Shown: positions 1 through 64,000 of the stretch, one piece after another
Layout: every line of letters begins with the position of its first letter
Position numbering within the stretch: position 1 is the stretch's first letter
Assembly (NCBI GenBank): GCA_001464475.1
Contig: LNDX01000001.1
Coordinates: 248,001 to 312,000, forward strand
Origin: Flavobacteriaceae bacterium Ga0077528
Lineage (GTDB): Bacteria > Bacteroidota > Bacteroidia > Flavobacteriales > Flavobacteriaceae
DNA: 64,000 bases
Reading direction: 5' to 3'
Program-made: the position numbers and the translations under genes
Notes under the pieces: generated by a model
Databases searched by the model: none
What the model saw: only the letters and a program-made list of their open reading frames with translations
Told to the model about the DNA's origin: nothing

Positions 1-1024
1 AATGTGCTTTAATTTTCAAAAGAGATAATGAAAAAGGACTAACACCAAACTCCTTTATCAAATTATCCAATTCAAGATTAATTGCTGGATAATCTTTAGG
101 AAGCGCTTTATCAATTTTCATTTCCATTAAATAGGAATGTGATTGAATTTGCAAATCCAAATCTTTAGTGTTTTCTAATACAAAACCTAATATTTCTTTT
201 GCAGCTTCTTGATCATTTTCTTCAATAGCTAATTGACCTAAATTTACAATGTTTGAAAAAGATTCTGGATTTCTTTTGTAAATGGCTTTTTCTTGAATAA
301 AAGCTTTTCCATACTCCTTTTGTTGAACATAAAACCAACTCAAAAATTCATTCCAAAATATATCTTGATTTTTTTGAATTCTAACTAATAAAGCTTTCTT
401 TAAAGCATCGTTAAAAGTTACATCTGTTTCTTCTGTTGTAAAACGAGATAACTGATTTTGAATCATAATCAAGTTTTGAGGATTGGTATATGCTTCTGTC
501 AAGAACATATCAATCATCTTGTCTGTTTCGCCTTTCTGACCATAAAGCAAAGCCATTTGAAAATTAAAATTGAACTTAGGTTCCAACGAAACTGCTGTTT
601 GATAAGCCAATAAAGCATAATCCACCAAAGCTTTTCTATCAAAAACATAGGCTATTTGATACACCTCACTTGGATTCTTCTTAATTTTATCAATAGCTTG
701 ATCATAATACTTGTTGGCCTTTTCTTGATTTTTTTGGAGCTGATAATTATACCCTAATTCAACTAAGAAATTGCCTTGTTTATATTTGTCTAATCGTTCT
801 TGAATAGCTTTTTCTGCCTTATCAAATTGCTGTAACTGCTGATAACATTCTACTGCTTTCTGAAAATAATTGAAATTATTAGGCTGTGCTTTTAGCAGTT
901 CTTCATAACTTACCAAAGCCTTTTCAAACTCACCTCTATCAAAGTAGTTTAGCGCCAATTGTTCGTTTTGACCATGAACAAATAGTGATAAGAATATAAA
1001 TAATAAAGCAATGATTTTTTTCAT
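1..1024 (-). CDS. Exported tetratricopeptide-repeat protein (3' end outside window)
   Basis: Reading frame open from an ATG at 1022-1024 to the window edge, about 341 residues visible. The N-terminus (MKKIIALLFIFLSLFVHGQ) is a signal peptide. The rest is a run of helical TPR-type repeats with the usual spacing, for example 'ALNYFDRGEFEKALVSYEEL' and 'AVECYQQLQQFDKAEKAIQE', with alternating small and aromatic positions. It probably acts as a periplasmic protein-protein scaffold. The start codon lies directly next to the stop of the upstream gene (1025), so the two are likely co-transcribed downstream of serS. The partner is unknown and the C-terminus is not visible. TPR assignment is firm; the role is not. 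Confidence 0.85.
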   Translation of the reverse strand, partial: MKKIIALLFIFLSLFVHGQNEQLALNYFDRGEFEKALVSYEELLKAQPNNFNYFQKAVECYQQLQQFDKAEKAIQERLDKYKQGNFLVELGYNYQLQKNQEKANKYYDQAIDKIKKNPSEVYQIAYVFDRKALVDYALLAYQTAVSLEPKFNFNFQMALLYGQKGETDKMIDMFLTEAYTNPQNLIMIQNQLSRFTTEETDVTFNDALKKALLVRIQKNQDIFWNEFLSWFYVQQKEYGKAFIQEKAIYKRNPESFSNIVNLGQLAIEENDQEAAKEILGFVLENTKDLDLQIQSHSYLMEMKIDKALPKDYPAINLELDNLIKEFGVSPFSLSLLKIKAH

Positions 1025-1729
1025 TTAATAATCAATTTCTGAATCAGTGGTTAAATCTTCAAGTTTTATCAGTTTTTCAATTTTAATGCTTTTCCAAGTT
1101 GTTTTTGGATTACTTTCTTCAAATTCGTTCATTCCTGTAATCAGTTCTTTCTTTTTTGATAGAAAATTAATACTCACCGAATTACTTTCACCTGTTGACC
1201 TGTGGAAACTATCTGAATCATATCCTATTAAAACAAAACTATTTTCTTGAAATCTAAATTTGTATGTTCTATCTGTTACATACCAACTACCACAGCTTAA
1301 CCAATAATGTAAGTCTATATTAAGAACGCCATTTTTAATTTCAATTCCGCCATTCTCGATAAATGGATCATCCAAACAAGGACTTTCTGAATCATCTTGC
1401 GAAGGAATAAATTTTTTATTGATACTTTTCAAAACATATTTTGAATCTGTTTTAAATAAAACCAACAAAAACCTTGGATTGACATTCAACGTGTCTTTTC
1501 CAAAACCTCCGTTTAAAACAATATTTTCTGTTGCAGTGTTTTCAATTACAAAGGCAACATCATTTATTTTATCTTTATTCAAATCGCCTTCTGACTTTGC
1601 AATAATCTTCCATTTTCTTGGAACAAAGTCAGTAATTAACTTTCCTTCTTTAGGAATAATTGGCTGGTTATTTTGTGAATTCACAAGGGTAACTGAAGCC
1701 AAAAAGAATAAATATAATAATTGTTTCAT
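1025..1729 (-). CDS. Exported hypothetical protein with one Asp-rich loop
   Basis: 234 residues. I start it at the ATG at 1727-1729, because the longer frame would begin with TTG one codon earlier. Signal peptide MKQLLYLFFLASVTLVNSQ. Around residues 48-57 the sequence G-D-L-N-K-D-K-I-N-D-V-A resembles the calcium-binding loop of FG-GAP/EF-hand-like repeats ('GDLNKDGxxDl'), which is common in Bacteroidota surface proteins. A C-terminal sorting domain is absent, so a periplasmic location is more likely than the surface. The stop touches the start of the TPR gene, suggesting one transcript. I do not recognise the family. Confidence 0.75.
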   Translation of the reverse strand: MKQLLYLFFLASVTLVNSQNNQPIIPKEGKLITDFVPRKWKIIAKSEGDLNKDKINDVAFVIENTATENIVLNGGFGKDTLNVNPRFLLVLFKTDSKYVLKSINKKFIPSQDDSESPCLDDPFIENGGIEIKNGVLNIDLHYWLSCGSWYVTDRTYKFRFQENSFVLIGYDSDSFHRSTGESNSVSINFLSKKKELITGMNEFEESNPKTTWKSIKIEKLIKLEDLTTDSEIDY

Positions 1730-1741
1730 CAAATACCTTTA

Positions 1742-1788
1742 AAAAACAATGTACTAAAGTAACACATTTTGTGCCAATTTAGTACATT
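1742..1788 (-). terminator. Intrinsic terminator after serS
   Basis: A perfect 11-bp inverted repeat (1748-1758 and 1778-1788, AATGTACTAAA/TTTAGTACATT). Its loop itself contains a small CACA/TGTG hairpin. On the minus strand it is followed by TTGTTTTTT. It lies between the serS stop and the start of the exported protein. It could instead be an operator for the downstream gene. Confidence 0.6.
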
Positions 1789-1807
1789 ATTTATATAAGA
1801 TTAACTT

Positions 1808-3079
1808 TTAGTTAATAATGTCAAATCCTGTGTATTTACGCAACACTTCTGGAACTACAATTCCTTCTGGTGTTTGGTAATTTTCTAAAATTCCAGCTAA
1901 AACTCTTGGTAAAGCTAGCGAACTTCCGTTCAACGTATGTGCCAATTGATTTTTTCCGTCTTTATCTTTAAATCTTAATTTCAAACGATTCGCTTGAAAA
2001 GTTTCAAAATTAGATACCGATGAAATTTCTAACCATCTGTCTTGAGCCGTTGAAAACACTTCAAAATCGTAAGTTAAAGCGGATGCAAAACTCATATCGC
2101 CACCACAAAGACGTAAAATTCTGTAAGGCAATTTCAATTCACGCATAATATCTTTTACGTGCTCTACCATTTCATCCAATGCTTCATAAGATTTCTCTGG
2201 ATGTTCAACACGCACTATTTCGACTTTATCAAATTGATGTAAACGATTCAATCCACGAACATGTGCACCATACGAACCTGCTTCTCTACGGAAACATGGC
2301 GTATAACCTGTACATTTTACTGGTAATTCGTTTTCAGATAAAATTACATCTCTAAAAATATTAGTTACTGGAACTTCTGCTGTAGGAATTAAATACAAAT
2401 CATCAGTTGCATCATGATACATCTGACCATCTTTGTCTGGCAATTGTCCCGTTCCATAAGCAGACGCTTCATTTACTAAATGAGGCACCTGATATTCAAG
2501 ATAACCTGCATCGGTATTTTTATCTAAGAAATAAGTTATTAAAGCACGTTGCAATTTTGCTCCTTTTCCTTTATAAACAGGAAATCCTGCACCTGTAATT
2601 TTATTTCCTAATTCAAAATCGATGATGTCATATTTTTTTACCAATTCCCAATGTGGTAAAGCGCCTTCATGCAATTTTGGCACATCACCTTCTTCAAAAA
2701 CATTTAAGTTTTCTTCTGGAGTTTTTCCTTCTGGTACAATATCCGCTGGAAGATTTGGTAATAAATAAAGTTTCTGAGTAATTTCGTTAGCTAAAGCATC
2801 CACTTTTTCAGACAACTCTTTTCCAAGTTCTCTTAGTTGAACCGTTTTTTGCTTTAAAATTTCGGCTTTAGATTTCTCACCATTCTTCATCATTTCGCCA
2901 ATATCTTTAGATAATTTATTGGATTCGGCAAGAGTGTTTTCTAATTCAGCTTGAGAACTTCTTCTCAAATCATCAGTTTGAACAATTTCTTCCACAATGG
3001 CTTTGGCATCCATGTGTTTTTTAGCTAAAGCTTTAACAACTTTCTCTTGGTTTTCTCTAATAAATGCTATCTGTAACAT
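1808..3079 (-). CDS. serS: Seryl-tRNA synthetase
   Basis: 423 residues, normal length for bacterial SerRS. It charges tRNA-Ser with serine in the cytoplasm. The N-terminal 100 residues, beginning MLQIAFIRENQEKVVKALAK, form the long antiparallel coiled-coil arm that grips the tRNA long variable arm. The class II catalytic core follows, with motif 2 (FRREAGSYG) and motif 3 (LAGILENYQTPEG) near the C-terminus. It ends upstream of a hairpin terminator. A TAAATTTG promoter element lies about 55 bp upstream of the ATG. Assignment is secure. Confidence 0.97.
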   Translation of the reverse strand: MLQIAFIRENQEKVVKALAKKHMDAKAIVEEIVQTDDLRRSSQAELENTLAESNKLSKDIGEMMKNGEKSKAEILKQKTVQLRELGKELSEKVDALANEITQKLYLLPNLPADIVPEGKTPEENLNVFEEGDVPKLHEGALPHWELVKKYDIIDFELGNKITGAGFPVYKGKGAKLQRALITYFLDKNTDAGYLEYQVPHLVNEASAYGTGQLPDKDGQMYHDATDDLYLIPTAEVPVTNIFRDVILSENELPVKCTGYTPCFRREAGSYGAHVRGLNRLHQFDKVEIVRVEHPEKSYEALDEMVEHVKDIMRELKLPYRILRLCGGDMSFASALTYDFEVFSTAQDRWLEISSVSNFETFQANRLKLRFKDKDGKNQLAHTLNGSSLALPRVLAGILENYQTPEGIVVPEVLRKYTGFDIIN

Positions 3080-3099
3080 GACTTAAATTTTATAAGATT

Positions 3100-3141
3100 A
3101 GCTTTCGCTCAGTTCGCCTTTCAGGCTCGGGTGCAAATTTA
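3100..3141 (-). promoter_or_regulatory. serS promoter -7 box and hairpin-rich 5' leader
   Basis: On the minus strand TAAATTTG (3141-3134) matches the Bacteroidota TAnnTTTG box. No clear TTG is found 17-19 bp upstream. The resulting leader of about 50 nt contains two small hairpins, GCCT-GAA-AGGC and AGC-GAAA-GCT, followed by the start codon. The GCCTGAAAGGC stem resembles the GGCTGAAAGCC stem in the repeat cluster near 26,770. Confidence 0.5.
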
Positions 3142-3245
3142 AGGAATTGATTTCTATTAATAGAATATTACTATGAGTTTCTATTATTGTATGTAAAGTC
3201 ATCTGTTTTAGCAACTTAATTCTATTTTAAATGAAACTTTACAAA

Positions 3246-3273
3246 TTGCAAAGCCAAATAATTACTATATTCG
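3246..3273 (+). promoter_or_regulatory. Promoter for the M1 peptidase
   Basis: TTG at 3246-3248, a 17-bp spacer and TATATTCG at 3266-3273. This matches the Bacteroidota consensus TTG-N17..19-TAnnTTTG with one mismatch. It lies 19 bp upstream of the ATG at 3293. Confidence 0.6.
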
Positions 3274-3292
3274 CAAAAAATTACCATTTGTC

Positions 3293-5209
3293 ATGAAAAA
3301 AACCTACTTATTATTTTTACTTTTTTCAATAAGCTTTTCATTTTCCCAAACCAATGAAAAAGAGTTAAATGAAATCGTTGAAGCTGAGATGAAATCGGCC
3401 TCAGGTTTAATGGAATTAGCAGTTAATCCGAATACATTAAATTATGATGTTACTTATCAAAAATTAGAATTCACTTTAAATCCAGCTGTTTATAACATTG
3501 TTGGAAAAGTCACTACAACTTATACAGCATTATCTAATATGTCAACTGTAACTTTTGACTTAACTAACGTATTAGTCGTGAGTTCGGTAAAATTAGGCAC
3601 TACAAATCTTACTTTCGTGCAAAATACAAATGATGAACTTGTTATCACGCTTCCGTCGACGCAATTAGCAGGAACATCACAAACAATTGAAATAAATTAT
3701 TCAGGTGCACCTGCAACTGGGGAACAAGCATTTACGGCTTCAACTCACAGTGGAACTCCAGTTATTTATACTTTATCTGAACCATTTGGAGCTAGAGATT
3801 GGTGGCCATGTAAACAAGATTTAAATGATAAAATAAATTCTATCGACGTTTATATTACAGCGCCTTCTCAATACGTTAGTGTATCTAATGGTCTTGAAAT
3901 TAGCCAAGTTATTACGGGTTCTAATAAAATAACGCATTTTCAGCACAACTATCCAATTCCTGCTTATTTAGTAGCTATTGCAGTTACTAATTATTCTATT
4001 TTTAATCAAACTGCAGGAACCGCTCCAAATGATTTTCCCATAGTAAATTACATTTATCCTGAAACTCTTACACCTGCTGTTCAAACTCAATTAGCACAAA
4101 CACCTTTAATTATGAATTTGTTTGAAACGTTATTTGAAGTATATCCTTTTCATAACGAAAAGTATGGACATGCACAATTCGGCTGGGGAGGAGGAATGGA
4201 ACATACTACAGTTTCCTTTATGCAAAATTTTAGTCGTGGTTTAATTGCTCATGAACTAGCACACCAATGGTTTGGTGATAAAATTACCTGTGGGACCTGG
4301 AAAGACATTTGGTTAAATGAAGGATTTGCAACCTATTTATCATCATTAGTAATTGAAAATTTTGACGGAAATACCGCTTTTATTGCTAATAAAAACAGTT
4401 TAATTAACAATATAACCTCGCAAACAAATGGTTCTGTTTATTTAACAGATACCGAGGCTCAAAATGTAGGACGTATATTCAGTTCAAGATTATCCTACAA
4501 CAAAGGCGCGATGGTTTTAAACATGTTGAGACTAAAAATGGGTGATACAATGTTCTTTCAAGCTTTAAGAAATTATCTAGCTGACACTAATTTAGCATTT
4601 AAATATGCCGTAACTAGCGATTTAAAATATCATTTAGAAGCTGTATATGGAAGTAGTTTAACCGAATTTTTTAATGATTGGGTTTTTAATCAAGGATATC
4701 CAACTTATAATATTACTGCACAAAATTGGGGTGCTGGACAAGCCAAGATTACTGTAAGCCAAACACAATCTCACAGTAGTGTTTCGTTCTTTGAAATGCC
4801 AATTCCAGTAAGATTAACTGGCGCCGGAGGGCAAACATTTGATACAATTTTAGAAAATACAACCAATAATCAAGAGTTCATCATATCGGTTCCTTTTGCT
4901 ATTACTGGAGCAAATTTCGACCCTGAAAAAGATATAATCTCTAAAAACAACACGGTCACATTAGGTAATGAAAATTTCGATTTAGAAAAAGCTATTGCTC
5001 TTTACCCAAATCCTGTTTCAAATGAATTACACATACAAATACCAAGTAATATTTCTATAGAAAAAGTAATCATTTTTAATAGTTTAGGACAAAAAACAAT
5101 TGAGAGTAATGAATTAGATTTCTCCGTTAACCAATTATCATCTGGTGTACATTTCGTTCAAATTCAAACATCTGAAGGGACATTTCATAAAAAAATTATA
5201 AAAAATTAG
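3293..5209 (+). CDS. Secreted M1-family aminopeptidase with T9SS sorting domain
   Basis: 638 residues. Signal peptide MKKTYLLFLLFSISFSFSQ, then the gluzincin M1 fold. The GAMEN-like substrate loop reads G-G-G-M-E-H-T at 299-305. The zinc site is H320-E-L-A-H324 with the third ligand E343 in the usual WLNEGFA sequence. The last 75 residues (from 'ALYPNPVSNELHI', ending KKIIKN) are a type A C-terminal sorting domain of the type IX secretion system. The protein is therefore expected outside the cell or on its surface. It would trim amino acids from the N-termini of peptides, feeding nutrient uptake. It is shorter than classical PepN because the C-terminal helical domain is replaced by the sorting domain. 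Confidence 0.93.
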   Translation: MKKTYLLFLLFSISFSFSQTNEKELNEIVEAEMKSASGLMELAVNPNTLNYDVTYQKLEFTLNPAVYNIVGKVTTTYTALSNMSTVTFDLTNVLVVSSVKLGTTNLTFVQNTNDELVITLPSTQLAGTSQTIEINYSGAPATGEQAFTASTHSGTPVIYTLSEPFGARDWWPCKQDLNDKINSIDVYITAPSQYVSVSNGLEISQVITGSNKITHFQHNYPIPAYLVAIAVTNYSIFNQTAGTAPNDFPIVNYIYPETLTPAVQTQLAQTPLIMNLFETLFEVYPFHNEKYGHAQFGWGGGMEHTTVSFMQNFSRGLIAHELAHQWFGDKITCGTWKDIWLNEGFATYLSSLVIENFDGNTAFIANKNSLINNITSQTNGSVYLTDTEAQNVGRIFSSRLSYNKGAMVLNMLRLKMGDTMFFQALRNYLADTNLAFKYAVTSDLKYHLEAVYGSSLTEFFNDWVFNQGYPTYNITAQNWGAGQAKITVSQTQSHSSVSFFEMPIPVRLTGAGGQTFDTILENTTNNQEFIISVPFAITGANFDPEKDIISKNNTVTLGNENFDLEKAIALYPNPVSNELHIQIPSNISIEKVIIFNSLGQKTIESNELDFSVNQLSSGVHFVQIQTSEGTFHKKIIKN

Positions 5210-5230
5210 ACATAAACAACATAATTAGTA

Positions 5231-5265
5231 AAAAGTAAGGTGAAAACCTTACTTTTGCTTTTTTT
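5231..5265 (+). terminator. Intrinsic terminator after the M1 peptidase
   Basis: Perfect 11-bp stem (5231-5241 with 5246-5256) closed by a GAAA tetraloop, followed by TTTGCTTTTTTT. Confidence 0.9.
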
Positions 5266-5289
5266 AGAAACATTAGATTACAAGATTAA

Positions 5290-6636
5290 ATGATACAAGT
5301 TGCACAAATTATTTTTATTCTTTCAGTATTAGTTATACTTCACGAGTTCGGTCACTACATTGCTGCAAAAATTTTTAAAGTAAGAGTTGAAAAATTCTAC
5401 CTTTTTATGGATGCTGGTTTTTCACTAATTAAGAAAAAAATCGGAGAAACAGAATGGGGTATTGGATGGTTACCAATTGGAGGATACGTGAAACTTTCAG
5501 GAATGATTGATGAAAGCATGGACACAGAGCAAATGAAACAACCAGCTCAACCATGGGAATTTCGTTCGAAACCAGCTTGGCAACGTTTAATAATCATGTT
5601 GGGAGGAATATTTGTAAACATTGTTCTAGCGATAACAATTTATACTATAATGTTTTCTACAGTTGGACAGAAATACATTGCAACTGATGTAGTCCAAAAA
5701 AATGGACTAAGTTTTAGCCAAGTAGGAAAAGATGTAGGCTTTAAAAATGGAGACAAAATTGTTTCAGTAGACGGCGAATTAGTTCAAAACAAATTCAACA
5801 GATTAATTATTGACGTTCTTTTAAGTGATAAATTAATTGTAAATCGCGACGGACAAAACAAAGAAATTACTTTATCAGATGAAGATAAAGCAAAAATATT
5901 AGGCGCAGAAGGCAAAAACTTTATGGCTTCAAGAATTAAAGGATTTAAAATCGATTCTATTTTACCAAAATCAGGAGCATTCAATGCAGGTTTAAAAGTA
6001 AACGACCAAATTATTTCAGTTGACAATAAAGAATTTAAATATTTTGACGAATTCTCAGAACTAATTTCTAATAAACCTAACGATTCAATTGCTCTAAAGG
6101 TTCAAAGAGAAAATCAAATCGTAAACCTTAAAGCTAAACTTGATAAAAATAGTAAATTAGGTTTTCTACCAGGTTTAAGTCTTACAACTAACAAAGAAAA
6201 ATTTGAAGTTGTTAACAAACTTTCTTTTAGCAGTGCACTGCCACAAGCTATGAAAGAATCATGGGAATTACTTGTTTATAATGTAAAACAATTCAAATTA
6301 ATATTAAAACCAAAAACTCAAGCTTACAAACAAGTAAAAAGTCCAATCGGTATTGCAAGAATGTTACCAGACGAATGGAACTGGGAGTTTATTTGGAGCT
6401 TCACAGCACTTTTTTCAATTGGTTTAGCCTTTATGAACTTACTTCCAATTCCAGGATTAGATGGAGGACATGCACTTTTTACAATTGTAGAAATGATAAC
6501 CGGTAAAACTTTAAACGAAAAAACAGCAGGTTACGTTCAAACGTTTGGAATGATTATCTTGCTGAGTCTAATGGCTTTAACTTTCGGAAAAGATATTTAC
6601 CAATTAGTGATGGATAAATTTTTTGCAAATCATTAA
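5290..6636 (+). CDS. rseP: Site-2 membrane metalloprotease RseP
   Basis: 448 residues. This intramembrane zinc protease cleaves anti-sigma factors and leftover signal peptides at the inner membrane. The first transmembrane helix holds the zinc motif H18-E-F-G-H22. The second metal-ligand motif, NLLPIPGLDGGH, lies in the C-terminal membrane region. Two PDZ-like segments sit between them, roughly residues 125-285, the second including 'SGAFNAGLKVNDQIISVDN'. Length is normal for the family. It sits between a terminator and the tRNA-Asn promoter and has no clear promoter of its own in the 24 bp after the terminator, so its expression signal is unresolved. Confidence 0.95.
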   Translation: MIQVAQIIFILSVLVILHEFGHYIAAKIFKVRVEKFYLFMDAGFSLIKKKIGETEWGIGWLPIGGYVKLSGMIDESMDTEQMKQPAQPWEFRSKPAWQRLIIMLGGIFVNIVLAITIYTIMFSTVGQKYIATDVVQKNGLSFSQVGKDVGFKNGDKIVSVDGELVQNKFNRLIIDVLLSDKLIVNRDGQNKEITLSDEDKAKILGAEGKNFMASRIKGFKIDSILPKSGAFNAGLKVNDQIISVDNKEFKYFDEFSELISNKPNDSIALKVQRENQIVNLKAKLDKNSKLGFLPGLSLTTNKEKFEVVNKLSFSSALPQAMKESWELLVYNVKQFKLILKPKTQAYKQVKSPIGIARMLPDEWNWEFIWSFTALFSIGLAFMNLLPIPGLDGGHALFTIVEMITGKTLNEKTAGYVQTFGMIILLSLMALTFGKDIYQLVMDKFFANH

Positions 6637-6654
6637 AAAAAATTAAAAAATAAT

Positions 6655-6684
6655 TTGCTTAAAATAAAAAACACCCTATATTTG
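6655..6684 (+). promoter_or_regulatory. Consensus promoter for tRNA-Asn
   Basis: TTG at 6655-6657, a 19-bp spacer and TATATTTG at 6677-6684. This is an exact match to the Bacteroidota vegetative promoter consensus and the best promoter in the window. It lies about 80 bp upstream of the mature tRNA end. Confidence 0.85.
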
Positions 6685-6765
6685 CAACCGCTTAGCAGAT
6701 AAACAATCTGCTCTAGAAATAGAAAAGTAATAGAAAAGTTCTTATAAAATTAAAAATATACAGTT

Positions 6766-6839
6766 TCCTCCTTAGCTCAGTTGGTTAGAGCATCTGACTG
6801 TTAATCAGAGGGTCCTTGGTTCGAGCCCAAGAGGGGGAG
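6766..6839 (+). tRNA. tRNA-Asn (anticodon GTT)
   Basis: 74 nt cloverleaf. Acceptor stem TCCTCCT/AGGGGGA with one G-T pair, D arm TAGCTCAGTTGGTTAGAGC, anticodon stem TCTGA/TCAGA with loop CTGTTAA (anticodon GTT at 6800-6802), and T arm with GGTTCGAGCCC. The discriminator base is G. CCA is not encoded. Confidence 0.97.
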
Positions 6840-6845
6840 CTTTTT

Positions 6846-6878
6846 AAAGCCTTTACATTTTTTGTAGAGGCTTTTTTT
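6846..6878 (+). terminator. Intrinsic terminator after tRNA-Asn
   Basis: Stem AAAGCCTtTACA with TGTAgAGGCTTT around a T-rich loop, followed by seven T residues. Confidence 0.85.
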
Positions 6879-6994
6879 ATTCCTATAAATTACCAATTTC
6901 TTTCAAATCATACCAAAAAATCAAAACCAAATTGGTAGCTATCTCAAGATTTTTTGTGATATTTACTTTTTCTAACTATCAAATTCTTTTCATC

Positions 6995-8350
6995 ATGAAA
7001 AAAATTCGTATTCCAATACTTTTGATTATTGTTGTACTTTCTTTTGTTTGTTGTAAAAAAAGCAAACCAGAGATAGTAAACAATGAACTTATTGAAGGTC
7101 ATCCTGCGTGGATTATGCAAAGCAACATCTATGAGGTTAATGTTAGACAATATACTCCAGAAGGCACTCTAAATGCTTTTGCTAAACATCTTGACCGACT
7201 CAAAGAAATGGGAGTTGAAACTATTTGGTTCATGCCTATAAATCCAATTAGTAAAGTAGATAGAAAAGGTTCTTTAGGAAGCTACTATGCGGTTTCTGAT
7301 TTTACTTCTATTAATCCAGAATTTGGCACCATGGAAGATTTTAAAAATGTAGTGAAAGCTATTCATGATAGAGGAATGAAAGTCATTATTGATTGGGTTC
7401 CAAATCATACTGGAGCAGACCATCGTTGGCTTAAACAACATCCTGATTTTTATGTAAAAGATAGTACAGGAAAAGCAGCAGTAGCTTTTGATTGGGCTGA
7501 CGTTAGACAATTAGATTATAAAAATCCTGTCTTACAAGATAGTATGGTAGCTGCTATGAAATTTTGGATTAAAGATACCGATATCGATGGTTTTCGTTGT
7601 GATGTTGCTTGGAATGTTCCAGCTAATTTTTGGAAAAAATCTATTCCACAATTGAAAAAAATGAAGAATGTTTTTATGCTTGCTGAAGGTGATAGCACGT
7701 ATCTTCCAAAAAGTGGTTTTGACGCAGTTTATCCTTGGCACATGTTCAAAATGATGGAAAAAGTGGCCAAAGGAAAAAGACCTGCGTTTAGTTTAGACAG
7801 TATCAACAAAGAGAATGAAACGCGTTACCCAAAGAATACCATCCAAATGTATTTCACAAGCAACCACGATGAAAACAGTTGGAATCATGCCGATTATGGC
7901 ACTTTTCCAAATGAAGTGCATGCGCCTTTTGCAGTATTTACTCAAACAATGAAAAACAGTGTTCCATTAATTTACAGCGGACAAGAAGAACCTACTTTAA
8001 GAGCTATAAAATTCTTTGACAAAGATCCGATGGAATTTAAAAATCTTAAACGAGAGAAATTCTACAAAACATTACTTCATCTAAGAAAAAGAAATGTAGC
8101 GCTCTCAGCCAATGCATCTTTCAAAAAAGTTGATTTAGGAGATAAAAATGTAATTTATGCTTACTCAAGAGAAAAAGACAACAAAAAAATCCTTGTTATT
8201 TTAAATTTTTCAGACAAAGAGCAAGGTATCAAAATATCGGATAAATCACTATTAGGAAAAACTCACAACGTCTTTAGCGAAAAAGAAGAAACCTTAAGTA
8301 ATAATGAGAGAAAAATAAAGCCTTGGGGCTACGAAGTTTATGAATACTAA
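6995..8350 (+). CDS. GH13 alpha-amylase family lipoprotein
   Basis: 451 residues from the ATG at 6995. A longer frame exists upstream, but only this start gives a proper lipoprotein signal (hydrophobic run ending LSFVCC, lipidation at Cys19 or Cys20). The catalytic triad of GH13 is present: nucleophile D203 in GFRCDVAW, acid/base E231 in AEGD, and D292 in SNHDEN. The conserved VPNH segment of region I is also present. It should cleave alpha-1,4-glucans (starch, glycogen or maltodextrin) at the cell envelope. The C-terminal 80 residues form the usual beta domain. No sus-type genes are adjacent, so it is a stand-alone enzyme. Substrate and cleavage mode are unknown. Confidence 0.9.
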   Translation: MKKIRIPILLIIVVLSFVCCKKSKPEIVNNELIEGHPAWIMQSNIYEVNVRQYTPEGTLNAFAKHLDRLKEMGVETIWFMPINPISKVDRKGSLGSYYAVSDFTSINPEFGTMEDFKNVVKAIHDRGMKVIIDWVPNHTGADHRWLKQHPDFYVKDSTGKAAVAFDWADVRQLDYKNPVLQDSMVAAMKFWIKDTDIDGFRCDVAWNVPANFWKKSIPQLKKMKNVFMLAEGDSTYLPKSGFDAVYPWHMFKMMEKVAKGKRPAFSLDSINKENETRYPKNTIQMYFTSNHDENSWNHADYGTFPNEVHAPFAVFTQTMKNSVPLIYSGQEEPTLRAIKFFDKDPMEFKNLKREKFYKTLLHLRKRNVALSANASFKKVDLGDKNVIYAYSREKDNKKILVILNFSDKEQGIKISDKSLLGKTHNVFSEKEETLSNNERKIKPWGYEVYEY

Positions 8351-8357
8351 TGATAAA

Positions 8358-8391
8358 AAATCCAGTTTATTTTTTTAAACTGGATTTCTTA
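8358..8391. terminator. Bidirectional terminator between amylase and trpA
   Basis: Perfect 12-bp stem AAATCCAGTTTA (8358-8369) with TAAACTGGATTT (8376-8387). T-rich sequence follows on the plus strand and an A-run precedes it, so it can stop both converging transcripts. Confidence 0.85.
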
Positions 8392-8397
8392 TTTATA

Positions 8398-9171
8398 CTA
8401 TTTTCTTATCGAGTCAACAAAAGTAACTATCGATTCTCTAGTTGTTCGATTTTTATTCAAATGTTTGATAAAAGCACTTCCAATAATTGCTCCTGAACCA
8501 AATTCACAAACTGTTTCAAAAGTCTTTTTATCATGAACACCAAAACCTATTAAATGCGGATTTTGTAATTTCATACTTTGTATGCGTTGGTAATAATCCG
8601 TTTGAAAAGTAATTGCATTGGTACTTCCTGTTATGCTATTAGAAGAAACCAAATAAATAAATCCCGACGAATAACTATCCAATTGCTTAATGCGTTCTTC
8701 TGAAGTTTCTGGTGTTATCAACAACACATTTGAAACTTGATTTATTTCACACAATTCTTTAAAATTTGAAAGATAATAATGCAATGGCATATCTGGAATG
8801 ATAATTCCGTCAACGCCAACTTGTGCACATTTTTCTATGAATTCTTTTTCACCAAATTGCAAAACCACATTCAAATAACCCATTAATACAATTGGTTTTT
8901 GAGTAAAGCTTCTTAACGATTGCAATTGTTCGAATAGAAGACTTAAAGTCATTCCGTTTTCAATCGCCGTGCCACTACTTTCTTGAATAACTGGTCCATC
9001 TGCCAAAGGATCAGAATACGGAAATCCAATTTCAATCATGTCAACAGCACTTTCTTCCAAATGTTTTAAAATGGTAAGCGTATCGTTCAAATTTGGAAAT
9101 CCTGCCGTAAAGTACAACGACAAAATATTCTCTTTTTTGGTTTCAAATAAGTTTTGAATTCTATTTTTCAT
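8398..9171 (-). CDS. trpA: Tryptophan synthase alpha chain
   Basis: 257 residues. TIM barrel that cleaves indole-3-glycerol phosphate to indole and passes the indole to TrpB. The signature [15 protein letters not shown] with its catalytic Asp is present. Another catalytic acidic residue lies near the N-terminus ('[11 protein letters not shown]' region follows). It is the last gene of the trp operon and overlaps trpB by 11 bp, which suggests translational coupling. A bidirectional hairpin follows the stop. Confidence 0.96.
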
Positions 9172-10354
9172 CTGTTCTGTAATTTTGTAATGTTGCCAAA
9201 TCTTTGTCGCCTCTTCCTGATAAATTTACGACCACAACATCTGTAGTTTTCAATTTCATTTTATGCAAATAAGCCAAAGCATGTGCCGATTCAATTGCTG
9301 GAATAATTCCTTCTATTCGAGACAAATCATATGCAGCTTGCATCGCTTCTTCATCCGTTATTGAAACTACTTCTGCCTTTTTAGTATCATGCAAATAGGA
9401 GTGAATCGGACCAATTCCGGGATAATCCAATCCTGCAGAAATCGAATGTGGTTCTACAATTTGTCCATCATCAGTTTGAATTAAGTAGGTTTTACTTCCG
9501 TGAATGATTCCTTTTTTACCCAAGGAAATTGTTGCTGCAGTTTTTCCAGAATGAACTCCTAAACCTCCAGCTTCCACAGCAATTAATTGGGTTTTTCTGT
9601 TGTCAATAAAATGATAAAAAGCACCAATGGCATTGCTTCCGCCACCAAGACAAGCTACAACATAATCCGGATTTTCATCGCCTGTTTTTTCCTTCAATTG
9701 GATTTTGATTTCTTCGCTGATAACCGATTGAAATTGCGCCACCAAATCGGGATAAGGATGCGGACCAACCACCGAACCAATAATATAATGTGTTCCAACT
9801 GGATCGTTTATCCAAGCTCTGATGGCTTCGTTTGTGGCATCTTTTAACGTTTTACTTCCGCTAGTTGCAGGCTGAATTTTTGCACCTAAAAGACGCATAC
9901 GTTCTACATTCGGCTTTTGGCGTTCAATGTCAATTTCACCCATATAAATCGTGCAATCTAAACCTAATAAAGCACAAGCAGTAGCTGTTGCAACTCCATG
10001 TTGACCTGCGCCAGTTTCAGCAATAATTCGTTTCTTATTTAATCGTTTGGCTAACAAAACCTGACCAATTGCATTGTTGATTTTGTGTGCGCCGGTGTGA
10101 TTCAAATCTTCTCTTTTCAGATAAATTTGCGCTTGGAATTGTTCCGATAAATTCTTTGAAAAATACAATGGTGTTGGTCGCCCAACATAATCTTTCAATA
10201 ACAATTTGAATTCTTTTTGAAAGTCTTCTGTTGCTATGATTTGCAAGTAATTTTGTTGCAATTCCAATACATTTGGATACAACATTTCGGGTACAAAGGC
10301 ACCACCAAATTCGCCATAAAATCCGTTTTCATCAGGTTGTAAAGTCGTTTTCAT
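9161..10354 (-). CDS. trpB: Tryptophan synthase beta chain
   Basis: 397 residues, normal length. PLP enzyme that condenses indole with serine to give tryptophan. The PLP lysine lies in [13 protein letters not shown], the phosphate loop is GGGSNAIG, and the ammonium-binding C-terminal region is intact. It overlaps trpF by 4 bp and trpA by 11 bp, consistent with a stoichiometric alpha2-beta2 complex. No unusual features. Confidence 0.97.
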
Positions 10355-10977
10355 CGTCTTCTTATTTTTTCTATTAATTCGCTAACTTCTTCAGTAATTT
10401 TTTTAGTATTTGAATCTTCTAATCTGCTATTGAAATCCAATCCAGCTAACATCGGATACTTATTAAATTTAAGCTTACCGATAGTATGAATGCTTAATCC
10501 GCCACTTAAAATAAATGGTTTGGATAAAGTATAATTTTCTAATAATTCCCAATCAAATGTTTTTCCGCTTCCACCATATTTAGGCGTTTTAGTGTCAAAT
10601 AAAAAGTAATCGCAAACATCTTCATAAGCCACAACTTCATTAAAATTGAAATAAGGATCTACCGAAAATACTTTGATCACATTGATATTATTTTCTTTCA
10701 AAATTTCACATTCGGCAACCGATTCATTTCCGTGTAATTGAATAAAATCAAACGAAAATTGCTTTTGAATTTCAATAATTCGATTAACATCTTCATTTAC
10801 AAAAACAGCAACCTTTTTTATATTTTCAGGTAATTTTTCTAACGATTTACATGAAAAATCTTCACCAACATAACGCTTCGATTTTGGATAAAAAATAAAT
10901 CCCATATAATCGGGTTGCAAGGCGCCAACTTCAAGTATATTTTTCGGAAATTTCATTCCGCAAATCTTTATTTTCAT
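10351..10977 (-). CDS. trpF: Phosphoribosylanthranilate isomerase
   Basis: 208 residues. Amadori isomerisation of N-(5-phosphoribosyl)anthranilate to CdRP. The N-terminal KICGMKF contains the catalytic Cys. The catalytic Asp occurs in the [17 protein letters not shown] region, and the phosphate site is the glycine-rich ILSGGLS. The gene is separate from trpC here, unlike the enterobacterial fusion. ATGA-type 4-bp overlaps with trpC and trpB. Confidence 0.95.
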
Positions 10978-11759
10978 AACAACTGCTGTATTAAATTTTT
11001 ACATTTTTCTGATGGATTTTCCTCTTTCATAAAATATTCTCCTATCAAAAATCCATTAAATCCATTGGCTTGCAAAAGTTGAATGGTTTCTAAAGAATTG
11101 ATACCACTTTCAGCAATTTTGACACTTGATTTAGGTAACAATTGTGCTAATTTTATACTGTTTTCAACCGAAACTTCAAAAGAATTTAGATTGCGATTAT
11201 TGATTCCGATTAAATCAAAATTCAAATCCATGTTTTCCAAAATTTCTTCTTCATTTTGAGTTTCTAGAAACACTTCCATTCCTAATTCGTGTGCCAAATT
11301 GGTATAAGATTGCATTTGTTTTTTGGTCAAAATTTTAGCAATCAACAAAATCACATCCGCGCCCATCGCTTTCGATTGAATAATTTGATATTCATCTACC
11401 ATAAAATCCTTTCGCAACATTGGAATGGTGTTACTTTTTCGAGCCAATTCAAAGTCGTTAGTTCTTGCTCCAAAAAAATCTACATCAGTCAAAACCGATA
11501 ATCCAGAAACGGTTGCGTTAGCATAACCTTGCGTAACTTCAACCACATTGGCATCCAAATTTATATTTCCTTTAGCCGGAGATTTTCGTTTGAATTCGGC
11601 AATAATTCCGCCAGTAACCGAACTTTCAATGGCTTTTCTCAAAGAATGTGTCGCCGAATTAAATAACGGTTGTTCTTCTAAAAATGAAATAGAAAATTGC
11701 GATTTTAAATTGGCAACTTCTTTTAATTTTTGTGCTTTTATTGTATCTAAAATATTCAT
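10974..11759 (-). CDS. trpC: Indole-3-glycerol phosphate synthase
   Basis: 261 residues. Closes the indole ring from CdRP. Hallmarks are IIAEFKRKSPAKG with the catalytic Lys, LRKDFMVDEYQI, and the C-terminal IAESGI and GFLIGE phosphate loops. A single-domain enzyme without a TrpF fusion. It overlaps trpD and trpF by 4 bp each. Confidence 0.96.
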   Translation of the reverse strand: MNILDTIKAQKLKEVANLKSQFSISFLEEQPLFNSATHSLRKAIESSVTGGIIAEFKRKSPAKGNINLDANVVEVTQGYANATVSGLSVLTDVDFFGARTNDFELARKSNTIPMLRKDFMVDEYQIIQSKAMGADVILLIAKILTKKQMQSYTNLAHELGMEVFLETQNEEEILENMDLNFDLIGINNRNLNSFEVSVENSIKLAQLLPKSSVKIAESGINSLETIQLLQANGFNGFLIGEYFMKEENPSEKCKNLIQQLL

Positions 11760-12748
11760 TGAATTTCTTTTAATCGGTTAAACGAATTCTTAGCTTTCAA
11801 TCCGAAAAGTGATTCCTTAGCTTGATCCAATGCTTCTTCAAAATCAAGATTTGGATGATACGTTTGAATCGCCAAAGCAGCATTTACTAAAACTACATTG
11901 TTTTGCGATTCAGTTCCTTTTCCATCAATAATTGTAGTAAAAATTGCTGCTGCTTCTTCTAGAGTTTCGCCGCCATACAATTCAGAAAAAGCAACGTTTT
12001 TCAGACCAAAATCTTTGGCTTCTATAAAACGTTCGCCTGTATTAGTAATCAACTTGGTTTTATCGGTCAGCGTTACTTCGTCAAAACCATCCAAACCATA
12101 AATTACGGTGTATTGACTGTTTTCTTCTTGTAATAAATACTGGTACATTCGCGCTAATTCTAAACTAAAAACGCCTGTCATTTGTACTTTTGGAAACGCC
12201 GGATTCACTAATGGTCCAAGCATATTGAAGAAAGTTTTGATGCCTAATTCCTTACGAATCGGACCAACAGCTTTCATTGCTGGATGAAACAATGGTGCGT
12301 GTAAAAAGCAGATGTTGGTCTCTTCAATTTGTTGTTTCAAAACTTTTTCATCGGTTTGAAAAACTACTCCTAAAGTTTCCAAAACATTGGACGAACCTGA
12401 AATTGAAGAAACCCCATAATTTCCATGTTTCGCCACTGGAATTCCTGCACCAGCAACTACAAAAGAAGTTAGTGTTGAAATGTTAAACGTGTTTTTTCCA
12501 TCGCCACCAGTACCACAAACGTCCATCGGATTGTAAGCTGATAAATCGATTTTATGACACAAGTTCAACAACGCTTCTCTGAATCCTAAAAGTTCGTCCA
12601 GCGTAATATTTCGCATGATAAAAACCGTCAAGAACGAAGCAATCTGACTTGGGTTGTATTTGCCTAAAGCGATGTCGGTTAGTACTTGTTTGGCTTCGTC
12701 TTTCGTTAGGGTTTTATGTTTGAATAAAGGTTCTAATATTGTTTTCAT
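11756..12748 (-). CDS. trpD: Anthranilate phosphoribosyltransferase
   Basis: 330 residues. Transfers phosphoribose from PRPP to anthranilate. The PRPP loop GTGGDGKNTFNIST and the following KHGNYGVSSISGSS are intact. No glutaminase fusion; TrpG is separate. The 106-bp gap upstream (12749-12854) is the only large gap in the trp operon and is occupied by a palindromic repeat. Confidence 0.96.
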   Translation of the reverse strand: MKTILEPLFKHKTLTKDEAKQVLTDIALGKYNPSQIASFLTVFIMRNITLDELLGFREALLNLCHKIDLSAYNPMDVCGTGGDGKNTFNISTLTSFVVAGAGIPVAKHGNYGVSSISGSSNVLETLGVVFQTDEKVLKQQIEETNICFLHAPLFHPAMKAVGPIRKELGIKTFFNMLGPLVNPAFPKVQMTGVFSLELARMYQYLLQEENSQYTVIYGLDGFDEVTLTDKTKLITNTGERFIEAKDFGLKNVAFSELYGGETLEEAAAIFTTIIDGKGTESQNNVVLVNAALAIQTYHPNLDFEEALDQAKESLFGLKAKNSFNRLKEIQ

Positions 12749-12779
12749 TATTTAACTATTGCGTTTTTATTATTTATTT

Positions 12780-12841
12780 AACCATTAAGGAATTAAGGTA
12801 ATTAAGAGAAAAACTTAATGAAACTTAATATCTTAATGGTT
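12780..12841. repeat. Intra-operon palindromic repeat, copy 1 (trpG-trpD gap)
   Basis: AACCATTAAG (12780-12789) pairs with CTTAATGGTT (12832-12841). AATTAAG and CTTAATG submotifs lie between, so the whole unit folds as one AT-rich hairpin. A near-identical unit occurs at 17134-17196 in the his operon. It contains no ORF. Confidence 0.8.
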
Positions 12842-12854
12842 TATATCTTTTTAC

Positions 12855-13430
12855 TTAAATCAAATTAAGATGGTTTATCCAATTAGTAAGTATTGTTTTT
12901 CCGTTTTCTGTGAGAATTGATTCAGGATGAAATTGCAATCCGCGAACATCGTATTTCTTATGTTTTATTGCCATGATATTTCCCAATTCGTCTTTGGCAA
13001 GTACTTCCAAATCATCTGAAATTGTTTCAGAAACAACCCAAGAATGATAATGTCCAATCTTAAACTGTTTAGGAAGATTTTCAAATAAGTAATCCTCTTT
13101 TACAATTTCAATTTCTGAAGCAACTCCGTGAAGTGGTTCTTTTAAATTTATTAAATCGGTACCAAAATGTTCGGCAATGGCTTGATGACCTAAACAAATT
13201 CCGAGTATGCTTTTTGTGGAAGCAAATTCAGATAATAATTGTGGCATCATTCCAGCATTTTTTGGAATTCCTGGTCCAGGCGAAAGCACAATTTTATCAT
13301 ACTGATTGATATACGAAAAATCGAGTTGATCGTTTTTTACGACATCAATATCATCAACACCAATTTCATAAAGTAAATGCACAATATTGTACACAAACGA
13401 ATCGTAATTATCTACTACTAATATCTTCAT
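12855..13430 (-). CDS. trpG: Anthranilate synthase component II (glutamine amidotransferase)
   Basis: 191 residues, class I glutaminase. The nucleophile Cys is in LGICLGHQAIAEHFG and the His/Glu pair in LQFHPESIL. It supplies ammonia to TrpE in the cytoplasm. In many bacteria the same subunit also serves PabB; I see no pab gene here. It lies 3 bp after trpE and before a 106-bp gap with a hairpin repeat. Confidence 0.95.
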   Translation of the reverse strand: MKILVVDNYDSFVYNIVHLLYEIGVDDIDVVKNDQLDFSYINQYDKIVLSPGPGIPKNAGMMPQLLSEFASTKSILGICLGHQAIAEHFGTDLINLKEPLHGVASEIEIVKEDYLFENLPKQFKIGHYHSWVVSETISDDLEVLAKDELGNIMAIKHKKYDVRGLQFHPESILTENGKTILTNWINHLNLI

Positions 13431-13433
13431 AAC

Positions 13434-14825
13434 TTATATATTTTGAGCTAGTTGAATCGCTTTTCGAAGTGCCGAAAGTTTAGTTTCTACTTCATTCAAT
13501 TCGCTGTTAACCTCTGATTTTGTTACGATTCCGCAACCTGCTTGATAGGTCAATTGATTGTTTCTACTAACGAACGAACGAATAAAAATCGCATGATTAA
13601 ATCCGCCATTGAGTCCGATTATTCCAACAGTTCCGCCGTAAAATCCGCGTGATTGTGGTTCGTATTGATCTATTAATTGCATCGCTTTGTGTTTTGGTGC
13701 GCCAGATAAAGTTCCAGCAGGATAGGTGTCGCCTAAAATTTGTATCGGATTGTATTCAGGTTGTAATTCGGCACTAACTTTAGAAACCATGTGAATCACG
13801 TGCGAGTAATATTCGATCTTTTTAAAACTTTCCACCACTACTTTTTTACTGGATTTACTCAAATCATTTCGAGCCAAATCAACTAACATAATGTGTTCGG
13901 CATTTTCCTTTGGATCGGCCAAAAGTGCTTCGGCTAAAAGTACATCTTGCGCATCGTCGCCAGTTCGTTTGAACGTTCCAGCAATCGGATTGATAATGGC
14001 CTTTTGGTCGTTTATTGTCAGTTGTGCTTCGGGTGAAGAACCAAACAATTTAAAATTTCCGTAATCAAAATAAAATAAATACGGTGATGGATTGATGGAA
14101 CGCAACGCTCTGTAAACATTGAATTCGTCACCTTTAAATTGTTGTTTGTATTTTCTAGAAAGTACAATTTGAAACACATCGCCAACAAAACAATGTTCTT
14201 GACCTTTTTTAATTGCTTCTAAAAAATCATCGTTGGTGAAATTAGATTCTTCCTCATTTTGAAGTGAAAATTTAAACTGTGTAACCGAACGATTGTTGAT
14301 GATTTCATGAATTCTATCCAAATTAGAAACTTCATTTTCTTGCAAATGTTCTAACAAAAAAAGTTCGTTATTAAAGTGATTGAAGACGATCGTATAACGG
14401 AATAAATGGTATTGAATCAACGGCAAATCGAAATCGTTGTTGGTAAAAGTAATGTCTTCAAACAACGGAATTGCATCATAACTTGTGTAACCAAACAATC
14501 CCAACGTTTCAAATCCAAGGTTCAAATCTGATACTGAAAATGATTTTGAAAACTGATTTAACTCGGATGCAATTTCAATTTCTGAAGTTGGTTTTACAAC
14601 AGTTTTTTTATCAGGAAAAGTGATTGTAGTTTCATTTGCATCAGCAATAAAGGATGCAATTGGATCCAAACAAATATAAGAATAGCTGTTTTCTTTGCTT
14701 TTATAATCGGAGCTTTCCAAGAGAAAACTATTGGAAAACTGATCCCGTATTTTTAAATACAAACCAACTGGCGTATGCGTGTCGCTCAGGGTTTTGATTA
14801 CTTTGGTTTGAAAATTATATAACAT
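13434..14825 (-). CDS. trpE: Anthranilate synthase component I
   Basis: 463 residues. Converts chorismate plus ammonia to anthranilate. The chorismate-binding core is clear: FQIVLSRKY, LFGSSPEAQL, PIAGTFKRT, DLARNDL and TYPAGTLSGAPKHKAM. The N-terminal part has an 'LLESSDYKSKENSYSYICLDP' region, close to the L(L/I)ES feedback element that binds Trp, so allosteric inhibition is probable. First structural gene after the leader-peptide attenuator. PabB is the alternative, but the trp operon context excludes it in practice. Confidence 0.95.
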   Translation of the reverse strand: MLYNFQTKVIKTLSDTHTPVGLYLKIRDQFSNSFLLESSDYKSKENSYSYICLDPIASFIADANETTITFPDKKTVVKPTSEIEIASELNQFSKSFSVSDLNLGFETLGLFGYTSYDAIPLFEDITFTNNDFDLPLIQYHLFRYTIVFNHFNNELFLLEHLQENEVSNLDRIHEIINNRSVTQFKFSLQNEEESNFTNDDFLEAIKKGQEHCFVGDVFQIVLSRKYKQQFKGDEFNVYRALRSINPSPYLFYFDYGNFKLFGSSPEAQLTINDQKAIINPIAGTFKRTGDDAQDVLLAEALLADPKENAEHIMLVDLARNDLSKSSKKVVVESFKKIEYYSHVIHMVSKVSAELQPEYNPIQILGDTYPAGTLSGAPKHKAMQLIDQYEPQSRGFYGGTVGIIGLNGGFNHAIFIRSFVSRNNQLTYQAGCGIVTKSEVNSELNEVETKLSALRKAIQLAQNI

Positions 14826-14856
14826 GATAATTGATTTTTTGAGAAAAATTAGACAT

Positions 14857-14885
14857 AAAAAAAACCCACTTGGAAAAGTGGGTTT
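14857..14885 (-). terminator. trp attenuator terminator
   Basis: Perfect 10-bp stem (14862-14871 with 14876-14885), 4-nt loop. On the minus strand an eight-T run follows immediately. It lies between the leader peptide stop and the trpE start, the classical attenuator position. Confidence 0.9.
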
Positions 14886-14915
14886 AACAATATTGTAGAA
14901 AAGTACAAATAGCAG

Positions 14916-14984
14916 TTACCAACCAATTCCAAAAACGGAGTTAGTCATGTGCCACCAATTTGTATTTTGTATCTTGTTCATCAT
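14916..14984 (-). CDS. trpL: trp leader peptide
   Basis: 22 codons plus TAA. Trp codons fall at positions 10, 11 and 22 (the last sense codon). Three Trp in 22 residues is far above background, and the peptide precedes an intrinsic terminator upstream of trpE. Ribosome stalling at the tandem TGG TGG codons when Trp-tRNA is scarce would prevent the terminator from forming. A UUGGAA segment within codons 17-20 can pair with UUCCAA in the terminator loop, a candidate antiterminator contact. Two ATGs in tandem at the start leave the exact start open. Too short for standard gene finders. Confidence 0.85.
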   Translation of the reverse strand: MMNKIQNTNWWHMTNSVFGIGW

Positions 14985-14992
14985 AATTAGTG

Positions 14993-15019
14993 CAAACTTA
15001 TTGAATTATTTTGTTGCAA
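14993..15019 (-). promoter_or_regulatory. trp operon promoter
   Basis: Minus-strand TAAGTTTG (15000-14993) is a full TAnnTTTG match. A TTG (15019-15017) lies 16 bp upstream, slightly short of the usual spacing. The -7 box ends 8 nt before the first leader ATG, so the leader-peptide mRNA would have almost no 5' UTR. Confidence 0.6.
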
Positions 15020-15058
15020 TTGCATTATTTTTTAAATTTTAACATTTGTTTGAGCTCA

Positions 15059-15649
15059 TTATTTTTTCATACGACGCATCAATTCTTGTTCTATATCATT
15101 TAATTTCAAATTTTTAGCTTGCAGCAAAATCAAATAATGAAACAACAAATCGGCAGCTTCACCAATAAACAAATCTTGATTATCGTCTTTGGCTTCAATT
15201 ACCAATTCCACAGCTTCTTCACCAACTTTTTGGGCCATTTTGTTGATGCCTTTTTGATAAAGTGAGGCAACATACGATTCTGAACTTGGGTTTGCAATGC
15301 GATTTTCGATTACGTTTTCCAATTCGTTTAGAAAAGAAATGTTAGGTTCAGTTGCAAAACATGAAGTAGTTCCGTTGTGGCATGTTGGTCCGTTTGGGAT
15401 AACTTGAATTAGCAATGCATCTTGATCACAATCTTCTTTTATGGAAACTACTTTTAGAAAATTTCCAGACGTTTCACCTTTGGTCCAAAGCCTATTTTTG
15501 CTTCTACTAAAGAACGTTACCACATTTTCATTTTGTGTTTTTTGCAAAGCTTCTTCGTTCATGTAACCCAACATTAAAACTTGTTGCGTTTCATTATTTT
15601 GGATAATTACTGGAATTAATCCGTTGTTTTTTGAGAAATCTACATTCAT
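15059..15649 (-). CDS. hisIE: Bifunctional phosphoribosyl-AMP cyclohydrolase / phosphoribosyl-ATP pyrophosphatase
   Basis: 196 residues with two fused domains. PRA-CH is at about 1-105, with WTKGETSGN and the zinc/magnesium site in DCDQDALL and [16 protein letters not shown] is at about 110-196, with the helical [13 protein letters not shown] motif. It catalyses histidine steps 2 and 3. Last gene of the his operon, overlapping hisF by 4 bp. No terminator is visible between its stop and the trp promoter 40 bp downstream. Confidence 0.95.
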
Positions 15650-16398
15650 CTGATGGGAATATTTTGAGTTTTTAAAACGTTTTTTAATTCGGAAATCGGC
15701 ACTTCATTAAAGTGAAAAATACTTGCTGCCAATCCTGCGCTGACTTCAGTTTTGGTAAATAAATCTATGAAATGCTGCGAATTTCCTGCGCCACCAGAAG
15801 CAATAACTGGAATTGAAACCACTTTACTAATTTCATTTGTAATTTCTAATGCAAATCCATCTTTGGAACCATCATTATTCATTGAAGTTATTAGTAATTC
15901 TCCAGCGCCTAATTCTTCCACTTTTTTCGCCCAATCAATAGCTAAAATTCCAGTTGATTCTGTTCCGCCTTTTATGAAAACAAACCAATCGTTTTCTTCT
16001 TTTTTGATGTCGATGGCAACCACCAAACTCTGACTTCCAAAAGCATCTGAAATTTGTGTAATCAACTCTGGATTTAAAACCGCAGCCGAATTGATACTGA
16101 CTTTATCCGCGCCAGATTGCAATAACAATCGCGCATCTTCAACCGATTGAATGCCGCCACCAACTGTGAATGGAATGTTGATTTCCTTTGACAATTGCGT
16201 TACCATTTCGGCTAATGTTTTACGTTTTTCCAAGGTTGCGCTGATGTCTAAAAATACCAATTCGTCCGCTCCATTTTTAGAATAGAATGAAGCCAATTCC
16301 ACTGGATTTCCAGCATCTTTTAGTTCTAGAAACTGAACGCCTTTTACAACGCGTCCGTCTTTAATATCCAAACACGGAATGATTCTTTTCTTTAACAT
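15646..16398 (-). CDS. hisF: Imidazole glycerol phosphate synthase cyclase subunit
   Basis: 250 residues, (beta-alpha)8 barrel. It uses ammonia channelled from HisH to close the imidazole ring, giving IGP and AICAR. Both half-barrel phosphate signatures are present ([19 protein letters not shown] with catalytic Asp, and the [12 protein letters not shown] strand). [10 protein letters not shown] and ASGGAG form the phosphate loops. It overlaps hisA by 7 bp and hisIE by 4 bp. Confidence 0.96.
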
Positions 16399-17105
16399 AA
16401 TTCGCGTAAGTTTTCGATGTTTATTGTGCCTTCATATAATGCTTTTCCGATGATTGCGCCTTCGCATCCGATGGTTTTTAAAAGTTCTAAATCGGAAATC
16501 GTTGTAACACCACCGCTTGCAATTAAGTTGACTTTTGTCTTTTCTAAAATATTAGAATACAATTCATTAGAAGTTCCTTGAAGCATTCCATCTTTGGAAA
16601 TATCAGTACAAATAACTGTTGAAATTCCTTTTGAAACATAATCAGAAATGTAATCTACAACATCCAATTCAGAAGTTTCTAACCAACCATGAGTGGCAAT
16701 TTTTCTATTCAAACAATCTGCGCCTAAAATGATTTTTTCGCTTCCAAATTCTGTTAACCATTCTAGAAATTCGCTTGGATTTTTGGCAGCAATACTTCCG
16801 CCTGTAATTTGATTTGCTCCGTTTTCAAAAGCGATTTCGAGGTCTTTCCGCTTTTTCAATCCGCCACCAAAATCGATTTTTAAATTCGTTTTAGTTGCAA
16901 TTTGATACAATACTTTGTGGTTTACAATTTGGTTCGATTTTGCTCCATCCAAATCCACTAAATGCAAATATTGGATTCCTTTATCTTCGAAATATTTGGC
17001 GACTTCCAACGGGTTTTCGTTATAAATTTTTTGCGTGGCATAATCGCCTTTGGTCAATCGGACGCATTTTCCGTTGATGATGTCTATGGCTGGAATGATT
17101 CTCAT
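16392..17105 (-). CDS. hisA: Phosphoribosylformimino-5-aminoimidazole carboxamide ribotide isomerase
   Basis: 237 residues. Amadori isomerase, homologous to His[21 protein letters not shown] holds the first catalytic Asp; the second lies in [12 protein letters not shown]. Phosphate loops are [11 protein letters not shown] and IASGGVTT. Upstream is a 107-bp gap holding the second copy of the palindromic intra-operon repeat. Confidence 0.96.
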
Positions 17106-17133
17106 AATTTGTTTACCATTTAATTTTTTTTTA

Positions 17134-17196
17134 AACCATTAAGTGAATTAAGAAAATTAAGTATAAATCTTAATGCAACTTAATATCTTAATGGTT
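17134..17196. repeat. Intra-operon palindromic repeat, copy 2 (hisH-hisA gap)
   Basis: AACCATTAAG (17134-17143) pairs with CTTAATGGTT (17187-17196). The 20-nt right arm AACTTAATATCTTAATGGTT is identical to the copy at 12780-12841, and the internal AATTAAG units match as well. It fills the only large gap in the his operon. Confidence 0.8.
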
Positions 17197-17212
17197 AACA
17201 TTTTTTGCGTAT

Positions 17213-17791
17213 TTATAATTTCAAAAAGTTTAGTAATAATCGTTCGCCTTCGCTGGATGATTTTTCAGGATGAAATTGTGTGGCATAGAAATTATGCTTT
17301 TGCATCGAAGCGCTAAACGGAACGATATAATCGCAAACCGTTGTGGTTTCTTGACAGATTTCGGCATAAAAACTGTGTACAAAATAGAAATTTTCATCAG
17401 ATGCAATTCCCTCAAACAATTCAGAGTTTAACTTTGAAATATTATTCCAGCCGATGTGTGGTACTTTCAATTTGGGTTCAAATTTCTTAACGGTTGTATC
17501 AAAAACTCCTAAACATTCGGTGTTTCCTTCTTCCGAAAATTTACATAATAATTGTTGACCGAGGCAAATTCCTAAAACTGGTTGCGTTAGATTTTTGATT
17601 ACTTCATCCAAACCTTTTTCCTTCAAATACTTCATCGCCGAACTTGCTTCGCCAACGCCAGGGAAAATTACTTTTTCGGCTAATTTTAGAATAGTTTCGT
17701 CATCAGTAACGATGGAGGAATAACCCAATCTTTCTATCGCATTTTTAACCGAAAGAATATTGCCTGCGTTGTATTTTACTATTGCTATCAT
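17213..17791 (-). CDS. hisH: Imidazole glycerol phosphate synthase glutaminase subunit
   Basis: 192 residues, class I glutamine amidotransferase partner of HisF. Nucleophile Cys in [11 protein letters not shown], His/Glu in TQFHPEKSS, oxyanion region PGVGEASS. Start overlaps the hisB stop by 4 bp (17788-17791). Separated from its partner hisF by hisA and a repeat-filled gap. Confidence 0.95.
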
Positions 17792-18879
17792 AAAATTCCT
17801 TTAGTGCTTGGTATGCCGTTTGTTCCGTCTTTTTGTACTGCCATTTTTATTGCTTTTGCAAATGCTTTGAAAATCGATTCTATTTTGTGGTGTTCGTTTT
17901 CGCCTTCACTTTTGATATTCAAATTGCATTTGGCGCCATCGCAAAACGATTTAAAAAAGTGTAAGAACATTTCGGTTGGCATTTCTCCGATTTTTTCTCT
18001 GCTAAATTTTGCATTCCAAACCAACCACGAACGACCGCCAAAATCCAATGCCACTTGAGACAAACAATCATCCATCGGAAGTAAAAATCCATAACGTGTA
18101 ATGCCTTTTTTCGAACCTAAAGCTTGCGCAAAAACATCACCCAAAGCAATTCCGACATCTTCAATCGTATGGTGTTCATCAACATACAAATCGCCTTTTA
18201 CGCTAATGTTCAAATCGATATTTCCATGTTTGGCAATTTGGTCGAGCATGTGGTCAAAAAATCCTAAACCAGTATTGATGTTGCTTTTTCCGTTGCCATC
18301 CAAATTGATTTCGACCGCAATTTCGGTTTCTTTTGTTGTTCGAATTAATTTTCCAACTCGAGGTTGTTCCTTTAAAAATTGATAAATAGTTTCCCAAGAA
18401 GTCGTTGATAAAACCGCTTTTTCATGGGCTGTAGCCGAAATAAATATCGCCTGACTTCCTAAATTTTCTGCTAATTGAATATCAGTAACTCTATCTCCAA
18501 TTACGAAGGAATTTTTTAAATCGTAATTGCCTTTCACATATTGTTGCAATAACGCAGTTCCGGGTTTTCTTGTTGGCAAATTTTGCTCTGGAAATGACAC
18601 ATCAATAATAACATCAGAAAATTGAATTCCTTCGTTTTCGAAAGCTTTCATCATTTTGTTTTGTGCTGGCCAAAACGTGTTTTCTGGAAACGAAGCAGTT
18701 CCCATTCCGTCTTGATTGGTCACTATAACCAACTCATAATCGAGTTCTTTTGCAATGCGTGATAAGTACTGAAAAACCTGTGGATAAAACTCCAATTTTT
18801 CCAAACTATCGACTTGAAAATCAATTGGTGGTTCTATGATTAACGTGCCGTCACGGTCTATAAATAATACTTTTTTCAT
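17788..18879 (-). CDS. hisB: Bifunctional histidinol-phosphatase / imidazoleglycerol-phosphate dehydratase
   Basis: 363 residues. N-terminal HAD phosphatase (about 1-165): nucleophile motif FIDRDGTL at residues 6-13, with FVIGDRVTD later. C-terminal IGPD (about 170-363): manganese-binding [13 protein letters not shown] and [19 protein letters not shown]. The fused form is typical of Enterobacteria and Bacteroidota. Overlaps hisC and hisH by 4 bp each. Confidence 0.96.
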
Positions 18880-19889
18880 GTTGTAACTAAATTTAAAGCA
18901 TACAATAATTGTTGGTTTTCTCTTGGTGTTCCAATGGTAATTCGAATGGTATTTTCAACTACCGAACTACGGTTGCGTGTGATGATTTGTTGTTCAATTA
19001 AACTGTTGTAAATAGCTATTGCATTTTCCATTTCGACCAATAAAAAATTAGCATCTGAAGGATAAATTTTCGTTACAAAATCCAATGTTAAAAGGGATTG
19101 TTTCAATAATTCTCTTTCCGATTTAATTAATTGCACATTCGACTTGAAATTGGCTTCATCAGCAAGCGATTGCACTGCGGCTTCTTGGTTTAACTGACTA
19201 ACATTATATGGTGGTTTTACTTTATTCAATACTGAAATAATGGTGTCACTGGCATAAGCAATTCCAACTCGAACTGCCGCTAAACCTCGCGCTTTACTGA
19301 AGGTTTGTGAAACAATTAAATTGGGATATTGCTTAATTTTTGAAACCAACGAAGGTTGTTCACTAAAGTCAATGTACGCTTCGTCTAAAAACACAATTCC
19401 GTTGAAATTTTCAATTATAAATTCTAGATTTTCTAATGAATTTCCAGTCGGATTGTTGGGTGAACACAAGTGTAAAATTTTTGCTTTTGTAGCTAAAATG
19501 GCCTCAGTATTTAATTGAAAATCTTCGGTTAATGGAATCGAAATAATTTCTAGATTATTAATATTTCCGTAAACTTCATACATGCCATAGGTTGGTGGAC
19601 AAATGATGATTTTATCTTCATTAGGTTCGCAAAAAACACGTTGCACCAAATCGATAATTTCGTCGCTTCCATTTCCAATTAAGATATTTTCAATTCCGAC
19701 TTTCTTCTGACTGCTTAGGATTTGTTTTAATCGCCATTGGTAAGGATCGGGATAACGATTTAATTTCCCAAACGGATTTTCATTGGCGTCCAAAAAGATG
19801 CCTTCATTGCTTTTGTATTCGTCGCGCGCACTCGAATAAGGCGTAAGCAAGAGAATATTTTTTCGAATTAAATTGGTAATATTATTCAT
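18876..19889 (-). CDS. hisC: Histidinol-phosphate aminotransferase
   Basis: 337 residues, class I/II fold PLP aminotransferase. PLP lysine in [21 protein letters not shown] loop (CSPNNPTGN), and FLDEAYIDF with the PLP-pyridine Asp. Converts imidazole-acetol phosphate to histidinol phosphate. Overlaps hisD by 8 bp. Confidence 0.95.
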
Positions 19890-21171
19890 TTTTTAATTTT
19901 TTTAATCGGAGGGAAACGGCGTTTTTGTGTGCATCTAATTGTTCGGCAGCAGCCATAATTTCTATTGTTGGTCCGAGATTTTGCATGCCCTGTGGTGTCA
20001 GTTTTTGAATCGTAATTTTCTTCACAAAACTGTCTAACGAAACGCCGCTATAATTTTTAGCATAACCATTGGTTGGCAAAGTGTGATTGGTTCCGCTGGC
20101 GTAATCTCCAGCACTTTCACAACTATAATTTCCGAGGAAAATCGAACCTGCATTTTCTATAAATTCTATTTTATTTTCAGCATTTTCAATCGCTAAAATC
20201 AAATGTTCTGGTGCGTAAAAATTACTGAATTCGATTGCTGTTTGAATGTCCTCAAATATTATAGCTCGACTATTTTCTAATGCTTTTTCTACTGTTGGTT
20301 GTCGTGGTAAAATGGCTTTCTGATTTTCGATGGCTAATGTCACTTTTGAAACAATTTCTTCTGAATTTGTAACTAAAATTACTTGACTATCACCGCCATG
20401 TTCGGCTTGCGAAAGTAAATCGGAAGCCACGAATTCTGGGTCGCAAGTTTCGTCAGCAATTACTAATAACTCACTTGGTCCAGCTGGCATATCGATAGCT
20501 AATCCTAATTGTTGCGCATATTGCTTGGCAGCAGTTACATATTGATTTCCTGGTCCGAAGATTTTTAGAACTTTCGGAATTTCATCAGTTCCAAAAGTCA
20601 TTGCTGCAATCGCTTGAATACCTCCAACTTTATACATTTGAGTTACACCTGTCAATTGTGCGGCATACAAAATCGCTGGATTGATGTTGCCACTTTTGTC
20701 TGGTGGCGAACATAAAATGATGTTTTTGCAACCTGCCAATTTTGCTGGAATTGCCAACATCAAAACCGTTGAAAAAAGTGGTGCTGTTCCGCCAGGAATA
20801 TAAATCCCGATGGTATCGATGGCGCGACTTTCTCTCCAACAAAAAACTCCCGAAGTAGTTTCAATTTTAGTCGGAATTTCTTTTTGTGAATTGTGAAATT
20901 TCGAAATATTATCTGCTGCAACTTGGATAGCATTTTTTAAATCAGTTGGAATTTGTGTAACCGCATTTTCAATTTCTGGTGATGTTACAGCGCAACTTTC
21001 AATCTCAACTCCATCAAAATAACTTGTGTATTTTTTCACTGCTTTGCTTCCGTTTTTTTGAATGTCGATAAAAACAGCTTTCACGGTTTCGTTTAAATCG
21101 GCAGTGGCAACCGTTTTGCGTTTTGCCAATTCCGACCATTGTTCTGGTTTTGGATTTATGTAAGTTTTCAT
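19882..21171 (-). CDS. hisD: Histidinol dehydrogenase
   Basis: 429 residues. Zinc enzyme that oxidises histidinol to histidine in two NAD-dependent steps. Typical motifs: GSIFLGNYSCESAGDYASG near the C-terminus, DMPAGPSELLVIAD, and the zinc/catalytic segment LLSQAEHGGDSQ. Thirteen bp after hisG. Normal length. Confidence 0.96.
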   Translation of the reverse strand: MKTYINPKPEQWSELAKRKTVATADLNETVKAVFIDIQKNGSKAVKKYTSYFDGVEIESCAVTSPEIENAVTQIPTDLKNAIQVAADNISKFHNSQKEIPTKIETTSGVFCWRESRAIDTIGIYIPGGTAPLFSTVLMLAIPAKLAGCKNIILCSPPDKSGNINPAILYAAQLTGVTQMYKVGGIQAIAAMTFGTDEIPKVLKIFGPGNQYVTAAKQYAQQLGLAIDMPAGPSELLVIADETCDPEFVASDLLSQAEHGGDSQVILVTNSEEIVSKVTLAIENQKAILPRQPTVEKALENSRAIIFEDIQTAIEFSNFYAPEHLILAIENAENKIEFIENAGSIFLGNYSCESAGDYASGTNHTLPTNGYAKNYSGVSLDSFVKKITIQKLTPQGMQNLGPTIEIMAAAEQLDAHKNAVSLRLKKLKNE

Positions 21172-21184
21172 AATTTCTACTATT

Positions 21185-22042
21185 TTATCGAATCATTTTT
21201 TCAATTGGAATAATTAAAATTCCTTCGGCTCCGAGATTTTTGAGTTGTTCAATAATTTCCCAATAATCGTCTTCTTTGATAACCGAGTGCAAACTGCTCC
21301 AATCTTTGTTTACTAGTGGCAAAATAGTTGGTGATTTCATTCCGGGTAACAAAGAACAAATACGTTCGATTGCAGCATTTGGTGCGTTTAACAAAATGTA
21401 TTTATTCTGTTTACCTTCACGAACGGCTTGCATTCGGAACAATAATTTATCTAAAATGGCTTGATTTTCTACTGTCAGATTTGGATTTGAAATTAAAACC
21501 GCTTCACTTTTGGTAACCGTTGCCACTTCTTTCAATCCATTCATCAACAACGTACTTCCGGTGCTGACAATATCAAAAACGGCATCAGCTAGACCAATAC
21601 TTGTAGCAATTTCAACGCTTCCGCTGATTTCTTCGATGAAAACTGAAATGTTGTTTTTGGCAAAAAAATCAATCAGTATTTTAGGATAACTTGTGGCAAT
21701 TCGTTTGCCTTCGAAATAATTTAAATCGGTGTAAACTTCATCTTTCGGGATTGCCAATGACATTCTGCAACCTGCAAAACCTAATTGTTGAATTATTTTT
21801 ACTTCTTTGTCTTTTTCCCAAACTTCATTTTCGCCTAGAATTCCGATATCAGCAACGCCTTGTTCTACATATTGCGGAATATCATCGTCGCGTAAGAATA
21901 AAATTTCGATTGGAAAGTTTTGGGCAACAGCTTTCAGTTTTCGTTCGCCATTAGAAATTTTGATGCCACATTCTTCTAGAAGTTGGAGTGATTTTTCACT
22001 CAGTCGGCCACTTTTTTGAACCGCAATTTTTAAAGTACTCAT
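21185..22042 (-). CDS. hisG: ATP phosphoribosyltransferase (long form)
   Basis: 285 residues, so the long HisG with a C-terminal ACT-like regulatory domain that normally binds histidine. No HisZ is needed. The PRPP site is DIVSTGSTLLMNGL, and the N-terminus KIAVQKSGRLSEKS is typical. It commits ATP and PRPP to histidine synthesis and is the expected feedback point. It is the first structural gene after the His leader peptide. Confidence 0.95.
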   Translation of the reverse strand: MSTLKIAVQKSGRLSEKSLQLLEECGIKISNGERKLKAVAQNFPIEILFLRDDDIPQYVEQGVADIGILGENEVWEKDKEVKIIQQLGFAGCRMSLAIPKDEVYTDLNYFEGKRIATSYPKILIDFFAKNNISVFIEEISGSVEIATSIGLADAVFDIVSTGSTLLMNGLKEVATVTKSEAVLISNPNLTVENQAILDKLLFRMQAVREGKQNKYILLNAPNAAIERICSLLPGMKSPTILPLVNKDWSSLHSVIKEDDYWEIIEQLKNLGAEGILIIPIEKMIR

Positions 22043-22061
22043 TTTTTAATTTAGAATAAAA

Positions 22062-22116
22062 TCTGAGTATATCATGAAGTGTATAAATACAAAAAACCCG
22101 ACTTGATATACTCAGA
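22062..22116. promoter_or_regulatory. 13-bp inverted repeat coupling the his terminator loop to the hisG ribosome entry region
   Basis: TCTGAGTATATCA (22062-22074) is the exact reverse complement of TGATATACTCAGA (22104-22116). The second arm is the loop of the his attenuator hairpin. The first lies about 20 nt before the hisG ATG. In the minus-strand RNA the two can pair, forming a pseudoknot with the terminator or an alternative hairpin. Confidence 0.7.
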
Positions 22117-22125
22117 CGGGTTTTT
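22091..22125 (-). terminator. his attenuator terminator
   Basis: Stem AAAAACCCG (22092-22100) with CGGGTTTTT (22117-22125) around a 16-nt loop, giving a T-run on the minus strand. Placed between the hisL stop and hisG. Confidence 0.85.
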
Positions 22126-22157
22126 AATTATGTTATTTGATTAGCTACAATACATCA

Positions 22158-22214
22158 TTAACTCGCCTGGTTGCAAGAATGATGATGATGTAATTGTGAA
22201 ATAATCGTGTTCAT
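22158..22214 (-). CDS. hisL: his leader peptide
   Basis: 18 codons plus TAA, with four consecutive CAT His codons at positions 9-12. It precedes an intrinsic terminator and hisG. The His-codon run (ACATCAT) can pair with ATGATGT just after the stop codon, forming a 1:2 hairpin that a ribosome stalled on His codons would disrupt. This is the standard arrangement for attenuation by charged tRNA-His. Confidence 0.9.
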   Translation of the reverse strand: MNTIISQLHHHHSCNQAS

Positions 22215-22232
22215 TGTTTTATTTTGATGGCA

Positions 22233-22240
22233 CAAAACTA
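22233..22240 (-). promoter_or_regulatory. his operon -7 box
   Basis: TAGTTTTG on the minus strand is a full TAnnTTTG match 18 nt before the hisL start. A convincing TTG at the -33 position was not found. The remaining sequence between 22241 and 22394 shows no gene. Confidence 0.55.
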
Positions 22241-22394
22241 GACATAACTTTTGGATTGAAAACTACATTTTATAAAATTTAACATATGTTCAAACGAATT
22301 CTAACAAGATAACTGTAACAAATATTATAAAAAGACAACCAATAGTAATAACTAAAATTCCGTAAACTAGACTTTTAACAAATTAAACTAACAT

Positions 22395-24413
22395 ATGAAA
22401 AACATCAAAATCTCTCTTCTAGCAGCAACCGTGCTTTTGGCATCTTGTAGCAAAAAAGAAGAATTGGTATCAGGTATTACCAAAAAGAATATGGATACCT
22501 TAGTAAAACCTGGCGATAACTTCGACCGTTTCGTTAATGGAACTTGGGCTAAAAACAACAAAATTCCTGCAGATAAAGCATCGTATGGTGCTTTTGATAT
22601 GCTGTATGATAAATCTCAAAAAGACGTTAAAGCTATCATTGAAGAAGCTTCGAAAGGAAGTTTTTCTGAAGGTTCAGACGAGCAAAAAATTGGAGACTAC
22701 TACAGCTCTTATACAAATCGTAAAGACCGTGATGCTAAAGGCGTAACTCCTATTCAATCGGAATTAAAAGCTATTGATGCTATTGCGAATTATACGGACT
22801 TAGCAACTTATTTCGGAAAAGCTAACAGAACTGGAGTATCAATTCCTTTTTCAGTTGCTGTTACTGAAGATTTCAAAGATCCAAAAAAATACACTTTAAT
22901 GACTTGGCAAGGTGGCTTAGGACTTCCTGAAAGAGAATACTACCTACAGAACGATGCTAAAATGTCGGACATTCGTAAGAAATATGTAGCGCATATCGAA
23001 AAAATGTGGCAACTAGTTGGATTACCAAATGGCGCTGAAAGTGCAGCTAAAGTTATGGCTTTAGAAACTACTTTGGCAACCAACCACATGAAAAAAGAAG
23101 ACACTCGTAACACAGCAGCGCTTTACAACAAATATGCTTTAACCGATTTAAAATCGTTAATGCCAGATTTTGATTGGACGGCTATGTTAAAAAATGCAGG
23201 TGTTGCTAACGAAAAAAATATTGTAATTGCTCAAGTTGCTTACACAAAAAGCTTAAACAATATCATCAAAAATACTCCTATTGATACTTGGAAAACGTAT
23301 TTAAAATGGAGTTTAATTAACAACACTGCTGGTTACTTAAACACTGCTTTAGACAAACAAAACTTCGAATTCTACGGAAAAACATTATACGGAACAGAGC
23401 AACAAGAAGAAGATTGGAAAAGAGCGGTTAGTGCTGTAAATGGTGGTTTAGGCGAAATTGTTGGTAAAGTATATGTAAAAAAACACTTTACTCCAGAAGC
23501 TAAAGAACGAATGACAGCTATGGTAAAAAACCTACTTAAAGCTTACGCAGCAAGCATCAAAGAATTAGATTGGATGAGTGCTAACACTAAAAAAGAAGCT
23601 CTTGCTAAAGTAGATAAATTCATGATTAAAATTGGATATCCAGACAAATGGAGAGACTACTCAGCATTAAAAGTTGCTAAAAACGATTTGTACGGAAATG
23701 CAACTAGAGCTACCGAATTTGAATACAACCGTATGCTAAGCAAATTAGGAAAACCTGTTGATAGAGCTGAATGGGGAATGACACCTCAAACAGTGAATGC
23801 TTATTACAATCCAACACTTAATGAAATTGTTTTTCCAGCAGCAATTCTTCAACCACCTTTCTTTAATTTGGCAGCTGATGATGCAGTAAATTATGGTGGA
23901 ATTGGAGCTGTAATCGGGCACGAAATCGGTCATGGATTCGACGATCAAGGAAGTACTTTTGATGGTGAGGGTGTAATGAGAAATTGGTGGACTCCACAAG
24001 ATTTAACAGCATTTCAAACAAGAACAAAAGCGCTTGTTGACCAATACAACAGTTTTAAAGCATTCCCAGATTTAAATCTTAACGGAAGTTTTACTCTTGG
24101 TGAAAACATTGGTGACCTAGGTGGATTGAGCATCGCTCTAAAAGCTTACAAAATGTCGCTAAACGGAAAAGAAGCTCCAAAAATGGATGGTTACACAGGA
24201 ATTCAAAGAGTATTCCTTGGTTGGGGACAAGTTTGGTTAGACAAAACTCGTGAAGAGGCATTGCGAAATCAAGTAGCTTCTGACCCACATTCGCCTGCTA
24301 AATTTAGAATTAATGGTGTCGTTAGAAACATCCCAGAATTCTACGAAGCATTCAATGTAAAACCAACAGACTCGCTTTATTTAGCTCCAGAGAAACGAGT
24401 TAAAATTTGGTAA
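22395..24413 (+). CDS. M13-family zinc metallopeptidase (PepO/neprilysin type) lipoprotein
   Basis: 672 residues, full length for M13. Lipoprotein signal ends LLASC. The zinc site is H509-E-I-G-H513, and the third ligand E570 lies in GENIGDLGG. NAYYNP, which precedes the active site and binds substrate backbone, is intact. The C-terminal W (KIW) is the usual M13 ending. Expected to be a periplasmic or outer-membrane-anchored peptidase cutting oligopeptides. Next gene downstream is another peptidase, separated by a terminator. Confidence 0.94.
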   Translation: MKNIKISLLAATVLLASCSKKEELVSGITKKNMDTLVKPGDNFDRFVNGTWAKNNKIPADKASYGAFDMLYDKSQKDVKAIIEEASKGSFSEGSDEQKIGDYYSSYTNRKDRDAKGVTPIQSELKAIDAIANYTDLATYFGKANRTGVSIPFSVAVTEDFKDPKKYTLMTWQGGLGLPEREYYLQNDAKMSDIRKKYVAHIEKMWQLVGLPNGAESAAKVMALETTLATNHMKKEDTRNTAALYNKYALTDLKSLMPDFDWTAMLKNAGVANEKNIVIAQVAYTKSLNNIIKNTPIDTWKTYLKWSLINNTAGYLNTALDKQNFEFYGKTLYGTEQQEEDWKRAVSAVNGGLGEIVGKVYVKKHFTPEAKERMTAMVKNLLKAYAASIKELDWMSANTKKEALAKVDKFMIKIGYPDKWRDYSALKVAKNDLYGNATRATEFEYNRMLSKLGKPVDRAEWGMTPQTVNAYYNPTLNEIVFPAAILQPPFFNLAADDAVNYGGIGAVIGHEIGHGFDDQGSTFDGEGVMRNWWTPQDLTAFQTRTKALVDQYNSFKAFPDLNLNGSFTLGENIGDLGGLSIALKAYKMSLNGKEAPKMDGYTGIQRVFLGWGQVWLDKTREEALRNQVASDPHSPAKFRINGVVRNIPEFYEAFNVKPTDSLYLAPEKRVKIW

Positions 24414-24433
24414 TCAAATTCAAATCAATAATA

Positions 24434-24461
24434 AAACCCAGCAGCAATGTTGGGTTTTTTA
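24434..24461 (+). terminator. Intrinsic terminator after the M13 peptidase
   Basis: AAACCCA (24434-24440) pairs with TGGGTTT (24451-24457), with an inner CA/TG pair, followed by a T-run. Confidence 0.8.
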
Positions 24462-24511
24462 GCTTTAAATTCTAACAGGAAAATTAAAAAAATCTTAACA
24501 AATAAATTCAC

Positions 24512-24519
24512 TATTTTTG
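24512..24519 (+). promoter_or_regulatory. -7 box for the S9 peptidase
   Basis: TATTTTTG, full TAnnTTTG match, 29 bp upstream of the chosen ATG. It supports the shorter start, because the longer frame would begin upstream of this promoter. No clear TTG at -33. Confidence 0.5.
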
Positions 24520-24548
24520 TTTTGCAAACACTTCAACACAATCAAAAA

Positions 24549-26651
24549 ATGAAAAAATCAATTCTAATAATGGCTTTGGCACTCCCAATTACACTAATGA
24601 GTCAAAACAAAATGCAATATCCAACCACAAAAAAAGGTCAAGTAACCGATACTTATTTTGATACAAAAGTAGCCGATCCTTATCGTTGGCTTGAAGACGA
24701 TAGGTCAGAGGAAACTGGTTCGTGGGTAAAAGAACAAAACCGTCTTACATACGATTATCTTAGTAAAATTCCTTACCGTGATGCCCTAAAATCAAGACTT
24801 GAGAAACTATGGAATTACGAAAAAATAAGCGCGCCTTTCAAAGAAGGTAACTTTACGTATTACTATAAAAACAACGGACTTCAAAACCAATCGGTGCTTT
24901 ATAGAAAAGATGCCAAAGGAGAAGAAAGCGTATTTCTTGACCCAAATACTTTTTCTAAAGACGGAACCTCATCGCTAGGTGGCGTCGATTTCTCCGAAGA
25001 CGGCTCTAAAGTAGCTTACTCTATTTCTGAAGGCGGTAGCGATTGGAGAAAAGTAATCGTTATGGATGCCGTTACCAAAAAAATATTGGAACCAACTTTG
25101 GAAGATATTAAATTCAGTGGCGTGTCTTGGAAAGGAAACGAAGGCTTCTATTATTCAAGTTATGACAAACCTGATGGTAGCGAACTTTCGGCAAAAACCG
25201 ACCAACACAAATTATATTATCACAAAGTAGGAACACGTCAAAAAGACGATAAAGTAATTTTTGGCTTAAACCAAAAAAGAAGATATGTTGGTGGTTATGT
25301 AACGGAAGACAATCATTATTTAGTGATTACAGCTTCTACCTCTACTTACGGAAATGAATTGTACATTCAAGATTTAACCAAACCAAACAGTCCGATTGTG
25401 ACTATTGTAGATAATTTCAATAGCGATAACTCTATCATTGACAACCAAGGTTCTAAATTATTTATTGCTACCGATTTAAATGCTCCAAACAAACGCGTTG
25501 TAACCGTTGATGTTAGCAATCCGAAGCCTGAAAATTGGAAAGACCTTATTCCAGAAACCGAGAACGTTCTTAATGTTTCAACAGGAAGTGGTTATCTTTT
25601 TGCCAACTACATGATTGATGCTGTTTCGGCAATCAAACAATACGATTATTCTGGAAAATTAGTAAGAAACATTCAATTGCCAGGAATAGGAACTGCTGGA
25701 GGTTTTGGTGGAAAAAAAACGGAAAAGGTGCTTTATTACTCTTTTACAAATTATACTACGCCAGGCTCAACGTATTCATTTGACCCAAAATCTGGTGATT
25801 CTAAAGTATATCAAACACCTAAAATTGATTTCAATTCCAACGATTACGAATCAAAACAAGTGTTTTATACTTCCAAAGATGGAACTAAAATCCCAATGAT
25901 TATTACCCACAAAAAAGGATTAAAATTAGATGGTAAAAACCCAACTATTCTTTATGGATATGGTGGTTTTAATATTAGTTTGACACCAAGTTTTAGTATT
26001 TCAAATGCCGTTTGGATGGAAAATGGTGGTATTTATGCTGTAGCCAACCTTCGTGGTGGTGGCGAATACGGAAAAAAATGGCATGTTGCCGGAACTAAAA
26101 TGCAAAAACAAAATGTATTCAATGATTTCATTGCAGCTGCAGAATATCTAATCTCAGAAAAATATACTTCTTCTGATTTTCTTGCCATTCGAGGTGGTTC
26201 TAATGGCGGATTGCTAGTAGGCGCAACCATGACGCAAAGACCAGATTTAATGAAAGTAGCATTACCAGCAGTTGGTGTAATGGACATGCTTCGTTACCAC
26301 ACTTTTACCGCAGGAGCAGGTTGGGCATACGATTATGGAACCGCAGAAGACAGTAAAGAAATGTTCGAATACATTAAAGGCTATTCACCTGTACACAACG
26401 TAAAACCAAATACCAAATATCCTGCAACTATGGTAACCACTGGCGACCATGATGACAGAGTAGTACCAGCACACAGTTTTAAATTTGCAGCTGAGTTGCA
26501 AGACAAACAAGCTGGAGACAACCCAACATTAATAAGAATAGACATAAATGCAGGACACGGAGCTGGAAAATCAGTAGCAGCATCCATCCAAGAAAGTGTA
26601 GATATTATGGCATTCACACTATACAATATGGGAATAACAAAACTTCCTTAG
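24549..26651 (+). CDS. Exported prolyl oligopeptidase (S9A)
   Basis: 700 residues from the ATG at 24549. The in-frame extension back to 24447 overlaps the terminator and is rejected. Signal peptide [20 protein letters not shown] seven-bladed propeller (about 80-420) is followed by the alpha/beta-hydrolase domain. The catalytic triad is Ser551 in RGGSNGG, Asp at 635/636 in HDDRV, and His670 in NAGHGAG. Cleaves short peptides after proline, here probably in the periplasm. Full-length and intact. Confidence 0.93.
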
Positions 26652-26664
26652 TCAGTATTCAGTA

Positions 26665-26714
26665 ATCAGTGCTCAGTGTTCAGTATTTATGTTAACTGAA
26701 CACTGAGCACTGAT
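26665..26714. repeat. 20-bp perfect palindrome built from the AACACTG heptamer
   Basis: 26665-26684 and 26695-26714 are exact reverse complements with a 10-nt loop. The arms contain the same CAGTGTT/AACACTG unit that is tandemly repeated at 26834-26940. It lies 13 bp after the S9 peptidase stop and could stop or stabilise that transcript, but no T-run follows. Confidence 0.8.
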
Positions 26715-26740
26715 AAAACTAAATGTCTTTTTTAGATTTC

Positions 26741-26776
26741 TCCTCCTCTGGAGGAGTGGCTGAAAGCCGAGGTGCT
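26741..26776. repeat. Short GC-rich double hairpin element
   Basis: CCTC-TG-GAGG followed by GGCTGAAAGCC. It is much more GC-rich than its surroundings and resembles the paired hairpins in the serS leader. Probably a fragment of a dispersed repeat. The rest of 26715-26833 holds no gene. Confidence 0.45.
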
Positions 26777-26833
26777 TTTGATTTTCTTAGATAAAGCACT
26801 CAAAATGAAATTAATTACACTAACTTAGTGCTC

Positions 26834-26940
26834 AACACTGAACACTGAACACTGAACACTGAACACTGAACACTGAACACTGAACACTGAACACTGAACA
26901 CTGAACACTAACACTGAACACTGAACACTGAACACTGAAC
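26834..26940. repeat. Heptanucleotide tandem array (AACACTG)15
   Basis: Fifteen uninterrupted units of AACACTG in register, except that the eleventh (26904-26909) lacks its G and is 6 nt. The array ends one base before the stop codon of the minus-strand lipoprotein gene. The near-perfect identity of units indicates recent slippage. Confidence 0.95.
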
Positions 26941-26941
26941 C

Positions 26942-27484
26942 CTACTCCTTCTTAGGCAAAGGCGCACCAACAGCAACAGAACAAACATGTCCTTCTTGAC
27001 CGTGTGGTGGATTCATTCCTGGAGCCGTTTCTACTGGAGCAGCGATAGTTGCTGGTATGTTATTATTTGTAGTTGTAATTGTAGCACCATTTTGAGTAAC
27101 TGTACCAGGTGTTGAACCAGCCGAAGTAATAGTTGCCGATTGAGTAGAAGCTGTTGTAGTTTTTGCTGGAGCCGAATTCAATGGAGCACCAACAGCAACA
27201 TCACAACGATGTCCTGGTTGACCATGCGCCGGATTCATTCCTTTTCCAACTTTTACTGGTTGAGCCGTTGTTGGCGCTACCATGCCATTTGGTGTAGTCA
27301 TCATAGGCGCACCAGACTGTGCAGCAGCAGTTGATGGTGTTGTAGGCTCAGCAGTTGGACCTTTAAAATCATCCGAAAAGGCAGAGGTTTCTGGATTAGT
27401 TGAAACTACATTGGTTTCTTCTTCCTGCTTACAAGAAACAAATCCTAAAACCACTAAAACTATACATGATATTATCTTCTTCAT
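26942..27484 (-). CDS. Lipoprotein with two HGQ-GH-C motifs
   Basis: 180 residues from ATG 27482-27484; an upstream in-frame extension lacks a signal and crosses the promoter. Lipobox FVSC at 15-18. Two copies of a conserved 20-residue block occur, MNPAHGQPGHRCDVAVGAPL at 83-102 and MNPPHGQEGHVCSVAVGAPL at 157-176. They are separated by low-complexity Thr/Ala/Pro linkers. Each block has two His and one Cys in fixed spacing, suggesting metal or haem contact, but this is inference. The same motif is, to my knowledge, found in other flavobacterial lipoproteins of unknown function. A 7-bp tandem array starts directly at its 3' end. Confidence 0.8.
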   Translation of the reverse strand: MKKIISCIVLVVLGFVSCKQEEETNVVSTNPETSAFSDDFKGPTAEPTTPSTAAAQSGAPMMTTPNGMVAPTTAQPVKVGKGMNPAHGQPGHRCDVAVGAPLNSAPAKTTTASTQSATITSAGSTPGTVTQNGATITTTNNNIPATIAAPVETAPGMNPPHGQEGHVCSVAVGAPLPKKE

Positions 27485-27507
27485 AACAATTCTTTTTTTG
27501 ATAACAT

Positions 27508-27537
27508 CAAATATACAAGTTTTATAAAACAAAACAA
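27508..27537 (-). promoter_or_regulatory. Consensus promoter for the HGQ-motif lipoprotein
   Basis: Minus strand: TTG (27537-27535), a 19-bp spacer and TATATTTG (27515-27508). Exact consensus match, 23 bp before the ATG. This also argues against the longer upstream start. Confidence 0.8.
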
Positions 27538-27618
27538 CAAACTGGCTGTCATTTTAAAAAATTCTAATCGTTACTCCAACTAAAAAATCACTACATTTAT
27601 ACCTCCTAAAATAATACT

Positions 27619-28629
27619 ATGTCTGTCGCCAAATACACGCTGCTGCTTTTGTCATTACTTGTACTTACCTCAAGTTGCAACCAATCGCAGTCTAAGGAAA
27701 ATAAGCCAACAAAAGCCAAAGTAGATACTGTCAAAGTAGCCAAAGTCATCACTTTAGATACCGTCGATTATCAAAAAAGAATGGTAGCACTAAGCAATGG
27801 CGACACCACAGGAAAATGGCCTGTAAAAACTGTACATCCTTTGCCTGGAGCACTTTTGCCTTACAAACGCATCATCGCTTTTTACGGAAACCTCTATTCT
27901 AAACGAATGGGAATATTAGGCGAACTTCCTAAAACAGAAATGCTCAACAAACTAAAAGAAGAAGTAGCACTTTGGAAAGCAGCCGATTCTACTGTAGAAA
28001 CCGTTCCTGCATTGCATTATATTGCTGTTACCGCTCAAGGCAAAAATGGTAGCGGTAGCAACTACCGACTAAGAATGCCGTTCAAACAAATTGATACCGT
28101 GATGGCTTGGGCAAAAGAAATTGACGCCTTAGTTTTTCTAGACGTTCAAGTGGGACACAGCACCGTAAAAGAAGAAATTGCAACACTAACCGATTATTTA
28201 AAACTTCCCAACGTTCACTTAGGTATTGATCCTGAATTTTCTATGAAAGGTGGCGAAGTTCCTGGTGCCAAAATTGGAACCATGTCGGCAACCGATATCA
28301 ATGATGCTATAGATTTTCTTACTACTTTGGTTACAGAAAACAACCTACCACCAAAAGTGTTGGTAGTACACCGTTTTACTAAAAAAATGATTACCGACTA
28401 CGACCAAATAAAACCAACCGCGCAAGTGCAAGTAGTAATAGACATGGACGGTTTTGGCAGCAAAGAACTAAAAAAAGCCACTTGGATGCGAACCATCTAC
28501 CCAGAACCAGTTCAATTCACGGGCTTCAAACTCTTCTACAAAAACGACAACGAAGGCAACGCAACAATGTACACACCACAAGAGTTACTTCAATTCACAC
28601 CAAAACCGATTTATATACAATATCAATAA
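27619..28629 (+). CDS. Lipoprotein of unknown function, possible TIM-barrel fold
   Basis: 336 residues. Lipobox region LVLTSSC at about 15-21. The mature part alternates hydrophobic strands and helices: RIIAFYGN, ALHYIAVTA, ALVFLDVQVG, NVHLGIDPEFSM, KVLVVHRF, VQVVIDMDGFG. This suggests a beta/alpha barrel such as a glycoside-hydrolase-like domain. Acidic residues at strand ends (LDVQ, IDPEF, IDMDGFG) would fit an active site. No family recognised. Divergently transcribed from the preceding lipoprotein. Confidence 0.75.
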   Translation: MSVAKYTLLLLSLLVLTSSCNQSQSKENKPTKAKVDTVKVAKVITLDTVDYQKRMVALSNGDTTGKWPVKTVHPLPGALLPYKRIIAFYGNLYSKRMGILGELPKTEMLNKLKEEVALWKAADSTVETVPALHYIAVTAQGKNGSGSNYRLRMPFKQIDTVMAWAKEIDALVFLDVQVGHSTVKEEIATLTDYLKLPNVHLGIDPEFSMKGGEVPGAKIGTMSATDINDAIDFLTTLVTENNLPPKVLVVHRFTKKMITDYDQIKPTAQVQVVIDMDGFGSKELKKATWMRTIYPEPVQFTGFKLFYKNDNEGNATMYTPQELLQFTPKPIYIQYQ

Positions 28630-28670
28630 ACCAATAATCCCAATAAATCAATACATTTAGCCTCAACCTA

Positions 28671-28744
28671 CGTCACTTCGAGTGATTTTATATTTTAAAA
28701 ACGCCAGTTTTTGAAATGTAAAATTTTATCGAGAACCTATGAAA
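28671..28744 (+). repeat. REP-like element R1 (core alpha)
   Basis: Starts CGTCACTTCGAGTG and ends TATCGAGAACCTATGAAA. The inner hairpin is AAAAAC-GCCA-GTTTTT extended by imperfect AT pairs. Confidence 0.85.
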
Positions 28745-28792
28745 GCCATAAACCAAAAGTCCCAATAAATCTAAGTAATTAACCTCAACCTC

Positions 28793-28854
28793 CGTCACTT
28801 CGAGTGATTTTGTGCAATGCAATGGAACAAAATTGTATCGAGAACCTATGAAAA
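28793..28854 (+). repeat. REP-like element R2 (core beta)
   Basis: Same conserved ends as R1, but the inner stem is ATTTTGT/ACAAAAT around GCAATGCAATGGA. Confidence 0.85.
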
Positions 28855-28873
28855 ACTGAATCATTGCTACCAA

Positions 28874-28936
28874 GTTCTCGATACATTTTTTACAAAATAG
28901 CTAGTCGCAATTTTCTAAAAAACACTCGAAGTGACG
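28874..28936 (-). repeat. REP-like element R3 (core gamma)
   Basis: Inverted copy. In its own orientation: CGTCACTTCGAGTG, a gamma hairpin containing GCGACTAGC, then TATCGAGAAC. It lies 53 bp downstream of the GIY-YIG stop, in the gene's orientation. Confidence 0.85.
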
Positions 28937-28989
28937 AAAGCATAAAATAGAACGTTCTGTTGAACCAAGAACTCATGAAAACAAACTTT

Positions 28990-29277
28990 TCAAAACTTTT
29001 TCTTTGCTAAATTTGGAAGAGCATCATAATCGTCATTTATCAAAGCCTCTTTTTTAGCCCTTGACCATTTCTTAATTTGTTTTTCTTTTTCAAAAGCTAA
29101 ATTTATATCTGTAAATTCAGCATAAAAAACCAACTCCAAAGGTCGTCTAGTCGCAGGATAACAATCGGGATAAAATGCAGTATTATGCTGAAACATTCTT
29201 TGTTCAAGTTTACTCGTAACTCCTGTATAATAGGAACCATCTGAGCATTTTAATATATAAACGTAAGATTGTTGCAT
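28990..29277 (-). CDS. GIY-YIG endonuclease domain protein
   Basis: 95 residues, a free-standing GIY-YIG domain of the URI/YhbQ type. Y-V-Y at 5-7 and Y-T-G at 17-19 are the GIY and YIG positions. R27 (EQRMFQH) is the catalytic Arg, and E65 in EKEKQIKKW is the metal-binding Glu. All essential residues are present, so it should nick or cut DNA. It is embedded in eight REP-like elements and flanked on both sides by gamma elements in its own orientation. The cellular role of such proteins is not established; association with repeats suggests a mobile or repeat-maintaining enzyme (inference). Confidence 0.9.
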   Translation of the reverse strand: MQQSYVYILKCSDGSYYTGVTSKLEQRMFQHNTAFYPDCYPATRRPLELVFYAEFTDINLAFEKEKQIKKWSRAKKEALINDDYDALPNLAKKKF

Positions 29278-29281
29278 TGAA

Positions 29282-29289
29282 CAAATATA
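29282..29289 (-). promoter_or_regulatory. -7 box of the GIY-YIG gene, 4 nt from its start codon
   Basis: TATATTTG on the minus strand, a perfect match, with only TTCA between it and the ATG. The transcript would be leaderless or nearly so. The -33 region falls at the edge of element R4. Confidence 0.6.
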
Positions 29290-29305
29290 AAAAAATTGCT
29301 TCTAA

Positions 29306-29368
29306 GTTCTCGATACATTTTTTACAAAATAGCTAGTCGCAATTTTCTAAAAAACACTCGAAGTGACG
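29306..29368 (-). repeat. REP-like element R4 (core gamma)
   Basis: 63 bp, almost identical to R3 and in the same orientation. It lies 28 bp upstream of the GIY-YIG start. Confidence 0.85.
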
Positions 29369-29450
29369 ATAGCTCAAAAATAAAAATAATACAAACCAAG
29401 AAACTTCTATAACCCAACGCACAAATCCCATAAAAACTAATGCACTCTAC

Positions 29451-29524
29451 CGTCACTTCGAGTGATTTTATATTTTAAAAACGCCAGTTTTTAGAATGTA
29501 AAATTGTATCGAGAACCTATGAAA
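29451..29524 (+). repeat. REP-like element R5 (core alpha)
   Basis: Same ends and GCCA-loop hairpin as R1, with a few substitutions. Confidence 0.85.
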
Positions 29525-29572
29525 ACCATAAACAAAAAGTCCTAATAAATCGAAACATTTAGCCCCAACCTC

Positions 29573-29634
29573 CGTCACTTCGAGTGATTTTGTGCAATGG
29601 AATGGAATAAAATTGTATCGAGAACCTATAAAAA
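29573..29634 (+). repeat. REP-like element R6 (core beta)
   Basis: Same ends and beta stem as R2. It lies 122 bp after R5, the same distance as from R1 to R2. Confidence 0.85.
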
Positions 29635-29654
29635 ACTGTATTTACTGCTACCAA

Positions 29655-29717
29655 GTTCTCGATACATTTTTTAAAAAATAGCTAGTCGCAATTTTCTAAA
29701 AAACACTCGAAGTGACG
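29655..29717 (-). repeat. REP-like element R7 (core gamma)
   Basis: 63 bp, the third gamma copy, in the same orientation as R3 and R4. Confidence 0.85.
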
Positions 29718-29799
29718 ATAGCTTAAAATTTAAAATAATACAAACCAAGAAACTTCTATAACCCAACTCACAAATCCCATAAAAACTAATGCACTCTAC

Positions 29800-29873
29800 C
29801 GTCACTTCGAGTGATTTTGTATTTTAAAAACGCCAGTTTTTAGAATGTAAAATTGTATCGAGAACCTATGAAA
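29800..29873 (+). repeat. REP-like element R8 (core alpha)
   Basis: Third alpha copy; closes the array. Confidence 0.85.
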
Positions 29874-30042
29874 ATAAAACACCTCCAAAATAAACAAATT
29901 GTAAACTCCCAAACCCAAACCAACCTATTCATAACCTTTACTAAAGATTCCAACCTCATCTTTTGACAATTCATTATTTTTAGATTAATACTACTTTAAC
30001 ACGTTCGATAGAGTTTTGTAGCACAATTAAAACTACATAACT

Positions 30043-33000
30043 ATGTCAAAAAATTACATTACTAAAACCCTATTTGTTCTAGTACTTTTTGCTTCTTCCT
30101 TTTCATGGGGACAAACATTATTGCACTATTGGAACTTCAACAACAACGCCTCAGTAGCAACTATTACAACACCTTCTCAAACACTTGGTGGTGCTACTTT
30201 AAATGCAATTCCTGGTGGAATTAGCACTATCGATTTTGCTGGCGGAACTGGTCAGAATTTTAGCGTTCTTAATTTGAATGCTCAAAACAGTGATGTTTCT
30301 GGAACACACTTACGTTTTAACGACCCAATTGGTGGTGCCTTAGAATTTGCGTTGCCAACATCTGGTTATGAAAACATTATCGTAAAATTTGCTACACGTC
30401 GCTCGAACTCTGGTGCCGGAACCCAAACTTGGTTCTACTCTATTGACGGTTCAACTTACACTTCATTTACAACTGTAATTCCTAATAACGGCGATCCTGC
30501 ATTAGCAACTTTAGATTTTACTGCAACTACTGGTGTTAACAATAATCCGAATTTTAAATTAAAAGTTGAATTCTCTCAAGGAAGTGGCGGAACTGTTGGA
30601 AACAACCGATTCGATAATTTCACAGTGCAAGGAACAACTACTGGCGGTGGCGATACTGTTGCTCCAATTGCTACAATAACTCCTGCCAATGCAACAACTA
30701 ATGTAGCAGTTACTATTAATCCAACTATCGCTTTTAATGAAGCTATTCGATTGATTGATAATTCGGCAATTACTAATACCAATGTTGATGCTTTGGTAGA
30801 ATTACGTTTGAACAACGCTTCAGGAACTCTTGTGCCATTTGACGCAACCATTTCTGGAAATACCATCACAATAATTCCAAATGCTACTTTGGCTATCAGT
30901 CAAGTTTATTATGTGGCTTTACTTCCAAATGTTGTTGAAGATGCAAGCAACAATGCTATTACTACAACAACATCAGCAAGTTTTACAACTGGAAATCCTT
31001 CAGCGAGTTTAGCTTCCAATTTTGTTACTGTTAATGAAGCTGTTGGTACACTTTCATTTACTATCAATTTGACAAATCCTGCAACGAGTTCGGTTAATTT
31101 AGTTGTAAAAACAGCTCCTTTTAGCACAGCAAATGCAAGCGATTTTACGCTTACTACTCAAACATTAAACTTCACTTCTTCAAGTGCTTTGACACAAACC
31201 ATCACCATTCCTATTATTGATGATGCAACTGTTGAACAACAAGCAGAATATTTTGTTTTAAGCCTTGAAAATCCTGTGGGTTTATCGATTACTGGAACTT
31301 CAACAGCTACGATTTATATTATCGATAACGACAATGTGGCTCCAATTCCGAGCAATCAAATCGAACTAAATTACATCGGTAGTTTTGATCCTTCTGGAAC
31401 CAACACAAGTACTTGCGAAATTGTGGTTCACGACCCAGCTTCACAACGTCTATTTACTACAAGTGCTGTAGCAGGATTTCTAGATATTATTAATTTCTCT
31501 AATCCTACAACGCCAACCGTTATCAATTCGGTGAACATGAATCCTTATGGTGGAGTTACTTCTGTAGCGGTTAAAAACGGAATTGTAGCTGTTGCTTCTC
31601 CAAACACAGATGAAACGTTAAACGGTTCGGTAGTATTTTTTGATACCAACGGAACCTTCCTAAATCAAGTTACCGTTGGTGCTTTACCAGATATGATTAC
31701 GTTTTCACCAGACGGAACTAAAGTAATGACCGCAAACGAAGGACAACCTAATACTGACTATTCTATCGACCCAGAAGGTTCGGTAAGTGTGATTAATATT
31801 GCTGGTGGAATTGCATCTTTAACTCAAGCTAACGTAACTACATTATTGTTCACTGCCTACAATTCGCAAGAAACTACTCTTATCGCTTCTGGTGTTCGTA
31901 AATTGAAAGCTACAAGCACCATGTCTCAAGATTTTGAACCAGAATACATTACTATAAGTGCCGATTCTCAAAAAGCTTGGGTAACACTTCAAGAAAATAA
32001 TGCTATTGCCGAAATCAATTTGGCAACAACTACCATTTCAGATATTTGGGCATTGGGAACCAAAGACGTTAGCCAACCAGGAAACGGAATGGATATTTCA
32101 GACAATAACGGACAAGTATTGATTGCCAACTGGCCAATTCAAGCGTTTTATATTCCTGATGCTGTGGCAAATTACAACGTTGCCGGAACTAACTACATCG
32201 TTACTGCCAATGAAGGTGACGAAAAAGAATACACCGGTTTTACCGAAAGAACTACCGTTGGAGCTTCAACTTACACTTTGGATGCAACCAATTTTCCAAA
32301 TGCTAGTGTTTTGAAACAATCTTACAATATGGGACGTTTTAGAGTAACCAACTTAAACGGAAATACCGATGCCGATGCCGAATTTGAAACCATCAACGCC
32401 GTTGGAACTCGTTCGTTTTCTATCTTCAATACCACAACAAAACAAATTGTTTATGATAGTGGCGATGCTTTCGAAAGATACACAGCTGCAAATTACACAA
32501 CGATTTTCAATGCCGACCACGAGAGCAATACTCCTAAAGGAAGAAGTCGTGCCAAAGGACCAGAGCCAGAAGGTGTGACTGTAGCTCAAATAGGAACTGA
32601 AACTTTTGCTTTCATTTCGTTAGAGCGTGTTGGTGGTGTTATGGTATACAACATTACCAACCCAAACAATGCCGTATTTGTAGATTACAAAAACAGCCGA
32701 AGCACCTCAGCATTCGTAGGCGACCACGGACCAGAAGGAATCACTTATGTTAGCGCTGCGAATAGCCCAACAGGAACGCCTTATGTTTTAGTAGCCAACG
32801 AAATTAGTGGCACCATTACCATCTTTGAAGTAGATACGAATACCTTAGCCAACAACGAGTTTGCTAACACCACAAAAACATTTACTCTTTTCCCAAACCC
32901 ATCTAATGCAGATGGCATAGTATACTTTAACCGCGCAGCCGACATCGAACTGTATGACCTTTCTGGAAAATTATTGTTCTCTCAAAAAGACGCTCAAACC

Positions 33001-33081
33001 CTAAACACCAAAACCTTGTCTACCGGAATTTACCTAGTAAAAACCAGCGAAGGCATCGTTAAAAAACTAATCATAAAGTAA
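30043..33081 (+). CDS. Large T9SS-secreted surface protein with a choice-of-anchor-I-type propeller
   Basis: 1012 residues. Signal peptide (to ...SFSWGQ). Then a lectin-like N-terminal domain (about 24-200), an SbsA-type Ig-like domain (about 208-315, 'ATITPANATTNVAVTINPTI'), and a Calx-beta domain (about 320-430, 'NFVTVNEAVGTLSFTINL' and 'IIDDATVEQQAEYFVLSL'). A beta-propeller of the choice-of-anchor I / alkaline-phosphatase-associated type follows (about 440-920; 'SPDGTKVMTANEGQPN', 'VTANEGDEKEY', 'GDHGPEGITYV'). It ends with a T9SS type A sorting domain (FTLFPNPSNADG ... KKLIIK). Likely exposed on the cell surface. Enzyme activity is unknown. Confidence 0.85.
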   Translation: MSKNYITKTLFVLVLFASSFSWGQTLLHYWNFNNNASVATITTPSQTLGGATLNAIPGGISTIDFAGGTGQNFSVLNLNAQNSDVSGTHLRFNDPIGGALEFALPTSGYENIIVKFATRRSNSGAGTQTWFYSIDGSTYTSFTTVIPNNGDPALATLDFTATTGVNNNPNFKLKVEFSQGSGGTVGNNRFDNFTVQGTTTGGGDTVAPIATITPANATTNVAVTINPTIAFNEAIRLIDNSAITNTNVDALVELRLNNASGTLVPFDATISGNTITIIPNATLAISQVYYVALLPNVVEDASNNAITTTTSASFTTGNPSASLASNFVTVNEAVGTLSFTINLTNPATSSVNLVVKTAPFSTANASDFTLTTQTLNFTSSSALTQTITIPIIDDATVEQQAEYFVLSLENPVGLSITGTSTATIYIIDNDNVAPIPSNQIELNYIGSFDPSGTNTSTCEIVVHDPASQRLFTTSAVAGFLDIINFSNPTTPTVINSVNMNPYGGVTSVAVKNGIVAVASPNTDETLNGSVVFFDTNGTFLNQVTVGALPDMITFSPDGTKVMTANEGQPNTDYSIDPEGSVSVINIAGGIASLTQANVTTLLFTAYNSQETTLIASGVRKLKATSTMSQDFEPEYITISADSQKAWVTLQENNAIAEINLATTTISDIWALGTKDVSQPGNGMDISDNNGQVLIANWPIQAFYIPDAVANYNVAGTNYIVTANEGDEKEYTGFTERTTVGASTYTLDATNFPNASVLKQSYNMGRFRVTNLNGNTDADAEFETINAVGTRSFSIFNTTTKQIVYDSGDAFERYTAANYTTIFNADHESNTPKGRSRAKGPEPEGVTVAQIGTETFAFISLERVGGVMVYNITNPNNAVFVDYKNSRSTSAFVGDHGPEGITYVSAANSPTGTPYVLVANEISGTITIFEVDTNTLANNEFANTTKTFTLFPNPSNADGIVYFNRAADIELYDLSGKLLFSQKDAQTLNTKTLSTGIYLVKTSEGIVKKLIIK

Positions 33082-33106
33082 GTAGTAGTTTTTTTTATAT
33101 GTAAAG

Positions 33107-33136
33107 ACCTCTGACGAAAGTTAGAGGTTTTTTTTG
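33107..33136 (+). terminator. Intrinsic terminator after the surface protein
   Basis: Nine-pair stem ACCTCTGAC/GTTAGAGGT with one G-T pair, GAAA loop and an eight-T tail. Confidence 0.9.
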
Positions 33137-33142
33137 TTGTAA

Positions 33143-36100
33143 TTAACCTATTGACATTTTAGCAGATTCTTTCCACAAATAATTGGGCATTGGTTCATTA
33201 AGTTCCCATTTAATACTCATTGGTTTTGATCCTTCTGTTTCTCTAAAATTAGCTTCACCTATAAAAACATAACCAAGAGTATTTCCGTTTTCATCATTTG
33301 CTTTTTCTCGAACAAAGAGTAATATTTTTTTATTCAATTCTCCATGATTTATATATGATAATCCTTTACTTGTTTCGGGTCCATAAGCATTATGCGATTG
33401 CCAGTGAAATAATGTTTCACTTATAGCATAATCATCATACATTGTGGTTGGTGAGAAATTTTCCTCTGATTTAATTAAATTTATAAAAAGTATTTCTGTA
33501 TTTAACTTTTTATTTTCGGCAGCTCCTTCTCTATTTGAAGATTTTTTATCAAATGTACTTAGTCCAAAAGCGACTAAGATTTGATCTCTTGTATAGCGTG
33601 CATGTAACTTTAATGGTTGTCCGTATGGAAGTTTAATGTCAATTTCTTTAAATCCAATTTTATCGATTAATATTTCTAAAACTTCAATAATTTCATTTAC
33701 AAGGATTTTATTCTTTCCTATTTGAATTATACTTTTTTCTAAAGAATCAAAACCTCCTGGATTTTGCCAAACATCATAATGCAACATCAATAACATTGTT
33801 TTTTCATTCTCATTAAAATCGTTGATTTTTATACTAAAACCTTGTTTTGCAATTTTTAAAATGAAATTGAAATAACTTGTAGAATTTGTGGACAACCACT
33901 TTTTACCAATGGCTGAATAAATTTGCTTTTCATTAGTTGGTTCAAAATCATCAATAACTCCTGCTTTTTGGCATAATCTTGACCAACTATCTTTTTTATA
34001 AATTGTTTCAATTGATATGTGATTTAAATTAATAAAATTCTCTAAAGTTAATGGCAATGTTGTTTGATGTTGAAAATTTCTAATCTTTGCTATCAATTGA
34101 TTTACATTTAAAGAAGTTGCTCTTTTTATGTTTTCAAGAATAGTTTCCTTAGCTTTCTTTTCTAAAATAATTGAACATCCCAAAGGTAAATGAGGAAAAT
34201 CATCTTCAATTTCTTTTTGAACAGATGTAGTTGTTTTTCCAATTAAAGCTCTAAACTTACTTTCAAAATCGTATTCAGGTCTTGAATTTCCAACAAAATC
34301 TAAAACTGTTAAACAATCTTTTCCTTCTGCTAAACGCAATCCACGACCTAATTGTTGAAGAAAAACTGTTAAACTTTCCGTTGGTCTTAGAAACAAAACT
34401 GTATCAATTTCTGGAATATCTACGCCTTCATTAAAAATGTCAACTACAAACAAATAATTGAATTCTTTTTTCTTGAATTGAGCTCTAATTCTTTCTCTTT
34501 CATTTGAATTTTTACTAGTCAAACATTCTGCTTTTATTCCCGCTAAATTGAACTTTTCTGTCATAAAAAGAGCATGCTCTTGTGTAACACAAAATCCAAT
34601 AGCTCTAACATCATTTAGGTCGTTTGTGTATTTTTCAAGATTTGAAATTATTTGTCCAACTCTCACATCGTTTTTTGTGTATAAACTTGTCAACTCACTG
34701 GCAACATACTTTCCTTTTTCCCATTTAACATTAGTTAAATCAATACTATCTGTAATTCCAAAATATTGGAACGGACTTAATAATTTCTTATTTAAAGCTT
34801 CAGGAAGTCTAATTTCAGCAGCAATACGATTGCAGAAATCTTCTAAAATATCTTCTCCATCCATTCTTTCAGGAGTAGCTGTCAATCCTAAAAGGACTTT
34901 AGGTTTAAAATAATTTAAAAATGGTCTATAACTAGATGCTGGTCCATGATGTGCTTCATCTAAAATTATAAAATCGAAATAATCAGGCGAAAGTTTTAAA
35001 TCTTTTAATCTATTATTTAAAGTTTGTACAGAAACGAAAAGATATTCATTAGAATTGGGTTCAATTCCATCAACCCATAAATCCCCAAAATTATTGTCTT
35101 TTAAAATTCCTTGAAAAGTTGCTTTTGCTTGTTGTAAAATTTCTTTTCTATGAGCCACAAAAAGTAACTTTGATGATTGATTATTATTTCTAAAATTTTT
35201 ATAATCAAAAGCAGAAATAACTGTTTTTCCTGTTCCTGTTGCAGCAACTAAAAGATTTCTATATCTATTATGAACTGATCTTTCAACTTCTAATTTTTCA
35301 AGGATTTCACTCTGATAATGAAACGGTTTTAAATCAAAATAAGATGTTGTAAAAGTGTATTCTTTAGAAAATTTTCCTTGTTTTAAAGCTTCAACTAACT
35401 TTACAGAATGAATATTTTTATCATATAATTCAAACTCAGAATTTTGCCAATAAGCTTCAAAAGTTTTCTTGAATTTATCTATAATATGGCCAACTTCTTT
35501 GGTTGTTATTTTTAGATTCCATTCTAATCCATCTGTTAATGCAGAACGAGAAAAATTTGAAGAACCAATATATCCAGTGTGAAAACCTGTTTTTCTTTGA
35601 AACAAATAAGCTTTTGCATGTAACCTTTCATTTCCTGTATTATAAGAAACTTTAACTTCTGTATTTTTTAATGAAGATAAAAATTCAACCGCTTTTGCAT
35701 CTGTTGCACCAATATATGTGGTTGTAATTACTCTTAATTTTCCGCCTCGCTCCGTAAATTCTATTAACTCACGTTCAAGAATTCTAATTCCTTTCCATTT
35801 TATAAAAGAAACTAACAAATCGATTTCATCAGATGATAAAATTTCTTTTCGCAACTCACTTTCTAAAGTTGTTCCTGAATTTCCGCCAGTAAAAAGTTCG
35901 CTATGGATTAATCTTGTATAAGGTGTAATTTCTTTTAAGTGTAAATCTAAATCTGTAAAATGGCTGTCAACTTTAGTGAAAACTGCTTTCAAAATTTTAC
36001 CTTCAGTTTCAATTAAATCATCTTCAAACTCTTCTTTTTTCAATTCTTCTTTTAAAAAAAGAATAATTTTATTGGCAATCGCAATTTGAGTTTCAAGAAT

Positions 36101-36283
36101 ATCTTCGCCTTTAATTAAGTTAAAAGCTTGTTTTATGGTTTTACCAATATGTTGAGATAATAATTGAGCCGCTTCGGCTTTGTCAATTGAAGTTTTCTTA
36201 ACTTGAAAAGTATCTTTATCTAATTCGTTTAATTTATAGTTAATTAGTTTCGTGACTAATTCTTCATATAATCCTTGGTTCAT
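33143..36283 (-). CDS. PLD-nuclease / superfamily 2 helicase fusion (DUF3427 type)
   Basis: 1046 residues. After a helical N-terminus comes a PLD-like nuclease domain (about 130-260) with H222-A-K224 and the G-S-S-N sequence at 240-243, so one HKD half-site. An SF2 helicase follows (about 315-700): Walker A G350-T-G-K-T354, DEAH box at 442-445, motif VI QLGRGLRLAEGK. The C-terminal 300 residues match my recollection of DUF3427, including a segment around 'LPYGQPLKLHARYTRDQIL'. This architecture resembles DNA-repair or defence enzymes (COG1061/COG3886 type). It overlaps a NUDIX gene by 4 bp, so the two are translated together. Biological role is not known to me. Confidence 0.85.
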   Translation of the reverse strand: MNQGLYEELVTKLINYKLNELDKDTFQVKKTSIDKAEAAQLLSQHIGKTIKQAFNLIKGEDILETQIAIANKIILFLKEELKKEEFEDDLIETEGKILKAVFTKVDSHFTDLDLHLKEITPYTRLIHSELFTGGNSGTTLESELRKEILSSDEIDLLVSFIKWKGIRILERELIEFTERGGKLRVITTTYIGATDAKAVEFLSSLKNTEVKVSYNTGNERLHAKAYLFQRKTGFHTGYIGSSNFSRSALTDGLEWNLKITTKEVGHIIDKFKKTFEAYWQNSEFELYDKNIHSVKLVEALKQGKFSKEYTFTTSYFDLKPFHYQSEILEKLEVERSVHNRYRNLLVAATGTGKTVISAFDYKNFRNNNQSSKLLFVAHRKEILQQAKATFQGILKDNNFGDLWVDGIEPNSNEYLFVSVQTLNNRLKDLKLSPDYFDFIILDEAHHGPASSYRPFLNYFKPKVLLGLTATPERMDGEDILEDFCNRIAAEIRLPEALNKKLLSPFQYFGITDSIDLTNVKWEKGKYVASELTSLYTKNDVRVGQIISNLEKYTNDLNDVRAIGFCVTQEHALFMTEKFNLAGIKAECLTSKNSNERERIRAQFKKKEFNYLFVVDIFNEGVDIPEIDTVLFLRPTESLTVFLQQLGRGLRLAEGKDCLTVLDFVGNSRPEYDFESKFRALIGKTTTSVQKEIEDDFPHLPLGCSIILEKKAKETILENIKRATSLNVNQLIAKIRNFQHQTTLPLTLENFINLNHISIETIYKKDSWSRLCQKAGVIDDFEPTNEKQIYSAIGKKWLSTNSTSYFNFILKIAKQGFSIKINDFNENEKTMLLMLHYDVWQNPGGFDSLEKSIIQIGKNKILVNEIIEVLEILIDKIGFKEIDIKLPYGQPLKLHARYTRDQILVAFGLSTFDKKSSNREGAAENKKLNTEILFINLIKSEENFSPTTMYDDYAISETLFHWQSHNAYGPETSKGLSYINHGELNKKILLFVREKANDENGNTLGYVFIGEANFRETEGSKPMSIKWELNEPMPNYLWKESAKMSIG

Positions 36284-36666
36284 AGTTCAAGTTTTAAAAA
36301 TTCTTCAACAATTGGCAGATCTGCTTCGGCCCAATCTAAATTTAACAATTCTGATTTATCAAGCAGTTTATAATCCTTATGTTCGGACAAAATAATTTCT
36401 CCTGAAACATAATTTGAGATAAAAGGAATCAAATTTATTTTAAAAACTCCATAATCGTAAATGCTATTCGATAAACTTTTTAAAACTTCAATTTCAATAT
36501 TTATCTCTTCTTTGATTTCTCTTTTTATACAATCAATTTCACTTTCATTTTCTTCTAACTTTCCACCTGGGAATTCCCATTTCAATGGTAATTTCATTTT
36601 TTCACTTCGTTGAGTTACTAAAATTTTTTTATCAAAAAAGATAATTGCACATGTTACATTAATCAT
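36280..36666 (-). CDS. NUDIX hydrolase, MutT-like
   Basis: 128 residues. The Nudix box is complete: GGKLEENESEIDCIKREIKEE (first G through REIKEEI). It is preceded by 'WEFPGGK', typical of (d)NTP pyrophosphohydrolases such as MutT. Probably hydrolyses a modified nucleoside triphosphate. First gene of a two-gene operon with the PLD-helicase (4-bp overlap), which suggests the two act in one process. Upstream is a near-perfect AT palindrome at 36667-36687. Confidence 0.9.
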   Translation of the reverse strand: MINVTCAIIFFDKKILVTQRSEKMKLPLKWEFPGGKLEENESEIDCIKREIKEEINIEIEVLKSLSNSIYDYGVFKINLIPFISNYVSGEIILSEHKDYKLLDKSELLNLDWAEADLPIVEEFLKLEL

Positions 36667-36687
36667 GTTTATAAAATTTTTATAAAC
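36667..36687. promoter_or_regulatory. AT-rich palindrome between divergent genes
   Basis: GTTTATAAA-A-TTTTTATAAAC is a 21-bp palindrome with a central asymmetry only. It sits immediately upstream of the NUDIX start, in the shared promoter region with the 89-residue gene. A candidate operator. Confidence 0.4.
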
Positions 36688-36725
36688 TTAATTATAATTT
36701 TTCTATTTTTATGTAAACAATTATC

Positions 36726-36995
36726 ATGACTTTCGTCCAAAAAATAAAAAACCTAGAATCTTATTTAAATTTACCTGAGCAAAGCTATGCAGACTCTTTC
36801 AAGCAAGATATAATTATATATTTTGAAGAGGATTTTACTGAAAATAATAAAGAGTTGGAATTTCTAAACAACCTCAATACAAAAGAAGAAATAGTAAATT
36901 TTGTTGACAAATTAACATCAAGATTTGTAATGAAATTTGATTCAGAAATAGAAACTGAGAACGATTTTATTTATGATTATTTAATCAATGGCTAA
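36726..36995 (+). CDS. Small hypothetical protein, 89 residues
   Basis: No signal peptide or membrane segment. Acidic and predicted helical (many Glu, Asp and Phe: DIIIYFEEDFTENNKELEF). No family recognised. Transcribed divergently from the NUDIX-helicase operon across a 59-bp region with a palindrome, and preceded by a weak TATTTTTA box. It converges on the 2OG oxygenase with a 4-bp overlap of the stop codons. It could be an accessory or regulatory partner of the operon, but nothing in the sequence proves it. Confidence 0.65.
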   Translation: MTFVQKIKNLESYLNLPEQSYADSFKQDIIIYFEEDFTENNKELEFLNNLNTKEEIVNFVDKLTSRFVMKFDSEIETENDFIYDYLING

Positions 36996-37585
36996 CCTCT
37001 CTTCAACCAACCAGTCACACTAAACCTTCTTTCATTGGTAACTAAAACTTCGTGTTGTAGTTCGTCGCTTTTAAAGAAAACGGTTTTGCCTTGCATCGGT
37101 GCAATGGTTTGGTTTTTGGGTTTTTGGTGTATAAAGAGTTCGCCACCATCTTGGGTTTTCCAATGAGGGTTTAGGTAACTCACCATCGAGAATTGGCGTT
37201 TGTTGTCGTCTTCAAATTGGTCTAAATGCGCTCGGTAAAAACTCCCAATTTCATACAGCGAGTAATGAAACTCATAGCTTTTTATGTTGGTAAAACAACT
37301 TTCATTTAAGTACACAATAAAGGCTTCTATCTTTTCTAGAAACTCCGTTTCGTGGCGGTTGTTGTGGGCTTTGTCCAGCCAATAAATCTTGTCGTTTCTT
37401 ATCAAATCATTAAAAACTATTTTTCCGTCGTTGCCAACACCAGCCGTAATCATTTGTTGGTCGTCACTCAAAGCAAGCAAATTGGCTTTCAAATGATAAC
37501 ACAAATCATCACTCAAAAAGTGGTCGGCAATTCCCACTTTATCTGCAATATAACTCGCAATCAAGGTTTCAAAATTCGCATCCAT
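36992..37585 (-). CDS. 2-oxoglutarate/Fe(II) oxygenase (prolyl 4-hydroxylase-like)
   Basis: 197 residues. The C-terminal double-stranded beta-helix holds the iron triad: H-L-D in YRAHLDQF and the distal His in LQHEVL. Arg in RRFSVTGWL binds 2-oxoglutarate. GGELFIH is the typical strand between them. It could hydroxylate a protein (proline) or another small substrate in the cytoplasm. Monocistronic by context. The stop overlaps the convergent small gene. Confidence 0.88.
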   Translation of the reverse strand: MDANFETLIASYIADKVGIADHFLSDDLCYHLKANLLALSDDQQMITAGVGNDGKIVFNDLIRNDKIYWLDKAHNNRHETEFLEKIEAFIVYLNESCFTNIKSYEFHYSLYEIGSFYRAHLDQFEDDNKRQFSMVSYLNPHWKTQDGGELFIHQKPKNQTIAPMQGKTVFFKSDELQHEVLVTNERRFSVTGWLKRG

Positions 37586-37777
37586 ACTACATTCCCCACA
37601 CTTGATTAGACAAGATGCCGAAAGGTAGTGCTATAAAAACCAGTAAAGTCTTTATTTAACGTTTAGTACAAGAATTAACTCCTGTTTTAATAGTAAGTAA
37701 TTTGGTTTCTGTCATTTCTATTAAACTAAAGAATAATCGTTTTCAGTTCACATCGAATATTATTCTGTCAATTTAGT

Positions 37778-37785
37778 TATATTTG
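37778..37785 (+). promoter_or_regulatory. -7 box of the zeta-toxin-like gene
   Basis: TATATTTG, perfect match, followed by only 5 nt before the ATG at 37791. Predicts a nearly leaderless mRNA. No TTG at the expected -33 distance. The rest of 37586-37777 shows no gene. Confidence 0.55.
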
Positions 37786-37790
37786 CGTCT

Positions 37791-38384
37791 ATGGAAGAAA
37801 AGAATTTGTATATAATTGCCGGTTGCAACGGTGCTGGAAAAACAACAGCCTCTTTTACTATTCTTCCTGAAATTCTAGATTGCAAGGAATTTGTTAATGC
37901 TGATGAAATTGCAAAAGGACTCTCACCATTTCAGCCAGAAAAAGTTTCTTTTGAGGCAGGTAGAATAATGCTTAACAGAATTGAAGATTTGTTGTCTCAA
38001 AATGAAAATTTTGCGTTTGAAACAACACTAGCAACAAGGAGTTATAAAAACAAAGTTCTTGAAGCAAAAAAAAGAGGTTACAATGTTACACTACTATTTT
38101 TTTGGCTTAAGAATCCAGAACTAGCTAAAGAAAGAGTGAAAATAAGAGTTCTTGAAGGTGGTCACAACATCCCTGAGGATGTAATCGAAAGAAGATATTA
38201 TAAAGGAATTAAAAACCTTTTTGAAATTTATCTTTCAATTGTTGATCAAGCGTTACTTTTTGATAACTCTGAAGGAAAACATGATTTAATTGCGGAAATG
38301 TCGGCAAGTGAAGAATTAAATATTCTAAATGAGAATAAGTTTAACGAATTAAAAAATTACTTATGTCACCAGAATCCAAAATAG
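37791..38384 (+). CDS. Zeta-toxin-like P-loop kinase
   Basis: 197 residues. Walker A GCNGAGKTT at 11-19. The NADEIAKGLSPF segment and AGRIMLNRI are typical of the zeta-toxin / chloramphenicol-phosphotransferase-like family, as is FETTLATRSY with its conserved Glu and Arg. The lid region has KERVKIRVLEGGHNIPEDVIERRY, with the Arg residues that stabilise phosphate transfer. Family members phosphorylate UDP-N-acetylglucosamine or another small molecule. Chromosomal versions may be toxins or housekeeping kinases. A 48-residue ORF overlaps its 3' end. Confidence 0.85.
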   Translation: MEEKNLYIIAGCNGAGKTTASFTILPEILDCKEFVNADEIAKGLSPFQPEKVSFEAGRIMLNRIEDLLSQNENFAFETTLATRSYKNKVLEAKKRGYNVTLLFFWLKNPELAKERVKIRVLEGGHNIPEDVIERRYYKGIKNLFEIYLSIVDQALLFDNSEGKHDLIAEMSASEELNILNENKFNELKNYLCHQNPK

Positions 38385-38509
38385 AAAAAAGAAATAAAAT
38401 CTTGAAAGGTTTAGAAAAAGCCTACGAAAAAATGATTGCATTCAAAAAAGAACACAAAAGTGAACTTGTAATTATTCAAGATAATAAAATAGTTAAAATC
38501 AAACTATAA
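38363..38509 (+). CDS. Small basic ORF overlapping the zeta-like kinase
   Basis: 48 residues, starting 22 bp before the kinase stop in another frame. It is Lys-rich and helical for the first 35 residues, ending with a short beta-like 'LVIIQDNKIVKIKL'. Small proteins with this ending often accompany such kinases and may be the antitoxin or a chaperone. This is from general memory, not from alignment. Expression would be translationally coupled. Confidence 0.65.
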   Translation: MSPESKIEKRNKILKGLEKAYEKMIAFKKEHKSELVIIQDNKIVKIKL

Positions 38510-38523
38510 TTAGATATTTTAAA

Positions 38524-38892
38524 CTTCATTAATGTATGACGAGGGTATAGTTTATGTATTCCTAGGTTATGCTAGAAGTATGGATGAAGTATTCAAGAGG
38601 TTACTTACAAGTTTCAAATTTACTCCAACAATTTAGTATAACTCCATTTTAAAAATCCGTCCCAATCCGTGTTGCAAAGCATCCGTAAAATCTGCGTTCT
38701 ATATAAGTGAAGCGCATCCTATGTTCAATCAAAAACCATAAAAATTATAAATTCATTCTAAAACCCAACACTCAAAACTAATACCTTAGTGTATGCGTAG
38801 TGTATGGCGAGTGTATCATTAATGTATGCCGAGTGTATGCTAGAAGTATGGATGAAGTATAGAAGAGGTATAGCAAAGGTATGGTTGTGGTA
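38524..38892. repeat. Irregular 11-bp-periodic GTATG repeats (two blocks)
   Basis: Blocks at about 38532-38602 and 38790-38885 repeat GTATG or GTATA every 10-13 bp, for example GTATGCGTAGT, GTATGGCGAGT, GTATGCCGAGT, GTATGCTAGAA, GTATGGATGAA. The two blocks share the 21-nt stretch around 'GCTAGAAGTATGGATGAA'. Between them is a 'aatccgtgtt...atctgcg' fragment of another dispersed repeat. No gene is visible between 38510 and 39103. Confidence 0.6.
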
Positions 38893-39062
38893 CCCTTGAT
38901 AAACTATCGAACAACTCAAAAATTAGCGCATTATCAAAATTACCCAATATAATTTTAATAATTTTAATAAAATAGCGTTATAACACATTATTTGATAAAA
39001 ATAAAATCACAACCCTATTTTTTTATTCATTTTATTCTTAAAATCTAATTATTTTATAATTT

Positions 39063-39083
39063 TACCCTATTATTTTTAGGGTA
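39063..39083. promoter_or_regulatory. Inverted repeat upstream of amt
   Basis: TACCCTA (39063-39069) and TAGGGTA (39077-39083), 7-bp arms with a 7-bp spacer, 20 bp before the ATG. A related half site ACCCTATTTTTTT occurs about 50 bp further upstream. Candidate nitrogen-control operator. Confidence 0.4.
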
Positions 39084-39103
39084 TGTTGTAAAAATAAATA
39101 AAA

Positions 39104-40435
39104 ATGGGTTTAGAAAAACGTTGGATATCGGCTTTTGTAATTATTACTGTAGTAGCAGTAACAGGTTTGTTTTGGCAACACCAACCGCCAACTACCAATT
39201 TCAACGATGCCAACACCATTAACTTTGCCGATGTAGCTTGGTTGCTAACAGCATCGTGCTTGGTTTTACTAATGACACCTGGATTATCTTTTTTCTATGG
39301 CGGAATGGTAGGTAAGAAAAACGTTATTTCTACCATGCTCAAAAGTTTCATCTGCCTTGGAGTCGTAAGTTTGTTATGGGTAACCGTAGGATTCAGTCTC
39401 TCCTTCGGAAGTCCAATAGGAATCAACCTCAACGGAACGTATTATGGTATTATAGGCAATCCACTAGATTTTGCCTTCTTCGATCAAGTAGAACTTTTGC
39501 CTCACAAAGCTTTAGGTTCTAGTATTCCTTTCATATTGTTTGCCCTTTTTCAAATGAAATTTGCTGTGATTACGCCTGCAATCATAACCGGCGCTTTAGC
39601 CGAGCGTATTCGCTTTATCTCTTTCCTCTTGTTTATTTGTTTGTTTACAGTTTGTATTTACGCACCGTTATGCCACATGATTTGGCATCCTCACGGCCTA
39701 TTAGGTAGTTATTTCGGTGTAAAGGATTTCGCAGGAGGTACAGTGGTGCACATGAGCGCAGGTTTCGCAGCATTAGCAGGAGTCATTGTTTTGGGCAAAA
39801 GAAAAAACAGCGAACACATTCCAACCAACATTCCTTTCGTTCTTCTAGGAACCGGATTGCTATGGTTTGGCTGGTTTGGTTTCAATGCAGGTTCGGCACT
39901 TGCAGCCAACGCTACAGCAGCCATGGCATTTGCAACAACCACAATCGCCTCAGCATCAGCCATGATGACGTGGGTATTTTTTGATAGACTAAACGGAAGA
40001 AAAGTTTCCGCACTCGGAGCTTGTATCGGAGCAGTAGTTGGTTTAGTAGTAATCACACCATCAGCAGGTTTTATAACCATTCCACAAAGCATCTTCTTCG
40101 GATTCATAGGCGCCATAGTTTCCAACAAAATGGTCTATTGGAAAAAGCTAAAGCAAATAGACGACACACTAGACGTATTCGCCTGTCACGGCGTAGGCGG
40201 AATTATGGGCATGATTCTAACAGCCATCTTCGCTCAAGGAGAAAACGCCAGTCTACTTCACGGTGGTTGGAGTGTTTTTGGTCACCACATGATGGCCTTG
40301 GTTTTAGTTTCAGCCTTCACTTTTGGTGGTGCCTATTTACTTTTCAAACTAACTAACCTCATCATCCCAATCCGCGTCACAGAAGAATCTGAAGACTTAG
40401 GTTTGGACTTGTCTCAACATGGTGAGAAGTTCTAA
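39104..40435 (+). CDS. amt: Ammonium transporter
   Basis: 443 residues, 11-12 membrane helices. The Amt signature DFAGGTVVHMSAGFAALAG is present, as are the pore histidines (VVHMSAG and CHGVGGIMG). PGLSFFYGGMV is the conserved second-helix sequence. Moves ammonium into the cell through the inner membrane. Unlike many amt genes there is no adjacent PII (glnK) gene, so its control must come from elsewhere or from the inverted repeat upstream. It is followed by a 19-bp palindrome. Confidence 0.95.
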   Translation: MGLEKRWISAFVIITVVAVTGLFWQHQPPTTNFNDANTINFADVAWLLTASCLVLLMTPGLSFFYGGMVGKKNVISTMLKSFICLGVVSLLWVTVGFSLSFGSPIGINLNGTYYGIIGNPLDFAFFDQVELLPHKALGSSIPFILFALFQMKFAVITPAIITGALAERIRFISFLLFICLFTVCIYAPLCHMIWHPHGLLGSYFGVKDFAGGTVVHMSAGFAALAGVIVLGKRKNSEHIPTNIPFVLLGTGLLWFGWFGFNAGSALAANATAAMAFATTTIASASAMMTWVFFDRLNGRKVSALGACIGAVVGLVVITPSAGFITIPQSIFFGFIGAIVSNKMVYWKKLKQIDDTLDVFACHGVGGIMGMILTAIFAQGENASLLHGGWSVFGHHMMALVLVSAFTFGGAYLLFKLTNLIIPIRVTEESEDLGLDLSQHGEKF

Positions 40436-40454
40436 CTCAAAATTAAAAGATCGC

Positions 40455-40506
40455 AACACAGATTAAAGAAATTTTTAAAATTATTATAATTTCTTTAATC
40501 TGTGTT
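40455..40506. repeat. Perfect 19-bp inverted repeat after amt
   Basis: AACACAGATTAAAGAAATT (40455-40473) and its exact complement (40488-40506) around a 14-nt loop. The TAATCTGTGTT motif resembles fragments at 54660-54675 (ATCTGTAATCTGTGG) and 38660-38700, so a dispersed repeat family. It may also act as terminator for amt. Confidence 0.8.
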
Positions 40507-40562
40507 CCAAAAAAATAAGTGTATTTGATAAAATTTTTCCTATTTTTATCAAAACAAATCCC

Positions 40563-41054
40563 ATGAAAAAACTACTCTTCACACTAGCACTCATAACACA
40601 ATTGTCCTTTGCCCAAGACAAGCAAGTAATAAACACCATGTTAGACAATTGGCACAAAGCAGCAGCAGACGTTCAGTTTGACAACTACTTCAGCTACCTC
40701 ACTGATGATGCCATCTATATAGGAACCGATGCTACAGAAAACTGGAATAAAAAACAATTTCAAGCTTTTGCAAAACCTTATTTTGACAAAGGACGCGCAT
40801 GGAGTTTCACTGCTTTAGAAAGAAACATCTACTTCTCAAAAGACGGAAAAACAGCTTGGTTTGACGAACTGTTAAACACCCAAATGAAAATCTGTAGAGG
40901 TTCTGGTGTGTTAGTAAAAGTAAAAAACACTTGGAAAATAAAGCACTATGTTTTATCCATGACGGTTCCAAACGACAACTCTGATGAAGTTACAAAAATA
41001 AAGGCGCCAATAGAAGATGCGCTGATTGAAAAACTAAAAACTAAAGTTCCTTAA
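40563..41054 (+). CDS. Exported SnoaL/NTF2-like protein
   Basis: 163 residues. Signal peptide MKKLLFTLALITQLSFAQ. The mature part has the NTF2-like cone fold pattern seen in SnoaL_3 proteins: helix (INTMLDNWHKAAADVQFDNYFSYL), then 'TDDAIYIGTDATENWNKKQFQAFAKPYFDKG' and a C-terminal sheet 'WFDELLN...GSGVLVKVKNTWKIKHYVLSMTV'. Typical in Bacteroidota; ligand unknown. Its stop codon lies inside a terminator hairpin. Confidence 0.85.
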   Translation: MKKLLFTLALITQLSFAQDKQVINTMLDNWHKAAADVQFDNYFSYLTDDAIYIGTDATENWNKKQFQAFAKPYFDKGRAWSFTALERNIYFSKDGKTAWFDELLNTQMKICRGSGVLVKVKNTWKIKHYVLSMTVPNDNSDEVTKIKAPIEDALIEKLKTKVP

Positions 41055-41068
41055 TTGGAACTTTTTTT
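41043..41068 (+). terminator. Terminator overlapping the NTF2-like stop codon
   Basis: AAAGTTCC / GGAACTTT with a 6-nt loop that contains the TAA, followed by T residues. Confidence 0.85.
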
Positions 41069-41132
41069 ATGCCCAATAAAACCAAACCTTTTTTATTCTC
41101 GTACATGACTCTATAAACAAATCAAGAACGTC

Positions 41133-41558
41133 ATGAAAATTAACAAGAAAGTAAAAATCGCTCTACTCAGTCTTCTGGGAATCGGACTATTATTTTTTGC
41201 AATATTAGTCTATCACATAGCTAATGCTAGACCTATTGAAAATGCAACCATCCAAATCAGCCGAATCGATTTTGACAAACCATTTGATTCTATCGGAACA
41301 GTTGAAATAAGAGAAAAACTACACGCTATTAAAGGAGTAAAAAGTGACATTATTGTTAAAAACAATGTAGTGGTCTACTTTCACGATAACACCATAGCCA
41401 ACTCAGAAAAAGTATATAACGAATTAATGAGTAAAGGAAATTATAAAGCAGAACGTTTTGTTTTACCAGCCAATCTTGCCAACAAGCAAGTGTGTCCAGT
41501 AATCAAGAAAGATGGCTTGAGTTATAAGTTTACCAAACTAGTACAATCAATTTTTTAA
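41133..41558 (+). CDS. Small membrane-anchored protein with HMA-like domain
   Basis: 141 residues. One N-terminal transmembrane helix (about 8-28). The rest has a beta-alpha-beta pattern ('ATIQISRIDFDKPF', 'EIREKLHAIKGVKSDIIVKNNVVVYFHDN') like a heavy-metal-associated domain, but the CxxC metal motif is missing. A single Cys lies near the end (NKQVCPVIKK). Directly followed, 22 bp on, by the haemoglobin-like lipoprotein, so they are probably expressed together. Family assignment is tentative. Confidence 0.65.
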   Translation: MKINKKVKIALLSLLGIGLLFFAILVYHIANARPIENATIQISRIDFDKPFDSIGTVEIREKLHAIKGVKSDIIVKNNVVVYFHDNTIANSEKVYNELMSKGNYKAERFVLPANLANKQVCPVIKKDGLSYKFTKLVQSIF

Positions 41559-41580
41559 TTAATCTTTAAATATAAATGCT

Positions 41581-42171
41581 ATGACTAAATTTTCAAAACT
41601 TGCACTTTGTGCATTGGTAATTGGAGCATCAGTGTTCACATCTTGTAGTGATGATGATGAAACACAAGCAGCTCCAGAAAAACCATCAATCTATGCTAGA
41701 TTAGGTGGAACAACAATGGTAGCCGATCCAGATAATCCTGGACAAATGATTGAGCAAGGTCGTTTGAGCTACAGAAAAGTAGTAAATTCAACAGTTGGAC
41801 TAATCGTTGCTGATGTTCAAAGTGGTGCTTCTGGTAACTTAGGCGCACATTTTTCTCCAGTACTAACAGAAGTTGGCGCAGGAAACACAACTAATTTAGC
41901 CATTCTAGTAGACAACTTAACCGATTTCTTCTCGTTCAATACAGGAGGAACAAATGCAGTAAATACTTACTCAGGTCTTGACATGGTTAATGCTCATAAT
42001 CCAGCAACTAATCCAAGAATGGGTGTAAAATCTACTAATGCAAACTACGACAAATTTGTTGGATATGTAGGAGCTGCTGCCGTTGCTAACGGTGTGCCGG
42101 CTAACTCAGAATTATTCGCTGATGTTGTTGTTGTATTAGAATCTCTAAGAGCTCCGATTGTTCAACAATAG
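41581..42171 (+). CDS. Lipoprotein resembling a group 1 truncated haemoglobin
   Basis: 196 residues. Lipobox TSC at 20-22. 'YARLGG' (38-43) matches the conserved start of truncated haemoglobins (LYxRLGG). The middle has 'NLTDFFSFNTGG' (112-123) resembling the CD/E-helix sequence, and 'YSGLDMVNAH' (130-139) matches Y-x-G-xx-M-xxx-H with H139 as proximal haem ligand. The C-terminus has a helix-like GVP...FADVVVVLESLRAPIV. Insertions (about 45-60 and 140-155) lengthen it compared with the usual 115-130 residues. Oxygen binding or sensing at the envelope is inferred. Follows the small membrane protein by 22 bp. Confidence 0.65.
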   Translation: MTKFSKLALCALVIGASVFTSCSDDDETQAAPEKPSIYARLGGTTMVADPDNPGQMIEQGRLSYRKVVNSTVGLIVADVQSGASGNLGAHFSPVLTEVGAGNTTNLAILVDNLTDFFSFNTGGTNAVNTYSGLDMVNAHNPATNPRMGVKSTNANYDKFVGYVGAAAVANGVPANSELFADVVVVLESLRAPIVQQ

Positions 42172-42190
42172 GATTTTTTTGTTTAGAGTG

Positions 42191-42226
42191 GGCGCTACCT
42201 TGTTCTTGGGGTAGCGCTTTTTTTTT
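42191..42226 (+). terminator. Strong intrinsic terminator after the globin-like lipoprotein
   Basis: GCGCTACC (42192-42199) with GGTAGCGC (42210-42217), 10-nt loop, then nine T residues. It separates this gene from the convergent dehydrogenase. Confidence 0.9.
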
Positions 42227-42233
42227 ATGTCTA

Positions 42234-43181
42234 TTATTTTTGTTTCTTTAAGTTTTCCAACATTTCAACCGTCATGTTTTCTATGTTGAAATCGTTACTC
42301 CAACCCCAATCTTCTCTTGCAGAAGTGTCATCAATAGAAGCAGGCCAACTATCAGCAATCTTCTGACGAAAATCAGGATTATAATCTATGGTAAAATTCG
42401 GATAGTGTTTTTTAATTTCTTCAGCAATCTGTTTTGGAGTAAAACTCATCGCCGATAAATTATAAGAAGAACGTATTTTAATCTTTTCAGCATCGGCTTG
42501 CATAATGCTAACGGTTGCTTTAATAGCATCATCCATATACATCATAGGCAAAGCAGTATCTTCTGAAAGAAACGAAGTGAACGAACCTTTTTCAATGGCT
42601 TTGTGGTAAATATCTACCGCATAATCTGTTGTTCCACCACCTGGTTCAGTTGTCCAACTTATTAATCCTGGATAACGAATACTTCTTACATCAACGCCAT
42701 ATTGATGGTGGTAATATTCACACCAACGCTCACCAGTTTGTTTAGAAATTCCGTAAACTGTTGTTGGTTCCATGATGGTATATTGTGGCGTATTGTCTCT
42801 TGGAGTTGTTGGTCCGAAAACCGCAATACTTGAAGGCCAAAATATCTTTTTTATTTTTCCAGCTTTCGCCAAATTCAATACATGAAATAGTGAGTTCATA
42901 TTCAAATCCCAAGCAAAAGCAGGATTCTTCTCAGCAGTAGCAGAAAGTAAAGCCGCCATTAAATAAACATCGGTAATCTGATATTGTTCAATTAAATGCT
43001 CAATCTGATTGTAATCTAAAGCATTAACCACTTCAAAAATGCCATTGTTGACAATATCATTATTCAATTTTCGAATATCGGAAGCAATCACGTTGTCGTT
43101 TCCGTAAATACTTCTTAATTTGGTGGTTAACTCGGTACCTATTTGTCCACAAGCACCAATTATTAATATTTTAGTAGTCAT
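42234..43181 (-). CDS. L-threonine 3-dehydrogenase (short-chain, epimerase type)
   Basis: 315 residues. NAD-binding Rossmann motif GACGQIG at 8-14. The short-chain active site is SSIAVFG plus YGISKQTGE (Tyr and Lys). C-terminal motifs TTDYAVDIYHKA and MYMDDAIKATV are characteristic of the SDR-type L-threonine dehydrogenase described from Flavobacterium frigidimaris. It oxidises threonine to 2-amino-3-ketobutyrate, which is then split to glycine. No kbl ligase gene is adjacent. The alternative is a UDP-glucose epimerase-like sugar enzyme, less likely. Confidence 0.88.
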   Translation of the reverse strand: MTTKILIIGACGQIGTELTTKLRSIYGNDNVIASDIRKLNNDIVNNGIFEVVNALDYNQIEHLIEQYQITDVYLMAALLSATAEKNPAFAWDLNMNSLFHVLNLAKAGKIKKIFWPSSIAVFGPTTPRDNTPQYTIMEPTTVYGISKQTGERWCEYYHHQYGVDVRSIRYPGLISWTTEPGGGTTDYAVDIYHKAIEKGSFTSFLSEDTALPMMYMDDAIKATVSIMQADAEKIKIRSSYNLSAMSFTPKQIAEEIKKHYPNFTIDYNPDFRQKIADSWPASIDDTSAREDWGWSNDFNIENMTVEMLENLKKQK

Positions 43182-43301
43182 AGTTTGTTTGTTTGTACTA
43201 CAAAGATAACGTTTTCGTGAGAATCATGAATAACATTTTATTTGAAAAACAATTAGTGAACATTTATAAAACCTTTCACAAAATCTCTAAAACAAAACTC
43301 C

Positions 43302-43317
43302 TACTTTTGTACTTTTG
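43302..43317 (+). promoter_or_regulatory. Tandem -7 boxes upstream of the lipoprotein and mfd
   Basis: TACTTTTG at 43302-43309 and again at 43310-43317, both full TAnnTTTG matches, 23 bp before the ATG at 43341. No clear TTG upstream. Confidence 0.5.
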
Positions 43318-43340
43318 TAATCAAACCCATTATTCTTCTA

Positions 43341-43934
43341 ATGAAGTTATCATCGATATATCTAGTTTTCTTTATGTTAGTATTGGCATCGTGTCAAAAC
43401 GATAACACTACACTAATTATTGAACAACAGAAAGAAGCTAAGAAAAAAGAAGTTATTTTCAACAACATCAACCGTGGATGGGTTTTTAATATTGCACCTG
43501 TAGAACCTATAACACAAAGCCGCATCAACAGTTGGATGGAATGGCGTAACTTTCTAACAGAAATCAATCAAAAACCAAAGAGTACCATTGGCGCTTTTCA
43601 GAAAAAATCGAAAGCGCTTTCTTTAAAAGTAATGGACTTAAACAACAATATTCCATTAGAATTCAATAAGCCACAAGTCAAAGCCAGAATCGCAGTTGTA
43701 ACAACCAAAATAAAATCGTTGGATTTATTCATTCACCTAAACCAAATTCCAGACGCAAAAGTTGTAAAACTTGTTGGCGAAATTAATATGGAAGTAGAAT
43801 ACCTTCAATTACAGATGGAAGAAATTGTAAAAAGAAGTCTTATACCAAGAGAAGATGGCGAACCAGATATTTTGAGTATGAAAGACTCAACAAGAGCTGT
43901 TCCATCGACAAACATTGATCCCGATTTAGAATAA
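43341..43934 (+). CDS. Hypothetical lipoprotein preceding mfd
   Basis: 197 residues. Lipobox LVLASC at about 13-18. The remainder is mostly helical and charged, with no motif I recognise. It ends two bases before the TTG start of mfd, so it probably shares its transcript. Linking an envelope lipoprotein with a repair factor is likely just genomic convenience. Function unknown. Confidence 0.75.
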   Translation: MKLSSIYLVFFMLVLASCQNDNTTLIIEQQKEAKKKEVIFNNINRGWVFNIAPVEPITQSRINSWMEWRNFLTEINQKPKSTIGAFQKKSKALSLKVMDLNNNIPLEFNKPQVKARIAVVTTKIKSLDLFIHLNQIPDAKVVKLVGEINMEVEYLQLQMEEIVKRSLIPREDGEPDILSMKDSTRAVPSTNIDPDLE

Positions 43935-43936
43935 TT

Positions 43937-46900
43937 TTGAGTAAAAATAACGTCATTTCTGTCTATCAAAAGTCGGCAAAAGTCCAACTTTTATCTAATG
44001 CTTTAGAGCAACGTGATTCCAAAATAAACGCGAAAGGTTTATTGGGTTCGGCGTTGTCTTTTGTAATTCAATCTACTTTTGAAAAAGCAGAACTACCTTT
44101 TCTTTTGTTATTTAGTGATAAAGAAGAAGCGGCTTATTACCTCAACGATTTAGAGCAACTCATCAACGATCAAGATGTGTTATTCTATCCTGGTTCGTAC
44201 CGTCGTCCTTATCAAATAGACGAAACCGACAACGCCAATATTCTACTTAGAGCCGAAGTTTTAAATAGAATCAATTCGCGTAAAAAACCAGCTATAATTG
44301 TTTCCTACGCTGAAGCGATTTTTGAAAAAGTAGTTACCAAAAAAGACCTCGACAAAAACACCTTAAAAATTTCAGTTAATGATAAAATCGCCATTGATTT
44401 CATCAACGAAGTACTTTTTGAATACAATTTCAAAAGAGTAGATTTTGTAACAGAACCAGGAGAATTCTCTGTTCGTGGTGGAATTGTAGATGTTTTTTCT
44501 TTTTCAAATGATAATCCATATAGAATAGAATTTTTTGGAAACGAAGTAGATTCCATCAGAAGTTTTGATGTTGAAACACAATTGTCTATTGAAAAACTGA
44601 AGAAAATCTCCATCATTCCCAATGTAGAAAACAAATTCTTCGAAGAAAATAGAGAAAGTTTCTTAGATTATATCGACCAAAAAACAGTGCTTTTCATTCA
44701 GAATACCGATTTACTTTGCCATCAATTAGACAAACTTTTTGCGAAAGCAACAGAAGTATTTGCCAAATTAGACGCCACTATAAAACATCTTGAACCTAAG
44801 GATTTATTCCTTAATCAAGAGCAATTTTTAAAGAAAGCTTTGAATTTTTCTGTAGTAGAATTGAGCAATGCGCCAACTTATAAAATTGATAAAACGATTG
44901 AATTCCATATTCAACCGCAACCTTCCTTCAATAAGCAATTTGATTTATTGATGAATAATTTGGCAGAAAATCACTTCAACGGAATTAAGAATTATTTGTT
45001 TTGTTCCAATGAAAATCAAGCCAATCGTTTTCATGATATTTTTGAAGACATTGATGGAGAAAATACCAATAATCAAATTCCAAATTCCAATACTGAAGAA
45101 AATTCATCAACCTACAACCCAAAACCTACAACCCAAGACCTTTTAAAGCAATACAAAACCATTGTTTTTCCATTGTTTCAAGGATTTATTGATGAAGAAA
45201 ACCAAATAGCATGTTACACCGACCATCAAATATTTGAACGTTACCACAAATTCAATATTAAAAATGGTTATTCTAAAAAGCAAACCATCACTCTAAAAGA
45301 GCTGACTTCCTTGACCGTAGGCGATTATGTAACGCACATCGATCACGGAATTGGAAAGTTTGGAGGATTGCAAAAAATACAGGTTGAAGGTAAAACACAA
45401 GAAGCTATAAAATTGGTTTACGCCGATAATGACATAGTTTATGTAAGCATTCATTCGCTGCATAAAATTTCTAAATACAACGGAAAAGACGGCGCACCAC
45501 CAAAGATTTACAAACTAGGAAGTGGTGCTTGGAAAGCTTTAAAACAAAAGACAAAAGCACGAGTAAAACATATTGCTTTCAACTTAATTCAGCTTTATGC
45601 AAAGCGAAGATTAGAAAAAGGATTTGCTTGCGCACCAGATAGTTATTTACAAAAAGAGTTGGAAAGTTCGTTCATTTATGAAGATACACCCGACCAAATT
45701 ACAGCAACTCAAGACGTAAAAGCCGATATGGAAACCGATAGACCAATGGATAGATTAGTCTGTGGTGACGTTGGTTTTGGTAAAACCGAAGTGGCTATTC
45801 GTGCCGCTTTTAAAGCCGTTGATAATGGAAAACAAGTGGCAGTTTTGGTTCCAACCACAATTTTGGCTTACCAACATTATCGTACTTTTTCAGAACGATT
45901 GAAAGACATGCCAGTTTCTGTAAATTATTTAAATCGTTTTAGAACCGCCAAAGAAAGAACCGAAACCATTAAAAATCTGGGTGAAGGAAGAGTTGACATC
46001 ATCATTGGAACCCATCAATTGGTAAACAAAGATGTAAAATTCAAAGATTTAGGATTGCTGATTATTGATGAAGAACAGAAGTTTGGTGTAAACGTAAAAG
46101 ACAAACTAAAAACGATTTCAGCAAATGTGGATACGCTTACTTTGACGGCGACTCCTATTCCGAGAACGTTGCAATTTTCTTTAATGGCTGCTCGAGATTT
46201 ATCTGTAATTACAACGCCTCCACCCAATAGATATCCTATTGAAACCCATGTGGTTCGTTTTCATGAGGAGTTAATTCGTGATGCTATTTCGTATGAAATT
46301 CAAAGAAACGGTCAAGTGTTCTTTATCAACAACAGAATTGAAAACATCAAAGAAGTTGCCGGAATGATTCAGCGATTAGTTCCAGATGCAAGAGTTGGAA
46401 TTGGTCACGGACAATTAGACGGTAAAAAATTGGAAGAATTGATGTTGGCATTCATGAATGGCGAATTTGATGTTTTAGTAGCCACAACAATTATTGAAAG
46501 TGGTTTGGATGTACCTAATGCGAATACAATTTTCATTAATAATGCGAATAATTTTGGTTTGTCCGATTTGCATCAAATGCGAGGTCGTGTGGGAAGAAGT
46601 AATAAAAAAGCGTTTTGTTATTTCATCACGCCTCCTTATTCTGCCATGACCGATGATGCAAGAAAACGTATTCATGCTTTAGAACAATTTTCTGAATTAG
46701 GAAGTGGATTTAACATTGCCATGAAAGATTTAGAAATTCGTGGTGCTGGAGATTTATTGGGCGGTGAACAAAGTGGTTTCATCAACGACATCGGATTTGA
46801 CACCTATCAAAAAATCATGAACGAAGCCATTGAAGAGTTGAAAGAAAACGAATTCAAGGATTTTTATCCAACAGAAAACGACATCGAAACCAAAGAATAC

Positions 46901-47359
46901 GTAAAAGATTTACAAATCGACACCGATTTTGAATTGCTATTTCCAGACGAATATATCAATAACATTACCGAACGTTTGAACTTATACAACGAATTGAGTT
47001 TGATTAAAAACGAAGAAAACTTACAAGTATTCGAACAGAAATTAATCGACCGATTTGGAGCTTTACCTAAAGAAGCTAATGCCTTACTAAATAGCATCAG
47101 AATAAAGTGGAAAGCAACTGCTATCGGAATCGAAAAATTGGTAATGAAACAAGGAAAAATGGTAGGCTATTTTGTAGGCGACCAACAAAGTGATTTCTAC
47201 CAATCGAATCGTTTTATGAAAATGGTTCAGTTTGTTCAAATGAACAGCAGCCTATGCAAAATGAAAGAAAAAGAGACCAAAAATGGACTGCGTTTATTGT
47301 TGACTTTTGAAAATGTAAAAAGCATTAACAAAGCTTTGGAATTGATGAACAGAATATAA
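43937..47359 (+). CDS. mfd: Transcription-repair coupling factor
   Basis: 1140 residues. It displaces RNA polymerase stalled at DNA lesions and recruits UvrA. UvrB-like N-terminal region, then the RNA-polymerase interaction domain (VGDYVTHIDHGIGKFGGLQ), the RecG-like translocase with Walker A GDVGFGKTEVA and DEEQKFG, the motor sequence HQMRGRVGRSNKKAFCYF, and the C-terminal UvrA-inhibitory domain. The frame has only a TTG start at 43937, since no ATG exists until far into the protein. TTG start with 2-bp spacing to the upstream stop favours translational coupling. Confidence 0.96.
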   Translation: MSKNNVISVYQKSAKVQLLSNALEQRDSKINAKGLLGSALSFVIQSTFEKAELPFLLLFSDKEEAAYYLNDLEQLINDQDVLFYPGSYRRPYQIDETDNANILLRAEVLNRINSRKKPAIIVSYAEAIFEKVVTKKDLDKNTLKISVNDKIAIDFINEVLFEYNFKRVDFVTEPGEFSVRGGIVDVFSFSNDNPYRIEFFGNEVDSIRSFDVETQLSIEKLKKISIIPNVENKFFEENRESFLDYIDQKTVLFIQNTDLLCHQLDKLFAKATEVFAKLDATIKHLEPKDLFLNQEQFLKKALNFSVVELSNAPTYKIDKTIEFHIQPQPSFNKQFDLLMNNLAENHFNGIKNYLFCSNENQANRFHDIFEDIDGENTNNQIPNSNTEENSSTYNPKPTTQDLLKQYKTIVFPLFQGFIDEENQIACYTDHQIFERYHKFNIKNGYSKKQTITLKELTSLTVGDYVTHIDHGIGKFGGLQKIQVEGKTQEAIKLVYADNDIVYVSIHSLHKISKYNGKDGAPPKIYKLGSGAWKALKQKTKARVKHIAFNLIQLYAKRRLEKGFACAPDSYLQKELESSFIYEDTPDQITATQDVKADMETDRPMDRLVCGDVGFGKTEVAIRAAFKAVDNGKQVAVLVPTTILAYQHYRTFSERLKDMPVSVNYLNRFRTAKERTETIKNLGEGRVDIIIGTHQLVNKDVKFKDLGLLIIDEEQKFGVNVKDKLKTISANVDTLTLTATPIPRTLQFSLMAARDLSVITTPPPNRYPIETHVVRFHEELIRDAISYEIQRNGQVFFINNRIENIKEVAGMIQRLVPDARVGIGHGQLDGKKLEELMLAFMNGEFDVLVATTIIESGLDVPNANTIFINNANNFGLSDLHQMRGRVGRSNKKAFCYFITPPYSAMTDDARKRIHALEQFSELGSGFNIAMKDLEIRGAGDLLGGEQSGFINDIGFDTYQKIMNEAIEELKENEFKDFYPTENDIETKEYVKDLQIDTDFELLFPDEYINNITERLNLYNELSLIKNEENLQVFEQKLIDRFGALPKEANALLNSIRIKWKATAIGIEKLVMKQGKMVGYFVGDQQSDFYQSNRFMKMVQFVQMNSSLCKMKEKETKNGLRLLLTFENVKSINKALELMNRI

Positions 47360-47390
47360 AAAAAGCCATCTAGACTAGATGGCTTTTTAT
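47360..47390. terminator. Bidirectional terminator between mfd and the T9SS protease
   Basis: Thirteen-pair stem AAAAAGCCATCTA/TAGATGGCTTTTT with a GAC loop. A-run and T-run on the two sides serve both converging genes. Confidence 0.9.
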
Positions 47391-47407
47391 TTATTCTAAA
47401 GATATTG

Positions 47408-49591
47408 TTATCTTCTTAGTACTTTGAAATTAGCTTCTTTATCACCATCAAACTTCAATTTAAAGAAATAAGTTCCTTGAGCAAAAGCTGAAATATCAAC
47501 ATTGGTAGTAGTTTCATTCAAGTTTTTATCTAGCAATAATTGTCCTGTAACATTATAAACTTGGATTTGATTGATAGCTGTTTTTGAATTGATTGTAACC
47601 TTCCCATTAGATGGATTTGGATAATAATTAAAATCAATATAATTGTTGCTATTTGTATTTAAATTTGGTGAACAAGATATTGTTGCAATAAATCCTGTAT
47701 CAATTACACCTTGATCAGAATAAAACCTAACGGTTAATGAACCATCTGTTGCAGAAGAAACAAACGGACCAGGAATAGTTGTTCCTGTAGAACCACCTGG
47801 ATTCAATAATGGTGCAGCTGTTGAATTTCCATCATAAACATATAAATAATCATAATCTACCTCAAGTGAAAATGCTGAGAATGTCAGTACTATATTGTTA
47901 TTAGCAACATCTGGAATTATAGTTCTTATTACGGTTTCCATATTGGTATAATTACCTGTTGGACCGCCAGAATCTGTAAATTGTATTCCACTACAGAAGT
48001 TTGCCGCAGTTACAAAAATTAATCGTCTTCCTCCAATTTCAAGACCAGCTGTGCAACTTGGGCTTATTTCTGCTACATAGTATGAATTAGGGTTTAAACC
48101 ATTTACTACATAATTATTTGTGGTTACAGTAATCCAACTACCTGGAGTTGCTCCAAAAGGATACACTCTAACTTTCCAGGCTGTAAAAGTTCCAGAATCA
48201 ATCCAACTTATTGTTGCTGTATCCATTCCAATATTATTAATAGAAACAGATGAAATAGTGTTGATACAAGTGTTTATACAATCTGTACTTAAACAAGGAC
48301 CATTATTTATAGCGTTTAAAATAGCATTTCGAGGTTGTAACCCAAATCCGTTACTAAAATTTACTCCAACACCACTTATCAAATGGCAATAGCTCATTAC
48401 AGTTCCTTTTACTGTTGTTGATGGAATTGGTGCTTGCGGACAATTGCCTTCACTAAAACCTGCTTGCTGACCGCAACCGTCGATAGCTGTATTATTTCCA
48501 TTCCATGCGCAAGCATGAGTATGTCTAGAACCTAATAAGTGACCAAACTCATGACTAATTACTTGAATGGTCCAAGAGTAAGTTGGAATATTCTCAACAG
48601 TAATAGTATCTATATCTGAATAACTAAAATTATTTTGAGAACATAACCCATTTATGCCAACTGCAACTCCTCCCAAACCACCTGGATCATTTCCTAATAA
48701 TTGTCCTAAATCTCCATCAAAAACTGGCCGAACTTCATTAAACTTATACAAATAATCCACTGAAGATGTACCTATTCCTTCATAAGGATCTTGAGTTGTC
48801 CAAATAAACATTGATTTCAATGATATTGTAATGTCATCTGCATTATACAACGATTGAACATTATTAAAAACCGAAGTCATCCAATTAGTAGTTGTTGCAG
48901 TATCACTACCATTTAACTGAAATAAATTGTAATCAATTTCAAAATACATGGTAACACATTTTAAACTATTTACTTCTCTATTTGCAATTGTTGGTTCATC
49001 GTTATGAAGTGATTCATCATCTTTATAGGAACATTCAAAACCACTTCCAAACTGCATTTTGGAATCGGAATAAACGATATAGTCATTAACATTATTAATT
49101 TTGTCTAGTTTTCCAATTACTAAATTATTTAATTCAATATTGGATGCAACTCCATTAAGTTCATTGGGAAAGAAATTGAAAGATGCAACAGAATTGTAAT
49201 CACCTTTGACGATTCCACGGTAGTGAACTCCTTTTTCATAAGCTATATTTTTTGCTTTATCGGTATCAACATGAAAACCTTCTGCAAATAAATTTACTTT
49301 GTATAAATCTAATTTTACAATTGACCCATTGTAAGGAAAAGACAATTCTATAAACTCATATTTATTAGCGACGATATCGTTAACAACAGTAGTTTTAATT
49401 GTTGCTAATGTGGCATCCGTGACAACTTTATTTATGTTTTCATCTGGTTTATTTTGTGAGGCTGTTAAAACCGTAAAAGGTCTAAAAACAACTCTAGTTG
49501 CTTCTAATTCTTGAATCTTTTTTGCAACTTCATTCTGTGCAAACAAGAAAACAAAACTAAACAATGAGGCAATTGTAAAGATTTTTTTCAT
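47408..49591 (-). CDS. T9SS-secreted reprolysin-like metalloprotease
   Basis: 727 residues. Signal peptide (to ...FLFAQ). The propeptide region is about 20-205. The metzincin domain has the zinc motif H347-E-F-G-H351-x2-G354-x2-H357. A fibronectin type III-like domain lies at about 435-520. A CUB-like domain follows (about 525-640; YDYLYVYDGNST, FYSDQGVIDTGF). The T9SS type A sorting domain is at the end (IDFNYYPNPSNGKVTI). Secreted protease for degrading external proteins. Its promoter region holds a perfect inverted repeat at 49632-49650. Confidence 0.92.
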   Translation of the reverse strand: MKKIFTIASLFSFVFLFAQNEVAKKIQELEATRVVFRPFTVLTASQNKPDENINKVVTDATLATIKTTVVNDIVANKYEFIELSFPYNGSIVKLDLYKVNLFAEGFHVDTDKAKNIAYEKGVHYRGIVKGDYNSVASFNFFPNELNGVASNIELNNLVIGKLDKINNVNDYIVYSDSKMQFGSGFECSYKDDESLHNDEPTIANREVNSLKCVTMYFEIDYNLFQLNGSDTATTTNWMTSVFNNVQSLYNADDITISLKSMFIWTTQDPYEGIGTSSVDYLYKFNEVRPVFDGDLGQLLGNDPGGLGGVAVGINGLCSQNNFSYSDIDTITVENIPTYSWTIQVISHEFGHLLGSRHTHACAWNGNNTAIDGCGQQAGFSEGNCPQAPIPSTTVKGTVMSYCHLISGVGVNFSNGFGLQPRNAILNAINNGPCLSTDCINTCINTISSVSINNIGMDTATISWIDSGTFTAWKVRVYPFGATPGSWITVTTNNYVVNGLNPNSYYVAEISPSCTAGLEIGGRRLIFVTAANFCSGIQFTDSGGPTGNYTNMETVIRTIIPDVANNNIVLTFSAFSLEVDYDYLYVYDGNSTAAPLLNPGGSTGTTIPGPFVSSATDGSLTVRFYSDQGVIDTGFIATISCSPNLNTNSNNYIDFNYYPNPSNGKVTINSKTAINQIQVYNVTGQLLLDKNLNETTTNVDISAFAQGTYFFKLKFDGDKEANFKVLRR

Positions 49592-49631
49592 AGTATTTGT
49601 GGTAAAGTCATATGGTAAAGTTAATAAAAAT

Positions 49632-49650
49632 GTAATTAGTATCTAATTAC
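49632..49650. promoter_or_regulatory. Operator-like inverted repeat in the protease promoter
   Basis: GTAATTAG-TAT-CTAATTAC, perfect 8-bp arms. On the minus strand it lies between a TTG and a TACATTTT box, so a bound repressor would block the promoter of the 727-residue protease. Confidence 0.45.
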
Positions 49651-49688
49651 GACAAAATAAATATGTGTTTTTTATAAATTGTTTAATC

Positions 49689-50048
49689 TTAGAAGTAAAA
49701 AAAAGCGTCTTCCAAATGTTCTATTTTCAACTCATTGTCTTCTTTATAAACCGAAATAATATCAAATCGAACTTCCAAATCTAAATCATTGGAAATCAAA
49801 TACTCATTTACGGCTTTGACCAAAAGTTGGATTTTTTTAGGCTTCACAAAATCTTGAGGCAAACCAAATTCTAGAGACGAGCGTGTTTTAACCTCAACAA
49901 TGGCAAGGGTGTTTTCTTTTTGAGCAATGATGTCGATTTCGGCTTTTTGGAACGTCCAATTAGTTTCAAGAATATCGTAGCCATTCTGTTGCAGAAAGTC
50001 TACAGCTAATTCTTCTCCTAGTTTTCCTAAATCGTTGTGTTCTGCCAT
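49689..50048 (-). CDS. YraN/UPF0102 endonuclease-like protein
   Basis: 119 residues, normal length. The restriction-endonuclease-like core has G-x-x-G-E-x-x-A (LGKLGEELAVDFL), the ILETNW motif, AEIDIIAQK and VEVKTRSS, with acidic and Lys positions D/E-xK. Probably a Holliday-junction-resolvase-like nuclease; the physiological role is unclear in all bacteria. Followed by a repeat-rich gap and then the LD-carboxypeptidase, on the same strand. Confidence 0.92.
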   Translation of the reverse strand: MAEHNDLGKLGEELAVDFLQQNGYDILETNWTFQKAEIDIIAQKENTLAIVEVKTRSSLEFGLPQDFVKPKKIQLLVKAVNEYLISNDLDLEVRFDIISVYKEDNELKIEHLEDAFFYF

Positions 50049-50052
50049 TTTT

Positions 50053-50137
50053 CAGATTGTTGGATTTTTTAGACTATTGGATTGTTAAATTTCTTTGAAT
50101 GCTTTTTCTAAAAATCTAATAATCCAAAAATCTAACC
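50053..50137. repeat. AT-rich imperfect inverted repeat between yraN and ldcA
   Basis: GATTGTTGGATTTTTTAGA (50055-50073) on the left is partly complementary to TCTAAAAATCTAATAATCCA (50107-50126) on the right. A dispersed-type palindrome in a co-directional gap. Confidence 0.5.
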
Positions 50138-50139
50138 AT

Positions 50140-51102
50140 CTATTCAAAAACCACTTTACTCTCTATATCGTTCACTTCCATTGTAACTTGCTTTCCAAAA
50201 ATCAGAGCACGATTATCTGCCATGTGACCGGCAGGAAAATTATAAATTACCGGAATATTGTAATTTTTAGTAACATCTTGAATAATTTCTAAGGCATTTT
50301 TACCCCAAGGAATTTCGTTGTCTTTCATTTTGGTCATTCCTCCAACAATGATTCCTTTCAAACTTTCTAAACAACCATTGCGTTTTAAATTCATCATCAT
50401 TCTATCGATATGATATAAATATTCATCTAAATCTTCAATAAAAAGAATTTTATCAGAACAATCTATAGCCGATGGCGAACCAAATAAACTGTATAAAATA
50501 GATAGATTTCCTCCAACTAATTCACCTTTGGCTGTTCCGTATTTATTCATAAATTCACATGGGACAGTATATTCAATAGGTTCACCAAACAAAGCTTTTC
50601 TTAAAGTCTCTTTTGCTTCTTCACTAGCTTTAGAACTTACAGGCATAATTCCGTGAATTGATGCATAACCCATAGTATTCAAATGACTGTGTAAAACGGT
50701 AACATCACTAAAGCCAACTATCCATTTTGGAGATTGCTTAAATTTTGTGAAATCTAATAAATCGATCATTCTCACAGTTCCATAACCACCACGAACGCAC
50801 CAAATTGCTTTGATGTTAGGATTATCTAGTTGTGCCTGAAAATCGGCTGCACGTTGTTCATCTGATCCTGCTAATTGATTATTGTCTAAACCAATTGTAG
50901 AACCAACAACCACTTCTAAACCCCAATTTTTCAACCATGAAATGGCTGGTTTTAGATTGTCTTCAATGTTTTTACGAGCTGTTGCTACAATTGCAACGGT
51001 ATCGCCTTTTTTTAAATTAGGTGGAAATATCATCTTTTTTTGAGCTTGAATATTTGAAACAAATAAAATTGTAACGATTAAAATACTAATTACTTTCTTC
51101 AT
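50140..51102 (-). CDS. LD-carboxypeptidase (peptidase S66)
   Basis: 320 residues with an N-terminal signal peptide (MKKVISILIVTILFVSNIQAQ). S66 features: the nucleophile Ser in GFSDVTVLHSHL, the TVAIVATA and GYGTVRMIDLLDF segments, the catalytic Glu in LFIEDLDEYLYHIDRMM, and FPAGHM with the catalytic His. It trims the terminal D-Ala from tetrapeptide stems during murein recycling. The signal peptide places it in the periplasm, unlike the cytoplasmic E. coli LdcA. Confidence 0.92.
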   Translation of the reverse strand: MKKVISILIVTILFVSNIQAQKKMIFPPNLKKGDTVAIVATARKNIEDNLKPAISWLKNWGLEVVVGSTIGLDNNQLAGSDEQRAADFQAQLDNPNIKAIWCVRGGYGTVRMIDLLDFTKFKQSPKWIVGFSDVTVLHSHLNTMGYASIHGIMPVSSKASEEAKETLRKALFGEPIEYTVPCEFMNKYGTAKGELVGGNLSILYSLFGSPSAIDCSDKILFIEDLDEYLYHIDRMMMNLKRNGCLESLKGIIVGGMTKMKDNEIPWGKNALEIIQDVTKNYNIPVIYNFPAGHMADNRALIFGKQVTMEVNDIESKVVFE

Positions 51103-51127
51103 TAAAGTTTAAAATCTTTAGGCAAAT

Positions 51128-51730
51128 CTAATAATTTTTGTGCCAACCTAAACCAAATGTTATTCCTAATCCTACAAAAGAGGTTTTTGAAACATTACCA
51201 TAAAACTTAAAACCAATACTATTTGCAAAACTTGTAGGTTTTCCAACAGGAATTAGTTCATAAATACGATAGCGCTCTTTTTTGGAGTTGAACCATTTAA
51301 TATTCAATTCAAATGGAAATCCAATACTTTGAGTGTTATTGTATTTCAAAACACCATTCGTATCATCAATCAAAAATTCTCTATCAACATAAGCAATTCC
51401 TGCTGAAAAACTATATGATGTATTTTCATCAACGAAACGTCTTCCATACATTATTGCTTGCTCTCTTAAAATCTCAACTTCAACTAAAACTGGAATAAAA
51501 AAAAAGGAACCTTCTTTTCTATTTTCTGATAATTCAAGATAGCGATAAGAAAATAAATTATTCTTTCTTTGATAGTTTAAAGTTCCGCCACTTGTAACTC
51601 CTTTAGAACTTCCATTAGAATATCCAATTATTATTTCTGCATAAACTATTGGATTAGTTTTCTCTTCTTGAGCAAAACAATTCATCCCAATAAAAAGCAC
51701 AAATCCTAAAATTAAAGCTTTCTTTTTCAT
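51128..51730 (-). CDS. Exported hypothetical protein, outer-membrane-like
   Basis: 200 residues from the ATG at 51728-51730; the in-frame start upstream (51763) lacks a signal sequence and overlaps the promoter. Signal peptide ending NCFAQ. The mature part alternates polar and hydrophobic residues and ends 'VGLGITFGLGWHKNY', typical of a small beta-barrel or barrel-like envelope protein. No family recognised. Confidence 0.7.
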   Translation of the reverse strand: MKKKALILGFVLFIGMNCFAQEEKTNPIVYAEIIIGYSNGSSKGVTSGGTLNYQRKNNLFSYRYLELSENRKEGSFFFIPVLVEVEILREQAIMYGRRFVDENTSYSFSAGIAYVDREFLIDDTNGVLKYNNTQSIGFPFELNIKWFNSKKERYRIYELIPVGKPTSFANSIGFKFYGNVSKTSFVGLGITFGLGWHKNY

Positions 51731-51741
51731 AAGTTTTTTAC

Positions 51742-51749
51742 CAAAAATA
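51742..51749 (-). promoter_or_regulatory. -7 box of the 200-residue exported protein
   Basis: TATTTTTG on the minus strand, 11 nt before the ATG at 51730. Supports the shorter start. Confidence 0.55.
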
Positions 51750-51803
51750 GAAAAATTACACACATTATAGTATACTAATTAACAAGTACACAAAAGTCTC
51801 TAC

Positions 51804-51832
51804 TTGTCTCTGCTAAAAAATACTTATTTTTG
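51804..51832 (+). promoter_or_regulatory. Promoter for metG
   Basis: TTG 51804-51806, an 18-bp spacer and TATTTTTG 51825-51832, 23 bp before the ATG. Confidence 0.7.
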
Positions 51833-51855
51833 CAAGATATATACCGAATTTTATT

Positions 51856-53940
51856 ATGTTAGAAAATCCAAAAAGATATACCATAACGGCAGCATTGCCT
51901 TATACCAACGGACCAATTCACATCGGACATTTAGCCGGAGTTTATGTTCCAAGTGATATTTATGCACGTTATTTAAGATTACAAAGAAAAGATGTCGCGT
52001 TTATTTGTGGAAGCGATGAACACGGCGTTGCTATTTCGATGAAAGCCAAAAAAGAAGGCATTACTCCGCAACAAGTTATCGATAAATACGACGGAATTAT
52101 TCGTAAATCGTTTCTTGATTTTGGAATTTCGTTTGATAATTATTCACGAACTTCTTCTAAAATTCATCACGATACTGCTTCAGATTTTTTTAGAAAATTA
52201 TACGATAATGGTGACTTTATTGAAGAAGTTACCGAGCAATTATATGATGCCAAAGCCGACCAGTTTCTTGCAGACCGTTTTGTAATTGGAACTTGTCCAA
52301 AATGTGGCAACGAAGAAGCTTATGGTGATCAATGCGAAAAATGTGGTTCGACACTAAATGCAACGGATTTAATCAATCCAAAATCGACAATTACCGGCGA
52401 AACTCCAATTTTGAAATCTACTAAACATTGGTTTTTACCTCTAGATAGATATGATGATTTCTTGAAAGAATGGATTTTAGTTGGTCATGCAAAAGATTGG
52501 AAAACCAATGTGCTTGGTCAAGTAAAATCATGGTTAGACGACGGATTAAAACCTCGTGCAGTAACACGTGATTTAGATTGGGGAATTGACGTTCCAGTTG
52601 AAGGTGCGGAAGGGAAAAAATTATATGTTTGGTTTGATGCACCAATTGGTTACATCTCGTCTACCAAAGAATGGGCAGCTCGTGAAGGAAAAGATTGGGA
52701 ACCTTATTGGAAAGATGCCGATACTAAATTAGTTCACTTTATTGGGAAAGACAATATTGTTTTCCATTGCATTATTTTTCCTGCGATGTTGAAAGCCGAA
52801 GGAAGTTTCATTTTGCCAGATAACGTTCCTGCAAATGAGTTTTTGAATTTGGAAGGCAACAAACTTTCTACTTCTAAAAACTGGGCAGTTTGGTTGCACG
52901 AATATCTATTAGATTTTCCAGATAAACAAGATTCTTTGCGTTATGCCTTAACATCAAATGCTCCAGAAACTAAAGACAATGACTTTACTTGGAAAGATTT
53001 TCAGGCAAGAAATAATAACGAATTGGCTTCTATTCTAGGAAATTTCATTAATCGTGTAGTTGTTTTAACTAACAAATATTATGATGGAATTGTTCCAACG
53101 CCAAATGATTTTACAGAAGTTGACGAACAAACTTTAACAGAATTAAAAGCGTATCCTGCGGTAATTTCTTCGTCAATTGAAAGATTCCGATTTAGAGAAG
53201 CACAAGGCGAATTGATGAACGTAGCTCGTTTAGGAAATAAGTATTTAGCCGACGAAGAACCATGGAAAATGGTAAAAGAAAATCCAGAAAGAGTAAAAAC
53301 TCAAATGTATGTGGCATTACAAATTGCAGCTGCCTTGAGAGTTTTATCAGAACCTTTCTTGCCATTTACAGCATGCAAATTATCAGGAATTCTAAAAACC
53401 GATTTGAATTTGAGTTGGAAAGATGTTTCTGAAAGAACCGATTTACTTCCAGCTGGTCATCAGATTGGACAAGCTGAAATCTTATTTGCTCAAATAGAAG
53501 ATACCGAAATTCAAAAACAAATAGACAAACTAGAAGCTACGAAAGTTGCCAATAAAGCCGAAAATAAAATGATTGAACCACAAAAAGAAACTTCAACATT
53601 TGAAGATTTTTCAAAATTAGATTTGCGTGTTGGAACTATTTTAGAAGCTGAAAAAATGCCAAAAGCAAACAAACTTTTAGTTTTAAAAGTTGACACAGGA
53701 ATTGATGTAAGAACCATAGTTTCGGGAATTGCAGAACATTTTTCACCAGAAGAAGTAGTTGGAAAACGTGTAACAGTTTTAGTAAACTTAGCTCCAAGAG
53801 CATTGCGTGGAGTAGAAAGTCAAGGAATGATTTTGATGACCAACAACGCAGAAGGAAAACTGGTTTTTGTAAATCCAGACACTTCGACATCGCTCAGTGC
53901 AAGCGCTGATGGAGTTGAGAATGGTGCGTTAATTTCGTAA
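51856..53940 (+). CDS. metG: Methionyl-tRNA synthetase
   Basis: 694 residues. Charges tRNA-Met. HIGH motif in [13 protein letters not shown], zinc knuckle [18 protein letters not shown] with four Cys, KMSKS equivalent NKLSTSKNW (conserved Lys-Ser-Thr-Ser), and the anticodon-binding helical domain. The C-terminal 110 residues ([20 protein letters not shown] onward) form an EMAPII-like tRNA-binding dimerisation domain. First gene of a run with a HAD phosphatase, a CAT-like enzyme and an HDAC, closely spaced. Confidence 0.97.
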
Positions 53941-53950
53941 ATAACTATTC

Positions 53951-54640
53951 ATGAACCCAAAAATAATCGCATTCGATGCCGACGATACTCTTTGGCACAA
54001 CGAACCTTATTTCGATGAAGCTCAAGCAAAATTCTGTGAACTTTTTGCTGATTATGCTTCCAATCAAGAGATTTTACAATTGATTTTAAGTTATCAAGTA
54101 AAAAATCTGCCACTTTATGGTTTTGGAATCAAGGCGTTTGTTTTGTCAATGATAGAATCAGCATTAGAATTGACCAATCATAAAATTTCAGGAAACGGAA
54201 TTGAAAAAATCATCAAAATCGGAAAAGATTTACTTCAAAAACCAGTTGAACTTTTACCCGAAGTAGAAGATGTTTTGCAACAATTAAAAGGAAAATACAA
54301 ACTTGTTGTAGCAACTAAAGGCGATTTGAAAGACCAACACAGAAAATTACACGATTCGGGAATTGGACATTATTTTCATCATATTGAAGTAATGAGCGAC
54401 AAAAAAGAATTGGATTACGAAAAAATGTTAGGACGTTTAGACACAAAACCCGAAGATTTCATCATGATTGGAAACTCCTTAAAATCAGATGTTTTGCCTG
54501 TTTTAAACATTGGAGGACATGGCTATCATATTGCTTATCACACCACTTGGGAATATGAAAAAATTGATTTCGAAATAGAACACGACAATTTCAAATCACT
54601 AGAAAAAATCTCAGACGTTTTACCAATTCTTTTAAAATAA
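53951..54640 (+). CDS. HAD-family hydrolase
   Basis: 229 residues. HAD motif I FDADDTLWH with the nucleophilic Asp, motif II in VVATKGD (Thr), and motif IV IGNSLKSDVLP. The substrate is a small phosphorylated molecule. Only 10 bp after metG, so likely co-transcribed. Confidence 0.9.
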   Translation: MNPKIIAFDADDTLWHNEPYFDEAQAKFCELFADYASNQEILQLILSYQVKNLPLYGFGIKAFVLSMIESALELTNHKISGNGIEKIIKIGKDLLQKPVELLPEVEDVLQQLKGKYKLVVATKGDLKDQHRKLHDSGIGHYFHHIEVMSDKKELDYEKMLGRLDTKPEDFIMIGNSLKSDVLPVLNIGGHGYHIAYHTTWEYEKIDFEIEHDNFKSLEKISDVLPILLK

Positions 54641-54684
54641 TCGGGCATATATTTTTAAAATCTGTAATCTGTGGCTATTAATAA

Positions 54685-55308
54685 ATGAAACAAAAACTGA
54701 ACTTAGAAACTTGGAATCGTAAAGAACATTTTCTGTTTTTCAAACAAATGGAAGAACCTTTTTTTGGTGTTACAATTACAATTGATTGCACCAAAGCTTA
54801 TGATAAAGCAAAAGAACTTGGTATTTCGTTTTTTACTTATTATTTGCATAAAACACTGACAGCGGTTAATCAATGTGAACCTTTTCGTTACAGAATAATT
54901 GACAATGAAGTTTATATTTTTGATAGAATTGATGTTTCTTCAACTATCTTAAGAGAAGACAAAACGTTTGGATTTTCACAAATAGAATATTCTGAAAATT
55001 TAAACCAATTTACAGAAAATACTAAAATTGAAATCGCAAGAATTGAAACTACAACCGGACTTTTCACTAGAGAATATTCCGAAAATCTAATTCATTTTTC
55101 GGCTTTACCTTGGATAAATTTCACTTCCTTTTCTCATGCGAGAAGTTTCACTTGGCCCGACAGTTGTCCGAAAATATCTTTTGGGAAAATGATAGACGAA
55201 AATGGTAAGAAAACAATGTCAATGTCCATTCACGTGCATCACGGATTGATGGATGGATATCATGTTGGAGCATTTATTGAAGTCATTCAAAATGAATTAA
55301 ATTGCTGA
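54685..55308 (+). CDS. Chloramphenicol-acetyltransferase-like acyltransferase (CatA family)
   Basis: 207 residues, trimeric CAT fold. Active site H185-H186-G-L-M-D190-G, the HHxxxDG motif. ISFFTYYLHKTLTAVNQ and EPFRYRI are family segments. Residues that form the chloramphenicol pocket cannot be judged by eye, so natural substrate and antibiotic resistance are open. It belongs to the metG transcript and its stop overlaps the start of the HDAC gene, so the two products may act together in acylation and deacylation (inference). Confidence 0.85.
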   Translation: MKQKLNLETWNRKEHFLFFKQMEEPFFGVTITIDCTKAYDKAKELGISFFTYYLHKTLTAVNQCEPFRYRIIDNEVYIFDRIDVSSTILREDKTFGFSQIEYSENLNQFTENTKIEIARIETTTGLFTREYSENLIHFSALPWINFTSFSHARSFTWPDSCPKISFGKMIDENGKKTMSMSIHVHHGLMDGYHVGAFIEVIQNELNC

Positions 55309-56207
55309 TGTTTCCAATTGCGTTTCATCCCATATTCAAACATCCTTTACCACAAGGTCATCGTTTTCCGATGGAAAAATATGATCTTCTACCTCAACAA
55401 CTTTTACACGAAGCAACCGGCTCACCTGAAGATTTTTTTGAACCTGAAATTTGTGATCTAGAGCACGTTTTAAAAGTTCATACCTTTGATTATGTAAATG
55501 ATTTATTAAACCTAACTCTAGACCAAAGAGTTGCAAGAAAAATAGGATTTCCACTTTCTAAAGAATTAATTGAAAGAGAATTAAGAATTGCTAACGGAAC
55601 TATTATCGGTTGTGAAAAAGCATTTGAAAAAAAAGTTGCATTTAACATTGCCGGAGGAACTCATCACGCTTTTAGCAATCGTGGCGAGGCTTTTTGTTTG
55701 CTAAACGATCAAGCGATTGCTGCACAATACCTTCTAACAAATAAATTAGCTAAAAAAATATTAATCATAGATTTGGATGTCCATCAAGGAAATGGAACAG
55801 CAGAAATTTTTTCAAAAAACGACTCAGTATTCACATTTTCAGCGCATGGCAAGACAAATTATCCATTTAAAAAAGAACTATCAGACCTTGATATAGCTTT
55901 TGAAGATGGAACCAATGATACTATGTACTTAGAAGTAATTGAAAAAACAATTCCTGAATTGATTGAAAAAGTAAAACCCAACTTTATATTTTATCTATCA
56001 GGTGTTGATATTCTTGCAACTGATAAATTAGGAAAATTAAGTTGTACTCTAAATGGCTGCAAAAGAAGAGACGAAATTGTATTTAGTAATTGCGAAAAAT
56101 ATCAAATACCTGTACAAGTAAGTATGGGTGGAGGTTATTCGCCTGAAGTCAAAACAATAATTGATGCACACGCCAATACCTATCGCGTTGCTAATACTAT
56201 TTTCTAA
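55308..56207 (+). CDS. Histone-deacetylase-family amidohydrolase
   Basis: 299 residues from the ATG at 55308, which overlaps the CAT-like stop in a TGATG arrangement; the longer frame starts with TTG-CTG. Motifs of class II/IV HDAC: GGTHHAFSNRGEAFCLLND with the catalytic His pair, DLDVHQGNGTAEIF with zinc ligands D and H, and LSGVDILATDKLGKL with the third zinc Asp. Bacterial members hydrolyse acetylated polyamines, acetoin-like compounds or peptides; the substrate is not clear here. The coupled CAT-like gene could supply the acyl compound. Confidence 0.9.
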   Translation: MFPIAFHPIFKHPLPQGHRFPMEKYDLLPQQLLHEATGSPEDFFEPEICDLEHVLKVHTFDYVNDLLNLTLDQRVARKIGFPLSKELIERELRIANGTIIGCEKAFEKKVAFNIAGGTHHAFSNRGEAFCLLNDQAIAAQYLLTNKLAKKILIIDLDVHQGNGTAEIFSKNDSVFTFSAHGKTNYPFKKELSDLDIAFEDGTNDTMYLEVIEKTIPELIEKVKPNFIFYLSGVDILATDKLGKLSCTLNGCKRRDEIVFSNCEKYQIPVQVSMGGGYSPEVKTIIDAHANTYRVANTIF

Positions 56208-56677
56208 AAAAAGTAAGTCCAATTAGCACCATCACTTACAACAATAACAGTTTTAAGTAATGCATTTGGAGGCATATTAAGCGGAGAAGCTGTCAGTGTA
56301 CTTGAATCTTTCGAGAAAAAATTACCTCCAAAAGTATATATCTGAGCGGTAACAGAGTTTGAAATGTTTCTAAGTATGTATATTCTTCCGGGAACATTAA
56401 CAGCATTTGGTAAAATAAATTCTTGATTACCCGATGTAGGTGTCAATGAAATATAAACTCCATCATTAATTGGTGTAGCACTTCCTGATGGCCCTCCATT
56501 AAACACAGCAGAACCAGCAACATTAGAATTGATAATTCCTATTTCTTTAATGGTCAAATTTCCATTAATATCCAATGTACTCATTGGAGTTGATGTATTA
56601 ATTCCAACTTGAGAAAATCCGCTTTGAAAAAAGCAGCCAAACACCATTAAAAAAAGGATTTGTTTAAAGTGGAACAT
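56204..56677 (-). CDS. Exported hypothetical protein (surface-structure N-terminus)
   Basis: 157 residues. Signal peptide to GFSQ, then 'VGINTSTPMSTLDINGNL', the typical start of Bacteroidota proteins with a T9SS-related beta-strand domain (seen in tail-fibre-like and adhesin-like exoproteins). The rest is a beta-rich domain with 'GNQEFILPNAVNVPGRIYILRNI'. Convergent with the HDAC gene, with the two stop codons sharing CTAA. Upstream at 56753-56766 lies a perfect 14-bp palindrome. Confidence 0.7.
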   Translation of the reverse strand: MFHFKQILFLMVFGCFFQSGFSQVGINTSTPMSTLDINGNLTIKEIGIINSNVAGSAVFNGGPSGSATPINDGVYISLTPTSGNQEFILPNAVNVPGRIYILRNISNSVTAQIYTFGGNFFSKDSSTLTASPLNMPPNALLKTVIVVSDGANWTYFF

Positions 56678-56752
56678 CTTTTAAAGTTAATTGTTTATTG
56701 TATTCTAAATAAAGATATTAAAAAAATCAATAGTTGTTAATTTAATCTTTCC

Positions 56753-56766
56753 CGAAAACGTTTTCG
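56753..56766. promoter_or_regulatory. LacI-type operator-like palindrome
   Basis: CGAAAACGTTTTCG, a perfect 14-bp palindrome with the central CG typical of LacI/GalR-family operators. It lies 76 bp upstream of the start of the 157-residue exported protein. No LacI-family regulator gene is in the window. Confidence 0.4.
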
Positions 56767-56810
56767 TGTTAAAAACTTCTTTGTTTTCGTAGCATTGCTT
56801 CTACATAAAT

Positions 56811-56846
56811 AAAAAAAAGCGACAGAATTTTACTTCCGTCGCTTTG
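56811..56846 (-). terminator. Terminator of the HRDC-ssb transcript
   Basis: Stem AAAGCGACaGAA with TTCcGTCGCTTT. A run of T follows on the minus strand, just after the HRDC gene stop. Confidence 0.85.
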
Positions 56847-56868
56847 TTTAAAGTTCAATTAATTTTTC

Positions 56869-57297
56869 TTAAAAAGCATTCAATACCGATAAGATATCAT
56901 CTCCATAATTTAAGGTTCTCGATTCTCCAAAACCTTTTACTGTTTTAAGCTCGTCTAAATTTTGTGGTTTCGATTTTACAATAGAAATCAAATGTGAATT
57001 ATGACAAATTCTAAAAGACGACCAACCTAATTTTTGAGCTAAATCATTTCGCCATTGTTTCAAGGCAGTGAAGATTTCGTTCTCTTGTTCATTAAGTTCT
57101 ATAACTTCTGTAGGTTTTGAATCACTTTTTTTCAATTCATAGAAAACTACTGCTGACCAAAAATCTGTTGTTCCTGTGGTTACAAAATTGGTGGAAGTAA
57201 GCTTTACCTCTACCGAATCTAGAAACGTATTCATGCGTGTTTGATCATTCTGGCAATTTTCTTTATCTAAACGAATATTAAATACTTTGATGTTCAT
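56869..57297 (-). CDS. HRDC-domain protein
   Basis: 142 residues. The C-terminal half (about 70-142, 'ENEIFTALKQWRNDLAQKLG' then 'ISIVKSKPQNLDELKTVKGFGESR') is an HRDC domain, the nucleic-acid-binding helical bundle found in RecQ helicases and RNase D. The N-terminal 65 residues form a separate small domain, found in similar Bacteroidota proteins. No helicase domain is attached. It lies 22 bp after the second ssb gene in the same direction, so it is likely part of a single-strand DNA handling cluster. Confidence 0.88.
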   Translation of the reverse strand: MNIKVFNIRLDKENCQNDQTRMNTFLDSVEVKLTSTNFVTTGTTDFWSAVVFYELKKSDSKPTEVIELNEQENEIFTALKQWRNDLAQKLGWSSFRICHNSHLISIVKSKPQNLDELKTVKGFGESRTLNYGDDILSVLNAF

Positions 57298-57319
57298 CGT
57301 GACACTTTTTTACGTTAGA

Positions 57320-57652
57320 CTATTTACCTAAAAGCAATAACTCGTTGGCAACAATTTCGGTGATATAACGCTTGTTTCCTTCTTTGTCGTCATAACTTCT
57401 GTGCGTTAGTTTTCCTTCGATAGCGATTTCTTTACCTTTGATAACATATTTCTCAATAATGTCAGCTACTTTTCCCCAAGCGGTAATTCTATGCCATTCG
57501 GTATTCTCAACTTTTTCACCTTTATTGTTAGTGTAACTCTCATTAGTAGCAATAGTAATATTAGCTACTTTCTTTCCTCCATCAAACGTTTTGATTTCTG
57601 GTTCTTGTCCTACGTGTCCGATTAATTGTACTTTGTTTTTAATTGCATTCAT
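57320..57652 (-). CDS. ssb: Single-stranded DNA-binding protein, short form (paralogue 1)
   Basis: 110 residues, an OB fold only. N-terminal NKVQLIGHVGQEPEIKTFDGGKKVANITIATN, then WHRITAWGK and EGKLTHRSYDD(KEGNKRYITEIV). The acidic C-terminal tail (DDDIPF) that recruits partner proteins in canonical SSB is absent. About 80% identical by eye to the neighbouring SSB. Confidence 0.93.
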   Translation of the reverse strand: MNAIKNKVQLIGHVGQEPEIKTFDGGKKVANITIATNESYTNNKGEKVENTEWHRITAWGKVADIIEKYVIKGKEIAIEGKLTHRSYDDKEGNKRYITEIVANELLLLGK

Positions 57653-57713
57653 GGCGTGTAAATTTTTAAAAGTTTTTGTTATTTGAAAATTATTTTGGAT
57701 TTGAAATTGTAAA

Positions 57714-58037
57714 TTATTTGCTCATTAAAACAAGCTCGTTTACCATTACTTCTGTGATGTAGCGCTTGTTTCCGTCTTTATCGTCATAACTTCTGTGGGT
57801 AAGCTTTCCTTCAATGGCGATTTCTTTTCCTTTAGTGACATACTTTTCGATAATGTCGGCTGTTTTTCCCCAAGCGCTTACTCTGTGCCATTCGGTGTTT
57901 TCAACTTTATCACCGTTTTCTTTGTAATAAACTTCATTAGTAGCGATGGTAAGATTGGCTACTTTTTTTCCTCCTTCAAATGTTTTGATTTCTGGTTCTT
58001 GACCTACATGTCCGATTAATTGTACTTTGTTTCTCAT
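57714..58037 (-). CDS. ssb: Single-stranded DNA-binding protein, short form (paralogue 2)
   Basis: 107 residues. Same OB fold with KVQLIGHVGQEPEIKTFEGG and WHRVSAWGKTADIIEKYV, also lacking the acidic tail. It precedes paralogue 1 by 61 bp in the same operon. The two genes are a recent tandem duplication. The upstream region 58038-58230 holds no obvious gene and includes TTGTAAA repeats. Confidence 0.93.
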   Translation of the reverse strand: MRNKVQLIGHVGQEPEIKTFEGGKKVANLTIATNEVYYKENGDKVENTEWHRVSAWGKTADIIEKYVTKGKEIAIEGKLTHRSYDDKDGNKRYITEVMVNELVLMSK

Positions 58038-58190
58038 GGCGTGTAAAAATTTAAATTGTTATTATTTATGTTATTTGTTGTCTTATTTGAAATTGCTATT
58101 GAAATTGATTTTTGCAATTGTTGTTTCATTTCGACGATGCAAAGTTGTGGCGGCTTGCAAACTTTATTCGGTTGATTACCATTTAAAATC

Positions 58191-58221
58191 GGTTGTAAAT
58201 ATTTGTAAACGTTTGTAAACG
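58191..58221. promoter_or_regulatory. Triple TTGTAAA direct repeat
   Basis: TTGTAAAT, TTGTAAAC and TTGTAAAC with about 10-bp spacing between the ssb operon and a divergent gene. The third copy includes the -33 TTG of the plus-strand promoter. One face of the helix would carry all three. Confidence 0.5.
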
Positions 58222-58241
58222 GAAAATTTTTATTATATTTG
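58213..58241 (+). promoter_or_regulatory. Promoter of the 286-residue exported protein
   Basis: TTG 58213-58215, an 18-bp spacer and TATATTTG 58234-58241. Near-perfect consensus. Confidence 0.75.
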
Positions 58242-58279
58242 ACTGATTTTTAAAGAATTGACAATTCATATTATATCAA

Positions 58280-59140
58280 ATGAAAAAAGTATATTTTATT
58301 TTATTTATTAATCTTTTTATAGGGAATTCAATTTTATTATCTCAAAATCTTACACAAATTGTGAAGAAAATAAGTGATATAAATGAATTGCAATACAATG
58401 AAAAACAATCCGGAGAAATATATGAAAATTGGGCAAACTTTGAAAAATTAAAAAAAATAGCAAATACAGATAAGTTTATTGAATTAATCGAAAATAAAAA
58501 TCCTGTAGTTAAAGCATATGCTTCATTTGGATTAGTTGATAATAACTATTCTAATATTCCATCAATTTATAGAAAATTTATAGAAAATGACTCAATTGTA
58601 GAAACTGCCGATGGAAGTTGTACAGCAGTTTCTGAAAGAATTTCTCATGAACTATATTTTTACTATTTAAGAAAATTAAAGGAAGAAGAAATATGCTGTG
58701 ACAAAGTTATGTTTCAATTGGATAGCTTGACTTTATACAATAAAAATTTAGAGAATTTTAATCAATATGATGGAAATGGATTTATTCTTCGTAAAATATT
58801 AACTAATCGTGTCTTTCCTAACTCATATAACAAAAGAATTGCTTTCTTAGCCTTTGAAAAAAATAATGATTATGCTATTGATTATTTATCAAATTGGCAC
58901 AAAGCTGAATTCAAAAAAGAATTAATTGAAGTATTCCTCAAAAAATTTAAAAAACTGGATTATGAATCAAATGAATTTTTTGATTTTTTCGAAATTACAG
59001 AACAATTGCCAAAGTTTTCTAATAAAGATATAAATAATGAAATTGTTGAAATATTAAAAAAGAATGAAAATTGGGTTAAAGACAAAAGACAATTTATAAA
59101 TTTATTTAATAAATATGGTATTTATGATTTTGGATTTTAA
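58280..59140 (+). CDS. Exported hypothetical protein, HEAT-like helical repeats
   Basis: 286 residues. Signal peptide MKKVYFILFINLFIGNSILLSQ. The rest is helical with paired helices ('NKNPVVKAYASFGLVDNN', 'RIAFLAFEKNNDYAIDYLSNWHKAEF'), as in HEAT repeats found in many Flavobacteriaceae unknown proteins. Cys pair E-I-C-C-D near residue 140. AT-rich. No family identified. Confidence 0.7.
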   Translation: MKKVYFILFINLFIGNSILLSQNLTQIVKKISDINELQYNEKQSGEIYENWANFEKLKKIANTDKFIELIENKNPVVKAYASFGLVDNNYSNIPSIYRKFIENDSIVETADGSCTAVSERISHELYFYYLRKLKEEEICCDKVMFQLDSLTLYNKNLENFNQYDGNGFILRKILTNRVFPNSYNKRIAFLAFEKNNDYAIDYLSNWHKAEFKKELIEVFLKKFKKLDYESNEFFDFFEITEQLPKFSNKDINNEIVEILKKNENWVKDKRQFINLFNKYGIYDFGF

Positions 59141-59154
59141 AAACATTTAAAACT

Positions 59155-59505
59155 ATGAGTAAAAACTGTTTAGAATGTAACGAAAAAATTGTTGGTCGTG
59201 AGGACAAAAAGTTCTGTAGCGATGGTTGTCGAAATGCGTACAACAACAAAATTAACAAAGACAGCAACAATTATATGCGCAATGTAAACAACAAATTGCG
59301 TAAAAATTACCGCATCTTAAGTGAAGCTAACACGGAAGGAAAATCAAAAATTACAAAGACCAAATTATTGAGCAAAGGATTTGACTTTGATTATTTTACC
59401 AATATTTTGAACACTAATACAGGAAACACGTATTACTTTGTGTACGATCAAGGCTATCGTTTCTTGGAAAATGATTTTTATATGTTGGTGAAGAAAGAAT
59501 ATTAA
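59155..59505 (+). CDS. Zinc-ribbon protein of unknown function
   Basis: 116 residues. The N-terminus has C-L-E-C and, 15 residues later, C-S-D-G-C (consensus CxxC...CxxxC), a zinc ribbon as in FCS/DUF2116-type domains. The remainder is basic and ends with a small beta-rich domain. Possibly binds nucleic acid or ribosomal parts. 14 bp after the preceding gene. Confidence 0.75.
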   Translation: MSKNCLECNEKIVGREDKKFCSDGCRNAYNNKINKDSNNYMRNVNNKLRKNYRILSEANTEGKSKITKTKLLSKGFDFDYFTNILNTNTGNTYYFVYDQGYRFLENDFYMLVKKEY

Positions 59506-59549
59506 AAGTTTCGGGTTAAAAAAAGATATTAAAAACAAGTTCAGTATAA

Positions 59550-61931
59550 ATGAAAAAAAACTACTCTTCTCTATATATAATGTTGGTGCTTGTGGCGCTA
59601 TTGTTTGGCATTTTTTATTTTATGATGCCTCAAAGTTATGACACAACCGAAGCACCACTTTCGGAATTTTCGACCAAACGTGCTTTGGTGAAAGTGAAAG
59701 AGATGACTACAAAACCTCATTACGTAGGTTCACAAAATCACGAAGTTGTTGCTCAATATTTGCTCAAAGAATTACAAAATTTAGGTTTGCAAACGTCGCT
59801 TCAAGAAGGTTTTACGATGACCGAAAAAGGTACTTTGGTAAAATCTAAAAATGTATTGGCAAGAATAAAAGGCACTTCTAATACAAAGGCATTGTTGTTA
59901 CTTTCTCATTATGATTCGGCACCACATTCTTATTCTCATGGTGCAAGTGACGATGCTTCTGGTGTGGCAACAATTCTTGAAAGCGTTCGTGCTTTTTTAC
60001 ATACTAAAACAAAACATAAAAACGACATTATCATCCTGTTTTCTGATGCGGAAGAATTGGGATTGAATGGCGCAGCACTTTTTGTAACGCAACACAAATG
60101 GGCAAAAGAAGTAGGTTTGGTATTAAATTTTGAAGCTCGTGGCAGTGGCGGACCAAGTTATATGCTGATGGAAACCAACGAAGGAAATGCCAAAATGGTA
60201 GATGGTTTTTCTGATGGAAAATTGCACTATCCGGTTTCGAATTCGTTGATGTATAGCATTTATAAAATGTTGCCCAATGATACTGATTTAACTGTTTTTA
60301 GAGAAAGTGGTCAAATTCAAGGATTTAATTTTGCCTTTATTGACGACCATTTTGATTATCATACTTCACAAGATAAATACGAACATTTAGATCCAAAAAC
60401 CTTGGCGCATCAAGGAACGTATTTGGTTCCGTTGCTGAATCATTTCTCTAATACTGATTTGACGAACTTAAATTCCACAAACGATAAAGTTTATTTTTCA
60501 ATTCCGTTTTCGTTTGTGAGTTATCCTTTTGAATGGATTTTGCCGATGTTGATTATTGCTTTCGGACTATTTCTGATATTCATTTTTATAGGATTAGGAA
60601 AACAACTTTTACGTTTAGACGAGATAATTAAAGGATTTGTTCCGTTAATGAAATCATTAGTAATTGGAAGTGGATTTACTTTTTTAGGATGGAAAGCTTT
60701 ACTTGCCATTTATCCACAATACAACGATATTCTCCACGGATTTACTTACAATGGTCACGATTACATTTACGGATTTGTGTGTTTGACGTTAGCGATTTGC
60801 TTTTTATTTTACGGAAAAACGGCTAAAAAATATTTGGAAATGAATCAGATGATTGCTCCATTATTTATTTGGTTACTATTAAATATTGGAATCTTCTTAA
60901 AACTTCAAGGCGCAGGATTTTTAATAATTCCGGTAATTTCTAGCACATTTATGTTGGGTTATTATGTAGTTACTCAAAAAACAAATTCGGTTTTGAATCT
61001 GATTTTGTCTCTTCCAACTTTGGTGATTTTGACGCCGTTTATTCAAATGTTTCCTATTGGTTTGGGATTGAAAATATTGGTAGGAAGTTCGGTTTTAACG
61101 GTTTTGAGTTTTGTTTTATTGCTTCCAATTTTTGGTTCGTTCACACAAAAGAAACTTTGGGCAACTTTATTCTTTTTATTAGCCATTGGTTTGTTTATAA
61201 AAGCACATCAATCGAGTGGTTATGTTTATGGAAAAGCGAAACCTAACAGTTTGGTTTATGTTTTAAATGCAGATTCCAATAAAGCAAATTGGGCAACTTA
61301 CGACACCAATTTAGATGAATGGACTAAAGGTTATTTGGGCGAAAATCCGAAAGATGCCAAATCATTAAACACCAATAAATTGTATAGCAAATATGGTTCA
61401 GAATTTACTTTTATGAGTGATGCACCGCTGAAAAATATTGCAAAACCAACTATTGAATTCTTGAAAGATTCTGTAATTGGAACGAAACGTTATTTGAAAA
61501 TTAAGCTATCGCCAAATAGAAAAGTAAACCGATATGATGTTTTCTCCAATACAAAAATCAACAATCTGAGAGCCAATGGAGTAAAATCGATTGACTTAGA
61601 AAGTAAAATTTCGGGTAAAATAAGCAATAAGATTTTGAGTTATTATGTGGTTGATAATTTACCTTTGGAATTAGAATTTTCGATTTCAAATAGTGACAAA
61701 TTGGATATGAATTTTGTAGAAAGTTCTTTTGATTTGATGACCAATCCAATATTTAGTATGGCGAAAAGACGTGATTGGATGATTCCGACGCCATTTGTTT
61801 TAACGGATGCTGTTGTTGTGAAAGGAAAAGTGAAAGCGAGTCCAATTTTAGAAGACAACCCGAAACCTTTGCCTAAACGTGTTTATCAAAACATTGCAGT
61901 TGATAGTTTGAAACAATCCGCCACAGAATAA
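59550..61931 (+). CDS. Membrane-anchored M28-family metallopeptidase
   Basis: 793 residues. N-terminal transmembrane helix (about 7-27), then the periplasmic M28 aminopeptidase domain (about 40-310). Zinc and catalytic residues sit in LLLLSHYDS (His/Asp), SDDASGVA (Asp), FSDAEELGLNG (Glu pair) and HTSQDKYEHLD (His). The second half (about 325-565) has eight or so membrane helices, and a periplasmic C-terminal domain follows (about 570-793). Likely a membrane peptidase that processes exported peptides; the exact cleavage is unknown. Confidence 0.9.
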   Translation: MKKNYSSLYIMLVLVALLFGIFYFMMPQSYDTTEAPLSEFSTKRALVKVKEMTTKPHYVGSQNHEVVAQYLLKELQNLGLQTSLQEGFTMTEKGTLVKSKNVLARIKGTSNTKALLLLSHYDSAPHSYSHGASDDASGVATILESVRAFLHTKTKHKNDIIILFSDAEELGLNGAALFVTQHKWAKEVGLVLNFEARGSGGPSYMLMETNEGNAKMVDGFSDGKLHYPVSNSLMYSIYKMLPNDTDLTVFRESGQIQGFNFAFIDDHFDYHTSQDKYEHLDPKTLAHQGTYLVPLLNHFSNTDLTNLNSTNDKVYFSIPFSFVSYPFEWILPMLIIAFGLFLIFIFIGLGKQLLRLDEIIKGFVPLMKSLVIGSGFTFLGWKALLAIYPQYNDILHGFTYNGHDYIYGFVCLTLAICFLFYGKTAKKYLEMNQMIAPLFIWLLLNIGIFLKLQGAGFLIIPVISSTFMLGYYVVTQKTNSVLNLILSLPTLVILTPFIQMFPIGLGLKILVGSSVLTVLSFVLLLPIFGSFTQKKLWATLFFLLAIGLFIKAHQSSGYVYGKAKPNSLVYVLNADSNKANWATYDTNLDEWTKGYLGENPKDAKSLNTNKLYSKYGSEFTFMSDAPLKNIAKPTIEFLKDSVIGTKRYLKIKLSPNRKVNRYDVFSNTKINNLRANGVKSIDLESKISGKISNKILSYYVVDNLPLELEFSISNSDKLDMNFVESSFDLMTNPIFSMAKRRDWMIPTPFVLTDAVVVKGKVKASPILEDNPKPLPKRVYQNIAVDSLKQSATE

Positions 61932-61960
61932 CGATTTTATAAAATAATTCAGCAAATTGA

Positions 61961-61984
61961 GATGCTGAAACAAGTTCAGCATAC
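61961..61984. repeat. Start-codon-proximal hairpin repeat
   Basis: ATGCTGAA-ACAAG-TTCAGCAT, 8-bp stem, ending two bases before the ATG of the next gene. A degenerate copy precedes the ATG at 59550 (GATATTAAAAACAAGTTCAGTATAA). Confidence 0.6.
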
Positions 61985-62788
61985 ATGAAACAAATTAGTA
62001 TTTTAGGTTGTGGTTGGCTAGGATTACCATTAGCAAAATCGTTGATTGAAAAAGGGTTTTCAGTGAACGGTTCTACAACTTCTGTAGAGAAAATTGCTGT
62101 TTTAGAAAACGTTGGAATTTCAGCTTTTCAGATTAGTTTATTTGAAGATAAAATTGAAGGAAATCTTGATTTATTTTTATCAAATTCAAATGTTCTAATT
62201 ATAGATATTCCTCCAAAATTGAGAGGAAACTCCTCAGAAAATTTCGTTGCTAAAATCCAAAATATAATTCCATTCATAGAAAAATCATCGGTTGAAAAAG
62301 TGCTTTTTGTGAGTTCGACTTCGGTTTATTCAGATGACAATTCGATAATTACAGAAGAGACAATTCCAAATCCTGATTCTGAAAGCGGAAAGCAATTGCT
62401 CGAAGCGGAACAACTTTTGCAAAGCAATAGCAATTTTCAAACAACAATTGTACGTTTTGGTGGATTAATTGGTGAGGAAAGACATCCAATTAAATTTTTA
62501 GCTGGAAGAAAAAACATCGAAAATCCGGAAGGTCCAATAAACCTAATTCATCAAGTAGATTGTATAGGAATTATTGAAGCGATTTATGAAACCAATTCTT
62601 GGCAAGAAACTTATAATGCTGTAACACCTTATCATCCAATTCGAAAAGAATATTACACTCATAAAGCAATCGAACTTAATTTGCCTTTGCCAGAATTTGA
62701 TGAAAGTAAAATTTCTATTGGGAAAACGATTTTGAGTAAAAAAGTTATCGAAACTTTAAACTATAATTACTCATTTCCAGAACTTTAA
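61985..62788 (+). CDS. YeeZ-like NAD(P)-binding Rossmann protein
   Basis: 267 residues. N-terminal ILGCGWLGLPLAKSLIEKGF is a nucleotide-binding loop (GxGxxG, with one Gly changed to Trp-containing GWLG). 'VLFVSSTSVYSDDN' has the SDR serine/tyrosine region, and 'TTIVRFGGLIGEERHPIKFLAGRKNIENPEGPINLIH' matches YeeZ/epimerase-like proteins. The substrate is unknown. Likely co-transcribed with the M28 gene (53 bp apart), with a hairpin at its start. Confidence 0.8.
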   Translation: MKQISILGCGWLGLPLAKSLIEKGFSVNGSTTSVEKIAVLENVGISAFQISLFEDKIEGNLDLFLSNSNVLIIDIPPKLRGNSSENFVAKIQNIIPFIEKSSVEKVLFVSSTSVYSDDNSIITEETIPNPDSESGKQLLEAEQLLQSNSNFQTTIVRFGGLIGEERHPIKFLAGRKNIENPEGPINLIHQVDCIGIIEAIYETNSWQETYNAVTPYHPIRKEYYTHKAIELNLPLPEFDESKISIGKTILSKKVIETLNYNYSFPEL

Positions 62789-62791
62789 GTT

Positions 62792-62799
62792 TATATTTG
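62792..62799 (+). promoter_or_regulatory. -7 box of the partial S9 peptidase
   Basis: TATATTTG, perfect match, 56 bp before the ATG at 62856. -33 TTG not found. Confidence 0.5.
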
Positions 62800-62855
62800 T
62801 ATAACATTTTTATAAAAAGAACAGACTAAATAATATCATCAATAAACTAAACATC

Positions 62856-64000
62856 ATGAAAACCAAACAATTATTATTACTCATTACGGTTGTTTTTACG
62901 CTATTTTCATTTGCTCAAGAAAAGAAAAATCTTGTTATTCCAAACGAGAATTTAATTACAGAAAATATTCCGGAAATTTCAAAAGATTTAGCAACACAAG
63001 TTAAAAAATATTCAGAGTCTCGCGGTGCTTCTTTGGTTGCAATTCATCCTACACTAGAAGAAATTATTATCACTACACGTTTTGGTGCAACCAACCAATT
63101 ACACAAAGTTTCGCAACCAATGGGAAGCAGAAAACAGTTTACCTTTTTTGATGAACCTATGGGAAATGGGCAATATGAACCAACAAAAGGTGAGTATTTA
63201 ATTTACTCTAAAGATGTTGGAGGAAACGAATTTGGTCAACTTTTTAAATTGGATTTAAAAACACTTCAATCTACGATGCTTACAGATGGCGGAAGATCAC
63301 AAAATGGTGGTGCAATCTGGAAAAAAGATGGTTCTGGTTTTTATTTTTCTTCAACCAAACGAAATGGTGGAGATAGAGATATTTATTTTATGAATCCCAA
63401 TGATGCTAAAAACACTAAGCTAATTTTAGAAGTAAAAGGTGGTGGTTGGGGAATTAATGATATTTCAGAGGATGGAAAATCGTTACTAATTAGCGAATAT
63501 ATTTCAGCTAACGAGTCTTTCATTTGGATGTTAGATACACAAACTGGCAAATTGTCGGAAGTAACCAATAGAAAAGACAAAAATATTGTTCAAAGTGGTG
63601 CTAGTTTCTCGGTAAATAAAAATGAAATTTGGTTTGTTACCGATAGAGAAAATGAATTTCAACGATTGGCAACAATGAATTTAGAAACCAAAAAAATCAC
63701 ATATCATACTTCTTCAATTCCATGGGATGTTGATGATTATACCTTATCGGAAGACAAAACAAAAATAGCATTTATCACAAACGAAGGTGGTTTAAATAAA
63801 ATGTATATAATGGATGGGGCAACCAAAAAATATAACGAAGTAAATGTTCCAATTGGATTAATTAGTGGAATTAGTTTCACAAAAAATGGGAAGTCTTTAT
63901 TTTTTACTCAATCTACAGCCGATTCGTCATCTGATGTGTATCAATTAAATTTGAATGATAAAAAAATTATTCGTTGGACAGAAAGTGAATTGGGAGAAAT
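62856..64000 (+). CDS. S9-family peptidase (3' end outside window)
   Basis: 381 residues visible. Signal peptide MKTKQLLLLITVVFTLFSFAQ. The visible part is a TolB/DPP-type beta-propeller ('GEYLIYSKDVGGNEFGQLF', 'GAIWKKDGSGFYFSS', 'IMDGATKKYNEVN', 'SFTKNGKSLFF'), the usual N-terminal half of acylaminoacyl- or prolyl-oligopeptidases. The alpha/beta-hydrolase domain with the Ser-Asp-His triad would lie beyond the window. Second S9-type enzyme in the region after the one at 24,549. Confidence 0.85.
   Translation, partial: MKTKQLLLLITVVFTLFSFAQEKKNLVIPNENLITENIPEISKDLATQVKKYSESRGASLVAIHPTLEEIIITTRFGATNQLHKVSQPMGSRKQFTFFDEPMGNGQYEPTKGEYLIYSKDVGGNEFGQLFKLDLKTLQSTMLTDGGRSQNGGAIWKKDGSGFYFSSTKRNGGDRDIYFMNPNDAKNTKLILEVKGGGWGINDISEDGKSLLISEYISANESFIWMLDTQTGKLSEVTNRKDKNIVQSGASFSVNKNEIWFVTDRENEFQRLATMNLETKKITYHTSSIPWDVDDYTLSEDKTKIAFITNEGGLNKMYIMDGATKKYNEVNVPIGLISGISFTKNGKSLFFTQSTADSSSDVYQLNLNDKKIIRWTESELGE

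Follow-up and report, generated by a model that had tools for sequence, protein, structure and literature searches.

A small GIY-YIG nuclease gene paired with clade-specific REP-like repeats in Flavobacteriaceae and other bacteria

Results

The GIY-YIG gene and its repeat array

The window, that is the whole stretch of 64,000 nucleotides of Flavobacteriaceae DNA analysed here, contains an array of eight elements of the form CGTCACTTCGAGTG-core-TATCGAGAAC around one gene for a GIY-YIG protein of 95 aa (Table 1). All eight lie less than 0.6 kb from the ORF. Their cores fall into types of 66 bp (A), 53 bp (B) and 63 bp (C), and types and gene follow one another as A B C gene C A B C A. An earlier note on this DNA had described eight elements with common ends, which was confirmed: each of the eight exact CGTCACTTCGAGTG heads in the window belongs to a complete element terminating in TATCGAGAAC. 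With up to two mismatches allowed, 0.16 heads are expected in the window, and none of 100 shuffles reached eight. As two segments of the array are duplicated, the independent arrivals number fewer than eight.

Table 1. Features of the repeat array in the window.
Feature	Position	Strand	Exact CGTCACTTCGAGTG head	Description
Element A1	28671-28736	+	28671	CGTCACTTCGAGTG-core-TATCGAGAAC; good fold
Element B1	28793-28845	+	28793	Short core; weak hairpin
Element C1	28874-28936	-	28923	CGTCACTTCGAGTG-core-TATCGAGAAC; good fold
GIY-YIG nuclease gene, 95 aa	28990-29277	-		ORF; PF01541, E 1.7e-16; invariant residues; dN/dS 0.06
Element C2	29306-29368	-	29355	CGTCACTTCGAGTG-core-TATCGAGAAC; good fold
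Element A2	29451-29516	+	29451	CGTCACTTCGAGTG-core-TATCGAGAAC
Element B2	29573-29625	+	29573	CGTCACTTCGAGTG-core-TATCGAGAAC
Element C3	29655-29717	-	29704	CGTCACTTCGAGTG-core-TATCGAGAAC
Element A3	29800-29865	+	29800	CGTCACTTCGAGTG-core-TATCGAGAAC
Segment C2+A2	29297-29525			Second copy 29646-29874, 97% identical
Segment A1+B1	28671-28861			Second copy 29451-29641, 92% identical

In the window elements a stem of 3-4 bp and opposed GA steps are combined with a second hairpin, which is long. Four of them were folded as single-stranded DNA and compared with shuffles. The hairpin core that the note had ascribed to the elements was found in A1 (z -3.8), C1 (z -4.0) and C2 (z -4.0); the fold of B1 was not better than that of its shuffles (z -0.5), and the cores are of three types. 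At some distance from the array, a 7-bp unit AACACTG is repeated in tandem (26831-26943) near a perfect inverted repeat of 20 bp (26665-26714).

The protein matches PF01541 with 60.7 bits, against a curated cut-off of 22.6, and no other Pfam family, PF01797 included. Residues Y7, Y17, G19, R27, H31 and E65 are invariant in 20 aligned rows. The domain match above the cut-off and the conservation of the catalytic Tyr, Arg and Glu place the protein in the GIY-YIG superfamily. The closest solved chains are UPF0213 proteins (PDB 1ZG2 and 1YWL; profile E 1.2e-18 and 4.4e-14), followed by SLX1 (E 2.4e-4). The dN/dS ratio is 0.06 to each of two relatives and 0.04-0.17 in nine of 12 pairs, the other three being saturated; these low values indicate that the protein is kept by selection.

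Elements and enzymes elsewhere in the genome

The own genome (3.45 Mb in 52 contigs) holds 15 exact CGTCACTTCGAGTG heads. Seven of these lie outside the window (contigs C7, C15 and C17), the nearest at 11 kb from a PF01541 gene, so that the claimed confinement of the elements to the DNA around the gene is true of the window and not of the genome. Complete elements at the window gene make up eight of the 12 found genome-wide by a strict pattern, and eight of 14 by a looser one.

The genome has six PF01541 matches, two of them in long frames of 598 and 458 aa and the remaining four in small frames. Beside the three small genes outside the window, short palindromes of other sequences were seen by eye, L016 and L017 standing among repeated palindromes and L018 between one inverted pair; the pairing therefore looked general. 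RAYTs are HUH tyrosine enzymes (Y1_Tnp). A RAYT was rejected as partner of the window repeats, because the window protein matches PF01541 only and none of the three Y1_Tnp genes of the genome (RAYT-type, PF01797) has a window-type element within 1.5 kb.

Repeats beside related small GIY-YIG genes

Two sets of loci were compared. The first comprises 60 stretches, each at most 20 kb long and containing a small GIY-YIG gene, from a search of 61 genomes of the genus. Fifty-nine are the best-scoring among the matches listed whose ORF does not exceed 200 aa, with tandem copies counted as one locus and the window locus omitted; the sixtieth, L113 (the orthologue in G013), was added out of order, its flanking elements being already known. 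The second set consists of the best 80 of at least 544 loci from a scan of 84,980 species genomes. Locus L115 represents the same place as L073; it was omitted from the 79-locus, small-ORF and orientation tests and included in the 80-locus repeat coverage, the 124-locus tag count, the consensus and the protein tree. No other same-place pair was found among the loci compared.

In the 60 genus loci, 16-mers occurring more than once in the stretch, a motif-free measure, covered 23.6% of the DNA within 500 bp of the gene and 4.6% in the next 500 bp; farther than 1 kb from the gene the coverage was 0.6-3.5%. Such DNA reached 32 nt or more within 1 kb of the gene in 48 of the 60 loci; coverage near the gene was higher than far from it in 48 loci and lower in nine. 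For the second set, recurrent 16-mers within 500 bp took up 25.9% of the intergenic DNA (13.6% if all DNA is counted), compared to 0.9-10.2% of intergenic DNA beyond 1 kb. Repeats were present near the gene in 59 of these 80 loci, with near coverage exceeding far coverage in 58 and falling below it in 14 of 77.

After reading of the flanks of 13 loci, a motif was framed consisting of a GTCA tag, a short stem and opposed GA steps. GTCA was the most enriched of all 256 tags in 124 loci, with 367 sites in 111 loci versus 23.8 expected from DNA more than 2 kb away; this test counted the form N4-GA...GA-N4' together with 6-bp arms. In the subset of 79 loci that were unread when the motif was framed, the hairpin GTCA-N4-GA...GA-N4' occurred within 500 bp of the gene in 76, and GTCA again ranked first of 256 tags (222 seen, 5.0 expected). 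The elements were thus enriched near GIY-YIG genes and not evenly scattered, as the note had named for a result against its reading; scattered copies exist as well. Outside records titled Flavobacterium, 65 of 68 loci had the GTCA hairpin, the misses being L127, L176 and L185. When perfect 6-bp arms were required, GTCA was not the top tag in 61 loci (13 sites near, 38 far, ratio 5.1), a test that preceded the choice of the form N4-GA...GA-N4', and TCGA, not GTCA, came first in the 79 unread loci.

The consensus reads T/C-GTCA-NNYY-GA-G...C-GA-RRNN with a loop of 7-8 in most cases; the base before GTCA is T in 83% and C in 13% of 181 locus/stem combinations. Stem letters agree in 412 of 914 within-locus pairs, versus 5.9% of random between-locus pairs. 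Median distances from the gene to the nearest element are 72 bp (5' side) and 52 bp (3' side). The class of the window, W, has the stem CTTC or GTTC followed by GAGT...TATCGA and a second, variable hairpin; of 102 distinct W cores, 95 were more stable than the mean of 30 mononucleotide shuffles. At L058, L064 and L091 repeat and gene appear to overlap, the repeat seeming to encode the C-terminus of the protein (SSTSSD).

Overall, 111 of the 123 studied genes have a GTCA hairpin within 500 bp and 12 do not. Random small ORFs from the same stretches had one in 17% of cases on average and 26% at most (500 draws, 119 loci), which rejects plain clustering in intergenic DNA as the cause of the roughly 90% seen beside the GIY-YIG genes. 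Of a tRNA-associated GIY-YIG group in the same genus, one gene in 14 had the hairpin within this distance; the split into REP-associated and tRNA-associated genes was made by us on sequence motifs, and L099 was put in the former despite its tRNA-type neighbourhood.

A tRNA-associated GIY-YIG group

This second group of small GIY-YIG genes (~82 aa) adjoins tRNA genes, with a tRNA gene within 620 bp in 12 of 15 loci (L059, L075, L084, L087, L089, L094, L095, L099, L100, L106, L108 and L109). The GIY-YIG gene is often followed by a copy of the 3' end of the tRNA that starts at the T arm: a 22-nt copy with at most one mismatch was present within 1.5 kb downstream of eight of 14 such tRNAs and of none of 11 other tRNAs. 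By eye, a small hairpin adjoins the T arm at the junctions of L095 and L109. The group looks like a mobile element of about 350 bp at tRNA 3' ends. Tandem arrays of small GIY-YIG genes were observed at G022:C1:181321-182930 (five copies, exactly 350 bp apart) and also on G007:C24, G017:C15, G056:C1 and G004:C15.

Matching of protein clade and repeat class

A protein tree of 136 domains (94 columns, many open forks) was labelled by five repeat classes of our own making. Because repeats can encode protein ends, the domains were cut after the conserved region. A label was given to 120 proteins; the 16 without an element class were excluded from the change count, and four of these (L060, L069, L072 and L081) have, by eye, variant repeats outside the patterns. 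The class changes 13 times on the tree, compared to a mean of 60 and never fewer than 54 in 200 shuffles. For the genus alone (33 genes), six changes were counted versus 19 after shuffling. Exchange of labels among paralogues of one genome holds the species constant, and none of 200 such trials, involving 14 genes of seven genomes, gave six changes or fewer. The repeat type likewise follows the enzyme in RAYTs.

In the clade of the window protein, all 15 rows have W elements (L073 and L115 being the same place); four further W rows fall elsewhere in the tree. An orthologue of at least 72% identity was found in ten of the 61 genomes. All ten genomes hold W elements, each orthologue having some no more than 500 bp away, so that orthologues of this clade devoid of repeats, which the note had named as a finding against its reading, were not encountered. 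Among the 51 genomes lacking a close orthologue, 15 still hold W elements (40 copies in G017, 21 in G059 and 16 in G032); the difference from ten of ten has P = 3.6e-5, uncorrected for phylogeny. Orphan element populations are therefore common, like those of REPs without RAYTs.

Two of the genomes deserve mention. The window-clade gene of G009 (L229, 8056-8340) has an in-frame TAG and its genome a single W-pattern match, perhaps a dying system. At G032:C8:105195-106206, in a genome lacking a close orthologue of the window gene, two W types alternate on opposite strands in eight copies, each type recurring about every 260 bp.

CGTC REPs in Pseudomonadota

REPs are common bacterial repeats. In the part of Di Nocera et al. 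2013 (PMC3733652) consulted, they are divided into GTAG-tagged REPs, linked with RAYTs, and CGTC-tagged REPs, which 'apparently lack a dedicated transposase' and are described as not associated with transposase genes, the mobilising agent being left open. The same part gives CGTC REPs stems of 8-9 bp and loops of 4-5, and equates CGTC-1 of Neisseria with dRS3, and CGTC-1 and CGTC-4 of R. conorii with RPE-6 and RPE-4.

Another small GIY-YIG protein of the own genome, L081, flanked by CGTCTTTCCCGCGCAGGCGGGAATCCA, was used as query, and relatives were found in 33 records of a plasmid collection, mostly from Pseudomonadota, of which 16 were examined. Perfect or near-perfect CGTC/TGTC hairpins of 8-9 bp were present within 500 bp of the gene in 12 of the 16 loci, several with the tail CCA; stem and loop agree in these 12 with the published CGTC form. 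In 11 loci they lie within 100 bp on both sides of the gene (Aeromonas, three Shinella, Neisseria gonorrhoeae, S. meliloti, two other rhizobia, Azospirillum, Novosphingobium and Sphingobium), and in nine of these 11 the nearest tags, judged by tag position, are outward on both sides. The density of CGTC hairpins was 44 in 16 kb near the genes and 76 in 143 kb far from them. No strict-form CGTC hairpin was found in L212, L216 and L219, and the Planktothrix repeat is of another form by eye. The Neisseria repeats are presumably dRS3, judging by the dRS3 sequence and the equation of CGTC-1 with dRS3 cited above.

By record title, GIY-YIG/REP loci occur in eight phyla, mostly Bacteroidota and Pseudomonadota; the other phyla have one to three loci apiece, and some of these loci come from metagenome bins. 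Planktothrix agardhii has its GIY-YIG gene (L205, 5974-6258) inside a DISARM defence cluster, with the mmeI-like gene on one side and drmA on the other.

Mobility and neighbourhoods

In A. lipoferum the module is located between sufB and sufC (sufB-[REPs-gene-REPs]-sufC), with two REP pairs accompanying the gene; sufB and sufC are adjacent without it in four Azospirillum (A. ramasamyi, A. oryzae, B510 and A. thermophilum). That the module is probably a gain in A. lipoferum rests on these several relatives without it. At this single empty site the spacer has diverged, leaving target duplication and exact ends unreadable. Strain differences were looked for in solitary elements of Sinorhizobium medicae; most of the matching records carry the element at the place in question, and none offered a clean empty site. 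L074 versus L114 was rejected as a Flavobacterium empty site, as the gene order differs.

Among the ten window-clade loci, one of 45 pairs (L077 and L112) shares a neighbourhood; in three further pairs, one or two genes are common to both loci but differently placed. Of the 82 loci with elements to the left and right of the gene, 39 have both flanking tags directed outward, 25% being the value for random orientation; farther from the gene, element pairs were seen in either orientation.

Discussion

The pairing of gene and repeats, its clade specificity, the presence or absence of the module at one site, the varied locations of most orthologues and the purifying selection on the protein are observed here. 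From these sequence comparisons it is probable that the GIY-YIG gene and the repeats form one unit, with a dedicated nuclease recognising the repeats of its own clade, in a RAYT-like role for GTCA/CGTC REPs. In the note's proposal the RAYT beside REP-like repeats is replaced by a GIY-YIG nuclease, and pairing, tag, controls and co-variation all favour this reading. The results suggest that the GIY-YIG enzyme is the missing partner of a widespread class of bacterial repeats.

Specific pairing is the best-supported step of a possible mechanism; the next, which we infer, is recognition of tag and hairpin. Two features would mark the repeats of its own clade for the protein: the unpaired tag GTCA, in most cases as TGTCA or CGTCA, and the short hairpin next to it. 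Upon extrusion of the hairpin, the nuclease would cut the DNA at tag and hairpin, and repair of the cut from another copy would multiply and convert the repeats. A gene between two repeats could in this way be copied into new sites. Spread by cutting and repair is proposed because segmental duplications, near-identical copies and the position of the gene between repeats fit it. GIY-YIG enzymes hydrolyse DNA without strand joining, so that transposition would need host repair. The result would be a pair like RAYT and REP (a REPtron) that serves the CGTC/GTCA superfamily and relies on GIY-YIG hydrolysis. Involvement of both tag and palindrome is described for TnpA-REP in the part of PMC8266576 consulted.

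Several observations weigh against a single unit: the orphan elements in 15 of 51 genomes, the 12 of 123 loci without a GTCA hairpin, the partial origin of the window array by segmental duplication, the outward tags, which exceed the random share but follow no rule, and the perfect-arm test, in which GTCA was not first. The orphans in particular would suit an arrangement in which the GIY-YIG gene alone is mobile, in the manner of a homing endonuclease, and the REPs, spread by another agent, are mere landing sites. The tRNA-associated group, lying between a tRNA gene and a copy of its 3' end as if a target had been entered and duplicated, also speaks for this explanation. We regard it as possible but rather doubtful, since the repeat class closely tracks the protein clade and elements are present in every genome with a close orthologue, versus 15 of 51 without; in addition, the consulted part of PMC3733652 reports no enzyme gene associated with CGTC REPs.

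The remaining explanations require no recognition of the repeats by the nuclease. Regulation of the gene by the repeats, as terminators or mRNA hairpins spread by gene conversion while the nuclease acts elsewhere, agrees with the short distances of the nearest elements on both sides of the gene and with the good folding of the long window-type cores. It would require neither a conserved tag nor many-copy arrays, orthologues in unrelated places or scattered solitary copies, and is judged very unlikely. Hardly any weight is given to a gathering of small mobile genes and REPs in dispensable intergenic DNA without functional link. REPs are indeed intergenic and scattered, and nearly half of the CGTCACTTCGAGTG heads of the own genome (seven of 15) lie away from any PF01541 gene, but the low frequency of hairpins beside random small ORFs and in the tRNA-associated group, and the match of repeat class and protein within genomes, argue against it.

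A wider reading, to which we assign about even chances, is that small GIY-YIG nucleases, chemically unrelated to RAYTs, are the missing dedicated enzymes of the whole GTCA/CGTC REP superfamily, dRS3 included, and so provide REPs with a second mobility system. The tRNA-end mini-elements of roughly 350 bp, with their repeat of about 30 bp of the tRNA and their tandem amplification, would be a variant of it, the common principle being one hairpin-recognising gene with a duplicated hairpin target.

For CGTC REPs, a specific candidate enzyme of about 95 aa is thus put forward, with the tag GTCA and a clade-specific hairpin as predicted motif, and the matching enzyme/repeat pairs from many clades make the mobilisation of these REPs a question of binding and cutting. 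If the proposal is true, a role would be found for many genes annotated only as 'GIY-YIG nuclease family protein', and hairpin-specific nucleases that differ in specificity would be open to study. No open-access paper on a link between GIY-YIG and REPs was found by title or abstract among the matches listed, subscription journals and preprints being outside the scope of this search, and priority for the link is not proven. RepRanger 2025 (PMC12306157) contains no word beginning with GIY, nuclease, RAYT or transposase.

Among known systems, the RAYT/TnpA-REP pairs (REPtrons) are built alike, according to the parts of PMC3733652 and PMC8266576 consulted: short palindromes that carry an unpaired tag of four bases stand on both sides of a small nuclease gene. 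The present loci share with them an enzyme gene flanked by its own repeats, the repeat type following the clade; they differ in that the window protein matches GIY-YIG only and the tag is GTCA, not GTAG. Free-standing homing endonucleases are similar in being nuclease genes present at one site and absent there in relatives, but no intron, intein or interrupted conserved gene was found in the loci read, and the genes are flanked by multi-copy hairpin repeats. With UPF0213 proteins and SLX1 the window protein has the domain in common; SLX1 is deposited as a structure-specific endonuclease, the UPF0213 entries as 'hypothetical'. The CGTC REP superfamily, described in the consulted part of PMC3733652 as a CGTC/TGTC tag followed by a hairpin, intergenic and often in dimers, resembles most of the Pseudomonadota loci. 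The window elements also begin with CGTC but lack the 8-9 bp stem, the loop of 4-5 and the tail CCA, having instead a short stem, GA.GA and a long core. Whereas CGTC REPs are presented in that part without an enzyme gene, a GIY-YIG gene lies between such repeats in 11 of the 16 loci examined here.
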